From Serendipita indica DSM 11827 (Eukaryota > Basidiomycota > Agaricomycetes > Sebacinales > Serendipitaceae), in assembly GCA_910890315.1 (NCBI GenBank), contig CAJVGD010000012.1, forward strand, positions 62,001 to 126,000: a stretch of 64,000 nucleotides of DNA, read 5' to 3'. A program made the translations under genes and the position numbers. Shown piece after piece: positions 1-64,000 of the stretch. Positions within the stretch are counted from its first letter, which is position 1. Each line of letters opens with the position of its first letter. A model generated the notes under the pieces. That model saw only the letters and a program-made list of their open reading frames with translations, was not told the DNA's origin and searched no databases.

Positions 1-1
1 A

Positions 2-1120
2 AACACCCCGAGCACTCATCAGCAGCCAAAGTCCAATGTGCATATACGCACAGTACCTCCTCGCCTCTCACTTCCTTGGCTCAACGCTTCTATGCCTGGA
101 GGTCCCCTCCACCAAAAGGCCCCTCATATGAACCTGCAGCCTTCGATGTTCAACCATACTGCTCCTGGTCAAGGTGGCCCACCGACGAATCAGTCGTCTC
201 CACGTTCGTTTGTCACTGGTCCGACAACGCCTTATCATTCTCAAAACAATAGCACGAGCACTGCAGACTCCATGACGGATTCTGGACCAGCGACGCCTAA
301 CCATGTGTTCCCTCACGGCAACTCACCTGCGCTCTCCAAAGCTGGCTCATTTGAGCAGCTTCCCCAAGAATCTCCTACCGCCGGTCTCATACGCAATGCA
401 CATTTGCACTCGGGAGGAGCTCCCGGGATACCAGAGAAAAACAGTGTTAGCGTCTCCAGGATTGAAGCAGGGCTGGATACGCGAACGACGGTGATGCTCA
501 AGGTATGTTACATGGGAGTGTGTCCGAGTGCCTACTAATCGAGGAGCGTAGAATATTCCGAACAAAATGTCGGACTCCGACTTGCGCAAGTACATTTCCG
601 AAGTCGTGCCCAATTCGTTTGATTTCATGTACCTCCGATTTGACTTCAACTCTTCTGCCAACGTTGGTTATGGTACGTTTCATTCACCATAATTCGACTT
701 CGCTCATGCTCGTCAGCCTTTGTCAACTTTACTGAAGTGTCGGCTCTCCTCGCTTTCGCCAAGGCAAGACTCGGTGTGAAGTGGAACATGTTCTGTTCAG
801 AAAAGGTGTTGCAGATGTCCTACGCCAACTTTCAGTACGTAATCATTCCACCACGCTAGGGCCAGTCTCATTACGAGTACAGAGGCAAGGAAGCACTCGT
901 GGAAAAGTTTAAAAACTCGTGCGTCATGGAGATGCAAGATAATTGGGTGCCCAAAATATTCTACTCTTCTGGTCCCAAGAAGGGTCAACGCGAGCCCTTC
1001 CCTCCACCGACGAATCCATCTCGTGCGCGCCGGAGCCAAGATCAGCGCGAGAGAGGTCTCCTCCGCACCGGAAATGCATTCACCTTGGCACCTGGGAGGT
1101 CCAACTTTAAGCCTCAATAG
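2..1120 (+). CDS. Mei2-like RNA-binding protein, 3' part
   Basis: This is the C-terminal part of a Mei2-type RNA-binding protein; the 5' end lies outside the window. The visible N-terminal stretch is disordered and rich in Ser, Pro, Asn and Gln. It leads into the Mei2-specific C-terminal RRM, which begins RTTVMLK and continues after an intron as NIPNKMSDSDLRKYI. The YANFQGK and ALVEKFKNS blocks of that family follow, read through two more introns (about 673-717 and 835-882; the first intron is about 503-551). In fission yeast, Mei2 drives meiosis by binding meiRNA; the homologous C-terminal RRM carries that specificity. Basidiomycete members are poorly studied, so a meiotic role here is inference. 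The family call is strong because the RRM_2 motif is distinctive. Confidence 0.88.
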
Positions 1121-1665
1121 TCTCTAGGAGACTCTTCCACCGCGTACCTTATTCCGTTCTCTCTCTTCTATTGGTCGGAAATCCTCCACGACCCACTCTT
1201 TCCAGGATCTCTTGAAACTGAAAATGGACTCTCCTTCATCTTCCGTCATCACTGCATCACGTCGGGCAGACCTCAACGGATTTCTTGGTCCACTACGCTC
1301 ATTTCGTCCGCCGGGATTCAAAACTAGGCCATCTTGATCCAGCACGCTCCTTTCATTATTTCTTGGTGCGGAATTTATCAGGAAGATGTTTACCGACTGA
1401 ACGTTATGCTAGGTGCATCCCTATCCGTCGGGACCTGTGAACGGAGCTTGTCATTCCTTCGACGCTCCCGACCACTTGATCCTGCGTGGCTTCAAGTTGT
1501 ATGATTACCGTATTTGAATATTTCTTGTCACTATTGTAGACGCTTGGTAGTCAAGTACGTCTGCCTTGATCCAGTCCGACAATTGAGTGGGCTGGTTTTG
1601 ATCGGCTAGCTCCAAAATGTTGTTTTCGTCTAAACTCGAACCGCCACTACGACGGCCTGCTGACA
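1121..1665. other. intergenic region, no gene seen
   Basis: This stretch lies between the Mei2-like stop codon and the proposed start of the phosphatase gene. Only short ORFs without family resemblance are present. It should hold the 3' UTR of the upstream gene and the promoter of the next, but I see no clear TATA box. Confidence 0.5.
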
Positions 1666-3767
1666 ATGGCGATGGCCGTACATCCTCAGACTGATGTTAA
1701 TGAGCTCCTTACGCCTCAGCAGAAGATGCAAGTCGCGAGTATGGAGCGTGCAGAGCCCGAGACAGATCCTGCTGTCCTCCGGACCGCGGCACAAGTAAGA
1801 GCTTGAACGCTCGTGAGCTCAGAAACGCGCTAATGTACTTGATCGTGTAATAGCTCTCGTGGTTAGCAAGTCAACATCACCAGTCGGAGTACCATCAGCT
1901 CAAGTTTGGACCAAAGGGTAAGCTTTACACATCTTACGTGACGGCGCGGTTGCTGACAAGCACAAAGGCGCTCCTGCGACATATATTCCCCTGTCGATTC
2001 AACTTCCTCATCACTGTCGGGAGCTACGCGTATACCAGGCTGCCATCTCACAAAACCAGGCGTGGTGGCTCGCATCCCACTCGCGCGCGCATTTGGACGC
2101 GAAACGCAACGTAGTTCAGATATCTAATGCTACAGAGGGCTCACAAGTACAAGATGCTGCCATGAGTGAGCTTGAGCAAGAGCTTTCGCTCGCCATCTCC
2201 TCGCCGCTCCCCCCTTTGCCCCAACATCTGCAGCTGCTCCCAGTCGACGGAACGAACCCTGCCAAAACATCGGAAACACATCCCATCAAGTACGTACATA
2301 ACTCGACGATGCGGCTATTGTGACTGATGAACCCATATCTAGCCTTTCGCCAATGGTCCCATTCGAGCTTGTACGCCAGCTCGCTAGATTTCTTCAGGAC
2401 CCCACGTATCAGCGACAGCCGACTTATCTCGACCTGCCTTACAGCATTACTTTGGATGCGCTCACTGCTCCCGGTCAGGGAACGCCAGCGCCGCCACCGC
2501 CGGAGAGGATGCCAGAGAATCCTCCGTCTGCCATTCCTGCAACGTTCATCCAAACGGAGCTCACAAAAGACATCCCAACACCCCCGCCGGCGCCGCATTC
2601 ATCACCAAAGATGATAGCGTCAGACCCAGCTTCGATACCGCTTCCGCCCTCGCCAGAACTTGAGAGAGGCCGTGGTATCCCAAACGAAGCGGCATCATAC
2701 TTCACCCATCCGGTCTCTTCCAATATTGCAAGTGAACTGCAAGAAGCGACCAATACGAACATCGAATTTCCCACTCAACCTTTTAGACTTCAACCTCGTC
2801 TCAACATTCATAGACCGCAGCATTCGAATGGCGGAGTTCCTTTGCCAGCTGCTTTGCCACGACCTCCTCTTGGGAACCTCTTCCTTTCATCTTGCCCCGG
2901 CAAGAAAGGTGAGCACAAAATTACTACGCACACAATTGTGCTAATATTTTTAGTACGCCTACAAGGACCCGTAAAGGGCAGAGGAACGATATGCCGTGAT
3001 CTCGGCAGGGATTTACAGCGAATCCGGGACTCAGGTGTAGGATGTATCATCTGGTAAGAATTGATTCCTCTGAGGAACGCTGGTTGACATGTTTAGCTGT
3101 TTGGATGATGGAGAGCTTCATTTCTTGGGCGCACCTTGGGAGGAATATTGTGCAGAGGCACATCAACTAGGCCTAGATGTGCTCCGGTTCGTGTATCCAA
3201 GTCTCTTTGATTCTCTCTAAAGGAAAATCTAGCATTCCGACTCCTGAAGGCTTTGCTCCTCTCGATCCCGCGGTCATCAATGCGCACTTGGACACTATCA
3301 TTACCAGATACACTCTCAGAGGCACTTCAGTGCTCGTGCATTGTCGAGGTGGTGTTGGCAGGGCTGGCCTCGTTGCGTGTTGTTGGATGCTCAAGCTCGG
3401 CCTCATTGGATGGATTCGACGGATTGGGCCAATCCCTTCTGGCAATGCACTGAACGCACTCATGCCCAGTTTCACAGAAGCTGGAGCCAACCCATCACCG
3501 TCACAGCCGCAGCCGCAGGATGCCCCTGTAAATCACCCTCCGACCAACGGCATCTCGCCGTACACCGACGCAAATCAGATATACAACGATGCATTGGAGC
3601 GGTTAGAAACAATCGACCTTGTCGAACGGGTCATTCGCGTTGTTCGACGAAGGCGCAGCGTCAAGGCAATTGAAACCTTTGAACAGGTACACTTCCTCGT
3701 CCAGTTCGTGGAATATCTTCGCGTAATCTCATCACGTCTCGAAAATGGAAGGGTCGCCCTATCTTAG
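1666..3767 (+). CDS. dual-specificity / protein tyrosine phosphatase with long disordered N-terminus
   Basis: The C-terminal third is a compact dual-specificity phosphatase fold. The general-acid region LHFLGAPWEEY precedes the active-site loop VHCRGGVGRAG, which matches the HCx5R signature with Cys as nucleophile and Arg binding phosphate. The loop arrangement resembles CDKN3-like or plant-type DSPs rather than classical PTPs. The first ~230 residues are Pro/Ser-rich and low-complexity. The gene needs about six introns: 1795-1853 is clear, and one at about 3187-3232 joins DVLR to IPTPEGFAPLDP in perfect frame. The ATG at 1666 is the first in frame and starts a plausible exon. Substrate is unknown. 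A second short intron structure inside the N-terminal region cannot be excluded. Confidence 0.85.
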
Positions 3768-3980
3768 TACTTAGAGATCATTTTGGCGTCACCGCAGTCT
3801 TGTACCTCGCATTGTCTATGTTAGTCGTGTATATACAATCACAACCTGTTCCCGGAATATTCGGTTTATATTCAGTCCAGAGTGGTGAAAGACGGCAAGC
3901 TAACTTGCTGCTCGCCACTCTCACCATTTTGTGACACCTTGTCTTGGATACCCTGAATCTCTTGTATAAACACCTTGAAA

Positions 3981-5388
3981 ATGTCGTCAAATCTTCCGAC
4001 AACAAATATGCCAATGTCGATCGCGCACTTTGAGACGGACCCTCGAATCCACTACAACACGGTATCGCAGAAATGGGAATTCGAGGACGATGATGGAAAT
4101 GAAATGGAGTGGGATGATGTAAAGAATGCATGGGTGCCACTGGTGAGCTCTCATAGAACGTGTCTAACGGGGACTGACGAGATTCAGGTTGACGAGGAGT
4201 TAGTGCGGCAACAGCAAGCGGTGTACAGTGTAGCGGGTGTTGATGAAAACGTGCGTGCCCCTTACTTTGATTGTATTGTTACTGAGGGCAAACGCGATAA
4301 GACCCCAGCGGCTCCCGTCCTCGCGCGAGAGAACAAGAAACGCAAAGCGGGACAATCGAACGGAGACATTACGACTAGTGCAGGTCCTGCGAAGAAAAAG
4401 GGCAAAAATGAAGGTTCTACGAATACAAAACCCGCCTCTAAGAATACAGCCGTCTTCGTCTCAAATCTACCACGAGATGCGACGGTGGACGAGATTGCGG
4501 AGCGGTTTGGAAAATTTGGTGTCATTATGGAGGATGATGCCGGCGAACCAAAGATCAAAATGTATGCGGATGACAAGGGAAACTTTAACGGCGAGGCCCT
4601 CGTCGTTTATTTCATGGAAGGATCTGTCAATCTGGCCGTCAATCTGTTGGATGAAGCGGAGCTCCGGTTGGGGGATCAGAGCACCATTATGCGTGTACAG
4701 CCGGGCGAGTTTGGACACAAGCAATCTGGGGGCGTTGAAGTCACCCGAAGGGTTGTTGACAAGAAGAAGGCAACATCGAGGATTGCAAAGCTAAAGAAGT
4801 GAGTGTATTCATCTAATTTTATATTGTTCCCAAACTCGTGCAGCAAAGTCGGGGACTGGGATTTCGATGATGGTTTTGGTCCAACCGAAGAGCCAGTCCA
4901 AAAGGAACAAATCATCGAATCGCGAGTCGTCGTCCTCAAACACATGTTTACTCTCGAAGAATTGAAAGAAGACCCGTCACTCTTACTGGACCTCAAGGAG
5001 GATGTACGTGAAGAGGCAGAGACGATAGGTGACGTTACCAACGTGGTCCTGTACGATGTGAGTGTCTCTCGTCCTGTTTCACTTTCCGAGTTTGAGACGT
5101 GTCCAGGAGGAACCCGAAGGCATCATGACCATCAAGTTCCGGGACCCGATCAGTGCCAAAGCTTGTATCATTGTGAGTGAGCCATTTAGTGCCTAACCTA
5201 TCGGCTGATCGTGCCAGAAAATGAACGGACGCTGGTTCTCCGGGCGACAAATCGAAGCATCCTTTTTCACAGGGCGACAGCGCTTCCGCAAGAGTGGACA
5301 CTCTGACGAGGCTGGAGACGACGCAAACGAAAAGGAACGACTTGCAGGATTTGAGAAATGGCTGATGGCCGAAGGAGAGACGGCATGA
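3981..5388 (+). CDS. CUS2: Tat-SF1/Cus2-like U2 snRNP splicing factor
   Basis: This protein resembles HIV Tat-specific factor 1 and yeast Cus2, which bind U2 snRNP protein SF3B1 and help U2 snRNA folding. The N-terminus has the acidic, aromatic KWEFEDDDGNEMEWDD segment typical of the family, followed by a Lys-rich linker. RRM1 begins AVFVSNLPRDATVDEI. A second RRM of UHM type carries SRVVVLKHMFTLEEL and ends in the NGRWFSGRQIEASFF block, the W/F loop that binds a ULM tryptophan. Four or five introns are needed, the first at about 4143-4187. The start at 3981 (ATGTCG) is the first real ATG of the frame. Its end faces the end of the UPF0643-like gene, so the two are convergent. Confidence 0.92.
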
Positions 5389-5521
5389 GTATTAGGCGCA
5401 CATCCCTGTCGGATAGATACTCATCAAAACAGGTATATTTGGCTGAACCCAGAGACATCCCTGGTATGTGATCTCTATAAGGATAATCTATGGCTTACAC
5501 TTCATTTTGCTAGTCCGTGTT

Positions 5522-6433
5522 TTACCATCCGACTTCTCCGCCGTTGTAAGGATACACTGTGAGACCCGTTTGGCCTCGTTCCTTTTTCAAGACGTAACGC
5601 TCTAGCCGATATTCTGCAAACGATGCAGCCGCAAGCCGCATGGCTAGAATATGTTGAGGACCGGAGTTGGCGGCTAGGGCAAACTTTCGACTTTGCCATA
5701 CACACGTTGCAAGGTTGAGACCCGTCTTGGGGTCTGGTACACCGTACCAGTACATGATCAACTACCAGAGGTCAGTCTTTATAATTTGACATTCTCAGAC
5801 GACTCACGCCTCCACGATGAACTGCCTCTTCATGCGCTAGACGGTCTTGCTCGTACAACGCTATGGAAATTAGCACCGATCAATGGATAAGATATAGCGA
5901 CATACGTGCGCTCTCGCTCCCAGGCTTTCGCTTTGATCGAAAGGCGACACAATACCACTCTCTCTCTTCGTCAATTGGAAGCTCCAAAGTGGACCAATTA
6001 AAGGCTTCGCCGTACGGACGACTGGCGTATTGCGTGTCGAGTGGTTTGAATTTATGCAATGCACGATGCAGCGAGAGCGAGACGGGGTCGATAGAAGGCA
6101 AGTGCGTTTCAGTCCGCAATGGAGCATTTTTGCCGGGTTCTACTCCTTCTTGCCCTGCTACTGGGAGTTCATTTTGATGCGAGTGGGGTAAGGACGAGAG
6201 GAGTGGTGGAAGATAGAGCACTTGAGCCTCGCCATGCGATTCATCGAAACTCGGGGCTCGTGGGCGAGTTTTTCTTTTGCCGTTAATTCGTCAATGCTCT
6301 TTGATGCCTCGTCCGACGTCGATTCCTCTATTCTCGTTGGCGTGTTCTCATTTGCGATCCGCGACGATATCGAGGGAGATTCGAGCACAAACTTTTCGTG
6401 GAGGAAGTGGGGTGCGGTTTGGACGTCGACCAT
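5522..6433 (-). CDS. UPF0643-like conserved fungal protein
   Basis: Function is unknown. The reading from 6200 down to 5522 has the pattern I associate with the UPF0643 family of fungi: a LHRALHKFKPLDT block, then SRPYGEAFNWSTLELP, EREWYCVAFRSKRKPGS, an acidic LYEQDRLAHEEAVHRGG helix and LIMYWYGVPDP. A tail follows with CVWQSRKFALAA and a MRLAAASFAEY helix. Two introns are well placed near 5768-5808 and 5845-5905; both join in frame. The 5' exon, beginning MVDVQTAPHFLHEK at 6433, has an acidic Ser/Glu-rich stretch, and its junction with the next exon near 6170-6240 is not resolved. No catalytic motif or signal peptide is visible. The name rests on recalled family resemblance, not a search. 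Confidence 0.68.
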
Positions 6434-7199
6434 TTTTGGGAGAGAATTGGTAAGAGTCCAATGGAGCAATACTCATCATAACATTTGTGTTTTATATACC
6501 CAGACAGGATGTCGAAACTGCGTCGGTCAATGGCGTGCTGTCCCCCCAATGAGATTGCGCGAGCAAACGACAGTGGTCTTCGTCATACAAAAACTTGGAA
6601 AGGAATGAAAGACGGTACTTTCCGTCAATAGCAATAACGACATCTATCGCAATTCGGAAAGACGACGGGCCCGAACGCATAGGTCTATCGTCGTATATAT
6701 CACGGATACGCGTCGAGGCAAGGGTTCGCACTCTACGTGCCAATGGAGAGATCAAGAGTCTGCATGGCTTGTCACCACCGCCCGAGTGTCCGGTGAAACC
6801 GACACCCACAATGCTTTTTGGCTGACCCAACACAGATACCCCAAACGCCGCCTGTGGTTAGACAAAACATCTGATAGATGTGTGAATAATCATACTCACG
6901 ATTGCTGGTTCCTACGTGCAGAGCGACCGGTCAATATTCGACAGAGGTGGCTTATATCTTTGAATTTACTTCATCTCGAGTTCTCGTTCCTACATAAACT
7001 CATCGGTAATGCCGTTGTGACCACGTCAGAGAGCACGGATACTCCTGCTCAAAATGCAATGGACTATCAAAGGACTATATGAATAAATGTTGTTAATACC
7101 GCAATCAAGTGGCTATCTTGCATTCTGGAATATTGTAAACTATTCAATGTCGTCGGGGTTACATGGGCACTCAGTGGTCGCCACGCGTAAAACTTGACC
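6434..7199. other. intergenic region between divergent genes
   Basis: This 766-base gap separates the 5' ends of the UPF0643-like gene (minus) and DIB1 (plus), so it should contain both promoters. A minus-strand open frame at 6492-6833 (113 codons) covers about half of it. I do not recognise its product and cannot splice it convincingly onto the gene below. It could be an upstream exon or noise. Confidence 0.45.
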
Positions 7200-7898
7200 A
7201 TGTCATACTTTTTGCCTCATTTGCCCACTGGCTGGCATGTCGACCAAGCGATTCTGTCAGAAGAAGATCGTGTTGTTGTAATACGTTTTGGACACGATGG
7301 CGACCCACAGTGCATGAAGATGGACGAGACGCTGAATGCAGTCAGCGAGCGCGTGCAAAATTTCGCTGTAATCTATCTTGTGGATATCACAGATGTCCCA
7401 GACTTTAACAAGGTGAGTGATTTTGACTGTATTTCATGCGGCTGGGCGAGTGTTGTGGTTAACGGATTGTGCAATCCAGATGTACGAGTTGTACGACGCG
7501 TGCACTGTCATGTTCTTTTACAGGTATTACACTATATCTGACGATCATGCGTGTTGCTCATCGAACCTTCCAGAAACAAACACATCATGATTGACTTGGG
7601 CACGGGTAACAACAATAAGATGTGAGTCTATTCTCTTTATCATATTTATAGTACTCTAATACGATTTCCTGTAGAAATTGGGCTATGGATGATAAACAAG
7701 AGGTACGCACCGGTGTTCTATACTGAGCGCCACTGACCTGGGTTCCCATAGCTGATTGACATTATCGAGACTGTGTATCGTGGCGCATCCAAAGGTCGAG
7801 GTCTTGTCGTCTCGCCCAAAGGTACGTCGGCCACTGTTAATGAGCGCGCCGCAACTGATACACTGTCGGCAGACTATTCTACGCGATACCGTTATTAG
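7200..7898 (+). CDS. DIB1: U5 snRNP 15 kDa protein Dib1/Dim1
   Basis: Spliced translation gives 142 residues, the usual length of this protein in fungi and animals. It has a thioredoxin-like fold without the catalytic CxxC and is a component of the U4/U6.U5 tri-snRNP that must leave before spliceosome activation. The start MSYFLPHLPTGWHVDQAI, the VIRFGHDGDPQCMKMDE block, TVMFFYRNKHIMIDLGTG and the end YSTRYRY are all diagnostic. Five short introns are required; the last joins VSPK to DYSTRYRY. The ATG at 7200 gives the conserved N-terminus exactly. High identity to the family over the whole length makes this one of the safest calls in the window. Confidence 0.97.
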
Positions 7899-8664
7899 AC
7901 AAGAGATGGGATTCAAGAATGGGAATGGCCGCCAGGTCCTTTGTTTCGTCGTCGTGGGATATACAGCCTCGCCGCCGCAACGCTTGTTGTTCCAGAAGGG
8001 CCCATTCTATCGACAAGGCGCGTATTTCTAGGCATTACATTGTCACCGTTGTCAGAGAGAGAGAAAAGACCCGACTTTGCGTCACCTCGGAGTGAGCTGT
8101 CAAGTGCGACGTTAGTGCGTTGAAACGCGTTAGGCGGCTCGGAGACGTGCGCCATCTCGAAAAGTATAAAGTCGCGGCGTGTCCAAGGTTAAACCGCCAG
8201 TGAGAGCAGGGCCAGGCGGCTGCAACTCGCTTTCGACTCAAACCTTTGCGTCGAGCCGACTGACTGCATCCGCCCAAACGGTGAGCAAATCTGCGCACGA
8301 AAAAATCGGTAAAGGTACTGAAAAATATCTCGTGATGCATCCATACGGGCCTGGTGACGTTGGGACTCTGCAGACGCGCGATAACCACGAGGCTCGAAAG
8401 GTCCAAGGCGGTTTGAGCAGACGCAGGCGGCGAGCTTGGGCTGCAAATAGGTCGAGTATAGACTGTTCTCTACCATTTCCGAGTTTCTGTGAGTTGCTGT
8501 TTCTTTCGGTCCTCCTGGCCCAAACCCGAGCCCAGTCGCTGATGACACTCGTTTCAACGGCTGGTGTTTAGTATCAACGCGCCGCGATCTCATCAAAAAA
8601 CAAGCCGAAGATACAGTCTCTGTCTGAACACAGCTCTGACACGCTCGAGCGTGGTGCTGTATAT
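7899..8664. other. intergenic region, no gene supported
   Basis: This gap holds the DIB1 3' UTR and the promoter of the large membrane-protein gene. A TATA-like TATAAA lies at 8165-8170, about 500 bases before the proposed start. Long open frames on the minus strand here (8035-8406 and 8189-8899) look like artefacts of codon bias and do not resemble any family. Confidence 0.45.
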
Positions 8665-11600
8665 ATGGCCTCACCGTCGAGGCACCCATCTTCGTCGTAT
8701 GGCGTCGCGCCGACCGTAGGAGGCTCGACAATTGTACAAACGACGACCGCCGCCGCAGACGAGGAGCATTCACCAATCGACAGAGACGCTTTGACACGTT
8801 CTCCGGTGGATATGTCGCGCTATCCGACCGTCTATGAGCAAAACGGCCAAGAGCAAGGGCAGCATCCACAGCATTCGAGACCGCCATCCGCACAACCACG
8901 CAGGTCTACCAACGTCTCGCGCATAGGAACCTCTCGTGTCGAATCGCCCATCTCAGATTCCAATTATCCGAGCTGGTTACCCCGCAGACCGCTAGCCCCG
9001 GCACCCCCAGGCTCGACCGGAGACACACACTCGGCATACATGCGCACAGGAAGTCCCGGGGGATACTATAACAATGGCGGAGGAGGGAGTAGGCTCGCCG
9101 ACTTGTTCAATTTCAGCCGAGGTCACTCGAGAAACGTTACACAGTCCAGTAATCGCGTCAGTACGGCCATGTCTGGATTCATTACCAATCCTTCAGAGTA
9201 TGGGGGCCCTTCGGGTCGTCGTGCGACAGACGATAGTGGCAATCGCAAGCCAACGGGTGAGAGTGGCGACAGTGGCGGCGCTTACTCGCAGGCTCGGAGA
9301 GGCTCGAGCGGGGACTATTACGATCCACAAACTGGAAGGCGGAGAGCGACCCCAAGAAGTGTACGCTACGCGCCAGGGAGTGTAGATCACGTCAGAGGCC
9401 AGGAGCCAACTGAACAGACCCGCCGAGCATCATCGAGTGCGAGTCAAGCGTATGGAGGTTACGGCTATGGATACGCACCGGGTCATCGTGGCGAATACAC
9501 GCATGTCCGGGCGTTTTCGAGAAGCGCGACCAACCCATACGCCGCACGTACCCAATCACCCCTCGGCATAGAACCACCGAACACAGGTATGAGGTTTATT
9601 AGTCCGAGAGGGACGCGAATAAGCTAATGCCGCGTAGGATGGATGTCTCAGACTCCCACCCCTCCCGTACCAGCTCCGCGTTTCAGAGCGCGTAATCTCA
9701 ATTTATCATTACTCCGTAGTCCCAGCAAATTCATCAAGCTTCGCTACCTGTTGCAGCCAGTTACTTTTTTTGCCCATGTTCCCATCCAACTATTCTTCGA
9801 CTTTAATGTTGTATACATACTTGTCCAGTACGGTTTTTACTTGGTCCCAAGCGTTTTATTGACCACATTGTAGAATCACCAAGTATCCTACACCTCTGGC
9901 ACCGGGCGTCGCTAACACTAGTCCCTCTCCCTCGTGGCTCTTTGCACTCATACTATACCTACTCGCGACACTCCTCTGGCTTGTGGGGGTCGTACTCGTC
10001 TACGAGATTGCGTGGTCGTTTTGGCGTCGATGGCGAGTCAAACGACCGGGGATGCTGGGCATCTTTTCGTCCAGACCGGCCCGCAAGCTCGTCGGAATGG
10101 GTAGCTACGATCGGTTCTGCTTCCTCGAGTATGTCCAGCGCGGTGCGTGGACGGATCGGACAGAGCTCGACCTCTTGCTAGAAAGAGATCGCGAGATTGA
10201 GGAAATGGAACAAGAGCGCCGGCGCGAGGCAGAAGAGGGCGAAAGTATGGGCGGTGGATGGGAGGGCAAAGAAGCGCTACGGAATGCGCGGCTCGAGGCA
10301 GAGCGATTGGACCGCGAGGTCATACGTGACGCCGCTGAGTCGGATACTTCTTCCATCCAAAGCCTCACTCTCTTTCAAAAGGCGCAACGGTTGAACTACA
10401 AGCAAGGCATGATCGAATGGGCGTGGAATCGATCCCAAAATCTCCCAACAGTAGCATTGCTGGTGCCTCGAGCGTGTATCGCATTCATCATCATTCTAAC
10501 TTTTACAAAAACCAATCCGCTCACGCTCGCCGCACTTGCGTCTGCTGGTTCGTCTTCAATCTTTACTACCCCCGTCAATCCGAGCTCGTACCCCTCGACC
10601 AACTCGCCTGTTCTCCGTGACCAAACATTCTTCTCGGGTCGTGACGGCACCTTGACACATTACGCGAGGACAGTGTTGTGGATCGACTGCATCTGGACAC
10701 TATGGAGGACAATCATCCTCATTGCTGCCTATGTCTCACTGTGGATTGCGAGCGGACAGAGTTGTGCAGGTGTTTGCGGACCCAGATACCGCTGGGAAGA
10801 GATTGAGCGGCAAGAATGGGAGGATGCGACCAACGCTGGCTTGCACGAAAAATTCGGCAGTGGCAGTCGACGACATCTCTCACTGAGTGGTGAATCGACC
10901 ATTGGCGGGCTTGATCGCGAGACGGGAGACATTGCAGACCAGCTTGGATGGCAATGGCGAGAAAATACGCGACGAAGGGTACGCGAAGCATACGAATTCT
11001 GTCTTCTTGCACCGCTACCGCATCGACGACGTGGGTCGACGCCTGCACCACTTGCTGCGATTGGGATGGGCAAGGGCAAGGATGGAGAAGGAGAGGTCGA
11101 TCCGGAGCCTTTGACGGGACTTGCACAGGCGCTCCTACCGCAGAGGAACCAAGGTAGGAAGGGACTCGTACCCGACTTGTTCGACCAACCGACGATCGAA
11201 GGTGGATTGCGCGATTCGATACAGCTGGTTCCACCGTCGACGCATCTGCCATTCTCGGTCGAGTCGAATTCGCGTTCCGGACCACTCAAGGAATTGCCAT
11301 ACCCATTCCCGACCTACAAGGGCAGTGTGCCGCCAATAGCCCACCAACAGCAACGGCAGACAGCGGGACCTAAGGGCGCGATTCCGTTCCCCAATGAGGA
11401 TGAGCCTCAACTGCAAGAGGATCTGAGCCAGATAGAGGACGAGTACCCTAATCAGGAGGAGTATCTTGACCAGGAGGAATATCAAGACGAATACCTCCAG
11501 GACGAATATATCAACGACGATTACCTTGAGGGCCAAGTAGATGAAATGGGCTACCTCCCCGAGCGTGCCACCTCTGCGTCTCTCTCTAGTCTTGGTCAAC

Positions 11601-12952
11601 CACTTCCTTCTGGTCAAGGACAACTGCCGTATGTCGGCCAGCGTACACGAAGCTCTATGAGCACAGGACCAACGTCGTACTCGCACTCCCAGTATGGACA
11701 GTCGCCACGAAATTCGGGATACAAGAGCACGTCCAGCAAGTCCAACTCTGGCGACCAGAGCAGACGCAAATCTAGTGCCAAGTCGAGTGCATCGCACTAT
11801 AGCCCACGCACGCACAAGTCTTCTGGATCGCAGCAGTCGCCTGGTACGGATAGTTCGACTCAACAGAAATTACGCAATATTCTCCCACCTCCTTCTGCTT
11901 CTACGTCTGCGCGATTTGGCGGCAATGGAAACGGGGAGAGGAGACGAGCGGTATCTGCGACGCAGTTGTCCCGTATCGTACCTTCACCAATGCCGAGCGA
12001 AGGACTTGCTAGGTCGCTGCATGCGGCATCATCTGGTGCGCTTCACGATGTAGCTCCGGAGCCATATGCATCGGAAGGAGAGCACGATGACCAGGATGAA
12101 CATGAAGAGCAAGGGGATGGAGGAGAGGTGCAAAATCCAGTCGAAGAGCATGAGGATAGCGTCGGGTTGCTCTCCAATGCACCCAGCCATCAAGGCTCAT
12201 TGGCTGCGTTACGAGCACGCGCGTCTAGCTTCACCGAATCTCTTCAACGGATAAGGACACGGTCTCAGGGTGCATCAAGTCATCATTCCAACTCGAATTC
12301 TTCTGGACAGCAAAGGGCCAGGACACGCTCTGCAGCTGCCCCCGGTGGTGGAGCGACTTCAAGCGGAAGTGGGAATGGAAGGCGGGAGAGAACGGAATCA
12401 CACGCAATGTCGACGATGAGTGGTCGTAGTGGGAGTCGGAGCCGGACAAGCTCGATTGTTCCAGTGATTGGTGCGCGCTACACGTCTTCTCGACCAGAGT
12501 ATATGGCTGCTGGACGGCCAAGCGAGTTTGGCGAGGTCCACCATCACTACGAACAAGAGCAAGAGGACTATGTGCCCGACTGGGTTCGTGAGCCAGTCCC
12601 TCCGTTGCCGACCCAAACCCAATCTACAACGCCACCACAAGACCGCCTCCCCCAACCACCATCATCATCACAGCAGGACATTGAAGAGGAACGAATACGG
12701 GGCGCGTCGGTTGCACCGTCTGAGCGAACGATTCAAGCTCCGCCGCCTCTCATGCCGGGACTGCCCCGACGACTGACGGCCCACGAGAATGTGAGCATTG
12801 ACCACCCGGACATCAGCACTGCTCGGGAGTCGTTTATAACACTGCCTGCGACAGTTGACACTGGGTCGACTGGGGTTTACCGAGGTGGTGAACACAGAGT
12901 TGGCCAGGGGGCGTCGTCTGCGTACTTGCATGAGCATGCACCGCAGCCGTGA
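8665..12952 (+). CDS. large Ser-rich multi-pass membrane protein, unknown function
   Basis: I do not recognise this protein, which is about 1400 residues. The first ~320 residues are disordered (Ser, Arg, Tyr, Gly). Two introns (starting at about 9588 and 9827) connect this exon to a membrane region. Hydrophobic segments lie at LLQPVTFFAHVPIQLFF to VVYILVQ, SWLFALILYLLATLLWLVGVV, LLVPRACIAFIIILTF and IILIAAYVSLWIA, so about four to five spans. Between the second and third is a charged coiled-coil-like stretch (LLLERDREIEEMEQERRRE). After the last span come ~700 residues of low-complexity sequence with an acidic Gln/Glu/Asp/Tyr repeat near 11420-11540. The 989-codon uninterrupted exon argues strongly that it is coding. 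The start at 8665 is the first ATG, but an upstream exon is possible. No enzyme motif is visible. Confidence 0.78.
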
Positions 12953-13269
12953 TCGCCCGGAGAGGAGTGTATATTGGCTACCTATTTTCCCATTTCTTTT
13001 TACAGTTTTAGTTTTACGGTTTTTGATGGCTAGTACTTGTCATGTTTACGACTTGCAATTACGAATAGGGACGCTGACCGGAACCATCGGAGGGTGTTAA
13101 GTAAAGTTTGATTTTGATCAGACAGTGGGCTTTGGCGGTCGACGTCGAGGAATGCAAACGCGCCCTCGAGATGACAGATGTCGAGAGGAACTGTTGGTAA
13201 CCGGTGTCACATTAAAATCCTCGAGAGCTTTGGTGCCCTCCGCTCTCCGTTCTTGCCCTCTACTCCATC
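12953..13269. other. intergenic region, no gene seen
   Basis: This separates two tandem plus-strand genes. It has the long membrane-protein 3' UTR and the promoter of the GPI-anchored protein. T-rich tracts near 12990-13020 may be polyadenylation-linked. No gene is visible. Confidence 0.45.
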
Positions 13270-13927
13270 ATGTTCATTGCTCGTCTTGCAGTTGTTGCTG
13301 TTTCCTTCAGCTCCGGTACGTCTTCTCTTTGTCCCCGAGCGTTAGGGACGTCTCCTGACAATGGTCTGGAATAGCACTCGCCTTTGCCGTTGAAGAACGT
13401 GCACCGACTGTAGATCCAGCACTTGAACCTCTGGGAAATGTTCCGAGTGCATGCACATCTCAATGCGCCATTCTCCAGACACTCGCAGCCATTGACCCCT
13501 CGAATCTTTCGACACTCTCTCCAGCGTGCACCTCGCAGGCCCAGTCTGATTTCTTAAAGTGCATAACCTGCTTTGAGGCAAATTCACCATCCACGTTCAC
13601 GCCTGAACTCCTTACCGCCATGCAAACCAGCGCCGATAACTTGAACACGGGATGCTTGCTCGTCGGGGTATGTCCTTGTCTCATTCGAGTCTGTTATAAA
13701 GCTGATACACTGTCTTTCAGAGCCCCGTATCATCACTGGCCATTCCAACCCCTACCGGAGGAGCAGCGAGTGGCAACTCAGCTGCGACTGGTTCAAATGC
13801 CGCGACCACTTCCCCTGCCTCGTCTGGATCGTCTGGATCAACTCCAAATGGCGCACAAACTATCGGTGCAACTTGGGGTGCCGCAGTCGGACTTGTCGCT
13901 GCTGTCGTCGGATCGTGGCTCTTGTAA
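13270..13927 (+). CDS. small secreted Cys-rich protein with GPI-anchor signal
   Basis: The spliced protein has a clean signal peptide, MFIARLAVVAVSFSSALAFA, followed by a short propeptide-like segment (VEERAP). The ~110-residue mature domain has six cysteines, including CTSQC and KCITCF. A Ser/Thr/Gly/Ala-rich stalk follows, and then a hydrophobic C-terminus, GAAVGLVAAVVGSWLL, with no charged tail, as expected for GPI attachment. Two introns (about 13316-13372 and 13669-13720) are needed and both keep frame. This layout is common among fungal cell-surface proteins. The spacing of cysteines does not match CFEM (eight cysteines) as far as I can see. Function is unknown; a cell-wall or plasma-membrane location is inferred. 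Confidence 0.82.
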
Positions 13928-14200
13928 ACAACGGGTTCCTATTCGTTCTTTCCAGATGTTCCAGATTCTTTATATTGCTCCTGTGGACTAGTTGCTGCTT
14001 TAATGGACGTGCTTGCACGCTACTCTATTACGCCGAGGTTCTCGCCCCGATGCCTTTGATACCGAGTGCGAGAATTTTCTGCATATGCCGTGCTGTCAAA
14101 TTGTATCAAGTCCGGCTCCGTGGTCAACCACCGAAATTTCGGCAACGATGACATAATAAATCGCTCAACGGCAGCGTGGACGAAATATGCTCACTTGCGC
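13928..14200. other. intergenic region, no gene seen
   Basis: This is a gap between tandem plus-strand genes (GPI-anchored protein and SDR). No gene or repeat is visible besides the TATA element noted separately. Confidence 0.45.
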
Positions 14201-14206
14201 TATATA
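14201..14206 (+). promoter_or_regulatory. TATA box of the SDR gene
   Basis: TATATA lies 59 bases before the ATG of the reductase, a usual distance for a fungal TATA element. No other candidate is closer. Confidence 0.5.
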
Positions 14207-14264
14207 GGCGGCTCGTATGGACAAAGGCTGAGGACCATTGACAATACGCTTATTCACATCCAAA

Positions 14265-15108
14265 ATGAGTCTCAGCGGAAAAGTCGCTCTTGTAACTGGC
14301 TCGGCTAGAGGGATTGGGGCCGCAATTGCAGTTGCGCTGGCTCAACAAGGCGCACATGTGGTCATCAATCATGTATCCTCCTCGTCACTCTCGCGAGCCC
14401 AAGAGGTTGCGCGGTCAATCGAAAACTTGGGGACAGGCTCCCGGACTCTCATCGTGCAAGCGGACCTTGCGTCGTTGGACGAGTTGAACAACTTGGTGAA
14501 GCAGACGGTGGATCACTTTGGTAGGATTGATATCCTGGTCAACAATGGAGCAGTGGCCGAGCTTGCTCCATTGGAGGAAGTGACAGTGGATCACTATCAG
14601 CGCATGGTAAGCTCTGTTCATTATTACTCTTACACGAGGTACTGATGATGCTATAGTACGATGTCAACGTGCGTGCTGTCATATTCTTGACCAAGGCGGT
14701 CGTTGCACATATGAAGGAAGGAGGAAACATCATCAACATCTCTTCAGTATCAGCAAGAATAGGTGAAGCTGGTACAACGGTCTATGCATCCACAAAGGCC
14801 GCGGTAGAGAGTGTAACCCGCGTCCTGGGTATCGAGCTGCGCGATAGGAACATCAAGGTCAATGCTGTCAGTCCAGGTCCAGTCGTGACAGATGTAAGTC
14901 ATATCTCTCAACTGCACGGTACAAATACTAATTTCGCATGCAGACGTTCAAGGGACTCCCAGAAGAAGCGAAGGCGTCAATCAGAAATTCTAGACCCGTC
15001 GCAGAACCATCTGACATTGCCGACGTTGTCGTCTTCCTCGCCAGTCCTGCGAGTCGCTGGATTACTGGCAGTACACTCTCCGCATCCAACGGGTTTGTTC
15101 TTGTCTAG
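14265..15108 (+). CDS. short-chain dehydrogenase/reductase (3-oxoacyl-ACP reductase type)
   Basis: This is a classical SDR of about 245 residues. The Rossmann cofactor motif TGSARGIG is at residues 11-18. NNGA stands in for the usual NNAG, and the active site shows the Ser in NIINISSVSARIG and the YASTK catalytic Tyr-x3-Lys pair. The VNAVSPGPVVTD block and C-terminal ITGSTLSASNG are typical of FabG-like reductases. Two introns join MV/YDVNVRAV and TD/TFKGLPEEA in frame. The stop at 15106-15108 follows a short tail; a different splice near 15093 would change only the last residues. Substrate cannot be told from sequence. It is probably cytosolic, since no targeting signal is visible. Confidence 0.92.
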
Positions 15109-15239
15109 TTCGTGTAGAATAGGTATACAAGCTTCTTGAAAATTGTAGCCTTTTGTTCAGCGCCTATTGCGATCCAGCGGGTGCTGACTCAATGCGTTCA
15201 ACCTTGAACTCTTCTTCGTCCGCTTATAGAGTCAAAGCC

Positions 15240-16742
15240 ATGGCCCAAGTGCACAATAATACTCAGAATATCGATATCCTCGACGCTGCAACCGCAGCAG
15301 TTGGACAGGAGACTCTGACGAACGTTCAAGATCCGACAACCATGGCGCAGGAGACCCAGGAGACGCCAACGACGACTACAGACGCTCTTGAATCTATGAA
15401 TACATCTCAGGCAACGCCTGCGGTGCCTGCTCCTATCGCCCCCGTCCCAATGTCGTTTCCCGCCATTCTTCTCAACCCAAAGCAACGCGCGCCACAACTC
15501 TTACGTACTCGTGATGCTGAGAACACTCGTTCCAGACAGCCTTCGTCCACGACCATTGACGGCAAGACTCGCGGAAAGCGTCATGTGAGACGCCACGATA
15601 ACGGTCAGTAGTCTTGCATTTTAGATCAACATGATCATTACTAACATAATATCGATCCAGGGAGATTCAATGGCAACCCTCATATCGTGCACCCTTCGTC
15701 ATCAGACTACAGCATCTCGACCTCCGAGCCGCGCGAGACGTTCCCGCGTCCTCTACCTGCATACCTTCCACGCGTCTCACCTGCACCATCTGGAGCGACC
15801 ATCAGCCGTGCTGACCCCGCAAACCTCAACTCTGCCTATGCCGGTCGCTTCACTCTCGGCCTTCGCGGCGTGCGTAAGGATCTCCGACACCGTGGTGGCA
15901 TGCGAGCCCGTACTCTTATCCAGGACATTGAGAGCTTGCTCCAAGTCTGGCTGGATGGAGATTCGGCTGCGCTGGACGCGCTAATCGAGGAAAGGAAAGG
16001 GTTTGTAGATTCAGTGGACCGACCAGCGATTCATATCGTGTCTTCGACACCCATGCAACTGATTTGGAGCGTTGAGGATCCGTTTGCGAGGTGGCTCGTC
16101 CACTGCGTAGCGAGGTTCCATTCGGTCGTCAGTTTTAGCAAAGATGTGTCCAACGGAACTACGACAGAACGTCAGACACATCTCTTAAGACCAAATAGCC
16201 GTCATCCGGATCCACGAGCGGCTGCTGCTCTCTACACCCCGACAGCGACCGACCTCGACTCGTCTGTCATTGATACGGATGGCGATACGTCGGATTATGG
16301 AGGATTGGTCGATAGCATCTCCAGTCTTCAGATTGTAGAGGCCTCAGACCTTGCTCATTCGACCACATTGATGGAGAATAGGATTGACGAAGAGTTGTCG
16401 GATGCAGAGTCGAGCTTTTCGCTCATCGAACATCCTGATGCGCGCGAGGACGCGTCGGCAATCGACGCGCAAGATACGACGAGACCACCACGTCCAATGG
16501 AACGCATCGTCGCCGACACCAACGAGGCGGTGACGAGTGCGGATGCAACCGTTGAACCTTCGATGCTGTCGAGAGTCAAGCGCTCTGGATCAGATTCTTC
16601 CCCATCACGATCGCCTATGCGCAATCGGAATGGACGCCTGCGTAATTCTCGTCGTGTCCTACCACTACCCCACTCTCGTCGAGCTGTCTACCGTTCTGTC
16701 GAGCCCCCGACAACGTTCATGGCGTATGTGTATGGTCAATGA
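15240..16742 (+). CDS. R3H-associated-domain-like protein, unknown function
   Basis: This is a mostly disordered protein of about 480 residues. After a Thr/Gln/Pro-rich N-terminus and one clear intron (15604-15660), a more ordered block contains AGRFTLGLRGVRKDLRHRGG, ALIQDIESLLQVWLDG and a segment ending LVHCVARFHSVVSFSK. This resembles the R3H-associated N-terminal domain (PF13902) together with an R3H-like helix region, although I cannot see the canonical R-x3-H. The rest is acidic and Ser-rich, ending in an Arg-rich tail. The ATG at 15240 is chosen; an in-frame ATG at 15192 would add 16 residues. A role in nucleic-acid binding is only a guess. Confidence 0.72.
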
Positions 16743-16949
16743 ACGTGCGACGGCTATGACGGTATAAACGCTACCGATTCTCGATACATTAATTTGTACA
16801 TATACTCGGGGCAATACACGTTCCAATATTCCTTTATACCTTATCCAACTAACCCAGTGTATCTTGGAATTCACTTTCTAATTAAAATCTGCACTCACAA
16901 TGTCCGAGGCACGGAAATATAGGTATAACCTCCAATAACAACGCAAGAG

Positions 16950-18367
16950 CTAGATATGGGGGAAGAAATCGGACCACTCTACGTCTCGATAAGCATCGAG
17001 TGGGAGTGCCTCGAGCATCTTCAACGCAAGTATAATCGTCATAGCCCTTCCAACAAGATAGAGGATTGGTAAGAATGGGATGAAGATCAAGCTCAAGCCA
17101 GCCAAGCTAAAGCACTTGTCACTAATTACTGCAACGAAGATTGTACCTATGACAGCTGTAGGTGGCACTACAGTCATGACTATAGTTGCAAATTTCCAGA
17201 GATATTGTATATGGCTGGATGAAAAGGGCGATGACCATGCAAGACAATGGACGGCACCAAATAGTGACCCAGCAAGGACGGCGGTCACCATACCACCAAG
17301 GCCGCTGGAACCTTTATTGTGTCCGGCGTGGAACATTGGAACTCGTTTCACACTCCGCAGGTCAACAGACCCAGATTGAGCACCCACGATGGAGCTTAGA
17401 GAAACGCCGATCACACGTCCAAGCTTCCCCAAAATTTCCCCCTGGGCACGTTCAGGGAGTGCTTCATACACACGTATAGGGAATGTTACGCGGTATGGCT
17501 TGTCCCACCATGCAATGTACAGTGATAAGGTGAGCAAGGTATAGCCGAGCGTAATGACTTCAAGCTCGGTGAGTGGAAGTTTGCTGACTTTCCGTGCAAT
17601 ACATTGAGCGATGAACCAGAGTGTTTGGGTTACGACGAGAAACTTTGCGAGTCCATCGCTCTTGCACTTGTCTTCCAACTCTGCGGATGTAGGGAGGCGA
17701 AGTTTCCCAGCCTTGATCAGATGACAAACGTCAACCTCATCGAGGGGGTGAACAGGCTCTCCAAATTCTTCTTCAAATATAGTTGCCATCTTTTGACTCG
17801 GTGCATGGTTATGTCGACCATCTCCTACTTCCAAGGCCGATTTCTCAACCAACGGGTGAGTCTCCTCTCCAACTCTCTCCGTACTCTCATTCAATGAAGT
17901 GGGTTGAATTCGGTTAAAGAGATGAAAGCCGCCCATGATAATGAAGAATCCCTGTTGACGAGTGGCATCTTCCAACAAGCCGATCAGTACTAGTTAATAA
18001 ATTACTGTTGAAGCATACCAATCTCATTGGCTACTTGGGAGGCCATGATGGATTGCCGAACGGCCATACCCAGAACCCATTCAGGAATCAACAATGTGAC
18101 AAGGACAGGGACCACATTGCATCGGATGAACGATTTTATCCGGAATTTGAATCGTTCAAAGCGATTCAAGCGTCTAGTGTCCACAGGCTCGGGAATGTTC
18201 AGATGGAGGGAGACCCAGATGCACAGGAAGATTGTAGTCAAACAGCTCCAGACTATGCCAGGTAGACTTCTGTACTGATTGGCACCTGGTGGGAGTGAAT
18301 CTGGCGTATTCAATGTGGCAGAATCTGCACGGGTTGATAGCGAGTAAACGACGGCTGCAAGAGCCAT
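16950..18367 (-). CDS. basidiomycete-type multi-pass membrane protein, unknown function
   Basis: The protein is about 450 residues with a signal-peptide-like start (MALAAVVYSLSTRADSA), then the blocks RSLPGIVWSCLTTIFLCIW and VSLHLNIPEP. I know these from a large unnamed family that is expanded in Agaricomycetes. Further hydrophobic segments at VVPVLVTLLIPEWVLG, VITLGYTLLTLSLYIAWW, MVTAVLAGSLFGAVHCLAW, VMTVVPPTAVIGTIFVAVI and FIPFLPILYLVGRAM give roughly six to seven spans. One intron near 17970-18020 joins the two halves; a 51-base version ending before DATRQQGFFIIMGG is the most plausible, the alternative being too short. No catalytic motif is visible. It lies tail-to-tail with the R3H-associated-like gene. 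Confidence 0.8.
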
Positions 18368-19372
18368 GATGGTATGGGAGGGGTCAACTATGCTAGTAAC
18401 CCTTATGCATATTTGAAAGCGCGATTTATCCCGGAATTGGTCGAATATGCTGGTTGACAACAAAGCCAGCTCCGTGCTGGCACCTCCGCGCTGGCACCTC
18501 GACGAGTATGCTTGCTGTCCGTTCAAATAATTCCGTCCTTTTAATTGCAGCACTCGTTCCAAGGCGCATACAGCCATCTATATGGATAGCATGGGCACTC
18601 TAAGAGACCAAACACTGTTTGCTCCAGACCACAATAGTCACCTTTGGTCGTCTTGGGCAGTCAAGCGCCGCTGAATAGCGATTATCACTTGTCATGGGTC
18701 TTTTCACCATATCATTGCCCTTCCACCTTTGCTCACCGCTTCTTCACGTTTGAATGGCAAGATCGAGACCCGTTCAGATACATTAGCCAGATGGGAAGTA
18801 AACAGACTCTACAACATTTCCAACTTATGAGCATTGGCTGGAGAAGGGGTAACTGTGATACCAAGCCCGGACCTTGTCTTTCCATGGATTGAATCGACTT
18901 AGATGGGCATAAGCATCCAGAAATCAAGCGAATCAGGGCCCCGGCGCTCTTCGGAGCTTGCCAAACCCCGCAAAATTCAATTGGCGACAAATCAGATCGG
19001 AACCGAAGGCAGAACACGGCGCACAGTGGCCAGGTTATGGTCAAAATCCGGATCCATCGACATGGATCTCGAACTTATCAGCGCTATGTCTCCGTCCTCA
19101 TGAACTGCCGCACAACAGACAGGTGCCACACCAATATCAGACGGAGGGATCAGCGCTCGCTCGACATTCAAACTCGCGTGTTCAAGAAAATCCTTACAAG
19201 CGCGGAGAACCTCAATCGCCGCAACGACGATATAAAATACCAGATCCTCGCTCTCCCTCATACTCAGCCCCACCAGCTCGGAATTCCTCTTCTGGTATGT
19301 CTCCCCGTTTTAAACAAGGATACGCGACTGATCCTGAGCAGACAGGTTTTAGCTACCAAACATCTGCCACCA
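18368..19372. other. intergenic / possible 5' exon of the PSD-like gene
   Basis: The region lies between the divergent membrane-protein and decarboxylase genes. A plus-strand open frame at 18958-19551 (198 codons) encodes a disordered Pro/Ser/Tyr-rich sequence of the kind seen in real fungal proteins, in a different frame from the decarboxylase exon. It may be a 5' exon or an unrelated remnant; I cannot place an intron that joins it. Short imperfect repeats of CTGGCACCTC occur near 18476-18500. Confidence 0.4.
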
Positions 19373-20760
19373 ATGTCTATCCCCGCCAATACCGCTCGTC
19401 CTCGTCTCGAGACGACAGGCCGTCAATTGCTCACTCTAGAGAAGGATGGGCCGATCCAGATGGGTTTCTGGGTACCCAACCGTGTCTACGCTACGGCCAA
19501 GTATCTCATCCCATTGCGCCGGCATCTCGACACGCTCAAAACCAGGGGTAATTTGATCCGCCTTCACGAGACTATTCAAGCCTTCAAGGATTGGGTCACC
19601 ACAAATAGTGTTTACCGAATGCTAGTCAATCGCATGATTGACGAAGCCAATGCCTTTGTGGCTTCTCTCGACCCAGCAACTGTCGCAGAGATAACAAAGG
19701 ACGGGATACCATCCATATCTATGGATATGACGAGTTCTTTTGGTACCTCCACTTGATCATCCATACATCACCTTCCTTCAACGACACTGTACAGGTTGGT
19801 ACACCCATGAATGGCTTCCTCGCAGTCTCCATGGGTACTCCTGCCGGGGCAGCTCTCTTCCACGACACAACCTTTAACGCTCAGTTCAAGACCGTTCTTG
19901 ACGCTTGGAACGCCTTCCTCAAGAGCCCCCAGTCTCTCGACAAGCTCGACATACAACATCCGGAAAAGCCAGGGTCTTGGATCTCCAAAGCAGCTTTCAA
20001 GGCAGGCGTGTGGCAGGACATGGTCCATAACCCCTTGGAGCCCGGGTTTGGTTTCGACTCGTGGAACTCATTCTTCATCCGCCAATTCGTTCCTGGTGCA
20101 CGAACATTCCAAGGTGATCCAACGACATCGGTCAACATTGGCTGCGAGACGACACCGTGGCAATATGCTAACGGAGTCGGCAGAGAGACCCCCTTCTGGA
20201 TCAAAGATGTCGAATATTCTCTCTTTGATCTGTTTGGCGGGCGAGCGGACAAAGCGGCACCCTTCGTCGGCGGCCAGGTCTATCAGGGATTCCTCTCCGC
20301 CACTCACTATCACCGCTGGAGGGCACCAATTGATGGCCAGCTTATCTCGTCTTGGGTACAACCGGGTACCTACTTTGCCCAGCGACCCGATCAAGGCGAA
20401 GGCGTTGGTACTTGGGAAGGCACCGAGTCACAGCCATATCTTGGTCACGTCGCTGCTCGCGCTATCTTCATCTTCTCACACCCACTCTGCGGTCTTGTTG
20501 CCTTAATCTGCATTGGCATGGTCGAAGTCTCGACCTGTGTCATCGAGCCCAGCTGCTTGGTCCCTGATGGCAAACCACCGATCGACATTACACGAGGAAC
20601 AGAAATTGGTCACTTTGAGTTTGGCGGATCGACCCATATCATGATCTTCCAGAAGGACAAGGTGACTTTGGCCGACTGGGCCATCCATGCAGTTGACCAC
20701 CAGAATGACCCCAAACCTATTCCAATGGGCAGTGTTATCGCCAAGGCTATTCAATGTTAG
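19373..20760 (+). CDS. phosphatidylserine decarboxylase-like enzyme (PsiD-type architecture)
   Basis: This belongs to the soluble fungal branch of the PSD family, which includes the tryptophan decarboxylase PsiD. The N-terminal region typical of that branch contains MGFWVPNRVYATAKYL and the AFKDWVTTNSVYRMLVNRM helix. The catalytic domain has WNSFFIRQFVPGAR, QGFLSATHYHRWRAPIDG, PYLGHVAARAIFIF and GMVEVSTC. Close to the C-terminus, HFEFGGSTHIMIF carries the G-[GS]-S self-cleavage site, whose Ser becomes the pyruvoyl group; GGST resembles the LGST of true PSDs, while PsiD has GGSS. No membrane span or mitochondrial signal is visible. The frame changes once near 19703-19725: the conserved run continues as YGYDEFFWYLHLIIHTSPSFND one frame over, with no usable intron. 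Start is uncertain. Substrate could be phosphatidylserine or an aromatic amino acid. Confidence 0.8.
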
Positions 20761-21090
20761 TCCAATTTTTGTTTGTCTTGAGTCCGAAAGCTCGTCTATC
20801 GCTTTTGAATAGCTTGTTGCATGTGAGATAGCTATAGAGGCTAGAATGTAAAGATAAGCCCCATGTTCCATAAGTTTTAGACATAAGATTAAATCCTTTG
20901 ACTTGTTTTGGGCTGTTTGTGCGATGGCCATTAACGAATGTCCGCAACGTCACCTCCTCGGCCTCGGGTTCTGCATTGACACACGGTCTAAGTGGTAACT
21001 CACATACGAACTGGCTGAAAACGAGGCATTAAAGAACACGACGAGCTATGGAGAATACAACACCTGAGAGGTGCACAAACTTGGCGAGCC
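20761..21090. other. intergenic region between convergent genes
   Basis: This is a tail-to-tail gap of 330 bases, AT-richer than its surroundings. It should contain the two 3' UTRs. I see no gene in it. Confidence 0.5.
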
Positions 21091-21788
21091 CTAGTCGAGC
21101 TCTATACCCATATCGTCAAACCCAGCGCTCATGAGCACGGACGCTATAGATCCAGCGACACCCGCGACTGAGGAGGCGGTCGAGGCTATACCCTCTGTCG
21201 CAGTTGGCATGGCGCTGACCGTACCACCGTTTTCTAATCCTTCCGTAAAGGCAGACATCACACTTCCAGTCTCGCTTTTCTTGGCTTGACTGATAATGGA
21301 GGACGAGCTTGCCGCGGGCATGTGCTCTTTGACGACAGCGGCGACCGCACTGGCGAGTACGACCGGTTCGAGTCCAAGCATGTCCGCAAGATCTTCTATC
21401 TTCTGTTGTACGGTTTGACGTATGCCTCCTCCACTCGGTGCGCCAGCGGTTGGAGTCCCTCGAGCGGCTTTGAGCTGCTCGCGCATGTTGATGGCTCTGG
21501 TTCGTTGAACTGTCCATAGTCTAAGTATCAACTCTCTAAAATATGACCAACGCACTCTCAGACCTAGAGACCGATCAATTAGTTGTGGTAAAGGCAGATA
21601 ACTGACGCTCACATTCGATATGCGTAATACACCGAGTAGGATAATGCGACTGCTGCGAGAATATAAATGTACAACTTGAAGCTGACGCCTCCGAGTGGCG
21701 CCTTGACGGGTCTGGTGACGCCTTTTCGCTGTCGAATCCGTGTATCACTCGCCTCGCGCGAGGGTGTGACTTTTGGCGTTGAAGTCAT
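21091..21788 (-). CDS. small single-span membrane protein, unknown function
   Basis: Spliced translation gives about 200 residues. The N-terminus is basic and Thr/Arg-rich (MTSTPKVTPSREASDTRIRQ), followed by one membrane span, YIYILAAVALSYSVYYAY. An intron of about 95 bases is removed (roughly 21520-21614), and the chain continues ILWTVQRTRAINMREQLKAA. A helix of EDLADMLGLEPVVLASAVAAV follows, then a Ser/Ala/Thr-rich tail with an acidic end (FDDMGIELD). The helix after the span looks like a short UBA/CUE-like or amphipathic element, which is only an impression. The ATG at 21788 is preferred. No named family is recognised. Confidence 0.72.
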
Positions 21789-22193
21789 GTCTTGACTGAT
21801 AAGCAAGCTTGTAGATAGATGTAGTAGATGAGCAACAGAAGGTCGTGGTTGTGGTTCAAGTTTGGTGAGGTCGTGGTGTGCTGGCCAATGACGTCGGACA
21901 AACTATGATTCAAGCTCGGCTCGGCTCAGTTCAAGCGGTGAAACGATACAAGTAAAAGTAAACAGACTGATGATTTCAGTCACTAACTACTACAACAAAC
22001 CAGCAAGGGTACAAGCCGGGTATGCAGAAGAGTGGGGGAGAGACGAGGGAAAGACCCGTAACTTATCTTCTATCCTTCTTCGTCTAAATGTCATAAAAAG
22101 AATGAACGGCGGATAATACCGATATCTGCCTTGTAGCGAGTGAGCGGGCAGGGTATACGGAATGGATAGCAGGCGCGCAAATTCGCAGCGGCA
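21789..22193. other. intergenic region, no gene seen
   Basis: This 405-base gap holds the promoter of the small membrane-protein gene and the 3' UTR of the type I membrane-protein gene, both on the minus strand. Only short, unsupported ORFs occur. Confidence 0.5.
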
Positions 22194-24053
22194 CTACTTC
22201 CTCCACAACTTGCGAACGCTCGAGAATATTCCTCCACTCTCCTCCTCTTGCCGTGGCCGCATCTGTCCACGCGCCGTGCCCATCTCCATCTCCTGTCCGA
22301 GTTCGCCCTTTTCACCCGCCATTGCAGCCGCATACGCTTTCAACATTTCGTCTGGTGTGCGACCGCCAATGCCAGTACCTTGTCGGGCACCCAGATGATC
22401 GTCTTTTGAACCAGGAATAAACTCGCGTGTGGGCGTAAATGGCGAATCAGGTGCGGATCCCTCCAGACCCTCGCCAGACTTGACGCGCATCACTGTACAT
22501 TTCTCGTGAGCACAAAGAACCTCTATAGAGGGAGCAAACTTACGAGCGAGAGCCGGCAGAGAATCAAAGTCGACTGCAAAAGCATCGCCAACAGATACAC
22601 GTCCGACCCCATTCTTCTCCGCGTCTGCATGGTTCCATCTCCTCTCATTTGGTCTGGGTGTATCTGCGAACGAGACACGGGACGTCACTCGGCCTCGACC
22701 AGTGGCCGAGTCGAGTCTTGTACGAGGTGTCGGACCAGAGTTGGATGAATCGAGCCGGGATCTCTGAATAGGTGATGTTCCAGAATGCAAGTTGCCACCT
22801 GAACTGGTTGGGAATGCGTAAAGAGCTTTTTCGTCCATTGCTTGCGAGTCTCGTTGTGCCATTGCACTTGCGTACGGGTTGTTAGACGTCGTCGATGTCG
22901 TCCTTGCATGAGAGGCTGGTGCACGATCATAAGCTGGTCGTGGCAAGAAGCCAGACGTCCTGAGGCCCGAGCCATCGTGTGCAATCGACTTTGAACGCGC
23001 GCGTGTGACACCTGTCGCAGAAGCGGCCGGTGCAGCAGGGAGATCCTTGTACAGTTCTGACAGAGGGCGACCCTCTGCAGCTGCAGCAGACAACGCGCGA
23101 GCACGAGGGCCAAGTTGAGAGAGATCTTCGGCGGCAAACACATTCTTCTCATTGTCAACAACCGATGTGCTACTCTTGAACCGCTCATAAATTGACGGGC
23201 GAGTATTTTCGGGAGCGAGAGAGGAACGACCGTGAGCTGCACCACCACCAAGATGGCTCATGGTGCGACTTCGACCACTCTGCATCGACGGACGACCTCC
23301 GATGGCTGACATACTCTGCCAATCCGCACTGACTCTGCTCATGCGCTTGTCAATGCTCTCCACCCATTGCTGACGGCGCTTGGCTTCACGACGTCGAGAA
23401 TACCAAATGTAGCCACCAACAGACACAAGAATGGCCACAAGGAGTGGGAGAATGATCGAAGCGGCGAGTCGGCCACGATGCTGGGCTTGTTGAGACGAGT
23501 ACAATTGTTGAACATTCACCACACCTCCTGCACCGGCATAGTTTCCTGTCGGAGCAGGCGTCGAGGATGTGCGGGTGCCAGAGACTGACGAATTGGAAGG
23601 GGTGGAGACAGTCGGGATCGGGTCACTGTTTCTTGCGGTGAAGACGGGACCAGCTGGGAACGGGGACAGAGCGAGCGGTTCGTCGCTGGCCGTGATCCCG
23701 AGCTACATGCCAAAAGTCAGTTTTGTCAAGTTTGACGATCACGGCGTTGTTTTGTAGATCCACATGGACCAAGAGATTGAATGGTGGCGTCTGACCCAGA
23801 TGGAGGCGAGGGTGGATGAATGGATTCTTACCTGAACTTGCACAGTGTTCTGCTGGTCCCACCATCCTGCGTCTAGTTGACACTCGTGTTTCCCACTTGC
23901 GGCCGGGACCGAGCTCCAGCGAAAGAGCGTTCCTCGCGCGGACAAGAGGCTAATATCAATGTACTGCGCATCTCCCAGGCAGGAAGGATCCCATTCAAAC
24001 GTGACAGGCGTCGAACTGTTGAGCGTTGCACCCATCTTGGGCTCCTTGTACAA
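22194..24053 (-). CDS. type I single-span membrane protein with Ig-like ectodomain
   Basis: The N-terminal part reads MGATLNSSTPVTFEWDPSC and then YIDISLLSARGTLFRWSSV and ECQLDAGWWDQQNTVQVQ. This is the beta-rich ectodomain common to many fungal surface proteins (Ser-Thr-rich membrane-anchored family). A 101-base intron (about 23704-23833) leads into a Ser/Pro/Thr stalk, then the span AASIILPLLVAILVSVGGYIWY and a basic stop-transfer YSRRREAKRR. The long cytoplasmic tail is disordered and Ser/Arg-rich. A second intron near 22499-22548 removes a stretch and joins PALA to LMRVKSGEG. The signal peptide is not resolved: an exon starting at about 24312 (MPAFAFDLFAHRK) splices in frame to GSCQLYKEPK but is not hydrophobic. 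Function is unknown; surface sensing is a guess. Confidence 0.72.
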
Positions 24054-25197
24054 TTGACAAGAACCTATTCGTGATTAGTCCCGTGACCTATGCATTGATG
24101 TTGGCATGTATTGGTTGCTCATTAGCAAGCATAATGCCCCTCCTGAGAAGTGTGCCTTCCCATCGAGCGAGTATGCGGCAGACGCGCGGGAAAACCGCGA
24201 CAAAGGAGAATAGGGGTGGACATGACGAAAGAGATCACGCACCACTAGGAGCTCGTTTCACCGCCTTGCGATGTGCGAATAGATCAAAGGCAAACGCGGG
24301 CATTGTCGATGATTCTAGAAAGACGAGGGGTATTGGGGTTTTCAAGGGGGCCAAACGAGTGAGAGTTATTAGGGTAGCGGTACGAATAACACGACCGATG
24401 AAACGACTGTGAGGTGAGTCCGAGTGATAACTCGAGGACTGGGTTTGGCGGCGGCGTGCAAAAGGCCTTTTGGGTGGCTACAATCCAGTCAACCGCTCGC
24501 AAATTAAAGCGTGCAAATCGATGCGCAAGAGAAGGAGGAATATCTTGCTCAAACGAGTTGTTGACGAGAGCAAAAGGTCGCACGGAGATTGACGAGGTCA
24601 GGTCCAACCTACCGCCGACCCCATCATTGCGGCCGTATCGCCGTGGACGCAAAGGAGGGCAACGCGTCGGCGCTCCGAGGGCCTTACAGATCGAGGTTTT
24701 CTCACAAATAACGAATGAGAAAAAAGGAGTTTATCCGCTCAGGATTCAGGGCTACAAGGAAGAGGGGTTTGAATACAGCCTCCGTTGGAGTAGACCTCAA
24801 ACGGGACCATGCAAAATAAATATTGCGAGAATAGAAACTGCAAGGGTAATGTGTAGCCCGCCCGTCGTTTGTACGATATTCTACCGCCCAAGGCCACCAC
24901 AAGGAGGGCCGGATGGCCGCCTGTCCGCTTCATGCGCTGCTCGCTCCCACCAGTCCAACTCCGGTGGTCCAGTCCCAATGTCCGGGTGTTGTCAGCGGAT
25001 TAAACGTGGTTACCGTCACCCAGAACAGCCTCTTTTGACACGAAAAAAATGGGGAGCATATGCATCTGTCGTCCGGGAAGGAGCGAACAAGAGAGCGTCC
25101 ACGCCAAAACCCAACGTCAATCAGCCAGGGAGGCTAACATGAAACGGATGGCAAAGAACACTCACAGGAAATAGAAATTTATCGTCACCCACGTGTA
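24054..25197. other. gene-poor gap with one doubtful ORF
   Basis: This 1.1 kb gap separates two minus-strand genes. A plus-strand open frame at 24414-25142 (242 codons, opening with GTG rather than ATG) has a basic, Cys-containing, low-complexity product with no family resemblance. Its codon choice does not look like that of neighbouring genes, so I do not call it a gene. The missing 5' exon of the type I membrane-protein gene probably lies in the first 300 bases. Confidence 0.4.
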
Positions 25198-27011
25198 TCA
25201 TGGTCGTCCCCATTGCCCGGCGGTACTCTCCTTGCGCTCGCGCGCCTTGCTCGGACCCGTCTCGACCCGGACATACTCTTCATCGAGCAAATCTGACCGA
25301 CCATCCTTCTTTACAGCCAAAAATGCTTCACCCAGAATCTCCAATGCCGTAGCGCGCAAGATGGCCTTGTGCTGCGGGATAGGAGGTTCTGGACTGAGGA
25401 CTTTGTCGCACGTCTCTCGTAGCACCGATTCAATCTCGAGTTTTGCACCCTATACCAATGTGATTTAGTCATCTTCGTTTCGACGTCTCAAATGACGAAC
25501 CTTGAACAACGCTTGCATGCCCTGAATAATGTCGGTTAGTGTCTTTATGTAAGTCCGGGTGAACACAATTACCTTTTCGGCTGCCTGTTCCTCGAGCTTC
25601 CTCTTTTGCTCAGGCGTAACGCCACCCTTTTCCGCTTCGGCAAGCTGTTCGAAGACTTGCTTGACCTCGAGAGCAGCTCGCACAGTCGAGACTCTGCACG
25701 CAGCGATTGTCAGTTGAGAAGAATAGCATAACGTTTGGGAACGCACGTTTCAGTAAAGACGTGATATTTATTCTGCACGCCATGCAGCCATCCACCAACA
25801 CCCCAGATACTCTGCGAGCTCGCGATGAAATGTCGCGCTTTGCTCACGTACACAAACCCAATCGCATGAAGAAGCTCGACACCAAACGACTCTGAACGGA
25901 GCTCTTCAGCTTCATACGCGCATTTCTGTCGCCAAGAATTGACGACGGGTGCGTCGTGGGGCGAAGTGGCTGATTCGGCAAACACACTGAGCCTATTCTC
26001 TAGATTGACGACAAGCGTCGCTACTCGCGCTTCGCGTTCAGCCGCTTTCTAACAAATCGTGAGCACAAAGTGTGATTCTACCAAGGAGGGTCGTCTAGAC
26101 TACGCACCTCTGCGAGAATCTTCTGTTCTCTTTGGAGCTTCTTTGCTTTTTCTTCAGGCGAGAGAACCTTGGCGGGTGCGCCGTTTGAGCCGGGTGCGCT
26201 CGTGGATGCAACCGTCCCTTGGTCGTCGTCGTCTTCTTGCAATGCCGTCTTCATATCACGTGCCAGGGATATATGACCGAAGATGGGGACAAACTTTTCG
26301 CCGCCTAGAGCGCGGTGAGTAGCGCACCTAGAGAATAGGGAGGGAACCAAACGGACCAAAGATTGTGCCGAATATCTCTTCGGGATCGACATAGCCGCCT
26401 TCTGGAGCACTCTCCTTTGGTCCAAACTCGTTGTACTTTTTCCTCAGGACGGGATCGCTCAGCGTCTATCGGGAAGGTGGTTAGGGTGAGAATGGTCGCC
26501 AATAGGCAATATGCGCACCTGATAGGCGATAGCGAGCTCTTTGAACTTGGATACAACGAGTCAGGAACTGGGATAGGAACATGCAGCATGGAGACTTTAC
26601 CCTTGATTCGGCTTGTGGGTCTCCGGGGTTCTTGTCTGGATGAAGCTTGATCGCTAGTCTCCGGTAAGCCTTTTTGATATCGTCTGGGGTCGCATTGATG
26701 GGTACACCGAGTATATCGTAGTAGCCGGTCTCTAGCGGGTTGTCCTGAGTGCCAATCTTGCTGTAGTTGTGTTGACGATATACCATCAAATGAGAAGATT
26801 CAAGTCAGAAGCAGGTGCATGTGCTCGTCGGGTAAACTGACCGTGTTCTGTTCTTGTTACGCGGCGGAGGCGACTGGGCTTGTGGCGGCGGTTGCTGGAC
26901 GGCAAATAGACCACGACAGATAAAGCATTGGACCTGTATGGATGCAAGAGGTGTTGATGGAGACGGCGTCGGGTATTCGAGTTCTGTGCGGCAGTTGGGA
27001 CAATTGGGCAT
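25198..27011 (-). CDS. DnaJ (Hsp40) protein with N-terminal zinc ribbon and DnaJ-X domain
   Basis: The J domain is plain: [20 protein letters not shown], then [16 protein letters not shown] with the HPD that stimulates Hsp70 ATPase, then [17 protein letters not shown]. Downstream, a region with [19 protein letters not shown] and [16 protein letters not shown] followed by [12 protein letters not shown]-like helices fits the DnaJ-X domain of Caj1/Djp1-type proteins, which act at ER and peroxisome surfaces. Before the J domain, a separate exon encodes [13 protein letters not shown]...CFIC, with CxxC pairs at residues 4/7 and 29/32, a likely zinc ribbon, followed by a Pro/Gln linker; the intron joins NRTR to KIGTQDN in frame. 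About seven introns are needed. The zinc ribbon is unusual for this class. Confidence 0.9.
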
Positions 27012-27221
27012 GTGTATGTGGGATTACTGGACGAGATGGGAGAATTGTAGACATTGTTGTAATCGAGATTAGAAGCGAGTCTAGCCAATGTGTTAGATGA
27101 CCTCTGATCTGGTGCTGTCCAATATGCGCGCTTGATGGTTACAAATTTCACCAAAATAGGCACGCCGCTGTCGTTTGCTTCGAGACGGACAGCCTCGAAT
27201 TACGCCACCTCCGCTCTCACC

Positions 27222-27228
27222 TATAAAA
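27222..27228 (+). promoter_or_regulatory. TATA box of the CBM19-like secreted gene
   Basis: TATAAAA sits 138 bases before the ATG at 27366 in a pyrimidine-rich leader, a layout typical of strongly expressed fungal secreted-protein genes. Confidence 0.5.
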
Positions 27229-27365
27229 CAAAGTCTAAGTTTGCCAAAACTCTGCAAAGTCTTCTTATTCCCCACTTCGTCCCCCCTCAGCCAGGCGCCT
27301 ATCCTTCTTTCTTTTCTGCTCTAGTAGCACCAACAGTCTTTCATTCTTTCATCTTGTACAAAACA

Positions 27366-28928
27366 ATGTTGTCCATCCTTTTCACAGCTCTCTCCACCAG
27401 CGCCCTTCTCGTCTCTGGCGCACCCATCCTCGAGAAACGCATCGCACAGGTCATTGCACAAGCTACAGCAGACTGGGAACAAGCTTGTCTCAGAGCCGGT
27501 GGTGGCCAGGCCTGCAATCCCCTCTCCGTCTCGTCCATGGCCACTTTGCTCGCGGCCCCGCCTCCGTGTGCACAACAAGACGCCGCAGACTCGATGATCG
27601 ATCTCGCTCGTAAACTAGGAAACGATGCAGAGATGATTCGTCTCGCCCAGCTCTTCAGGCAGCAACCACGGAATGCACCAGACTCAGTCTCCTCTCTTTA
27701 CTGCCAGCAACCTCCGCGTAACAACGAACTTCAGGGTCTTTTCCAATGCCAATTCCAAGGTGTCAATGACAATGTCTTCACCGGTGGCGTAGCCCTCGGC
27801 GCCCCTGGCACTATCCCCCTGGGTCTCAGTTCACTCAGCCCGCCCGGGTCTTGCCCCGCTAATCCTGGTGGAAAGATTCCAGACGGTCAGCAGTTGAACA
27901 AGATTGTCAACAATCCTGGACGCGGAAACGGTGGCGGAAACAATGGCGCCGCTCAGCCTTCACAACCAGCTCCTCCCGCTCAGTCGAAGTGAGTCTTGTC
28001 CAGTCGAGTCTGTTGCACACTTCTCACGGCTTATTTCAGTGCTCCGGCTCCAGCTCCGGCACCGGCTACACCTGCACCTGCACCTGCGCCCGCCCCGGCT
28101 AACAACGGTGGCGGTTTCCAGGCTCAAAACGCTAGGGATGCACAGGCTCTAAAGTCCGTCTCTCCTTTTTTTGTACTACTCTCAATCTAACATCCCAACA
28201 GCCAACAATTCAAGGGACTCACAGCTGGCTCCGCATGCACCGTCGGCCAAGTCGCATGTCTCTCCAACGGCCAATTCGCACAATGCCCCAACGGCGCCTT
28301 TGTTGCGACTCCCTGTGCCGGTGGAACACAGTGCATCGCACTTCCACTTGTTAACAAGGCTGGCACGAGTGTAACATGCACGACGTTGGACGATGCTGCC
28401 CGTCGATTCGCTGCTGCGGGTGTCTCGGGAGGATTTGACGGTCAACAAGGATCTGGTAATGCCACGCAGAACCAGAATCAAAACCAGCAAGTTGCCCAGC
28501 CCGCACCTGCACCTGCACCCGCCCCAGCACCGGCACCAGCACCGGTACCAGCACCAGCTCCCGCTCCGGCTAATAACGCCAGTGGTTTCCAGGCCCAAAA
28601 CGCTCGTGACGCTCAGGGCTTGAAGTACGTATACCCATGCCACACATATTCACCCACGGTCTAACATTCCCACTCTAGCCAAAAGTTCAAGTCGATTAGC
28701 GTCGGCTCGCCATGCACCGTCGGTGAAAATGCGTGCACGTCTGATGGGCAATTTGCGCAATGTCCTAATGGGACGTTTGTCGCCACCCCTTGTGCGGGTG
28801 GCACGCAATGCCTTGCGCTCCCGCTCGTCAACAAGGCGGGTACGAGCGTAACCTGCACGACACTCGACGATGCGGCCAGGAGGTTTGCAGCTGCGGGTGT
28901 TACGGGTGGATTTGATGGGCAACAATAA
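27366..28928 (+). CDS. secreted protein with two CBM19-like modules
   Basis: The signal peptide MLSILFTALSTSALLVSGAP is followed by a Kex2-like site (LEKR). A ~190-residue N-terminal domain with paired cysteines contains WEQACLRAGGGQACNP and CQFQGVNDNVFTGGVALG; I do not recognise it. Two homologous C-terminal modules are separated by Ala-Pro dipeptide linkers. Each module reads ...GSxCTVGxxAC, GQFAQCPNG, ATPCAGGTQC and ALPLVNKAGTSVTC, with six cysteines spaced as in CBM19 chitin-binding modules, and ends in an ARRFAAAGV helix. Three introns each fall just before a module or linker, in a repeated position (after ARDAQ-[AG]-L), so the modules arose by exon duplication. Chitin or cell-wall binding is inferred from the module. 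Confidence 0.88.
28498..28569 (+). repeat. Ala-Pro dipeptide repeat linker
   Basis: About 12 consecutive Ala-Pro (occasionally Val-Pro) codon pairs, mostly GCACCT/GCACCG-type hexamers, link the two CBM19-like modules. A shorter copy lies at about 28040-28100 before the first module. It is likely a rigid spacer and a site of length polymorphism. Confidence 0.8.
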
Positions 28929-29238
28929 ACCCATTTCCTTTTCCTTTACGAATTTCCCTTTGTCTTCTTTACGACATTGCCTTTGCCTGGCTGACTCTCC
29001 TTTATACCACCATCTTGTCTTCTATCTGCTCTTGGAAGCAACAACTACCGTAGCTAGTTCTCGGTGGTTTCGTCGTGGCGAATACAGAAGCTTACTCGAC
29101 ATTGTACATGTAAACATTCCCGTAAGAAAACCTTTAAGGGGCATTCCTCTTACAATGGGTTGCACAAACGACCAAGTGACGAGTCATCCCGCCATTTCCG
29201 ACGATGGTCCATTCTCCTTGAACCCTCCCATATCCGCC
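28929..29238. other. intergenic region, no gene seen
   Basis: This lies between the CBM19-like gene and tyrosyl-tRNA synthetase. The first part is T- and C-rich, typical of a 3' UTR. An open frame continues through it into the synthetase exon, including an alternative ATG at 29155, but the sequence before 29239 does not resemble synthetase N-termini. Confidence 0.45.
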
Positions 29239-30886
29239 ATGGCCAGCACTGAAGAGACGTTTACCCTCATTACACGAAATCTCCAAGAGGTTTTGGGCGC
29301 CGATATCATCCGCTCCGTCCTCGCTGAAGGACGGCCACTACGATGCTACTGGGGTGAGCTTGCGTGCCGATCAAAGTGTAATTAGACACAACTGACCCAC
29401 CAAATTAACTTTGTATGATATAGGAACCGCTCCGACTGGTCGACGTGAGCATTCCAATGCCAAAGATGAAACAAGACTAATGGATTTCGTCGATGGATCT
29501 CAGCACATATCGGATATCTCGGACCTCTTACGAAAATCGCAGACTTTTTACGCGCTGGTTGCGAGGTATGGTTTCTCTTATCACCCATGCCACTCACACT
29601 CTTTTCACTGATGTGCGATGGCAGGTTACAATCCTTCTAGCGGGCAAGTTTTCTGCATTCAAAAACGATCCGATTCTCTAAACCTCCCCTAGATGTCCAC
29701 GCATTTCTGGATAACATGAAAGCACCCCTCGAGCTCGTGGCACACCGAGTCAAGTACTACGAATTCGTCCTCCGTGCCGTCTTCAAAGCCATCCCCGTCC
29801 CCATCGAAAAGCTCAAGTTTGTCGTCGGGTCAAGTTACCAGTTGACAAAGGAGTACAATATGGACAATTACCGTCTGTGTGCGACTGTGACGGAGCACGA
29901 TGCCAAAAAGGCCGGTGCAGAGGTTGTGAAACAAGTCTCGAGTCCACTTCTTAGTGGACTACTTTACCCGGGCCTACAGGCACTCGACGAGGAGTACCTC
30001 GGTTGCGATTTCCAGTTTGGTGGTGTTGATCAGGTAATTAGGTTTCTTCCCCCATCCTATGTTGCTAATCTAGGCGAATGATAGCGTAAAATCTTTACGT
30101 ACGCCGAACTCTACCTACCCAAACTAGGCTACAAGAAGCGGGCACATCTAATGAACCAGATGTTACCAGGATTGACGGGCGGAAAAATGTCCGCATCGGA
30201 TCCAAATAGCAAGATTGACTTCCTGGACTCCCCCGCGCAGCTAAAGAAGAAGCTAAAGGGCGCATTTTGTGAAGAAGGAAACGTGGAGAACAATGCGCTT
30301 CTTTCCTTTGTCAAAGCTGTCCTTATGCCGATATCCAGTCTCCGTCTCGAGACTCAAGACCCAGTACACAAGACGTTTGTTTACAAGGGCCAAGAGGGTG
30401 AGGAGCCGGCCCCTGCTGGAACCATCTTCAGCGTGCCGAGACGCGATCAGTCGACATTGCACTATGCCACATTTGAACCGATGGAAGAAGACTTTAGGAA
30501 CAAGCTCATCCATCCTGGAGACCTCAAGGCTGTTGTGACTACGGCACTTACGGAACTCCTCGAGCCCGTGCAAAAGGAATTTGAGAATTCCAAGGAATGG
30601 CAAGAGGTGACTAACCTCGCCTATCCAGCTGCGGTTACTGCAAAGGTCGTCAAGCCGAAAAAGGTGAATACCAGCCACGGAACCAACTATGAGTTCCCTT
30701 TCCACCCACAGCGTGTCGATGAAAAAAATTCACTAATATACTTGCTAGGAAAAGGGAAAAGGGAAGCCAAAGGGAACAGACGCGACGGGTGAGGCGCAAA
30801 CCGCACTCTCGACCGCAACGGAGGAGGTAAAAGGCGCCCCTCCAGCTGCAGCAGCACTTGAGCAGGCTGGAGAGAACGAAGACTGA
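29239..30886 (+). CDS. TYS1: cytosolic tyrosyl-tRNA synthetase
   Basis: This class I synthetase charges tRNA-Tyr. The start [20 protein letters not shown] matches the family N-terminus. The HIGH-like motif [15 protein letters not shown] is assembled across two introns, and [18 protein letters not shown] is a textbook KMSKS-type loop. [20 protein letters not shown] and [22 protein letters not shown] are also typical. The C-terminus is a Lys-rich tail after the last intron. About seven introns are needed. The intron at about 29643-29692 begins GC, not GT: only that choice joins VTILLA to [12 protein letters not shown] in frame, so it is a GC-AG intron. An in-frame ATG at 29155 would add 28 residues with no targeting character, so I prefer 29239. 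Confidence 0.95.
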
Positions 30887-31152
30887 AACCTATGATACCA
30901 TGAAGAAGGGCAGGAAGACGAGCTGTGGGTACAGTCAACAAAGTACCGTAGATAATGCATCTCTTCTTGTTCTTGAAAACGAGAGTGTGGAAAGAGAAAG
31001 TCCAAGACCTTACTAGGCACAGACATAAGTAAGATCCTGTATTCGCTACAGTATATCTACCGAGAACGATCATGGAGAATAAGGTGATACAAGGGCAAGT
31101 CGGTTAGATCGTGAAGGGGACGGTAGAAAGAGGAGCGCAAGGTAAAGGCTGA

Positions 31153-33705
31153 TCATTGGCGTCCATCGAATCCGCCAGAAACACCAGCATCTGCCATACG
31201 ACGATTTGCATCCTCAAGCGTTGAGCAAGTTACGCTCGTTCCCGGTTTGAAGACGAGTGGCAGCGCAAAACATTTGGTTCCTCCAGAGCAAGGTGTAGCG
31301 ATAAAAGTTCCAAATGGACATTGGGCAAATTGTCCATCAGACGTGCAGGCATTCTCGCCTATAGTACATGGCGAGCCAACCGTAATCGACTTGAAGCGTT
31401 CGCTAGAATAAAGTGTGAGATCGGGATAACGTATTAGAGGATGCACGTACTTGAGGCCTTGGGCATCTCGAGCGTTCTGCGCTTGGAAGCCACCAGCATT
31501 GTTTTCGCCTGAAACAGCGGAAGTAGAGGCTCTACAGAAGGGTAAGCGCACAAACTACAGTCCTCGTGAAACACGTACGTAGAAGAGGGCCCCTGTGGGT
31601 TCTGTAAAGTACTACCGGTGTTGGATGCAACAGAACCAGATCCTTGTTGACCATCGAATCCACCAGAAGCGCCGGCATCGGCCATACGGCGGTTTGCATC
31701 CTCGAGCGTCGAGCACGCTATGCTTGTTCCCGGCTTAAGAACAAGTGGAAGCGCAAGACATTGCGTCCCTGCGGCGCAAGGAGTAGCGATGAACGTCCCG
31801 AATGGACACTGGGCAAATTGTCCGTCAGAGGTGCATGCATTCTCGCCTACAGTGCATGGCGAGCCGACTGTGATAGATTTGAACTTTTGACTGCAGTATG
31901 TGAGAATGGAAGTAAAGCAGATCAGTCAACGCACTTGAGCCCTTGGGCATCCCTAGCGTTCTGAGTCTGGAATGCAGCAGCTCCCGTGTTGACCTCAGGC
32001 GTCCTAAGGAATTGTAAGAGATGATTTTTTGATTTGCCGAGACTCACACTTCAGCGATACCTGCTTTACGAGAGGGCTGGGTCTTGCTCTGTCCATTGTT
32101 GTGAACCTGTTGGTATATTCATTAGGCACAATAGACGAGCTTTCGATAGCACGAACTGAAGCAGTACTGATAGATGCAAGTCAGAAACTAGTGAATCGAG
32201 TAGGATGGCTGGACAATACTAACCTGGCACCACCCAGATTGTTATTCGATGAAGACGAGAACTGGTCGTTCAAAGACCCAAAATTGCCAGTCGAAGAGAA
32301 CTGAGTGTTCGGTGACCCGAACTGTCCATTTGAGAATTGTCCATTAGATGGGAACGGCTCCTGACTGCTCGAGAAATGGCTCCCGCCGACTTGCTGGCCC
32401 TCAAACTGCATGTTATGGCCCAAGCTCGAGCTAGCAGCGTATCAGAACGACTTCCAGATGTCTTCGCATACTTACTGCAGCTGCGGCGTCATCATAGCCC
32501 CGTACGCCGCCATATTCTGCTGCACGTGCATCAAAGCCGACTGCAGAGACTGCATCGCTGCTCCAAGCAATTGTCCCACGTAGCTCATCGACGCGTCCAC
32601 CGAGTACATCATATGCGGCAGGTAGTACATCGCATAGTTTTGCATGTAGCTCGGGAACGGGCTAAAGCTTGGTGGCATGCCGAATTCGTGATCACGGCCA
32701 AATGTTCCACATCCAGATGCGCCGCACTGTGTATTCGTTGCCGAAGTTGGAGTGCATCCAGTTGGACCACATGTCTCGGGTTGTCCAGTGGAACCAAATT
32801 GACCAGTAGATCCAGTCGATCCCAGTTGGCCAGTTGATCCAGGCTGTTCCGTCGATCCAAATTGTCCTGTAGATCCAAGCTGCCCAGTTAATCCTAATTG
32901 TCCAGTCGACCCAAATTGTCCATTTGCACCAAACTCTGTTCCAAACCCAGTCGTAGGTGGCAGACCGTTGGCAAACGGATTGCTACCAAATTGGCCAGTC
33001 TGTTCGAACCCGGTAGGAGGAACACCAAATGGTGGGACCGCCCCAATAGGCGGTTGACCAAACGGTGGTTGACCAAATGGTGGAACTGCACCGACAGGTG
33101 GCTGACCGAACGGTGTAAATTCAGTCGTTGGTGGCTGACCGAAGGGGTTGAATCCCGTGGTCGGCTGGCCAAATGGTGAGAATGGAGGTGTCTGACCGGT
33201 CCTGCGTATCGTTAGCTGTTGCCAAGTACATCAACTTTGTCGACTCACAGAGGATTGATCGTGCCAGTAGAGGGAATCGCTGGTGCAGCTGGAACAGTGC
33301 CAACTGCCGTGGACGATGTCGCCGGCGGAGTGGTTGTCGTGTTGGTACCAGTTGCAGGTGTGGTACTTCCTCCAACGGGGCCTGGGGGAAGCTCCTGGCT
33401 AACTGGGATCGTCGATGTTGATGTGACGGGAACGACACCAACATCTGGTGTGCTGGGTGGCGGGGGTGTGCTCTCTCCGTCGCCGTCATCATCTTGTCGT
33501 TTCCAGTTGCGCATGATCTCGGGTGTACGTCTCACTCGTCGCATCCGGCAGGGTGCAACTGAGCACAACTGAGCTATCCAAGTGTCAATAAGTGCTAATT
33601 TGGCGGAAAATATCCCATACCAGCACCCCCTACGGTTATTGGTGCGGCTTCTGCGACCAACGTGGATGCGCCCAGCAGCGCGAATAGGTACGGTTTGAAG
33701 ATCAT
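31153..33705 (-). CDS. secreted repeat protein with Met/Tyr-rich core and two CBM19-like modules (paralogue A)
   Basis: The signal peptide MIFKPYLFALLGASTLVAEA is followed by a short Cys-containing propeptide-like segment with Arg-Arg and Lys-Arg sites (RMRRVRRTPEIMRNWKRQ). A Thr/Pro-rich stretch comes next, then PFGQPP-type repeats and a run of SGSTGQFGSTGQ-like repeats. A Cys-rich knot (TCGPTGC...CGASGCGTFGRDHEFG) leads into a ~50-residue core (FPSYMQNYAMYYLPHMMYS, then VDASMSYVGQLLGAAMQS) that I cannot assign to any family. A Ser/Asn/Gln-rich linker ends in two CBM19-like modules (GENACTSDGQFAQCPFGTF). Nine or so short introns are needed. Its paralogue lies at 41350-43661 in the opposite orientation. 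It is probably a wall-associated or matrix protein; no enzyme motif is visible. Confidence 0.85.
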
Positions 33706-33955
33706 TCTTAGTGAAATTTAAAAATAAAAGTAAAGAGTGGGTGATCCTGCCAGAGGAGAGAAATAAAGGCAAAGCTCCTGGCCTCGAAAAGAAGAGATAA
33801 AAAGGCGGAGGGGAAGAAAGGGATCCAAAGATGATCTATGAGAAGGCAGCGATGCGCCATGATATATATGAGATTTCGTTGGCGACATGAGCGGTGATGG
33901 GAACTAGTCGTAGGCTGTGGCCGCATACAGCCTTTTGTCCATAGCATGAGCGCCT
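32466..33955 (-). repeat. inverted duplicate block, left arm
   Basis: From the promoter (about 33955) to the end of the Met/Tyr-rich core exon (about 32466) this block matches 41107-42751 on the plus strand. The match includes intergenic DNA: both contain GCGCTCATGCTATGGACAA, GAGGCCAGGAGCTT and TCTCTCCTCTGGCAGGATCA in the same order before the start codon. Low-complexity repeats inside have changed in number between the copies. Confidence 0.85.
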
Positions 33956-34077
33956 GCAGAGAGGAAACATTCACTTTATCATTAACGATGTCATAAACAC
34001 CGGAGTTGGTGAATGTTGGTCGTGGCAAGGTCCAAAGTTGACGAGTCTCTTGTCGTCTTCGAACACTACGAGTCGCC
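33956..34077. promoter_or_regulatory. shared upstream region of paralogue A and VMA8
   Basis: The gap between the divergent starts of paralogue A (33705) and VMA8 (34078) is 372 bases. The part nearest paralogue A belongs to the inverted duplicate block; this remaining ~120 bases next to VMA8 does not clearly match the other arm and probably carries the VMA8 promoter. Confidence 0.45.
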
Positions 34078-35018
34078 ATGTCTGGGCCACGAGAAGCAAT
34101 ATTTCCAACAAGAATGGCGCTTACAAACACCAAGCTACGGCTCAAGGGTGCACAGACGGGCCACTCGCTCCTGGCCAAGAAGCGAGACGCGCTCATGACC
34201 CGCTTTCGAGCGATTTTGCGCAAAGTTGACGAGGTATCGTTATACTATAATAAATTCCTCAGCAGTGTCTGACCAAGTCCTCGAATCTCCTCTGGATCAG
34301 GCAAAGCGCAAGATGGGACGTGTGATGCAATTGGCGTCTTTTTCACTCGCCGAAGTCACATATGCTACCGGAGACATTGCATATCTAGTTCAAGAGCAGG
34401 CGAAGAATGCCTCTTTCCGCGTCAAGGCAGCTCAGGAGAACGTCTCCGGTGTAGTCTTGCCCACTTTCGAGGTGGATAGGGTGGCAGGCAGCGGTAAACA
34501 AATCCATACGTTCTTTAAACTCTACTGACATATCTAGATTTTAATCTCACCGGCCTTGGTCGTGGTGGACAGCAGGTGATCAAGTCGAAGGAAGTCTATG
34601 CCAAAGCCCTTGAAACACTGGTCGAACTTGCCTCACTACAGACAGCATTCATGATCCTGGACGAAGTCATTCGAGCTACTAACCGACGTGTTAACGCTAT
34701 CGAGCACGTTGTCATCCCTCGACTAGAAAACACTATCAAGTTTATCATCTCAGAATTGGATGAGATGGATCGTGAAGAATTCTATCGGTAGGTTTGCTCA
34801 AAGCTGCATGTCCAGCTTGCTTACGGTGATTTAGATTGAAGAAAGTCCAGGGCAAGAAGAAGCGAGATGCCGAGGCAGCTGAAGCCCTGAAGAAGAAACT
34901 CGCTATTGAAGCTGGCGAAGCAGCTGAAGAATCAGCCAAGCCCGTTTCGGTGCTTGTCGACGAAGAGGTCGGGCCAGGCGACTTGCTCGCGACAAAGGAC
35001 GAGGATGTCATCTTCTAA
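34078..35018 (+). CDS. VMA8: V-type proton ATPase subunit D
   Basis: Subunit D is the central rotor shaft of the V1 sector that couples ATP hydrolysis to proton pumping in vacuoles and endosomes. Spliced translation gives about 259 residues, close to yeast Vma8. The start [20 protein letters not shown], the [19 protein letters not shown] helix and the [19 protein letters not shown] helix are diagnostic. Three introns (about 34234-34300, 34493-34535 and 34788-34833) keep frame. The tail is Ala/Glu/Lys-rich and acidic. The stop is only 20 bases from the stop of the convergent VOC gene, so the 3' UTRs must overlap. Confidence 0.96.
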
Positions 35019-35038
35019 CGTAGATTATATTGCAATAA

Positions 35039-35502
35039 TCACGAGCTCGCTGTACAGAGCATGAGATGCTATACATCGTCCGTTTGGAGTACTCACACTT
35101 GGGTCCCATGAAATCCCACCGATTTCCCCACTTATCCTTGAAGACAACGACATCCCCATATGGTTCTTTCCTTGGTTCCTCCATGAAAACAACTCCTTTG
35201 CTCTTCATTTTCTCATAATCCTGCCAGAAGTTGTCTGAATGCAGGAAAAGCCAGACCCGGCCTCCGGCTTGATTACCCAGCGCGCTCTTTTGTACATCAT
35301 TGGATGGTACAGCAAGTACAAGTCCACATCCGGTTCCAGTATCGCTGTTTGGAGGATGAACGACCACCCAGCGCTTGCCACCACCCATCGCGACATCAGA
35401 TGTGAGTGTAAAGCCGAGCGAATTGACAAAGTAATCTATTCCCTCGTCGTAGTCTGGCACCAGGAATGATACAGACGCGATTTTTTGATTCGAGCTTGCC
35501 AT
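35039..35502 (-). CDS. VOC (glyoxalase/bleomycin-resistance fold) protein
   Basis: This small protein of about 140 residues has the vicinal-oxygen-chelate pattern: IASVSFLVPDYDEGIDYFVN, then LGFTLTSDVAMGGGKRWVVV, GRVWLFLHSDNFWQDYEKM and GDVVVFKDKWGNRWDFMGP. Two beta-alpha-beta-beta-beta modules are visible. In most members these bind a divalent metal and act on glyoxal adducts, extradiol substrates or antibiotics. Here the metal ligands are not all clear, so the reaction cannot be stated. One intron near the 3' end (about 35048-35098) gives the ending GPKSSS; reading through gives a longer tail. Its start is 37 bases from the tafazzin start on the other strand. Confidence 0.88.
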
Positions 35503-35539
35503 GGTGGAGTGCGAAGTAAGCGAAGTAAGCGGTTCTTGA

Positions 35540-36649
35540 ATGCCGCCAATCCCGTTGCCGAATCGAGTCGTGTCGTCGCTCACTGTTGGTCTTGTCGGAA
35601 CGGCTAGCAAGGTTGCTTGGCTTGATTTATACGCTTTTAGACGCGTTTGACACGTTTCAAGCTCTTTCTCAGTTTGGCATGCACCACAAAGGTGTCCGGT
35701 CTGGAGCATCTGTATGAAGCATGGAAGGAAGAGCACAGACAAGGAAAGGGTATCATAACTGGTAAGTGTACGACGTGGCAAGATTCCGTTATTCATCCCC
35801 TACAAGTCGCCAATCACATCTCAGTGTGGGTACACCGAAATCCGATCTATATTGCTTTTCAATACTCTGAATAGGATGGATGAACCACTAATGTGGGGTA
35901 TACTCCCCCTCCGCTCCTTTTTCCGCGACAGAACATCGAGGTGGACTCTTGGTGCACAGGATATCATGTACACCAACAAGTAAGTAAAGCACAAAGTTTT
36001 CACCTCTCTGATGACTGCCTCCTAGATTACTTTCTTCTTTCTTCAATAATGGAAAATGCGTCGAAACCGTGAGAGGCGCTGGCATCTACCAAAGTGCCAT
36101 TGACTTCGCGATACAGCGACTGGATACGGGGGACTGGGTAAGAGATGCAGATGATTACTCATCACCTGAAATTTTGGACTAGGTGCACCTCTTCCCTCAA
36201 GGCTTTGTGCGACAGGAAACGTTAGGCCCTCCTATCAAGAGACTGAAGTGGGGAGTGTGAGCACGGTTCCTGTCCACTGAATTATTCCTGATGCAGTAAT
36301 AGGGGACGAATGCTCGCAGAGTGCAAGCATACGCCGACAGTCATTCCCATATGGATCAATGGTCAGGCTTCCGATATCCTACGTATCTTCGCTTACTCTA
36401 TTCCTAGGATTTGAACAGGTCATGCCAGAAAATAGAGGATTCCCCAAGTTTCTCCCTCGCCCGGGCGCGAATATATCCATTTCCATTGGTGACCCGACGA
36501 ATCTTACGATGCAACTACACGAGCAAAGAAAAAAGTTGTGGACGGGTGACGAGTACTCGAAGAACATTCACTCGTTTCACTCAGAAACGACGGCCATCAT
36601 TGAAAGGGCGTTGGATGAGCTGGGACATAAAGCAGTTTCCTCTACATAA
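35540..36649 (+). CDS. TAZ1: tafazzin, cardiolipin-remodelling acyltransferase
   Basis: Tafazzin moves acyl chains between phospholipids to mature cardiolipin in mitochondrial membranes. Splicing of about seven short introns gives MPPIPLPNRVVSSLTVGLVG at the N-terminus, then VANHISVMDEPLMWGILPLR, where the HX4D catalytic motif is assembled from two exons. The chain then continues to TLGAQDIMYTNKLLSSFFN, GKCVETVRGAGIYQ and WVHLFPQGFVRQ (glycerolipid-binding motif). RLKWGVGRMLAE and VIPIWINGFEQVMPENR follow. The length, about 270 residues, is normal. The ATG at 35540 is chosen because its exon joins LFLSLACTTKVSGLEHL in phase. It shares a very short intergenic region with the VOC gene. Confidence 0.93.
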
Positions 36650-36728
36650 CTAAAACCTAGACTTATGAATATTCTAAATACATCGCCTTTACCACTCATC
36701 GGCAGCGTGTGGCTTCCAAAGTTTGCTC

Positions 36729-38679
36729 ATGGCCTTGCGACGGGCGAGCTTTGTACCCAAGGTGCTCTTCAGAAGACGGAACATAACACGTGTAGTTCTT
36801 GCAATACTCTCTTTTCTCGTCTTGAGAGCCCTCTTCAGCTCGTCTCCAAAGGACCATCCAGAGATTCGGACGCAGCACATCTTTGAGCGAACATCGAAAA
36901 CGCTCGATGTACAGAAATACGACTTTCTACAAGTCAGAATGGGTGGAGCTCTGCAAAAGGATATCCTGGATGAACTAATTTCGGACGGTTTGTGCGTTAT
37001 TCCGTCCAGCACGGGTTACTGATAAGAGCATACCGTAGGTGTGGACGACTATTGGAATAGATTTCAATCCAAGTTGTATGTAGAGTGCATTTGGTCGTTG
37101 TAAATTACTGACGGTTCACAAGCATTACTTCAAAAGATACATCGCACGCTGATACCCAAATTGTGCGGAGCTCTATAGAAGATCTCCTTGCGATGAATGG
37201 ATGGGTTACCGCATCCTGTGCGACACTCACGCGACCATTCAGTCAGAATCGCAGAGAAGAAGCCTGGGACGTCCTCGCTGCGCAGAATCGCCTCTATTAT
37301 ATTGCAATCATCATCCATTCTGCCGACCATTTCCTCGTCGATCAGCTCGCCGTGATAATTCAAATGGCACGAAGGATTGGCCCACAATCCATCTTTGTCT
37401 CGATGCTCGACTACGACTCTGACGATGCCACACCAACACTTTTGGATCTCTGCGAAGCTGTCTTGACTCTGCTCGCTGTTCCTTTCCGCATTCGTCACGT
37501 ACCGCGGATGACAGAGGATCGAAAGAACTCTTACTACCCACAAGAGGAGGCTTATACGCGAAATCTCGCGTTGGAGCCTCTTTGGGAACTTCGAGAGCGT
37601 AGGGGAATAAATTTCCATCGCGTTATCTGGCTCAAGGGGTTTACTTGTCCATACGACATTTTGGAGACGATCAAAGTGAGCGAGTTGAACTCGGCTGCAA
37701 TGGTCTGTGGGATGGATTGGGCTGAATTCAACGGTGCCTTTATATTTTCCGACCGGTATGGACGGCTGTTGCATTTCTAACTTGTCCACTCATTGCTGAC
37801 AGATGGCGCGCGCGAGACATGGACGGAGACGTGTTTCGCAGAGCAAGGTCATCTGCACCCGCAGAGAGTGGACCTCCGAGACACGCCGTGTCCGCCACCC
37901 GATATGGATCCCATTTACCCTTTCAAGTCTTTTGCTGCGAGTCCGGTACCCACATCGTGGATCCCGCACAGTCGTATTACAAAGGGATAAAGTACCGTCA
38001 TGGAACGCACTTTTATAACAGTACCCGAGAGGACCTCGTCATCGAATGGGACCGAACACAGCCGTGCCAGGATAGTGCACAAGCGTGGTTCTGCCGAGAC
38101 TTGTGGGTCGACGCCGCGAGGGATGTGAAGAACGCAGAACAGACTCAAGAGAAGGATTGGGTATCTCAGAGGAATGCCGTCCCGATGACCAGCAATAGTA
38201 ATACTGCAGCGGCGACGCCATCGGACTTGCGAAAAGAGAACGTTCGCGAGAAGGACAAACGTGAAATAGTGGCGGAAGCTGCAGGCCCACTAAACGATGA
38301 AGTCAAGGCCGGATCCAATGCTGATGCGATGCCGGAGAACATTGTAGACGAGGAACTCACGCCTGAAGAAGATGAGGTGCCTCCCGTACTCAACAAGGTG
38401 TACAAGCCGGCTCGAATCATGATGAATCCACGATGCGTGACGACATATGCAGGGGTCAGTCATGCCAAACTTGCGATGGATTTGTTTGGCGAGGGAGACC
38501 AGGACGAGGACGACATCTCCATTCTCTCGCAGGGTGGAAAGTATATTCTAGATCGCTGGGAGAGTGCACCAGTAAGCTTTGCTTGCCAGGAACAACGCCA
38601 GACTGGTGGGCGAAAGGCGACCAAGTCGCAGCGACGGCAAAGTTTCTCAATCTACAACGAGCTGAATCGAGCCTCGTGA
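36729..38679 (+). CDS. alpha-1,3-mannosyltransferase of the CAP59/CMT1 family (GT69)
   Basis: This is a type II membrane protein of about 600 residues. A short basic N-terminus precedes one span (VVLAILSFLVLRALF), and a luminal catalytic domain follows. Recognisable family blocks are YYIAIIIHSADHFLVDQL, IFVSMLDYDSDDATPTLLD, RGINFHRVIWLKGFTCPYDI, AAMVCGMDWAEFNGAFIFSD and the end MMNPRCVTTYAGVSHAKLAMD to FACQEQRQTGGRKATKSQRR. In Cryptococcus, Cap59 and Cmt1 act in capsule polysaccharide synthesis; in other basidiomycetes the substrate is unclear. An acidic, Lys/Glu-rich insert at about residues 430-500 is longer than I expect. About three introns are needed, the last at about 37757-37801. A second reading frame at 38433-38849 was considered for the C-terminus and rejected. 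Confidence 0.9.
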
Positions 38680-39146
38680 TGAATCCTTTCTATAGAGCAT
38701 TTCTTGCAGTATGGTATGCACAGCTAATTGCGGATTGTATACGGGCCGTGCCCGTGACGCGTCTACGTGACGTGGCGCGCGTCGGATTCGCACCAGATAT
38801 TATTTATGATCATTTATACCATCTAAGAGGCGACAGTGACTCTGTTTAAACGCGCCAACGGGCGTGCCTTTGAGCCGAGAGGAGTGGCAAATTCCAAGAC
38901 TGGGGCTGAATGGCCGGTCACGAATCAGGCGCCATTGTTTCCCAGCGACATATAAGAACCAATCCATCAGCATTTCCGGGGTTTCTGGCGCCACCAGCCT
39001 CAGGCCCCTTAGGTTGTTCTCATACCTCAATTTTCTTCCTCTCTCCGTCTCCCCTTTCGGATCGTCTACGTACATCGGTCAGCGGCTGGCCATCTGCAAC
39101 GCATCTCTTTCGTCTCTTCTGCGATACCATACGCAGCGCCCACGCC
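38680..39146. other. intergenic region, no gene seen
   Basis: This holds the mannosyltransferase 3' UTR and the next promoter. A pyrimidine-rich tract at about 39025-39060 precedes the next start codon. I see no coding evidence. Confidence 0.45.
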
Positions 39147-40260
39147 ATGGCAGACGGTCGACATGCGTTGCAATGGACGGGCTACGGGTCATTGGAGTCC
39201 GTTCTCGACTTTAGAGACTTGGTATGTGTCCTATCTGTTCTTTCTATCAGCTAATGTCTTTATTTTCTGATAATTATCTGCCGGTCGTCGTCTATAGGCG
39301 CCTCGCACGACGTCGCCTTGTCCCTCTTTCGTCCAAACTCCCCAATCGATCCCGAAGACCCCACCCGGGTGGCAAAGTCCTTATTGTGTCTCGTCCCCGT
39401 CAGAACCGTTGTCCCCATTGGTACGTCCCTCTCACGTCGAAGAGACCGTTGCCAGCTCCGAACTGACATTCTTTCCTAGACGCCCACGACATCATTTACG
39501 TTATATTCTCCCATTGCATTTCATCCTTCACAACTAGCATCATGCCCTTCTCCGGCTTCCCCTCGTTCCATATGCTCATCGCCTCTAGTTCGCATTATGA
39601 CTCCCCCTATGCCTCTGTCACCACCACATGTAACCAGTAACTCCGTTGCGCCTCTTCCTGGTGCGCATTCTCACCGTCCAGGACCGGTCGTGCCTCAACG
39701 AGCGTACAAAGCGACCGTTCCGCTGACTGGCGAGCCGATGCAAATTCAATTCAACTCTGCTGATGGTATATGTGGAATTCCAATGCGGCTGCTGAAAGAT
39801 GCCAGTGCAATGGACCTCCCTATGGAAAACGGGCGTTCAGTCCCCTTTCCCGCGTCGGTAGCTTCTACTATTACACTGAGGATCTGGGTAGGTATCTTAT
39901 AATTGCAATTATCCCATACTTATCTCTTTTAGTGGCCGGGCTACGTCCAATACTCGCGTCGAATGACGATGCGCAAAGCCACGGGATTGCTCATGCGTTG
40001 CGAACTGGCCATGGCTGTTTCAGAAGTGTACAAGCAATTCATCGAGGTGCGTCCCTATCGCTGGCGCTCCACCCGAAGCGCATATTGACCGCTACGCCCC
40101 CCCGAAATAGGAGGCCCGTGAGGATGCAAGAGACTGTGGGCAAGCAAAATGGCGTGTTGGGAGAGGTCGCATCACTGTCGATGACCTTGTTCTGTTGCGC
40201 ATGTTCCAAGTATCACAGGGGAGTTGGCAGGCGGACGTTCGACTGGAAAAAGAACAATGA
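39147..40260 (+). CDS. conserved basidiomycete-type protein, unknown function
   Basis: I recognise the pattern but not the function. The N-terminus (MADGRHALQWTGYGSL) and the next two exons are Pro/Ser/Thr-rich and disordered. The conserved part begins at KATVPLTGEPMQIQFNSADG and GIPMRLLKDASAMDLPMENG, then a TLRIWWPGYVQYSRRMTMRK block formed across an intron at about 39891-39932. A helix with AVSEVYKQFIEEARED follows a second intron (about 40047-40110). The end, WRVGRGRITVDDLVLLRMFQ to SQGSWQADVRLEKEQ, is shared by many unnamed Agaricomycete proteins carrying a W-P-G-Y core. The early exon borders are less certain than the last three. It is probably cytosolic or nuclear. Confidence 0.72.
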
Positions 40261-41349
40261 ACCGGCCTACTTACCCGTCCACTCGCTCATATTTTCATCA
40301 CGACGAGAAGGAAATGAATCAAGATCTAAAAATTATTAACGAGCATCGCGCCAACCTACGATGTCCATTATCGAAATCCCCGACCGACTTGACTCCGTTC
40401 ACGGACTCTACCTGACTCGGATGATCCTACGAACTCGCTTGACTGTGACCAAACCCAACTCGACCATTCAATGCATGTCTATACGATACCACGACTCAGC
40501 GAGGCGCGATTGCCGTTACCCAACCAATAATCTCATGTCCATTCCTCTCTGCCTATCCGCAATGCCTCTGCCTCGAGAATGGAGATGGAGAAGAAGATAT
40601 GTCCATTCAAGACAGTCCACGATGGACACGGCAGCAGCTAGGGCATCTTCATTGATCGCACCCGCAACTAATGGCCTCGACTTGTCTTCTTCATCCCTCG
40701 CCTTTATTCTCAGCGAAAATACTTATATCCTTGATCTTCGTTCGCTCCGGCTTGCTCAAGAGCAGCTATAGACAATGAGGCATTCCTTACCTCGGCGTCA
40801 GAGTGCTCTTCGGTCGTCGCTTGTATGTAGATCCTTTTAGCCATCCTTACCCCCAATCTCGTTGATTATTCCAATCAGCCGCCCTCGTACCATTTTTCCC
40901 ACGGGAATATATGCATTTCCGTGTCGCATATCCAGGCCAATAAGTTTACCCCTAAGAACTTTTGAATAATTGTAAAGAGTCATGAATACTGCATCGTGGA
41001 GATGGTACGCTGCCCAATCTTGGACGGCGACCTTGTCAACTCTGAGAATGCTCTAAAGTCTACAACATTAGTCAAAAGGATGAAATGAAACATTTCTTCA
41101 ACCTTGGCGCTCATGCTATGGACAAGGCTGTAAACGGTTCACAGCCCGCGACGAGTTCTCATCACCGCCCGCCATTTTCTCAGTCGTCAACGAGATGTCA
41201 TATATATCGGGGCGCATCGCTGGTCTCATAGATTGTCTTTTGGACCCACCCGCTTCTGCCTTTTTTCCCTTCTTTTCGAGGCCAGGAGCTTTTCTTTTCT
41301 TTCTCTCCTCTGGCAGGATCAACTACTCTTTACTTTTATTTTACCAAGA
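40261..41349. other. intergenic region with one doubtful ORF; promoter of paralogue B
   Basis: The first 500 bases hold a 136-codon plus-strand frame (40361-40771) with no family resemblance and no good splice partner; I do not call it a gene. The last 240 bases (41107-41349) match the promoter of the inverted paralogue at 33706-33955. Confidence 0.5.
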
Positions 41350-42751
41350 ATGATCTTCACACCCTACCTACTCGCGTTGCTGAGCGCGTCCACGTTGGCC
41401 GTAGAGGCCGCTCCGATCACCGTAGGCGGAGCTGGTACGTCCCATTAACCTCTGAAGTGGGCCTTACTTACGCTTTAATAGCTCAATTATGCTCAGTTGC
41501 ACCCTGCCGAATGCGACGAGTGAGACGCACGCCTGAGATTATGCGCAACTGGAAGCGACAAGAAGAAGGAGACGACGATGGCGAGGGAGATGGAGAGAGT
41601 GCACCTCCTCCATCTGAAGATGGATCTGGCGCCCCGCTGACTTCGACTCCGCCCGCTAACGCACCTGCTGTCGTCGTAGTCCCGGTCACATCAACCACGA
41701 CGATTCCAGTCAGTCAGGAGCTTCCACCGGGTCCTGTTGGAGGTAGTACGACCACGACACCTGAAACTGGTACGAACACAACGACAACACCGCCCGCGAC
41801 GTCCTCGACGGCAGTTGGCACCATTCCGGCAACACCAGCGACCCCCTCTACTGGCACACTACCTGGAACTGTACCTGGAGCGGCTGTTCCTCCGTGAGTA
41901 GGCACCGTCAATATACTTGGCTACAGCTAACGATATGTAGGACCGGCCAGACACCTCCGTTCTCACCATTTGGCCAGCCGACGACGGGATTCAATCCGTT
42001 TGTTCAGCCACCGACCACGGGCTTCACACCATTTGGACAGCCACCGGTCGGTGCGGTTCCACCATTTGGCCAACCACCGTTTGGCACTGTACCGCCGTTT
42101 GGCGCTGTGCCACCGTTCGGTCAACCGCCTATTGGATCGGTGCCACCATTTGGCGTCCCTCCAACTGGGTTCGAACAGACTGGCCAATTTGGTAACAATC
42201 CGTTTGCCAACGGTCTGCCACCTACGACTGGGTTTGGAACAGAGTTTGGTGCAAATGGACAATTTGGGTCAACTGGACAATTAGGATCAGCTGGACAGTT
42301 TGGATCGACGGAACAGCCTGGATCAACTGGACAGTTTGGATCTGCTGGACAATTTGGATCGACGGAGCAGCCTGGATCAACTGGCCAATTCGGTTCGACT
42401 GGCCAATCTGGATCCACCGGACAATTTGGTTCCACTGGACAACCCGAGACATGTGGTCCGACTGGATGCACTCCTACTTCGGCAACGAACACGCAGTGTG
42501 GCGCATCTGGATGTGGAACATTTGGCCGTGATCACGAATTCGGCGTGCCACCCAACTTTAGTCCGTTCCCGAGCTACATGCAAAACTATGCGATGTACTA
42601 CCTGCCGCATATGATGTACTCGGTGGACGCGTCGATGAGCTACGTGGGACAACTGCTTGGAGCAGCGATGCAGTCTCTGCAGTCGGCTTTGATGCACGTG
42701 CAGCAGAATATGGCGGCGTACGGGATCATGATGACGCCACACCTGAAGTGA
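41107..42751 (+). repeat. inverted duplicate block, right arm
   Basis: This is the partner of 32466-33955 on the minus strand. Similarity runs from the promoter through the signal peptide, propeptide, Thr/Pro region, PFGQPP repeats, STGQFG repeats, Cys knot and Met/Tyr-rich core, and weakens after the exon end at about 42749. The arms are 7.2 kb apart and enclose VMA8, the VOC gene, tafazzin, the mannosyltransferase and the W-P-G-Y gene. Confidence 0.85.
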
Positions 42752-43661
42752 GTGTGCTGAAAATGTTCAAGACTCCCTGCTGATACGCTGAATAGCTCGA
42801 CCTTTGGCCATAACAATATGCAATTTGGACACAATATGCAGTTTGAGAATCAACAATCCGGAGGACATCAATTCTCACATAACCAGGAGCAGTTTTCATC
42901 TCATGGTCAATCCTCCAACGGTCAATTTGAATCCTCAAACAATCACTTTTCGTCGTCAAATGGCCACTCTGGATCCTTCAACCACAATAATAACAACGTT
43001 GGATCCAATAACCAGTTCTCTTCGTCGAATAACAACGTCGGATCGTCCAATAATCAGTTTTCATCGTCGAACAACAACTTTGGCTCGTCTGGTTCATCAC
43101 AGTTTAGCTCTTCTGCCTCGTTGTGAGTCGCCTTGCCATCGTTTGACTCTAACTGACGTGATGCTCAGCCCGCAGTCGACTCCTCTCGGTGGCGCCAGGT
43201 GAGTATCCGTCTTTCATTTCTATCTCTTGCTGAGTTGTCGGTAGTGGCTAACTGGCTTTCCTCATTAGCACCACATCGGTTCGTCGGCTTTTGATCCTTG
43301 GAATTTGCTCATGGCTAACTCTTGTTCACAGTCGTCCTCGTTCCCTCAGGAGACGCAGTCGTTTAACAATCACGGGTCACAGTCGTTTAACAGTCACGAA
43401 TCACAATCGTTCAACCAGCAGCAGCCACAATCCTTTGACCAGACCAACCAACAGCCCCAATGCAGCCATGGCGAAAAGACATGTATGGGACAGAGCTTTG
43501 CCGTTTGCGTGCACGGACAATGGAAAGTTGAGCAATGCTCACACGGCACCCAATGCTATGCTCTCCCGTACAGTGGTCAAGCCACGACATTTGCGTGCGC
43601 GACGCCGCAGTACTTTGGAAAATGGATGCAAATGGCCAAGCAGGCTGAAAGGCATGCATAG
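41350..43661 (+). CDS. secreted repeat protein with Met/Tyr-rich core and one CBM19-like module (paralogue B)
   Basis: The paralogue of 31153-33705. Signal peptide MIFTPYLLALLSASTLAVEA, then the same RMRRVRRTPEIMRNWKRQ segment, an acidic Asp/Gly/Glu insert absent from paralogue A, Thr/Pro stretch, PFGQPP repeats and about 15 imperfect SAGQFGSTEQPG-type repeats. The Cys knot and the core (YMQNYAMYYLPHMMYSVDAS) are almost unchanged. After that it diverges: a Ser/Asn/Gln/His-rich linker (SSNNQFSSSNNNVG repeats), then one CBM19-like module, CSHGEKTCMGQSFAVCVHG, QCSHGTQCYALPYSGQATTF, and ending in KWMQMAKQAERHA. Six or so introns are needed, all in phase. It is likely secreted and wall-associated; the exact role is unknown. 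Confidence 0.85.
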
Positions 43662-43802
43662 GTCTCCTCTCACTCTCTCAGTAATTTACGTGTATATTGG
43701 TCTGTGTGAATTCTCTTTTTTTGTCGTATAAAATGTGCAGAAAGTACAGTAAGATGCAGAGAAAGCAGGGAATATCGGGGTGGGTGGGTGTCTATGGATG
43801 AT

Positions 43803-44878
43803 CTACTGAACCTTGACCTTGCTCGATGCCTTTGTCCAGATGGCAGTCTGCTCTGCAACCTTTTCGGCAATCTGTCCCTCACGTTCGGTCGCTTCGAGAA
43901 GCTCGGCCTCGAGCTTTTTAACGTCCTTGCCCTGTGCCTTTGCAGCCTTGAGCTTTGCCTTGTACGCACGGTACTTGTCGTCGGTGCCAAAGAGATGATC
44001 CCACCAGCGGAACGAAGTGGAATAATTGTTGGTGAACGCCATGTGATGGAAATCGTGGTGATCTGCACCAGACCAGAATGGCAAAATGTGCTGGAGCGAC
44101 CAAGGGAAGTCGTAGCCAGAGTGGGCGTCGACGGCTTGGAAGAGGCGGAGGGTGACCCAGACGTACATGGTGACGATATGGAAGTTTCCAGAGTACATTG
44201 TCCAGAGGATTGGACCGCCGAGTGTGCCGAGGGCAAGGATGAGCGTCTCGAGCGGGTGGGCATACTCTGCCGCGAGACCAAAGGGTGCGCTGTACTTGTG
44301 GTGGAGCTTGTGAATGTTGCGGTAGAGAGGACCATAGTGGAGCGCTTGGTGGGCGACAAAGTGGTAGAAATCTTCAAAGACGAAGAAGCCGGCCACTTGG
44401 AGGGCAATGGTGGTGTAGTCTGGGAAGGGGACTGCCACGTTTGCATTCCGAAGAATTCGGTGAGAGGATGGAAGAGCCAGATTCCTGGGAGTTCAATGGT
44501 AAAGTGCGAGAGCAAGACGAGTTTGGTGCACTCCCATTGCTCTTGCTTGCTCGGCACCTTGTTTGGCTGGAGCTTCCAACGACGGAAATAGGGAATAGAA
44601 TCAATAATGATCCAGGGATACAGCGTCCAAAGTAGACGATCTATAAAACGTCGGTGTGAGCGCATCGGACGATGGGAGCTCGAAAAACAACGGACCTCAT
44701 GCAGGATGAAACTGAGCATTCCAGTTGCAATTACCGGGTCTCCAAAGTATAGATACCACTGTACCCACCACTTTTCGAGGGTGGAGAGCGTGTCAAAGTC
44801 TGTGCCCGCTGCGCCGTAGAGTTCTGCAGCAGTTGGGTGTGCTGCCTTTGGAGGCAGCATTGTAGCGTTGAACGACAT
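43803..44878 (-). CDS. ERG25: C-4 methylsterol oxidase (ergosterol pathway)
   Basis: Erg25 removes the C-4 methyl groups of sterols with Erg26 and Erg27 at the ER. The sequence shows the fatty-acid-hydroxylase histidine boxes [15 protein letters not shown] and HHDFHHMAF, plus [16 protein letters not shown] and [15 protein letters not shown], which are diagnostic. One intron (about 44645-44699) follows LSFILHE. Two single-base frame breaks are evident. After the intron the conserved IVYFGRCIP continues one frame over as [10 protein letters not shown], at a CCC run (44615-44617 on the plus strand is GGG). [11 protein letters not shown] continues one frame over as [11 protein letters not shown] at an AAA run (TTT at 44440-44442). 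Both fit a lost base in a four-base homopolymer. The gene is essential in yeast, so I expect sequencing error rather than inactivation. Confidence 0.93.
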
Positions 44879-44967
44879 GTAGAATAATCAAAGCTGAATA
44901 AACAGAATTTTGACGAGGAAGGGGGCGGGACCAAGACTGGGGGGTTTGAGATCGGAACGGCTTGTCT

Positions 44968-44977
44968 TTTATAAATG
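44968..44977 (-). promoter_or_regulatory. TATA box of ERG25
   Basis: On the minus strand the sequence reads CATTTATAAA, about 90 bases before the ERG25 ATG at 44878. Confidence 0.45.
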
Positions 44978-44978
44978 G

Positions 44979-45204
44979 GCCCGTGAGTGGTGGCACGATC
45001 TTTTTTTCGACGCGGTGTGGTGTGAGAATAGAGGATAATTCAGTCCAGCTAGAACAGTCCCGATTATTATTTCAGAGTCCAGGACGGCCTGGGGAATACG
45101 CCTGGATCGCTGGAGATGGAATTAATGGGCACAAGAGTAGTGGCTGCTACACATTCAATTGTACACAACAAACATAACAGCAGATAGGTGTACATTCTAC
45201 GTGC
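44979..45204. other. intergenic region upstream of ERG25
   Basis: With the TATA segment this makes a ~325-base gap between two minus-strand genes. It holds the ERG25 promoter and the NC2-alpha 3' UTR. No gene is visible. Confidence 0.45.
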
Positions 45205-45713
45205 TTACACTTCCTCTTCTCCATTCGCTGCCTTTGCCCGCCGCTTTCGTGGTTTACGTTCTGCTGCCCGCGCTTCAGCCAGCTGCTCTTCGGATATCAA
45301 TCCTCCATTTGTAGGATCATGCACGCCTTGCACAATCTCCTTGAGAAAGTCAAACGTCTCCGTGTTCTCGATGGCGAGCTTGCTGCATTCCACCAGACTT
45401 AGCACAATCTACTTGTTTTTAGTCATCGAATACTCACAGATGATATCCTTCCACTCGACGACCTCCTCGCTCCTCGCAAATCCTCGCAGCGGCACCCATC
45501 ACATCTTGCATAAACAACTCTAGCGCCTTTGCTGTCCTCTGCTGCGTCAGCATACTACTACCAACAGTCTATAATGCACCCACAGATGACGACGGGCGTG
45601 GCCTGCGCAACTTTGCCAACTTCCTCGTCCTTTTGCATGATGCGCTTGATGCGCGCGACGGGGAAACGCGTCTGTCTATTCTTTCCTTTGCCCTTTGATG
45701 CTCCGCTCATCAT
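45205..45713 (-). CDS. BUR6: NC2-alpha (DRAP1/Bur6) transcription corepressor subunit
   Basis: NC2-alpha pairs with NC2-beta (Dr1) through histone folds, binds TBP on DNA and blocks TFIIA/TFIIB. The spliced protein, about 135 residues, reads [62 protein letters not shown], and after a second intron [20 protein letters not shown] and [12 protein letters not shown]. This is a full H2A-like histone fold with the FLKEIV helix used by the family. The C-terminus is basic then acidic. Two introns keep frame (about 45532-45579 and 45410-45445). The start at 45713 (two consecutive ATGs) lies 109 bases from the CFIm25 start, which points the other way. Confidence 0.93.
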
Positions 45714-45822
45714 TACACCCGTTCGTTTATCGTCGCTCAACAGTCAGCGCCAGGTCCAAAAAGCTAGGTAACAACAACTTGGTCTCGTCCTCGACCTTGG
45801 ATTCGCCTTGAGCTCGTTCGAC

Positions 45823-47968
<2,146 letters not shown>

Positions 47969-48092
47969 CGTAGACGCTCTGGCTAGTTTCAAACGGGATT
48001 GATGGCGGGCGTCAAGTCACGGCTAACTTGAATCTCCGACAGCGGCGTTCCCACAAAAGAAAGGACTGAAAAGTATATTTTTCCTAGTTATT

Positions 48093-48098
48093 TATAAA
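48093..48098 (+). promoter_or_regulatory. TATA box of the cation exchanger gene
   Basis: TATAAA sits about 165 bases before the ATG at 48261, in the divergent gap between SLD5 and the exchanger. Confidence 0.4.
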
Positions 48099-48260
48099 GG
48101 TTTGGTCACCGTTGGCGCATCGTGGCTACGCGACGCTGCCTGACCCTTTATGCTCCAATATTTTGTCTCCTCATGGCCAAAACAAAGGATTCACATCTTG
48201 GACCACTCCTCTTTTAACCTACTCTCGTTTACATCAAGCTAACCAAGTGCAACAAAATAA

Positions 48261-50349
48261 ATGGATTCCAACGCCAGCACGGCTCGGATCCGTCCCAACG
48301 CGGGCGCGCCAGAGCCATCCCTCGACGCCTTGGAAAAGAACCCATCGCAATTGGAAAAAGGACAAGGAAATGGAACGACAGATGACGCAGAAAAGCCGAA
48401 TACGGACCCGAACCAACTCACAAAGACGAGGCGATTTAAAGAATTTCACCGTCGCGTCCGTGGTAAACACGTAGAACACGTCCCGACGCTCAAAGAGAGT
48501 CTTATTGCGACGACTTTTGTGACCAGTGAGTTGCCTCCCTCGTCGTCATCCCACAAACTCGTTGGAGCTGCGTTTCCTCCGCGAACCACATTCCCTTTCG
48601 TCCGTACCTCGCGGCCGCCGCGAGAATTCTCTTGGCACTCTATTTATGTCTTATTGACAACCGCGATAGAGATCAACCTCGCTCTTATATTCGTCGTCTT
48701 GTCCTGGGTATCTCATTACCTCCACTGGGATTCCCGAGCGACTTTTGTTTGTGAGTTTCCGCCAATCGCTCTGGTGCGTGCGTCTAACGCGGAGAGCAGT
48801 GTCGTTCCTCGCCTTGATTCCCCTCGAGAAGCTTCTTCAGTTCTGCTCGAAGCAATCAATGCTGTATTTGGGTATGTCTACATCCTGTGCGACCAGCACC
48901 TTGTATTCACCATGGCAGGTCACTCGATTGGAGATCTCGTCAATGTCACCCTCATGAAGTAAGACGCCCCTCACCAGAAGCTTTTGTATGACTAACTATT
49001 TCTAGTGCCGTCGAAGCTATTCTCGCCATCCTTCTTTTGAAGCGAGACTGCAAGTTGAAGCTGCTTCAGGGAACCATCATCGGTGTCATCATTCTCCAAC
49101 TTCTCCTAGTACCAGGAGTTGCCTTTGTTGCTGGTGGCAGTCGCAGGATGCAACAGGAACTTCATGCGAGCCACACTCAGCTCAACCAGAGCATGATGAC
49201 GATGGGGTATGCAGATTTGCTCGCCTTGGCCGTCACTTATATCATCCAGTGTGATGTGCTTGGTGATTCCGTCTGCCTTCTTTGCGGGCATAACACCCAT
49301 TGGCGCGACTTCGCCGGAGCAAGTTGTCACTGACGAAGTACGGAGCACCATTCTCAAGTTTTCCCGAGGAATGGTATGGCTCTTTCTTGGTAACCAGACC
49401 TGCCATTGACAAAGTGCTAGGCTATCATCATGCTGTTGGTCTACATTGCATCGCGAATTTACGCGATCAACCCTCCAGGGGATGAGAATGCTGGAGACTT
49501 TTACGCCGACCACGGAGGACATGAAGCCTTCAAAGAGGAGGAGGACCGTCTTAAGAAAGAACAACCCAAGGTTTCGCCATGGTTCTGCTTTGGCTTGCTG
49601 GTGTTCTTGGTCGTCATCATCGGATTCACTGCAGAATGGCTTGTACACAGCATTGAAAGCGTCAGAGAGGGTGCGAATATCCAAGAAGAGTAGGTCCTTC
49701 AGCCCTCCAACGTTGGCAATGAACTGACCTTCCTAGGTGGTTTGGTCTCATCCTTATTCCGATTGTGTCATTCAGCGGAGATGGTCTCGTGACCTTTACG
49801 TATCTCGTTCGCAAAACCATCTTCCATAATGGAGAAGCCCCGCACGCATTGGCAGATGCTCAACCGATCGACCTTGCCATCCAGTTTACGCTCTTCTGGA
49901 CGCCACTATTCGTCCTCATTGGATGGTGGATAGGAAAGCCACTGCCACTTCTCTTTGGTTAGTACCTCGTGCAAGACGTCTCCTGTACTCATCTCTTGCA
50001 GACATCTTCGAGGTTGTCATTCTCCTCGCTGCAGTCTTTGTCGTCAACTATATCGTCAACGATGCCAAGACAAATTGGAGTGAAGGTAGGTTCATCGTAA
50101 TAATTTCCCAACATTCTCTTACTTTGAACAGGATTCACAATGATCTGCCTATATATCGTGATTGTACGTGGTGTAACCATCTCGAGCTCACTGACTGACT
50201 ATTAATAGGCCTTAGTCGCATGGTTCTACGATGGACAAGCGTTCTTTGAGACATTCTTTGGTTGCGTCGGTCACGTCGTCCATGCTGCCGTTACAGGCGA
50301 GGCTGGCAATTCGACGACCACAGCTGGAAGTAGTGGCGGTGGTCATTAA
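48261..50349 (+). CDS. Ca2+/H+ (cation/proton) exchanger of the CaCA/CAX superfamily
   Basis: The protein is about 540 residues with a disordered cytosolic N-terminus and roughly eleven spans. The first alpha repeat reads SIGDLVNVTLMNAVEAILAI (family: GDLL-N-NAVE), followed by LLQGTIIGVIILQLLLVPGV and FVAGGSRRMQQELHASH. A middle loop contains SRIYAINPPGDENAGDFYAD and an acidic, Lys-rich stretch. The second repeat is WFGLILIPIVSFSGDGLVTF, with SGDG in place of the more usual GNAAEH. The end is FDIFEVVILLAAVFVVNYIV. The layout suits the vacuolar or endomembrane VCX1/VNX1 type. Eight introns are required and all keep frame. The altered second repeat may mean unusual cation choice, which is inference. 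Confidence 0.88.
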
Positions 50350-50521
50350 CGACAAAGCAACGACATTCTTAGTCTTTCTGGATACGTGGTTACCCTTCGT
50401 CGCGCCATCTTGTCAAGGTTTGGATGCTAGCTTATCTCAACGGTCGCGCTTTATGCATCGTCGGCTTAGCAGTTTAATGGAGCTTACATTTCACGATACA
50501 AAAATGTGTGATAATCGAAAT

Positions 50522-51607
50522 TTATTGAGTTTGAGCACCATAGCCGCGAATGCCTTCTGCGAAGCCCCAGACGGTCGGTGCCTCGAGTGGATCTGAGATG
50601 GTAACGCCCTCGCTCGTGACCTTTGCGATTTGGTACTATATGATGCTTAGATGGCAGCCCTAGTTTCGACAGGGGTGGAACATACCTTGTTCAAACTCCT
50701 GGCGTCACGGTAAAAGAGCGCCTTCATACATTGCTGGATTACTTTCACAGCTTCTTCTTCTGAGAGGGGGTCAGGCCGCTCGTCGACAGCATTGCGAAGG
50801 AGTGGCTGAGCGATGTATGCACCAAATCCGGTGGCAATTGTCGGGGATTGGTAGGTGGTGCCCAGGAGATCGACATATCCCAAGAAGCTATTGACCAGTG
50901 AGTAATCATTGGGTTGAGAGAGGTAACCTACCTTTCTCCGTTGGGCTTCACTCCGCCAACGACGAGGGCGTTCCACAGCGGATCCATCTTGGATCTTCTG
51001 CCGTACATGACTCTGGAGAGGTATTCGTATATCTCCGTAGGGCCAAGCTTGTTGCCGTCATCATAAGTAAACTCTTCGGTGCTGCAAGGATCAGGACATG
51101 TTCGTATTTAGTAGGCGAGACGTACACAAGGCTATCAAGCATATGCTGGAGATGCTGAAAGTCGCTCATATCACCTCCAGCTCCGACGACAGTGGATGTT
51201 CCGACAGGGTGCAGACGTTGGACGTCCTTGTACCTCGCGAGAGATCCATACGATGCTGGATAAAAGTTCATACGCTGCACTCTTATCCTTTTTCCAAAGC
51301 TGACCTAGATTGTCTGCTGCGAGCATCACGCCGCCACTATACTTGAGACCGATCACGCTTGTTCCAGTGACAATTGGTTGTCTAGTTTCTCGTCAATATC
51401 TTAATCCAGTGATTCGTTGTATGTACTGACTGTGTGCGTTGGACACCATCTGCAAACACGTCCTTTGCTGGACGAGGGCGTGCGTGGATGGGGAATGTGC
51501 CATACGGGTCGACTCTGTCATCGCGCTGAGCGGAGAATGAGCTGGTAGTACATAACAAGTGCTTAAGAACTGACTGGTCTCCCCCAGTTTGTCGGATGGT
51601 GGTCCAT
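50522..51607 (-). CDS. PRE4: 20S proteasome subunit beta-7
   Basis: Beta-7 is a non-catalytic subunit of the outer-inner beta ring. The spliced start is MDHHPTNWGRPRDDRVDPYG, a family signature. It is followed by QRTQQPIVTGTSVIGLKYSG, GVMLAADNLGSYGSLARYKD and HPVGTSTVVGAGGDMSDFQH. YLSRVMYGRRSKMDPLWNAL, GYVDLLGTTYQSPTIATGFG and PLLRNAVDERPDPLSEEEA come next. The mature N-terminus lacks the catalytic Thr1 environment, as expected. About seven introns are needed; the first, starting after GRP, runs to CGCTCAG so that RDDRVDP follows in frame. The end is WGFAEGIRGYGAQTQ. The start lies 83 bases from the divergent NBS1 start. Confidence 0.95.
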
Positions 51608-51690
51608 TGGAATAGCGGCGGGTTCAAGTTGTTGGGTCGACGCGCAAGCAATGTTTGGCCATTCGGGTTTCTTGACCACTACCGCGTCCA

Positions 51691-54600
51691 ATGTGGATCT
51701 TGCAAATTATACACAGAGAAAATGATGAGACAATAATAGAAACTCGTATGCGCGGAAACAAATGGCGACAAGCTGCTGGAACTGACGGAAACGTGCAGGA
51801 CAGCTTCTAGTGAAGTGTGGCGAGGAGTATACCGTTGGTCGAAAAGACAACTCCCAGATAATCCTCCCGATGCCATGGATCTCAAGAGAACTCGGTCGCT
51901 TAGATGTTGGACCCTTCACTGAGAAGGACGTTGTATGACATTGGTGCCCCCGAACGACCCACTGTTTGTTGACACACCAGCAGCTGGGCGACAGAATACC
52001 CGAGCTACAATACACTAGCACTAAGAACTGGGTCATGGAACGAGGTGGCGTGGAGATCAATGTGGGGAAGAATGTTCCTGGCGCTGTAAACGCAGGCGAC
52101 AGGGTGCTCGTGCATTCAAAGACAATAGTCAGGTGTGTCCCTTTGCATTATATCCTCACGAGCTGAAAGAAATATCAAGGCCAGAATGGATTGAAATCAT
52201 TTGTTGCGTCCCGGACGCTGTAACGATCCGAGAGAAAGAGTGCGCTCCATTGGGTACGTACAACAAACGCATTTAAGTGTCGTATTGACCTGTAGTCAGG
52301 TGTGAGGCTCTGTCATGGCTACGACCGTAGGATGACCCATCTCGTGACAGAGGAAATAACCGGAGAGCCAAACCAACTCCCTGTGCTTCTACTGGGCGGA
52401 GGTATCGTCACACCAAAATGGGTTAAGGAGCTTTTTCGGCGAGCAAACCTGCCGAGAACGGGGAGCTCCCCCGACTTTCAGTCGCCTGCACTTGACGACT
52501 ATCTGCCACCTTTTTCTCCTAATATTATCTCGGCATATGCAGAACCTGGGCTGTGGACGCAAAAATTGGATCGTCGCACACTCTTCGAGGGTCGCCATTT
52601 CGTCTTCCTTTTGGAGGGAGATTCCCTCTCCTCGTTATGGAAGAATATTATGGACGCAGGAAATACAGACTACGAAACGTTTGATGTACGCAACGGGTCA
52701 TCCAAATGGTCCGGCACTCTCACATTGCTGCGGGCCAAAGGAAGAGAACATGCATTCAATATCACTTTGATTGGGGATGAAGGCTCTTTGAGCGCTGCGA
52801 CAGGGAGGAGTTGGAAGGAGTTTATACGAGTCATGGAACAGTTCGTATCCACAGATACCTTTTTCTTCGGTGCTGAACGATATTCAGAATTGGACTGCGC
52901 CTCATCCATTTTTCGAAACTGACCGAGGCTATTTTGTGGTGCGATGCAGACGTGCTGAAGAGCGAGTTCGATCCGGGGACAGGTAAGAATCTGTGAACGA
53001 ACAAAATTCCCTCCTAGACCTACCTCTAGTCAACGACAAGTCCGCAGAGAATATTCCAGGAACGATAAGCGAAGCCTCTTCACTAGAGTTGTCGCAAGAC
53101 AGATCGAATATGGTGAGACGCAGAAGAGGACCATCAGTGGCGCCAATTATTCCCGAACAGCCTGCAAACGACGAGGAGGTGGATGCTGTCGTGGTGCCAG
53201 CTCGGTCCAAGGCACGCCTTCTGTATGCCATCCTTCTCCAACTAATCCCTTTTAGCTCCTCAAAAGGCGGGTGCGCCAACCAAGCGCCGAGCCAATGTCT
53301 GGCAGTGACCCTAATGTTCAGGTCACTTCTCCTTTACTGGCTGAATCAATCCCTGCGCTGGATTCCTCTGTAAGTGGATGTAGTTGGCAACTATCGACTG
53401 GCTTAAAACACCTAGGTACAAACGCTTCTCGGTCGGAGTAAACTAAAAAGGCGCGATCGTACACAAATGTCACAGGCATCAGAAACACCTACTGTGTCTC
53501 TTCTAGACAAACACCGCCAACTCTTCGAAGAAACGGATCCAGACCGACATTTTGCATCTCAAGCCTCTAACGACTTGGTACCATCAATCAATGCGTTGAC
53601 CCTGGCAGAACGTGTTGAGCTAGCTGAGCGCGAGAGACTCAAAGGGCTCGAAACAGCCACTCAGACACGCAAGCGCAAAGTCGAACAAATCATTAAAGAG
53701 GAAGAGGAGGACGAGCCTCCTCCCGAAACGGCGGAGTCTGTGGCTGGTACGCGATCTAGAGCATCTTCAAGAAGCCGATCTATAGGTCCTCCTCCAAAGA
53801 AGCGACCAAACATTCGACAAGGAACCGTTGAGCTCGAATCGGTAGTCGAAGTTGAAGAAAGCCACGCTTCTGCGCCAATTACGAAGTCAAAAGCCCCTGT
53901 CAAGAGTGCCAAACCGACACAGGTAGACAAGGATGCAAAATATTTGACCGCTTTAGCGTCAACTCGGAAGGGGAAGAAGAAAGAGGACGCATTCGATCGC
54001 GACTTCAACAAACTCAAGATTGCCAAGCCAAGAACAGACGAAATTGAGCTCGACGATTTGAATGCGGCAATGATTGCATGGCAGGCCGCAGACATTGATA
54101 TGAACCTTCGTGGAAACTTCATGGTCTGCCAGCCAACGTTAGTGCCACGGGAACCCACCCAGGCTAAACGACGGAAAGAGGGGAATCCCGAGTGGGTTGG
54201 GCGTCCTGACTTTAAAAAGTTCAAAAAGGTCTCGCTCATTGGAATACAAGCACACACGCGTTCTGACTGTGCACAGAAAAACTCAGTAAAAAGGAATATG
54301 GTGCAGTTAGTGGCCAATCTGGTACTTTCTGAGGATGAGGAAGATAGTAGGTTTTTGATCCTATGTCTTGATTGGTCTAACAATATGCGCCAGAAGCACC
54401 CAGGAGGACGAAGACTTTCAAGAGCTTACCGTGGCAACACATAGTCGAAAGAAGAAACTGAAGGCCACCCAGGTGCAGGCAGATAGTGGCGACGAGAGTG
54501 ACATACCCGTCAAGCCATCTACCAGAGGCCGCAGCAAAACTCCGGCGGCTACGCGTCAAACCCAGACACGAAAGACACCGGCATTATTCTTTGACGAGTC

Positions 54601-54766
54601 TGAAGATGAAAGAAATCTTGCAGCAGGAAAATCCTTTGACGAGAGTGAGGAAGAAGAACCTCCGAAAACCACGAAGAAGACTGGGAACAATAAGCGACCC
54701 GTCGTTATGGCGTTATCATCGTCTGACGAGGACGATCGAAGGAAAAAGAAGGCCCGCCGTCGATGA
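51691..54766 (+). CDS. NBS1: NBS1/nibrin, Mre11-Rad50-Nbs1 complex subunit
   Basis: Nbs1 recruits Mre11-Rad50 and ATM/Tel1 to DNA breaks. The N-terminus MWILQIIHRENDETIIETR leads into an FHA domain (CGEEYTVGRKDNSQIIL, then WISRELGRLDVGPFTEKDV), with the GRK and SR phosphopeptide-binding positions visible. A first BRCT includes VRLCHGYDRRMTHLVTEE and GGGIVTPKWVKELF. The second BRCT includes LFEGRHFVFLLEGDSLSSL, then via an intron at about 52842-52888 IGLRLIHFSKLTEAILWCDA. The long C-terminal half is disordered, with WVGRPDFKKFKK as the probable Mre11-binding motif and acidic FDESEDE patches near the end. Around ten introns give about 870 residues. The junctions near 53210-53260 and 54355 are my best guesses. 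It is followed 76 bases later by EAF1. Confidence 0.87.
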
Positions 54767-54842
54767 TGATCGTAGAAGAGTTGTATTCGCTTAGATAATC
54801 GTTCTTGAACCCCTCCTTAACTTGCCTTGTTTCGACACCTCC

Positions 54843-57800
54843 ATGAACAGCGACGATGCAGCAATTATCGAGCAGGCGCGTAAAGAGCTAATTGCGCTAC
54901 GCGAAGCTCGCATGCTGTAAGTCTCAGGAGCGCTGCCAATTAGGTTGAAACTCAGCGACACGCCCCTTTGCCCGCCACAGGCAAATAGCAGAGGAACGCA
55001 AGGCACTTTTGAAGCAAATATTTCTACTTACCAAGATTCCTGGCTCGTTGACACGACTTCCGGGACCCACGGACGTCAATCTCGAACAGTTGAACGAATA
55101 TGTCGATAGTTATCCCATGACAAAGTCTGTATAAACGATTTATCCTTCATGAAACTTACAATTCTGTTGTAGTGATGCATTCGTTTCGCATGGACAGACG
55201 AACACTGCCAATTTACCACCAGACGAGTTCCTCATAGGTGCACCAATCGCACCTCCGACGCCCCTTACAGCAACCAGCATTCAAGGCACGATGATTCCTC
55301 GGTCAGAGTAGACATGTACGACGACGATGACGAGGAGAAAGGCGAGGAGATGGAGGTCGACCAGCAACAAGAATTCAACTCGCAGTCTCCCATCAAATTC
55401 AAAATTTCTAAACTATCTCAGAAGGCTATGAGACCTGAACGGCCGACACTATTCATCTCCAAGTTTGCGACTGGCTTGCCAGCACCAGATCCTCGTCTGA
55501 TGACCAAGGATATGAACCGCGCGCTTGATCATCTACCACAATCCGCCTCGAGCAAGGTCAAATCAGAAGGGGTAAAGGAAGAGGAACCATACATGGATTT
55601 CAGCCGATGGCAAGCTACCTTGATGCACAATCCCGTCTACAAGCTGGTCCGCAAGGCTTCCAAATGCCTTACTACCAGTGAATGGAATACTGCTATTCAA
55701 GACCTGATATTTTTTCAAACGTTTGAGAGGATTGACCAACTCAAGGCAGCCAACCAGTGGTCGTTCCTTCAACCCAAACGTCAGGTCATACCGACAATCA
55801 AGGACCACTGGTCCTACCTCCTCGACGAAGCCGTATGTTGATTTGAACATATCGTCCCATACAGCTCACCTATCCTAGAAATGGATGCACGCAGACTTTA
55901 AAGAGGAGCGGAAATGGAAGAGGGCGCTAGCCATGGAATTAGCGCAGGCTGCAGTGGAATGGCACCGAGCGACTCCTCAAGAGAGGGTCGCACTGCGTGG
56001 TTATTACCAAGCACCGCCAGTGGAAGACTTTGCTGAGCCGATTGAGCGCGGTGTTCCAGAACAGGAGGAGATTGAAAATAAAGATGATGAGACGACCAAG
56101 GTCCCGGAAGTTGTCGAAATGCTACAGGAAGCTGCGGAGCAGGAACCAGAACCAGAGCCAGAGGTGGTCGTAGCGGAGCCACAAGATGTCAAGATGCAAG
56201 AAGACGCCAAAGTCCCAGCAGAAAATCCAGAATCGGCTCCCGAACCCGAGTTTACTCTCAAGACCGAGGAGACTGATGGGCCTAGTCTAGGGGACCTTGC
56301 TATGAAAGATGAGGAAGGAAATCCAATAGGTCCACCGATTGACGAAACCAAAAACCCATTACTATACGAGGGCCCGGGAGATCAAAAGCGTGAAGACGAA
56401 GATAACCACGTATTGGTTCAGCAAACGGTAACCGAATTGGACTCTTCGGCACTCTGGGTCGAGCCGACGGAGCTTGAGAAGGTTGTACACACAACATCAT
56501 CTGGAGAGAAAACGACTCTTCGCCAAACCTGGGAGATGGTGTTTCCTGAACTCCCCGTGTATGAGATGCCGGACCCGTTCGATCCCACCACTTCAGGGCA
56601 GACTCGCCATCGAAAAGACGAAGTTCAGACAGATACCATCCCAATTTCACGCTATACCGACTCCAATCCTCTCATTCTCAGTGTGCTTCAGCCATCGACA
56701 CATCTGGACCAAGGGAGCTGGACACGCTTCGACTCAGAGCCAGTCAAGAAGGAAGAAGGTGATCCATTCAAGTATATCAATGAAGGTCCAGGTATTATAT
56801 TTCTTTACGGTATGAGTAAGCGTGTTCACATCTTCTCAGCAAAACCGCGGTACGAAGTGGGCGGAGCGTTCATTAACAACTGTATAGCTGCCGGTACTAG
56901 ATCTGTACCATGGTTTCCTGCCGAAGATGCATTGCTCAAGCGCCTAGTTCCCGAGCTATTGTATAACTGGCAAATGATCGCGGACGCGTTCAATTTCTAC
57001 AATTACTCCAACGATATGGAGAAGAGAACACCGGGGCAGTGCCTCGTTCGCTACGACTTGCTTTTTGGTGATGACGAGCAAAGAAGGTCACCTGCACCCT
57101 TCCCAGAGGGGCGACTCAAACCATTCCCTCCTGGACGGAGGCCCAAACAAGTGGAAGAATTTTGTCCCACTGCAGGTCCGACCGACGACGACGCCAAGTT
57201 TATGCGTCACAAATTCGTGCATCGAGCAATCAAACGAATGATGAAGCGTCGGGAGGAAGAGGCCAAAGCTAGAGGTTAGATACTATGCTGCCCCCTTTTG
57301 ATTTACTGAACACAGGTTATAGAGGGTCAGCAGCGCGTTATGATGCCTCATCAATCTCACGATGCCATAATGAAGTACAAGGTCTATACGCCCCAAGAAC
57401 TCGGTCGCATCAGAAAGGAGGGTGAAGATAAGCGCATTGCAGAGATGAAACGACGACAGATGGAGATACGCCAACAAACCGAAGCAAAATTCCGACAAGT
57501 TCAAGCGGCGGCGGGACTCATTCCAGGAGGACCAATCCCGATGCAACCGATCGCTCTCAATGGTCCCAACATGCCCATTAACGGTGCACCAGGCATGCTA
57601 CCTGTTCGGTTGCCAGGAGGCGTCCCGAATATCTCTCAGCAAGCAAATGCCAACATTGCAAGTGGTATTGCAAGGGGACCAAACGGCGAAGCGATCAATC
57701 CTATGAATCCTGCAACGCTTATGCTTCTACAACAGCAGCAACGCTTAAACGCCACTGCGGCTGCCATGGCCAACGGTACCTCCCCCCGGCCACAATCGGC

Positions 57801-58130
57801 TGCGTCAATCCTCTCGCAGGCGCAGGCAGCTATGGGTGGCACGCCTCCTCAGGCACACATGATGAATCCACTCTTCCGCCAAATGCAGGCCACTGCAATG
57901 GCTCAGCAAATCAGCATGTCCTCCATGTCCAATGAGCAGGTGAGCATGCTTTATCGCTGATATTGTTCTGCCCCTGACGCACTTAGGTGGCTATGTTCCG
58001 ACAACATCAACAGGCTTTGGCCCAACGAGCCGCTGCGCAACAAATGGCAGCGAACTTGCAGCAACAACAGCAACAGCAACAGCAGAATGCATCGCAGCAG
58101 CAACAGCCTCAAAATCCTCCACCGGCTTAA
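54843..58130 (+). CDS. EAF1: Eaf1/Vid21-like scaffold subunit of the NuA4 histone acetyltransferase
   Basis: Eaf1 is the platform that assembles NuA4. The protein, about 980 residues, starts MNSDDAAIIEQARKELIALR. An HSA domain includes SFLQPKRQVIPTIKDHWSYL and LLDEAKWMHADFKEERKWKR, the region that binds actin-related proteins. An acidic Glu/Pro-rich stretch follows. A Myb/SANT domain reads VPWFPAEDALLKRLVPELLY, NWQMIADAFNFY, RTPGQCLVRYDLLF. After FVHRAIKRMMKRREEE the tail is Gln/Asn/Met-rich with poly-Gln runs. About seven introns are needed. In other fungi the gene is often called VID21. It is in tandem with NBS1, and a second NuA4 subunit gene, EAF3, lies under 1 kb away beyond EMC8/9. Confidence 0.92.
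58050..58118 (+). repeat. CAG/CAA trinucleotide repeat (poly-Gln)
   Basis: About 16 of 20 codons before the EAF1 stop are CAA or CAG, giving a poly-Gln tail with a single Asn-Ala-Ser interruption. Such a tract should vary in length between strains. Confidence 0.85.
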
Positions 58131-58250
58131 GTTTATAATACTCTCGCATCTTGATCATCGCGCACGCGTTCCCTCTTGTAGCTTTATATGACCCAAATCG
58201 ACCGTATATTCCGTACTAGTAACGTTAAAATGACCTTGACTCTAGTTACG

Positions 58251-58975
58251 TCAATTCTTGTCTGCGCAAGCTTCGTTCTTCAACCAATCGAGATGAACGT
58301 TTTCCAAATGATCATCAAAGTCGTAAAACCTGGTCTGAAGCCCGGTGCTGATCAGCTCGAGCGTTCGAGCTGGAGAATTGCGGTCCTGGAGCTCCATTTG
58401 GTTCGATCCGTTGGCCTGCAAACGTTGAACGGTCAATTCGTGGTCACCAGATGCAGGAGTTTAGGGACATACCACGATTCCGGGTGTAGTCTTGGATGAT
58501 TTTGATCGTAACTCGTCAAGATGAATCTGAAGATGAGTGAGAATAGGCGGTGAAGATGACTGCGGTAGAAACGTACCAGGATGCCAGCGGCGTCTGGCAC
58601 AGACGCGCGGAGTCTGCTGACAATCTTTTCTCCAACTGGTCCAAGTCCTTGAGAATGAACGGTTGGACTCGCTTGGTAGTAGCCAACGACTCGCAAACCG
58701 CTGTTTGCTGCGTATGTTGATGCCTATTCGACGTAGTATGAGAAGGCCTCGGAATGGCAGACAGTTAGGATACTGACGAGCTCAAGTCCTAGTTCCATCA
58801 TAGGACTCAGTGTTGTCCAATGGTGAAGAAGCGGTATCACTTGTTCGACAACAATTTCACTCCCTCCAGAGGTTGGACCGAGGAGTACACCATTTACAGC
58901 TCGATGCGGGTGCTTCGAGGCATGTAAAAGCATAGATAGATACGCTTGATGCGAAAGGACTAGTTTAGGTGCCAT
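58251..58975 (-). CDS. EMC8: ER membrane protein complex subunit 8/9
   Basis: EMC8/9 is a cytosolic MPN-fold subunit of the EMC insertase, without metalloprotease activity. The start is MAPKLVLSHQAYLSMLLHAS, then HRAVNGVLLGPTSGGSEIVV and EQVIPLLHHWTTLSPMMELG. After an intron it continues YAANSGLRVVGYYQASPTVH, LGPVGEKIVSRLRASVPDAA. The end is LISTGLQTRFYDFDDHLEN with WLKNEACADKN, which matches the family closely. The JAMM metal ligands are absent, as expected. Four introns are needed (about 58698-58765, 58535-58580 and 58430-58480 among them). Budding yeast has no EMC8/9, so its presence fits a filamentous basidiomycete. Confidence 0.93.
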
Positions 58976-59062
58976 GCGAACAGTTGTGGAGGAAAGCAAG
59001 AATGCAAAATTGAAAATGCTGTCTAGTTTACAATGATGTTTCGTTGGCCCAAAAAAGTGTGA

Positions 59063-60053
59063 TCAAGCACCTCCTGTCTTTGTCCCTGACGCTCTACTTC
59101 TAATGTCTGTCTGGTACCAGGTCGGTATTTTTCGATACAACGAGGTCGAGAGGAATAGCCGCTCTTTGTTCACCTCCATCCAGCTGATGACAGTAAGCAT
59201 GTGACAATGATATGGAGGGGTGACTTACTCGAGCATCTCACGGACGTATTTTGCGATGAGGTTTATCGAGTAGCTGTCGAGAGAGCCCAGGGAGAGAATC
59301 TCGGGAAGTTTGACTGAATCAGTGTTAACAGGGAGGTTACACATAGATGTGACTGGTACGCACCCAACAGTCGCAAAAGGTGGTCGGCGCCGTACCAACC
59401 ACTCATGACCGGCTCGTCGCCAGTATCATGTGCGGAACCAATACCGGTGCGATATTTGTTGTCTAGAAACGCATATTGACCGCGTTCTTCCATGTATAAC
59501 AGGTTGGTAGGCAGTGTTCTACATTATAAGTAGATGTCTGAGAGGCGAAAGAATGCGCACTTTTGAAAGTAGACAAGTATCCCACGCGTAATCACAGCGA
59601 CCAGAGCCTCCTTCTTTTCCGGACTCTCGAGAGTCTTATCGGTCGCGTCTAGGTAGTATCGGCTGAATTCTGCGCATACTTCATCGACGTTGGGAGGCTT
59701 TTGCTCGAGGTTGAGAACATGCTGGGTCTTGTGTATCTCTGGAAGATTAGGATACTCTATATATTCCTTTGGGAGCACGAGAATCTGGATGCAGACATGA
59801 GCGGTGAGCGAACAGTATGCGGGGAAAGTTTCCGACGGGAGCCTACGTTTCCCTGCTTGATTTGCGCCCTGCTATTGACAAGGATGGTCCGTAGTCCCTT
59901 TGGAATCACGATATCAAACGCCGGCGGCGCTGGGGACGGCAATGGCGCACGTTCTTCCCGAGTTTTGGCTGGTTTTGCGGTAGATCTTCGAGGACCGATA
60001 TCCTGGGACTTTTGTTTCCGATGGGAAACTGCCTTGTGCTTCATTTGCTTCAT
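59063..60053 (-). CDS. EAF3: MRG-domain protein, Eaf3/MRG15-like, apparently without chromodomain
   Basis: The visible protein is an MRG domain with a short basic leader. It begins MKQMKHKAVSHRKQKSQDIG and a Pro/Arg linker. The MRG domain starts FDIVIPKGLRTILVNSRAQI and continues LNLEQKPPNVDEVCAEFSRY, LVAVITRGILVYFQKTLP, LLYMEERGQYAFLDNKYR, MSGWYGADHLLRLLVKLPEI, SINLIAKYVREMLDWMEVN and LFLSTSLYRKIPTWYQT. The motif set is that of Eaf3 (NuA4 and Rpd3S) or MRG15. Five or so introns are needed. Eaf3 normally has an N-terminal chromodomain that reads H3K36 methylation; none is found in any minus-strand frame between 60053 and the divergent glycogen synthase start at 60395. Confidence 0.87.
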
Positions 60054-60317
60054 TGCGGCGGATTGCTCTATATGGTCTATGTCTAAGTTTTCGCACCCGC
60101 GCCGGCAGCTCTCCCCAACGACGCCCAAAAATTGTAGAAATTCCCAGAAAATTGCAGATTATACTTTGAAGGATCTGAGAGCCAGCCCGAAGTTCCCGCC
60201 CGTGCCCCAGATGGAAGCCACTCCACCATCGCCGCGGTTGAGTGACGTTGGGGCACAAACCAAACTCTTTGCCGTCGACCGCCACAGGCATCCGGTTAGA
60301 TCTCAGCCAGAGCGCGT

Positions 60318-60323
60318 TATAAA
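60318..60323 (+). promoter_or_regulatory. TATA box of glycogen synthase
   Basis: TATAAA lies 72 bases before the ATG at 60395. The gap also has to serve EAF3 on the other strand. Confidence 0.5.
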
Positions 60324-60394
60324 TCACCAGAGATCATAGACAAAGCTCGAAGCACTCTTGATCTCCCCCTCATCCTTCTCCCGACTCGCCCAAA

Positions 60395-63115
60395 ATGCCT
60401 CCAGCCCTCAGCCTCGACACCTCTGACTCTCGCGACACCACCAGGCCACTCCTCTTCGAATGTGCTTGGGAGGTAGCCAACAAAGGTGTGTGCGACGCTA
60501 TTCTCATCTTAGCAATCGTCTCGAGTCTCTGCGACGGGCCCATTACGCCCTGGTACCGTCTCTTGCGTTGAGCGCATGCGTTGCGTATCAACTGTCTAAC
60601 AAACATCTCAACTTGCTATTGGCAAGATGTTTCCGGCGGCATCCACTCTTCGTCACGAGTTCACCATTCCGCCCTGTACCAATCAGCATCCGTTTACTGA
60701 CAAACGACTCGCTAGTTGGTGGCATTTACACTGTCATCAAGACAAAGGTGCCAGTTACCGTCTCCGAATTCGGTGATCGATACTGCTTGATTGGTCCTCT
60801 GTCCTACAAGTCGGCGCCCATGGAAGTCGAAGCAATGGAACCGATAGACGACGACGCACTCTCCAAAACACTCAAATCGATGCGTGACCAGGGTGTCAAG
60901 ATTCTCTACGGTCGGTGGCTCATCGAAGGTGCTCCCCGTGTACTTCTGTTCGACACGGGATCGATGTACCACCGCCTGGACGAGTGGAAAGGGGATCTAT
61001 GGAATCTTGCCGGCATCCCGACTCCACCAAATGATCACGAGACCAACGAAACCATCATCTTCGGCTATCTCGTAGCTTGGTTCCTGGGAGAATTTGCGTC
61101 CCACCAGCTCAAGACGGCAATCGTCGCACATTTCCACGAATGGCAAGCTGGACTAGCCATCCCGCTTTGCCGTAAACGCCACATCGATGTCTGCACCGTT
61201 TTCACCACACACGCGACTCTCCTTGGTCGTTATCTGTGCGCGGGCTCCGTCGACTTTTACAACAACCTTCAATACTTTGATGTCGATCACGAGGCCGGAA
61301 AGCGCGGTATCTATCACCGTTATTGTATCGAGCGCTCCTCCGCACACTCTGCCGATGTCTTTACCACCGTCTCGCACATCACGGCATTCGAATCGGAACA
61401 TCTACTCAAGCGCAAACCAGACGGAGTTTTGCCCAATGGCTTGAACGTTGTCAAATTCTCTGCCATGCACGAATTCCAAAATTTGCACGCAAGGGCCAAA
61501 GAGAAGATTAATGAATTCGTGCGAGGCCATTTCTACGGTCATTATGATTTCGATCTCGAGAATACACTCTATGTACGTGGCCAAATTTGGCCTTCGACGA
61601 CCGCCGCTGACTTTAGACTTTTAGATGTTCACAGCCGGGCGTTACGAATATCGTAACAAGGGAGTTGATATGTTTATCGAATCTATGGCTCGCCTCAATC
61701 ACCGTCTGCAAAAGGCAAACTCGCCAATAACTGTCGTTGCGTTTATCATCATGCCCGCAGCCACGCAGTCGTACACCATCGAAGCGTTGAAAGGACAAGC
61801 AGTCATCAAGCAACTGCACGATACCGTCGTTGAGATTCAGCAGCGTATCGGTCAACGACTCTTCGACAAGGCGGCCCGATATCATACGTAAGTTCTTCAT
61901 CTGATCTCCCGAGCTGATAATCAAACTTTTCAACAGTAATGACAATGTCGATCTCACAAATCTAGAGGGTCTCATGTCAAATGAAGACAAGGTCCTCCTC
62001 AAGCGACGTATCTTTGCCCTGAAGCGACACACCCTTCCGCCTGTGGTCACCCATAATATGAACGATGACGCCAACGACCCAATTCTGAACCAGATTCGCC
62101 GCGTTCAGCTCTTCAATAGGTCGACCGACCGAGTCAAGATCATCTTCCACCCCGACTTCTTGAACTCGAACAACCCCATCTTGGGTCTCGACTATGAGGA
62201 ATTTGTTCGCGGATGCCACCTTGGTGTCTTCCCCTCATAGTACGTTGTTTACGCTCCCTCGGGCTCATTACTTACCGGCTTCAGCTACGAACCGTGGGGC
62301 TATACTCCCTCTGAGTGCACCGTCATGGGTATCCCATCCATCACGACAAACCTTTCTGGCTTCGGGTGCTTCATGAACGATATCATCGAGAATCCAAGTG
62401 TACGTGTACCACTGGAATTTGGCCATCCGTGTGCTCATATCTCGCAGGAGGAAGGATGCTACATTGTCGACCGCAGATCCCAGTCGATCGAAGATTCTGT
62501 CAACCAATTGACAGACTTTATGACTTCGTTCTGCCAGAAGACCCGGCGCCAACGCATTAACCAACGCAACCGTGTCGAACGTCTCTCCCCGTTGCTTGAC
62601 TGGAAGAACCTTGGTATCGAGTATGCAAAGGCGAGGCAGCTTGCGCTGAGGAGAGCCTACCCCGATGCTTTCGACGACGATGGATTCGATATGAACACGC
62701 CGTTTGAAAAGATGGCCTTGTCCACCCCTGCAAGCCCCCGTTTCCGCGGAGGAACAATGACTCCCGGAGATATTGGAACGCTCACAGAAGAGGTTTGCCA
62801 CCACTTTTGTCTATTCAACCAAGCTCATTCTCCTTTAGATGCAACATCTGGCTACTACCGACTACAATGGCACACAGTCGTGGACAGATATCCGCAAGGT
62901 CGAGGAAGACGATGATAGCTACCCCTTGTGCGTATCCATACCTACGATCTTGTTCACGCTGACCGTCCATTAGCCCTCTCCACACCAAGGTTCGCTCCCG
63001 CGGTATGTCTGGTTCGACCACACCAGCCAATGGTCGGGGCCCTCCGTCCCAAGGTGACCTCGAAAAGGCGGACCAGAAGTTGAAGCCACTCTCAGACAAT
63101 GTTAACGGCCGTTAA
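60395..63115 (+). CDS. GSY1: glycogen synthase (GT3)
   Basis: Glycogen synthase extends glycogen from UDP-glucose. The start [20 protein letters not shown] and [10 protein letters not shown] is followed by a 230-base intron (60487-60714) to [20 protein letters not shown], where the KVGGI loop binds UDP-glucose. [79 protein letters not shown] and [20 protein letters not shown] follow. The catalytic C-lobe has [20 protein letters not shown] and [16 protein letters not shown], with the conserved Glu-x7-Glu region. A Ser/Thr-rich C-tail ([30 protein letters not shown]) looks like the regulatory phosphorylation cluster. Seven introns are placed. The protein is about 720 residues, the normal length. 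Confidence 0.96.
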
Positions 63116-63457
63116 ACGAGCCTGGGTTGACTTGCTCATGCGCATTCTAACCCAATCATATCGTTTTTCTTTCTTACTCAATTCATCATTATCCAGCAAA
63201 GATCCAATGGGCAATCCTTGGGTTACCCCTCATCTTGTCTCCGTGTTCCTTTCATCAACAGGACTAGCTGTCAAAGCGTCGTTGACACGTCCTGTGGCTT
63301 ATAGTCTATGTTGCCGCTTGGTCTCATTCTGTACAATCACCATTAGAGATGAATCCAGACCCTTGCTTCTCGATGCTTACCAGTTACACAAATCGAACGC
63401 CGCCCCGATCATCCTCGGGGCATCTTTTATTCAAGCTTTGTGCAATACGTTGTTCGG
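63116..63457. other. intergenic region between convergent genes
   Basis: This 342-base gap holds the 3' UTRs of glycogen synthase and mago nashi. I see no gene, but pyrimidine-rich tracts and a long ORF on the plus strand (63099-63461) are present without family resemblance. Confidence 0.5.
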
Positions 63458-63998
63458 TTAGATGGGCTTGATCTTGAAGTGAAGAGAAATGAGGGAGAAG
63501 ACCAAGCACTGTGCAAATGTGAGACATTGGTCGGGTCGAATCAGCTACCTACTTTGACGTCCTGGACAAGATAGTAAAACACGCGTAATCCTTCTGGGTC
63601 CTCGCTCTCTGAAACGTCCATCAATGATCCAATCTTGGCAGTCTATAGAGCATTTCAGTGGAGGAGAAAGATACGTTCAGAGTGTACCCACGTGGAAGGA
63701 AATATGGTCGTTGCCGATACGAATTTCGAGCTCCTGTTTGCCTACGATGTTTGGTTTGGGCCAGTTTGAGTCATCTTCCCTGAGAAGGAGATGTGAATAC
63801 TATCTAAAGAGGTTGAAGGGAGCCTACTTGACGATTTCACTCGTCTCAACAATTCGCTTTAGCTCTTTGACTACCAGGGGGCCAATGAACACTGAGGGAT
63901 GAGCCAGATGAAATGTAAAGAGTGGGATAGGGGAATATATATTAGCGTTCTCAGCCTTTGATTGAACGTGGATGGCGCGTGCTCACTTTCTTTACGGA
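63458..63998 (-). CDS. mago nashi, exon junction complex core, 3' part
   Basis: Mago pairs with Y14 in the exon junction complex, marking spliced mRNA. The 5' end lies beyond the window. Visible exons read [20 protein letters not shown], then [57 protein letters not shown] and [20 protein letters not shown], ending IKPI. Each block matches the highly conserved family. At least four introns fall within this stretch, including about 63528-63580 and 63905-63985. The protein is among the most conserved eukaryotic proteins, so the call is safe. Budding yeast lacks it, in line with an intron-rich fungus. Confidence 0.95.
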
Positions 63999-64000
63999 TG

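Follow-up and report, generated by a model that had tools for sequence, protein, structure and literature searches.

Two inverted genes for secreted-type repeat proteins in Serendipita indica share a Met/Tyr/Gln core whose near identity probably reflects gene conversion

We analysed a 64,000-nucleotide stretch of DNA from Serendipita indica DSM 11827 (the window), which contains two spliced paralogues lying head to head; the divergent pair named in a preliminary description of this DNA, with both gene positions, holds. Gene A (33705-31153, minus strand) was modelled as 10 exons (33705-33621, 33573-33249, 33201-32476, 32430-32224, 32166-32157, 32106-32048, 32003-31935, 31890-31579, 31531-31451, and 31402-31153) that encode 707 amino acids in a frame open throughout, with GT-AG introns of 44-57 nt. 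Gene B (41350-43661, plus strand) was modelled as seven exons (41350-41434, 41482-41893, 41941-42747, 42796-43122, 43169-43198, 43269-43278, and 43332-43661) that encode 666 amino acids, with introns of 46-70 nt. Both structures are splice models made by hand from the DNA sequence alone. At least two other genes, one of glyoxalase type and one for a CAP59-type mannosyltransferase, lie between A and B. Similar blocks precede the two genes (41100-41349, plus strand, for B; 33706-33955 for A), with 72-92% identity when they are compared in windows of 60 columns. A third relative, gene C (27366-28928, plus strand), which was absent from the preliminary description, lies 2.2 kb from gene A and encodes 469 amino acids in exons 27366-27988, 28040-28153, 28202-28624, and 28679-28928, with an open spliced frame. 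We found no publication naming A, B, or C, in a search that mentions by PIIN number alone would have escaped.

Judged from their sequences, both A and B are of the secreted type, and their parts follow one order: a signal peptide, a prodomain of 34 residues with KR at its end, repeats rich in P/T and in FG/GQ, a motif with four cysteines, a core rich in Met, Tyr, and Gln, an N/S/Q-rich stretch, and one or more CBM19-type modules. Signal cleavage after residue 20 of A was judged by eye. The prodomain (residues 21-54 of A, APITVGG..LCSVAPC..RRVRR..NWKR; 33497-33645, minus strand, in A and 41410-41558, plus strand, in B) is identical in the two proteins and is interrupted by intron 1 in both genes. 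The PPFGQ and TGQFGS repeats (32781-33200, minus strand, in A; 41942-42442, plus strand, in B) adjoin a four-cysteine motif, C-x4-C-x9-C-x4-C (32709-32780, minus strand, in A; 42443-42514, plus strand, in B). This motif had been described as a Cys knot. A cystine knot needs at least six cysteines, so with four beside the core we rejected this class; the motif also falls in a part of the structure model with pLDDT <50. Collagen-like repeats (PF01391) were likewise rejected, as the scores of A (23.2 bits) and B (24.8 bits) were both under the 27.2-bit cut-off. The repeats match G000:C2:2446761 with 45% identity (E 1.8e-5), a low-complexity match. Pfam searches with the whole proteins found no enzyme domain in A or B. 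The proteins end in GGFDGRQ (A) and AERHA (B); neither terminus is RSIDELD, which places both outside the DELD family reported from this fungus under its other name, Piriformospora (P.) indica (excerpts of PMC3192844). Genome-wide, there are 18 RSIDELD-stop sites and none for the reversed pattern.

The secreted type, the repetitiveness, and the KR site recall KEX2-processed repeat proteins (KEPs), from which short peptides would be released. As defined in an excerpt of PMC6339444, KEPs have three or more repeated motifs with KEX2 sites between them. In A and B, the dibasic sites are at residues 40, 43, and 53 in the prodomain, with single additional sites in A's tail (464, 561, and 692), and no KR or RR separates the repeats. 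This site map contradicts the idea that A and B are KEPs, which we consider scarcely credible.

CBM19 modules (Pfam PF03427, curated cut-off 20.1 bits) are best known on chitinases. Gene A carries two (module 1, 31641-31889; module 2, 31156-31401; both minus strand), as does gene C, which also encodes a signal peptide (recognized by eye), an N-terminal part without a Pfam match, and AP-rich linkers. The modules of A and C scored above the cut-off, at 26.3-29.4 bits per exon match, and whole protein A reached 34.3 bits over two stretches. Gene B ends in a single divergent module (43443-43658, plus strand): its C-terminal frame alone scored 15.2-16.6 bits, and Pfam did not list CBM_19 for whole protein B at E up to 5. 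Compared with the A and C modules by hhalign, B's module gave E 1e-7 and probability 94, and its six cysteines are in register with those of all four A and C modules. Of the one or two CBM19-like modules proposed earlier for each protein, A's pair is thus clear, whereas B's is a divergent, sub-threshold copy. A structure model of the CBM (mean pLDDT 73.8) had no PDB match below E 1.3 in Foldseek. Kinship with resistin-like beta, raised by a PDB profile match (E 0.006), was set aside, as the fold search gave it no support.

The tails of A and C share inverted matches of 254 nt and 200 nt, and A's CBM19 modules are 78-82% identical in protein sequence to C2. By sequence comparison, gene A is a mosaic whose two CBM19 modules resemble those of gene C. 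Since A's modules and C's form one set, the family appears to evolve by exchange of exon blocks.

The Met/Tyr/Gln core, 51 residues running from SYMQNY to AAYG, occupies 32499-32651 (minus strand) in gene A and 42572-42724 (plus strand) in gene B. As noted in the preliminary description, it is almost unchanged: all 51 residues and 152 of 153 bases are identical, the one difference being silent. In the longer piece from PETC to MMTPxL, 97 of 101 residues are identical. A protein search of the 24.7-Mb genome placed the core at two sites at E <= 0.001, genes A and B themselves. The core had no match in Pfam (both whole proteins and a 101-residue core piece) or in NCBIfam and PHROGs (the 101-residue piece of B), and with the same piece of B the PDB gave no significant match (best E 0.44), so that for these databases the earlier statement that no named family contains it stands. 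No relative was confirmed among 8 pattern matches in viral_contigs and 590 in genome_contigs, collections of viruses, bacteria, and archaea that have little bearing on fungi.

The preliminary description took the strong conservation of the core, beside fast-changing flanks, as a sign of a functional unit. Divergence is seen on the C-terminal side of the core, but on the N-terminal side the two proteins remain closely similar in the prodomain, P/T region, and repeats, where most of the differences are insertions and deletions of repeats. A comparison of substitutions in the core with those elsewhere, which had been proposed as a check, undercuts the constraint argument. Within the core, differences occur at 1 of 30 silent sites and at 0 of 123 replacement sites (Fisher P 0.2). 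Since its silent sites are as unchanged as its residues, the sameness of the core is no measure of constraint on the protein. It is a common trap to take the identity of two paralogues within one genome as a sign of function when their silent sites match as well. For the prodomain, where 13 of 27 silent sites but 0 of 75 replacement sites differ (Fisher P 2e-9), selection at the protein level is demonstrable from the alignment, as it is for the PPFGQ repeats.

Silent divergence outside the core is far higher. Over the three longest upstream regions, the proportion of differing silent sites (pS) is 0.46-0.48 (prodomain, 0.48; P/T region, 0.48; PPFGQ repeats, 0.46); after the core, in exon 4, it is 0.90, a value that rests on an uncertain alignment of that exon. 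Given this divergence, A and B are, on sequence grounds, old duplicates. Upstream values are uneven, the lowest being 0.25 (signal peptide) and the highest 0.68 (acidic linker). The homogenised tract, the product of probable gene conversion, covers 32499-33011 (minus strand) in gene A and 42167-42724 (plus strand) in gene B. Across A residues 196-371, 19 of 161 codons differ silently; the corresponding counts are 69 of 167 for the part upstream and 31 of 49 for the part downstream. The longest silent-identical run, 33 codons at A residues 201-234, lies within the same tract, in the repeats before the core; 2 of 20,000 shuffles contained a run of that length. The tract is patchy, with silent differences at 2 of 46 codons in A residues 201-250, 10 of 49 in 251-300, and 3 of 61 in 301-371. 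This patchiness, together with the uneven upstream divergence, means that one single event cannot account for all of the pattern.

Codon bias as the sole cause of the core's identity was rejected. Identical silent codons number 42 of 43 in the core, against 27.1 expected from background codon usage and the divergence of the flanks (P 4e-8), and the same test with the core's own codon usage gave P 1.3e-5; both values assume independent codons, and the background is small (1,450 codons). In the core, third-position GC is 0.74; for comparison, it is 0.46-0.48 in the upstream part, 0.31-0.34 in the repeats next to the core, and 0.61 just after the core in A. The raised value in the core indicates that the identity is partly due to unusual codon usage. 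Constraint on the DNA or RNA, from an overlapping antisense gene, RNA structure, or splicing signals, could also fix silent sites, and antisense frames are indeed open across both cores (32334-32837, plus strand; 42377-42766, minus strand). However, nearly identical DNA would make such frames alike in any case, the core stretch of B (42518-42722) folded as RNA no better than shuffled sequences (z -0.04), and the near-identical tract reaches into the repeats. We regard constraint of this kind as very improbable. From the homogenised silent sites, we infer that the inverted copies probably underwent recent ectopic gene conversion, which left their cores nearly identical. A search for literature on gene conversion in Serendipita indica found none.

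The core consists largely of Met, Tyr, Gln, Ala, and Ser; it contains a single acidic residue and lacks Lys and Arg. Its hydrophobic moment exceeds that of shuffled sequences for the whole core (P 0.0012) and for its second part (P 0.0056), in line with the amphipathic character proposed for it; the first 17 residues do not share this property (P 0.32), which argues against one uniform amphipathic helix. A long helix was predicted with low confidence (mean pLDDT 53.7, pTM 0.23). Together, moment and model hint weakly that the core may form an amphipathic helix. Possibly, strong selection at the protein level acts on the core as a helical domain for self-assembly, and conversion is maintained since both copies need a compatible core for co-assembly. 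The absence of amino acid changes in 51 residues, the whole-core moment, the predicted helix, and the nearly uncharged composition would all suit such a domain. Since the silent sites are equally unchanged, so that constraint is undetectable, and confidence in the model is low, we consider it unlikely.

The anatomy of A and B fits the wall or matrix protein proposed in the preliminary description. Given the secreted type, the prodomain, the low-complexity repeats, the CBM19 modules, and the failure to find an enzyme domain, we think it somewhat probable, on balance, that A and B are secreted, non-enzymatic proteins that decorate the wall or outer matrix, with a processed prodomain and a core made identical by gene conversion. 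The signal peptide would be removed, after which a Kex2-type protease may cut behind the prodomain (RRVRR...WKR). The long FG/GQ/NSQ-rich arms would remain extended, while the C-terminal CBM19-type modules could bind chitin or a similar polymer of the wall. The core, as an uncharged amphipathic helix, might let molecules associate, and the four cysteines could then cross-link them.

The best reading by analogy is that A and B may work like Ustilago maydis Rsp3. According to an excerpt of PMC5923269, Rsp3 carries a signal peptide, loses an N-terminal segment through a cut between residues 60 and 61, near an RR site, has long regions of predicted disorder, and coats hyphae. Unlike A and B, Rsp3 has neither a CBM19 module nor a Met/Tyr core in that description, and host-protein binding is known for Rsp3; the comparison is by description rather than by sequence. 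Trichoderma QID74 is also a repetitive wall-associated protein, but the excerpt of PMC13170347, again compared by description and not by sequence, describes 13 tandem repeats of 59 residues through which it binds a chitinase. An excerpt of PMC8042737 lists CBM_19 as one of the binding domains of GH18 proteins; A and B differ from CBM19 chitinases in having no enzyme domain detected by Pfam.

Alternatively, instead of being structural wall proteins, A and B could act in the apoplast as lectin-like effectors, masking or sequestering chitin at the surface of the root. Tandem CBM19 modules without an enzyme domain would suit this role. P. indica secretes many lectin-like proteins, some of them root-induced (excerpts of PMC3192844), and its WSC, LysM, and FGB1 lectins have been located in the matrix, wall, and filtrate (excerpts of PMC9252488). 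As A and B would be, these are secreted polymer binders, many without other domains, but they use other binding domains, and the excerpts of both papers describe no long FG/GQ repeats or core and do not mention CBM19. Since A and B are also large and repeat-rich, unlike small lectins, we view an effector role as possible but doubtful.

A more specific version of the wall or matrix reading is that the core is a lineage-specific helix for matrix self-assembly, kept interchangeable by repeated gene conversion, so that A and B would co-assemble through it even as their arms, and the ends that would bind polymers, grow apart. We offer this as speculation that is distinctly unlikely to hold. If A and B do decorate the wall or matrix, A, B, and C would be natural domain swaps, with the same arms on different polymer-binding ends and the same ends on different arms, and these swaps could be used to test how a root-living fungus builds the outer layer of its wall.

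At the positions where the preliminary description had placed two spliced genes, both are present as predicted gene models. Gene A (33705-31153, minus strand) has 10 exons, introns of 44-57 nt, and a product of 707 amino acids; its head-to-head paralog, gene B (41350-43661, plus strand), has seven exons, introns of 46-70 nt, and a product of 666 amino acids. We built these splice models by hand from the GT-AG rule and the agreement between A and B. To carry the frame into the C-terminal part, both models require a micro-exon of 10 nt (A, 32166-32157, minus strand; B, 43269-43278, plus strand) that is followed by a GTTCGT donor. If retained, the gene B intron at 43279-43331 would shift translation to another frame, open to 43731, giving splicing a possible means of turning off the CBM19-like module. 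Between the genes lie a glyoxalase-type frame (35008-35799, minus strand; PF00903, E 2.5e-14) and a CAP59/CMT1-type mannosyltransferase frame (37112-37780, plus strand; PF11735, E 4.5e-27).

At the N-terminus of both predicted proteins, a signal peptide, recognized by eye, leads into a prodomain of 34 residues whose dibasic sites fall at positions 40, 43, and 53. An acidic and P/T-rich stretch follows, then PPFGQ and TGQFGS repeats, a four-cysteine motif (C-x4-C-x9-C-x4-C), a 51-residue Met/Tyr/Gln core (A, 32499-32651, minus strand; B, 42572-42724, plus strand), an N/S/Q-rich stretch, and cysteine-rich C-terminal modules.

The near identity of this core beside fast-changing repeats had been taken to suggest a functional unit. 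That argument falls because the silent sites are equally unchanged: across the 51 codons, which differ at 1 of 153 bases, silent changes affect 1 of 30 sites and replacement changes 0 of 123. The core is therefore the one place where the A/B pair cannot show constraint, and tests gave P = 0.2 for the core alone and P = 0.059 for a wider core. Selection is visible elsewhere. The prodomain carries 13 silent and no replacement changes (Fisher P = 2e-9), and the P/T region (28 silent, 9 replacement) and PPFGQ repeats (23.5 silent, 3.5 replacement) are clearly constrained; constraint is weaker in the TGQFG repeats (9 silent, 5 replacement; P = 0.002).

Outside the core, A and B are old duplicates. 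From the N-terminus onward, the proportion of silent sites differing takes the values 0.25 (signal peptide), 0.48 (prodomain), 0.68 (short acidic linker), 0.48 (P/T region), 0.46 (PPFGQ repeats), 0.15 (TGQFG repeats), and 0.26 (four-cysteine motif); exon 4, on the 3′ side of the core, reaches 0.90 on an uncertain alignment. Of the codons whose amino acid is shared by A and B, 377 remain once Met and Trp are excluded; silent differences in these number 69 of 167 over A residues 1-195, 19 of 161 over residues 196-371, and 31 of 49 over residues 372-449. The longest stretch free of silent change, 33 codons at A residues 201-234, lies ahead of the core and was matched in 2 of 20,000 shuffles. Within the core, 42 of 43 codons are identical, whereas background usage combined with the divergence of the flanks predicts 27.1 (P = 4e-8). 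As the identity also exceeds expectation under the core's own codon usage (P = 1.3e-5), codon bias does not by itself account for it. RNA structure was likewise rejected, folding of B's copy giving a z of −0.04. The simplest cause is gene conversion, in which DNA passed recently between A and B, the two inverted genes. At A residues 251-300, within the homogenized tract, 10 silent differences persist among 49 codons. This argues against one simple event: homogenization is either patchy or arose in several events.

Third-position GC is 0.74 in the core, above the values for the upstream part (0.46-0.48) and for the adjoining repeats (0.31-0.34). The rise is compatible with GC-biased conversion, and also with a different codon habit or with a segment that has another origin. 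The blocks upstream of A (33706-33955, minus strand) and B (41100-41349, plus strand) show 72-92% identity over windows of 60 columns, about the level of the coding flanks; this points to either shared regulation or conversion there as well.

Across the genome (24.7 Mb, 55 contigs), the core occurs at two places. A 101-residue piece containing it matched no family in Pfam, NCBIfam, or PHROGs and had no significant match in the PDB; within these databases, the earlier statement that it belongs to no named family holds. On present sequence evidence, the core is best described as an orphan segment whose importance the A/B comparison does not show. From an input of two near-identical rows, AlphaFold predicted a single long helix at residues 43-96 of the 101-residue piece. 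Confidence was low: pLDDT averaged 53.7, reached 77 in the best block of ten residues, and fell below 50 at residues 1-40, which include the four cysteines. The hydrophobic moment exceeded that of composition-preserving shuffles for the whole core (P = 0.0012) and its second part (P = 0.0056), and did not for the first 17 residues alone (P = 0.32). Lysine and arginine are absent from the core, which has a single acidic residue.

The CBM19-like modules (Pfam PF03427, cut-off 20.1 bits) reported for both proteins stand for A (34.3 bits). The family is absent from the Pfam listing of whole protein B, whose C-terminal frame alone scores 15.2 bits, below the cut-off, though its module keeps all six cysteines and aligns with a profile of the A and C modules. 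Gene C (27366-28928, plus strand; 469 amino acids), a third relative 2.2 kb from A, encodes a signal peptide, recognized by eye, and two CBM19 modules along with AP-rich linkers. For the N-terminal part of its product, Pfam gave no match and the genome no significant second copy (best match, E 0.24). The genome search returned six CBM19 places: five above the cut-off (two in A, two in C, one on contig C13) and B's module below it. The C13 frame (972500-978500, local 2696-3991, plus strand) looks secreted, with one CBM19-type module before a long Ser/Thr-rich region.

A's modules are 78-82% identical in protein sequence to C2 and 70-71% to C1, the modules of C. Against B's module, each of these four shows 28-31% identity. 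Inverted DNA matches between A and C cover the modules (254 nt, 74%; 200 nt, 77%) and 44 nt before the first (82%), and by eye FQxQNARDAQxL precedes each of the four. As A's tail resembles C in both protein and DNA, A reads as a B-like body plus a C-like tail; an exchange of tails appears to have occurred, possibly in either direction. The modules of A (31156-31889, minus strand) and C (28203-28925, plus strand) also gave a weak profile match to resistin-like beta among PDB sequences (E 0.006), probably a coincidence of cysteine spacing.

A degenerate RSIDELD-stop pattern, which marks the DELD family, 29 proteins termed P. indica-specific in PMC3192844, matched the genome 18 times and, reversed, not at all; 10 of the 18 sites lie on contig C29 (1858-128224). 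The genome is thus probably that of Serendipita (Piriformospora) indica or of a species very near to it.

Like Ustilago maydis Rsp3, A and B have a prodomain followed by disordered repeats; according to PMC5923269, the N-terminus of Rsp3 is removed by a cut between residues 60 and 61, and the protein coats hyphae. The A and B prodomains may likewise be processed. We slightly favor an account in which A and B are wall or matrix proteins with a core homogenized by conversion, a preference kept modest by the unevenness of silent divergence upstream and by a hydrophobic moment that stands out in only one part of the core. In such proteins, CBM19-type tails would bind and provide the anchor, the FG/GQ/NSQ arms would be extended, and the core helix may drive association of molecules. 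The sequence itself establishes gene structure, domain content, homogenized silent sites, and selection on the prodomain, whereas conversion, processing, binding, assembly, and location are interpretation. Excerpts of PMC9252488 describe polymer-binding proteins without enzyme domains in the wall, matrix, and filtrate of S. indica. A and B represent a genuine protein family, unassigned in part, whose setting is of a known kind.
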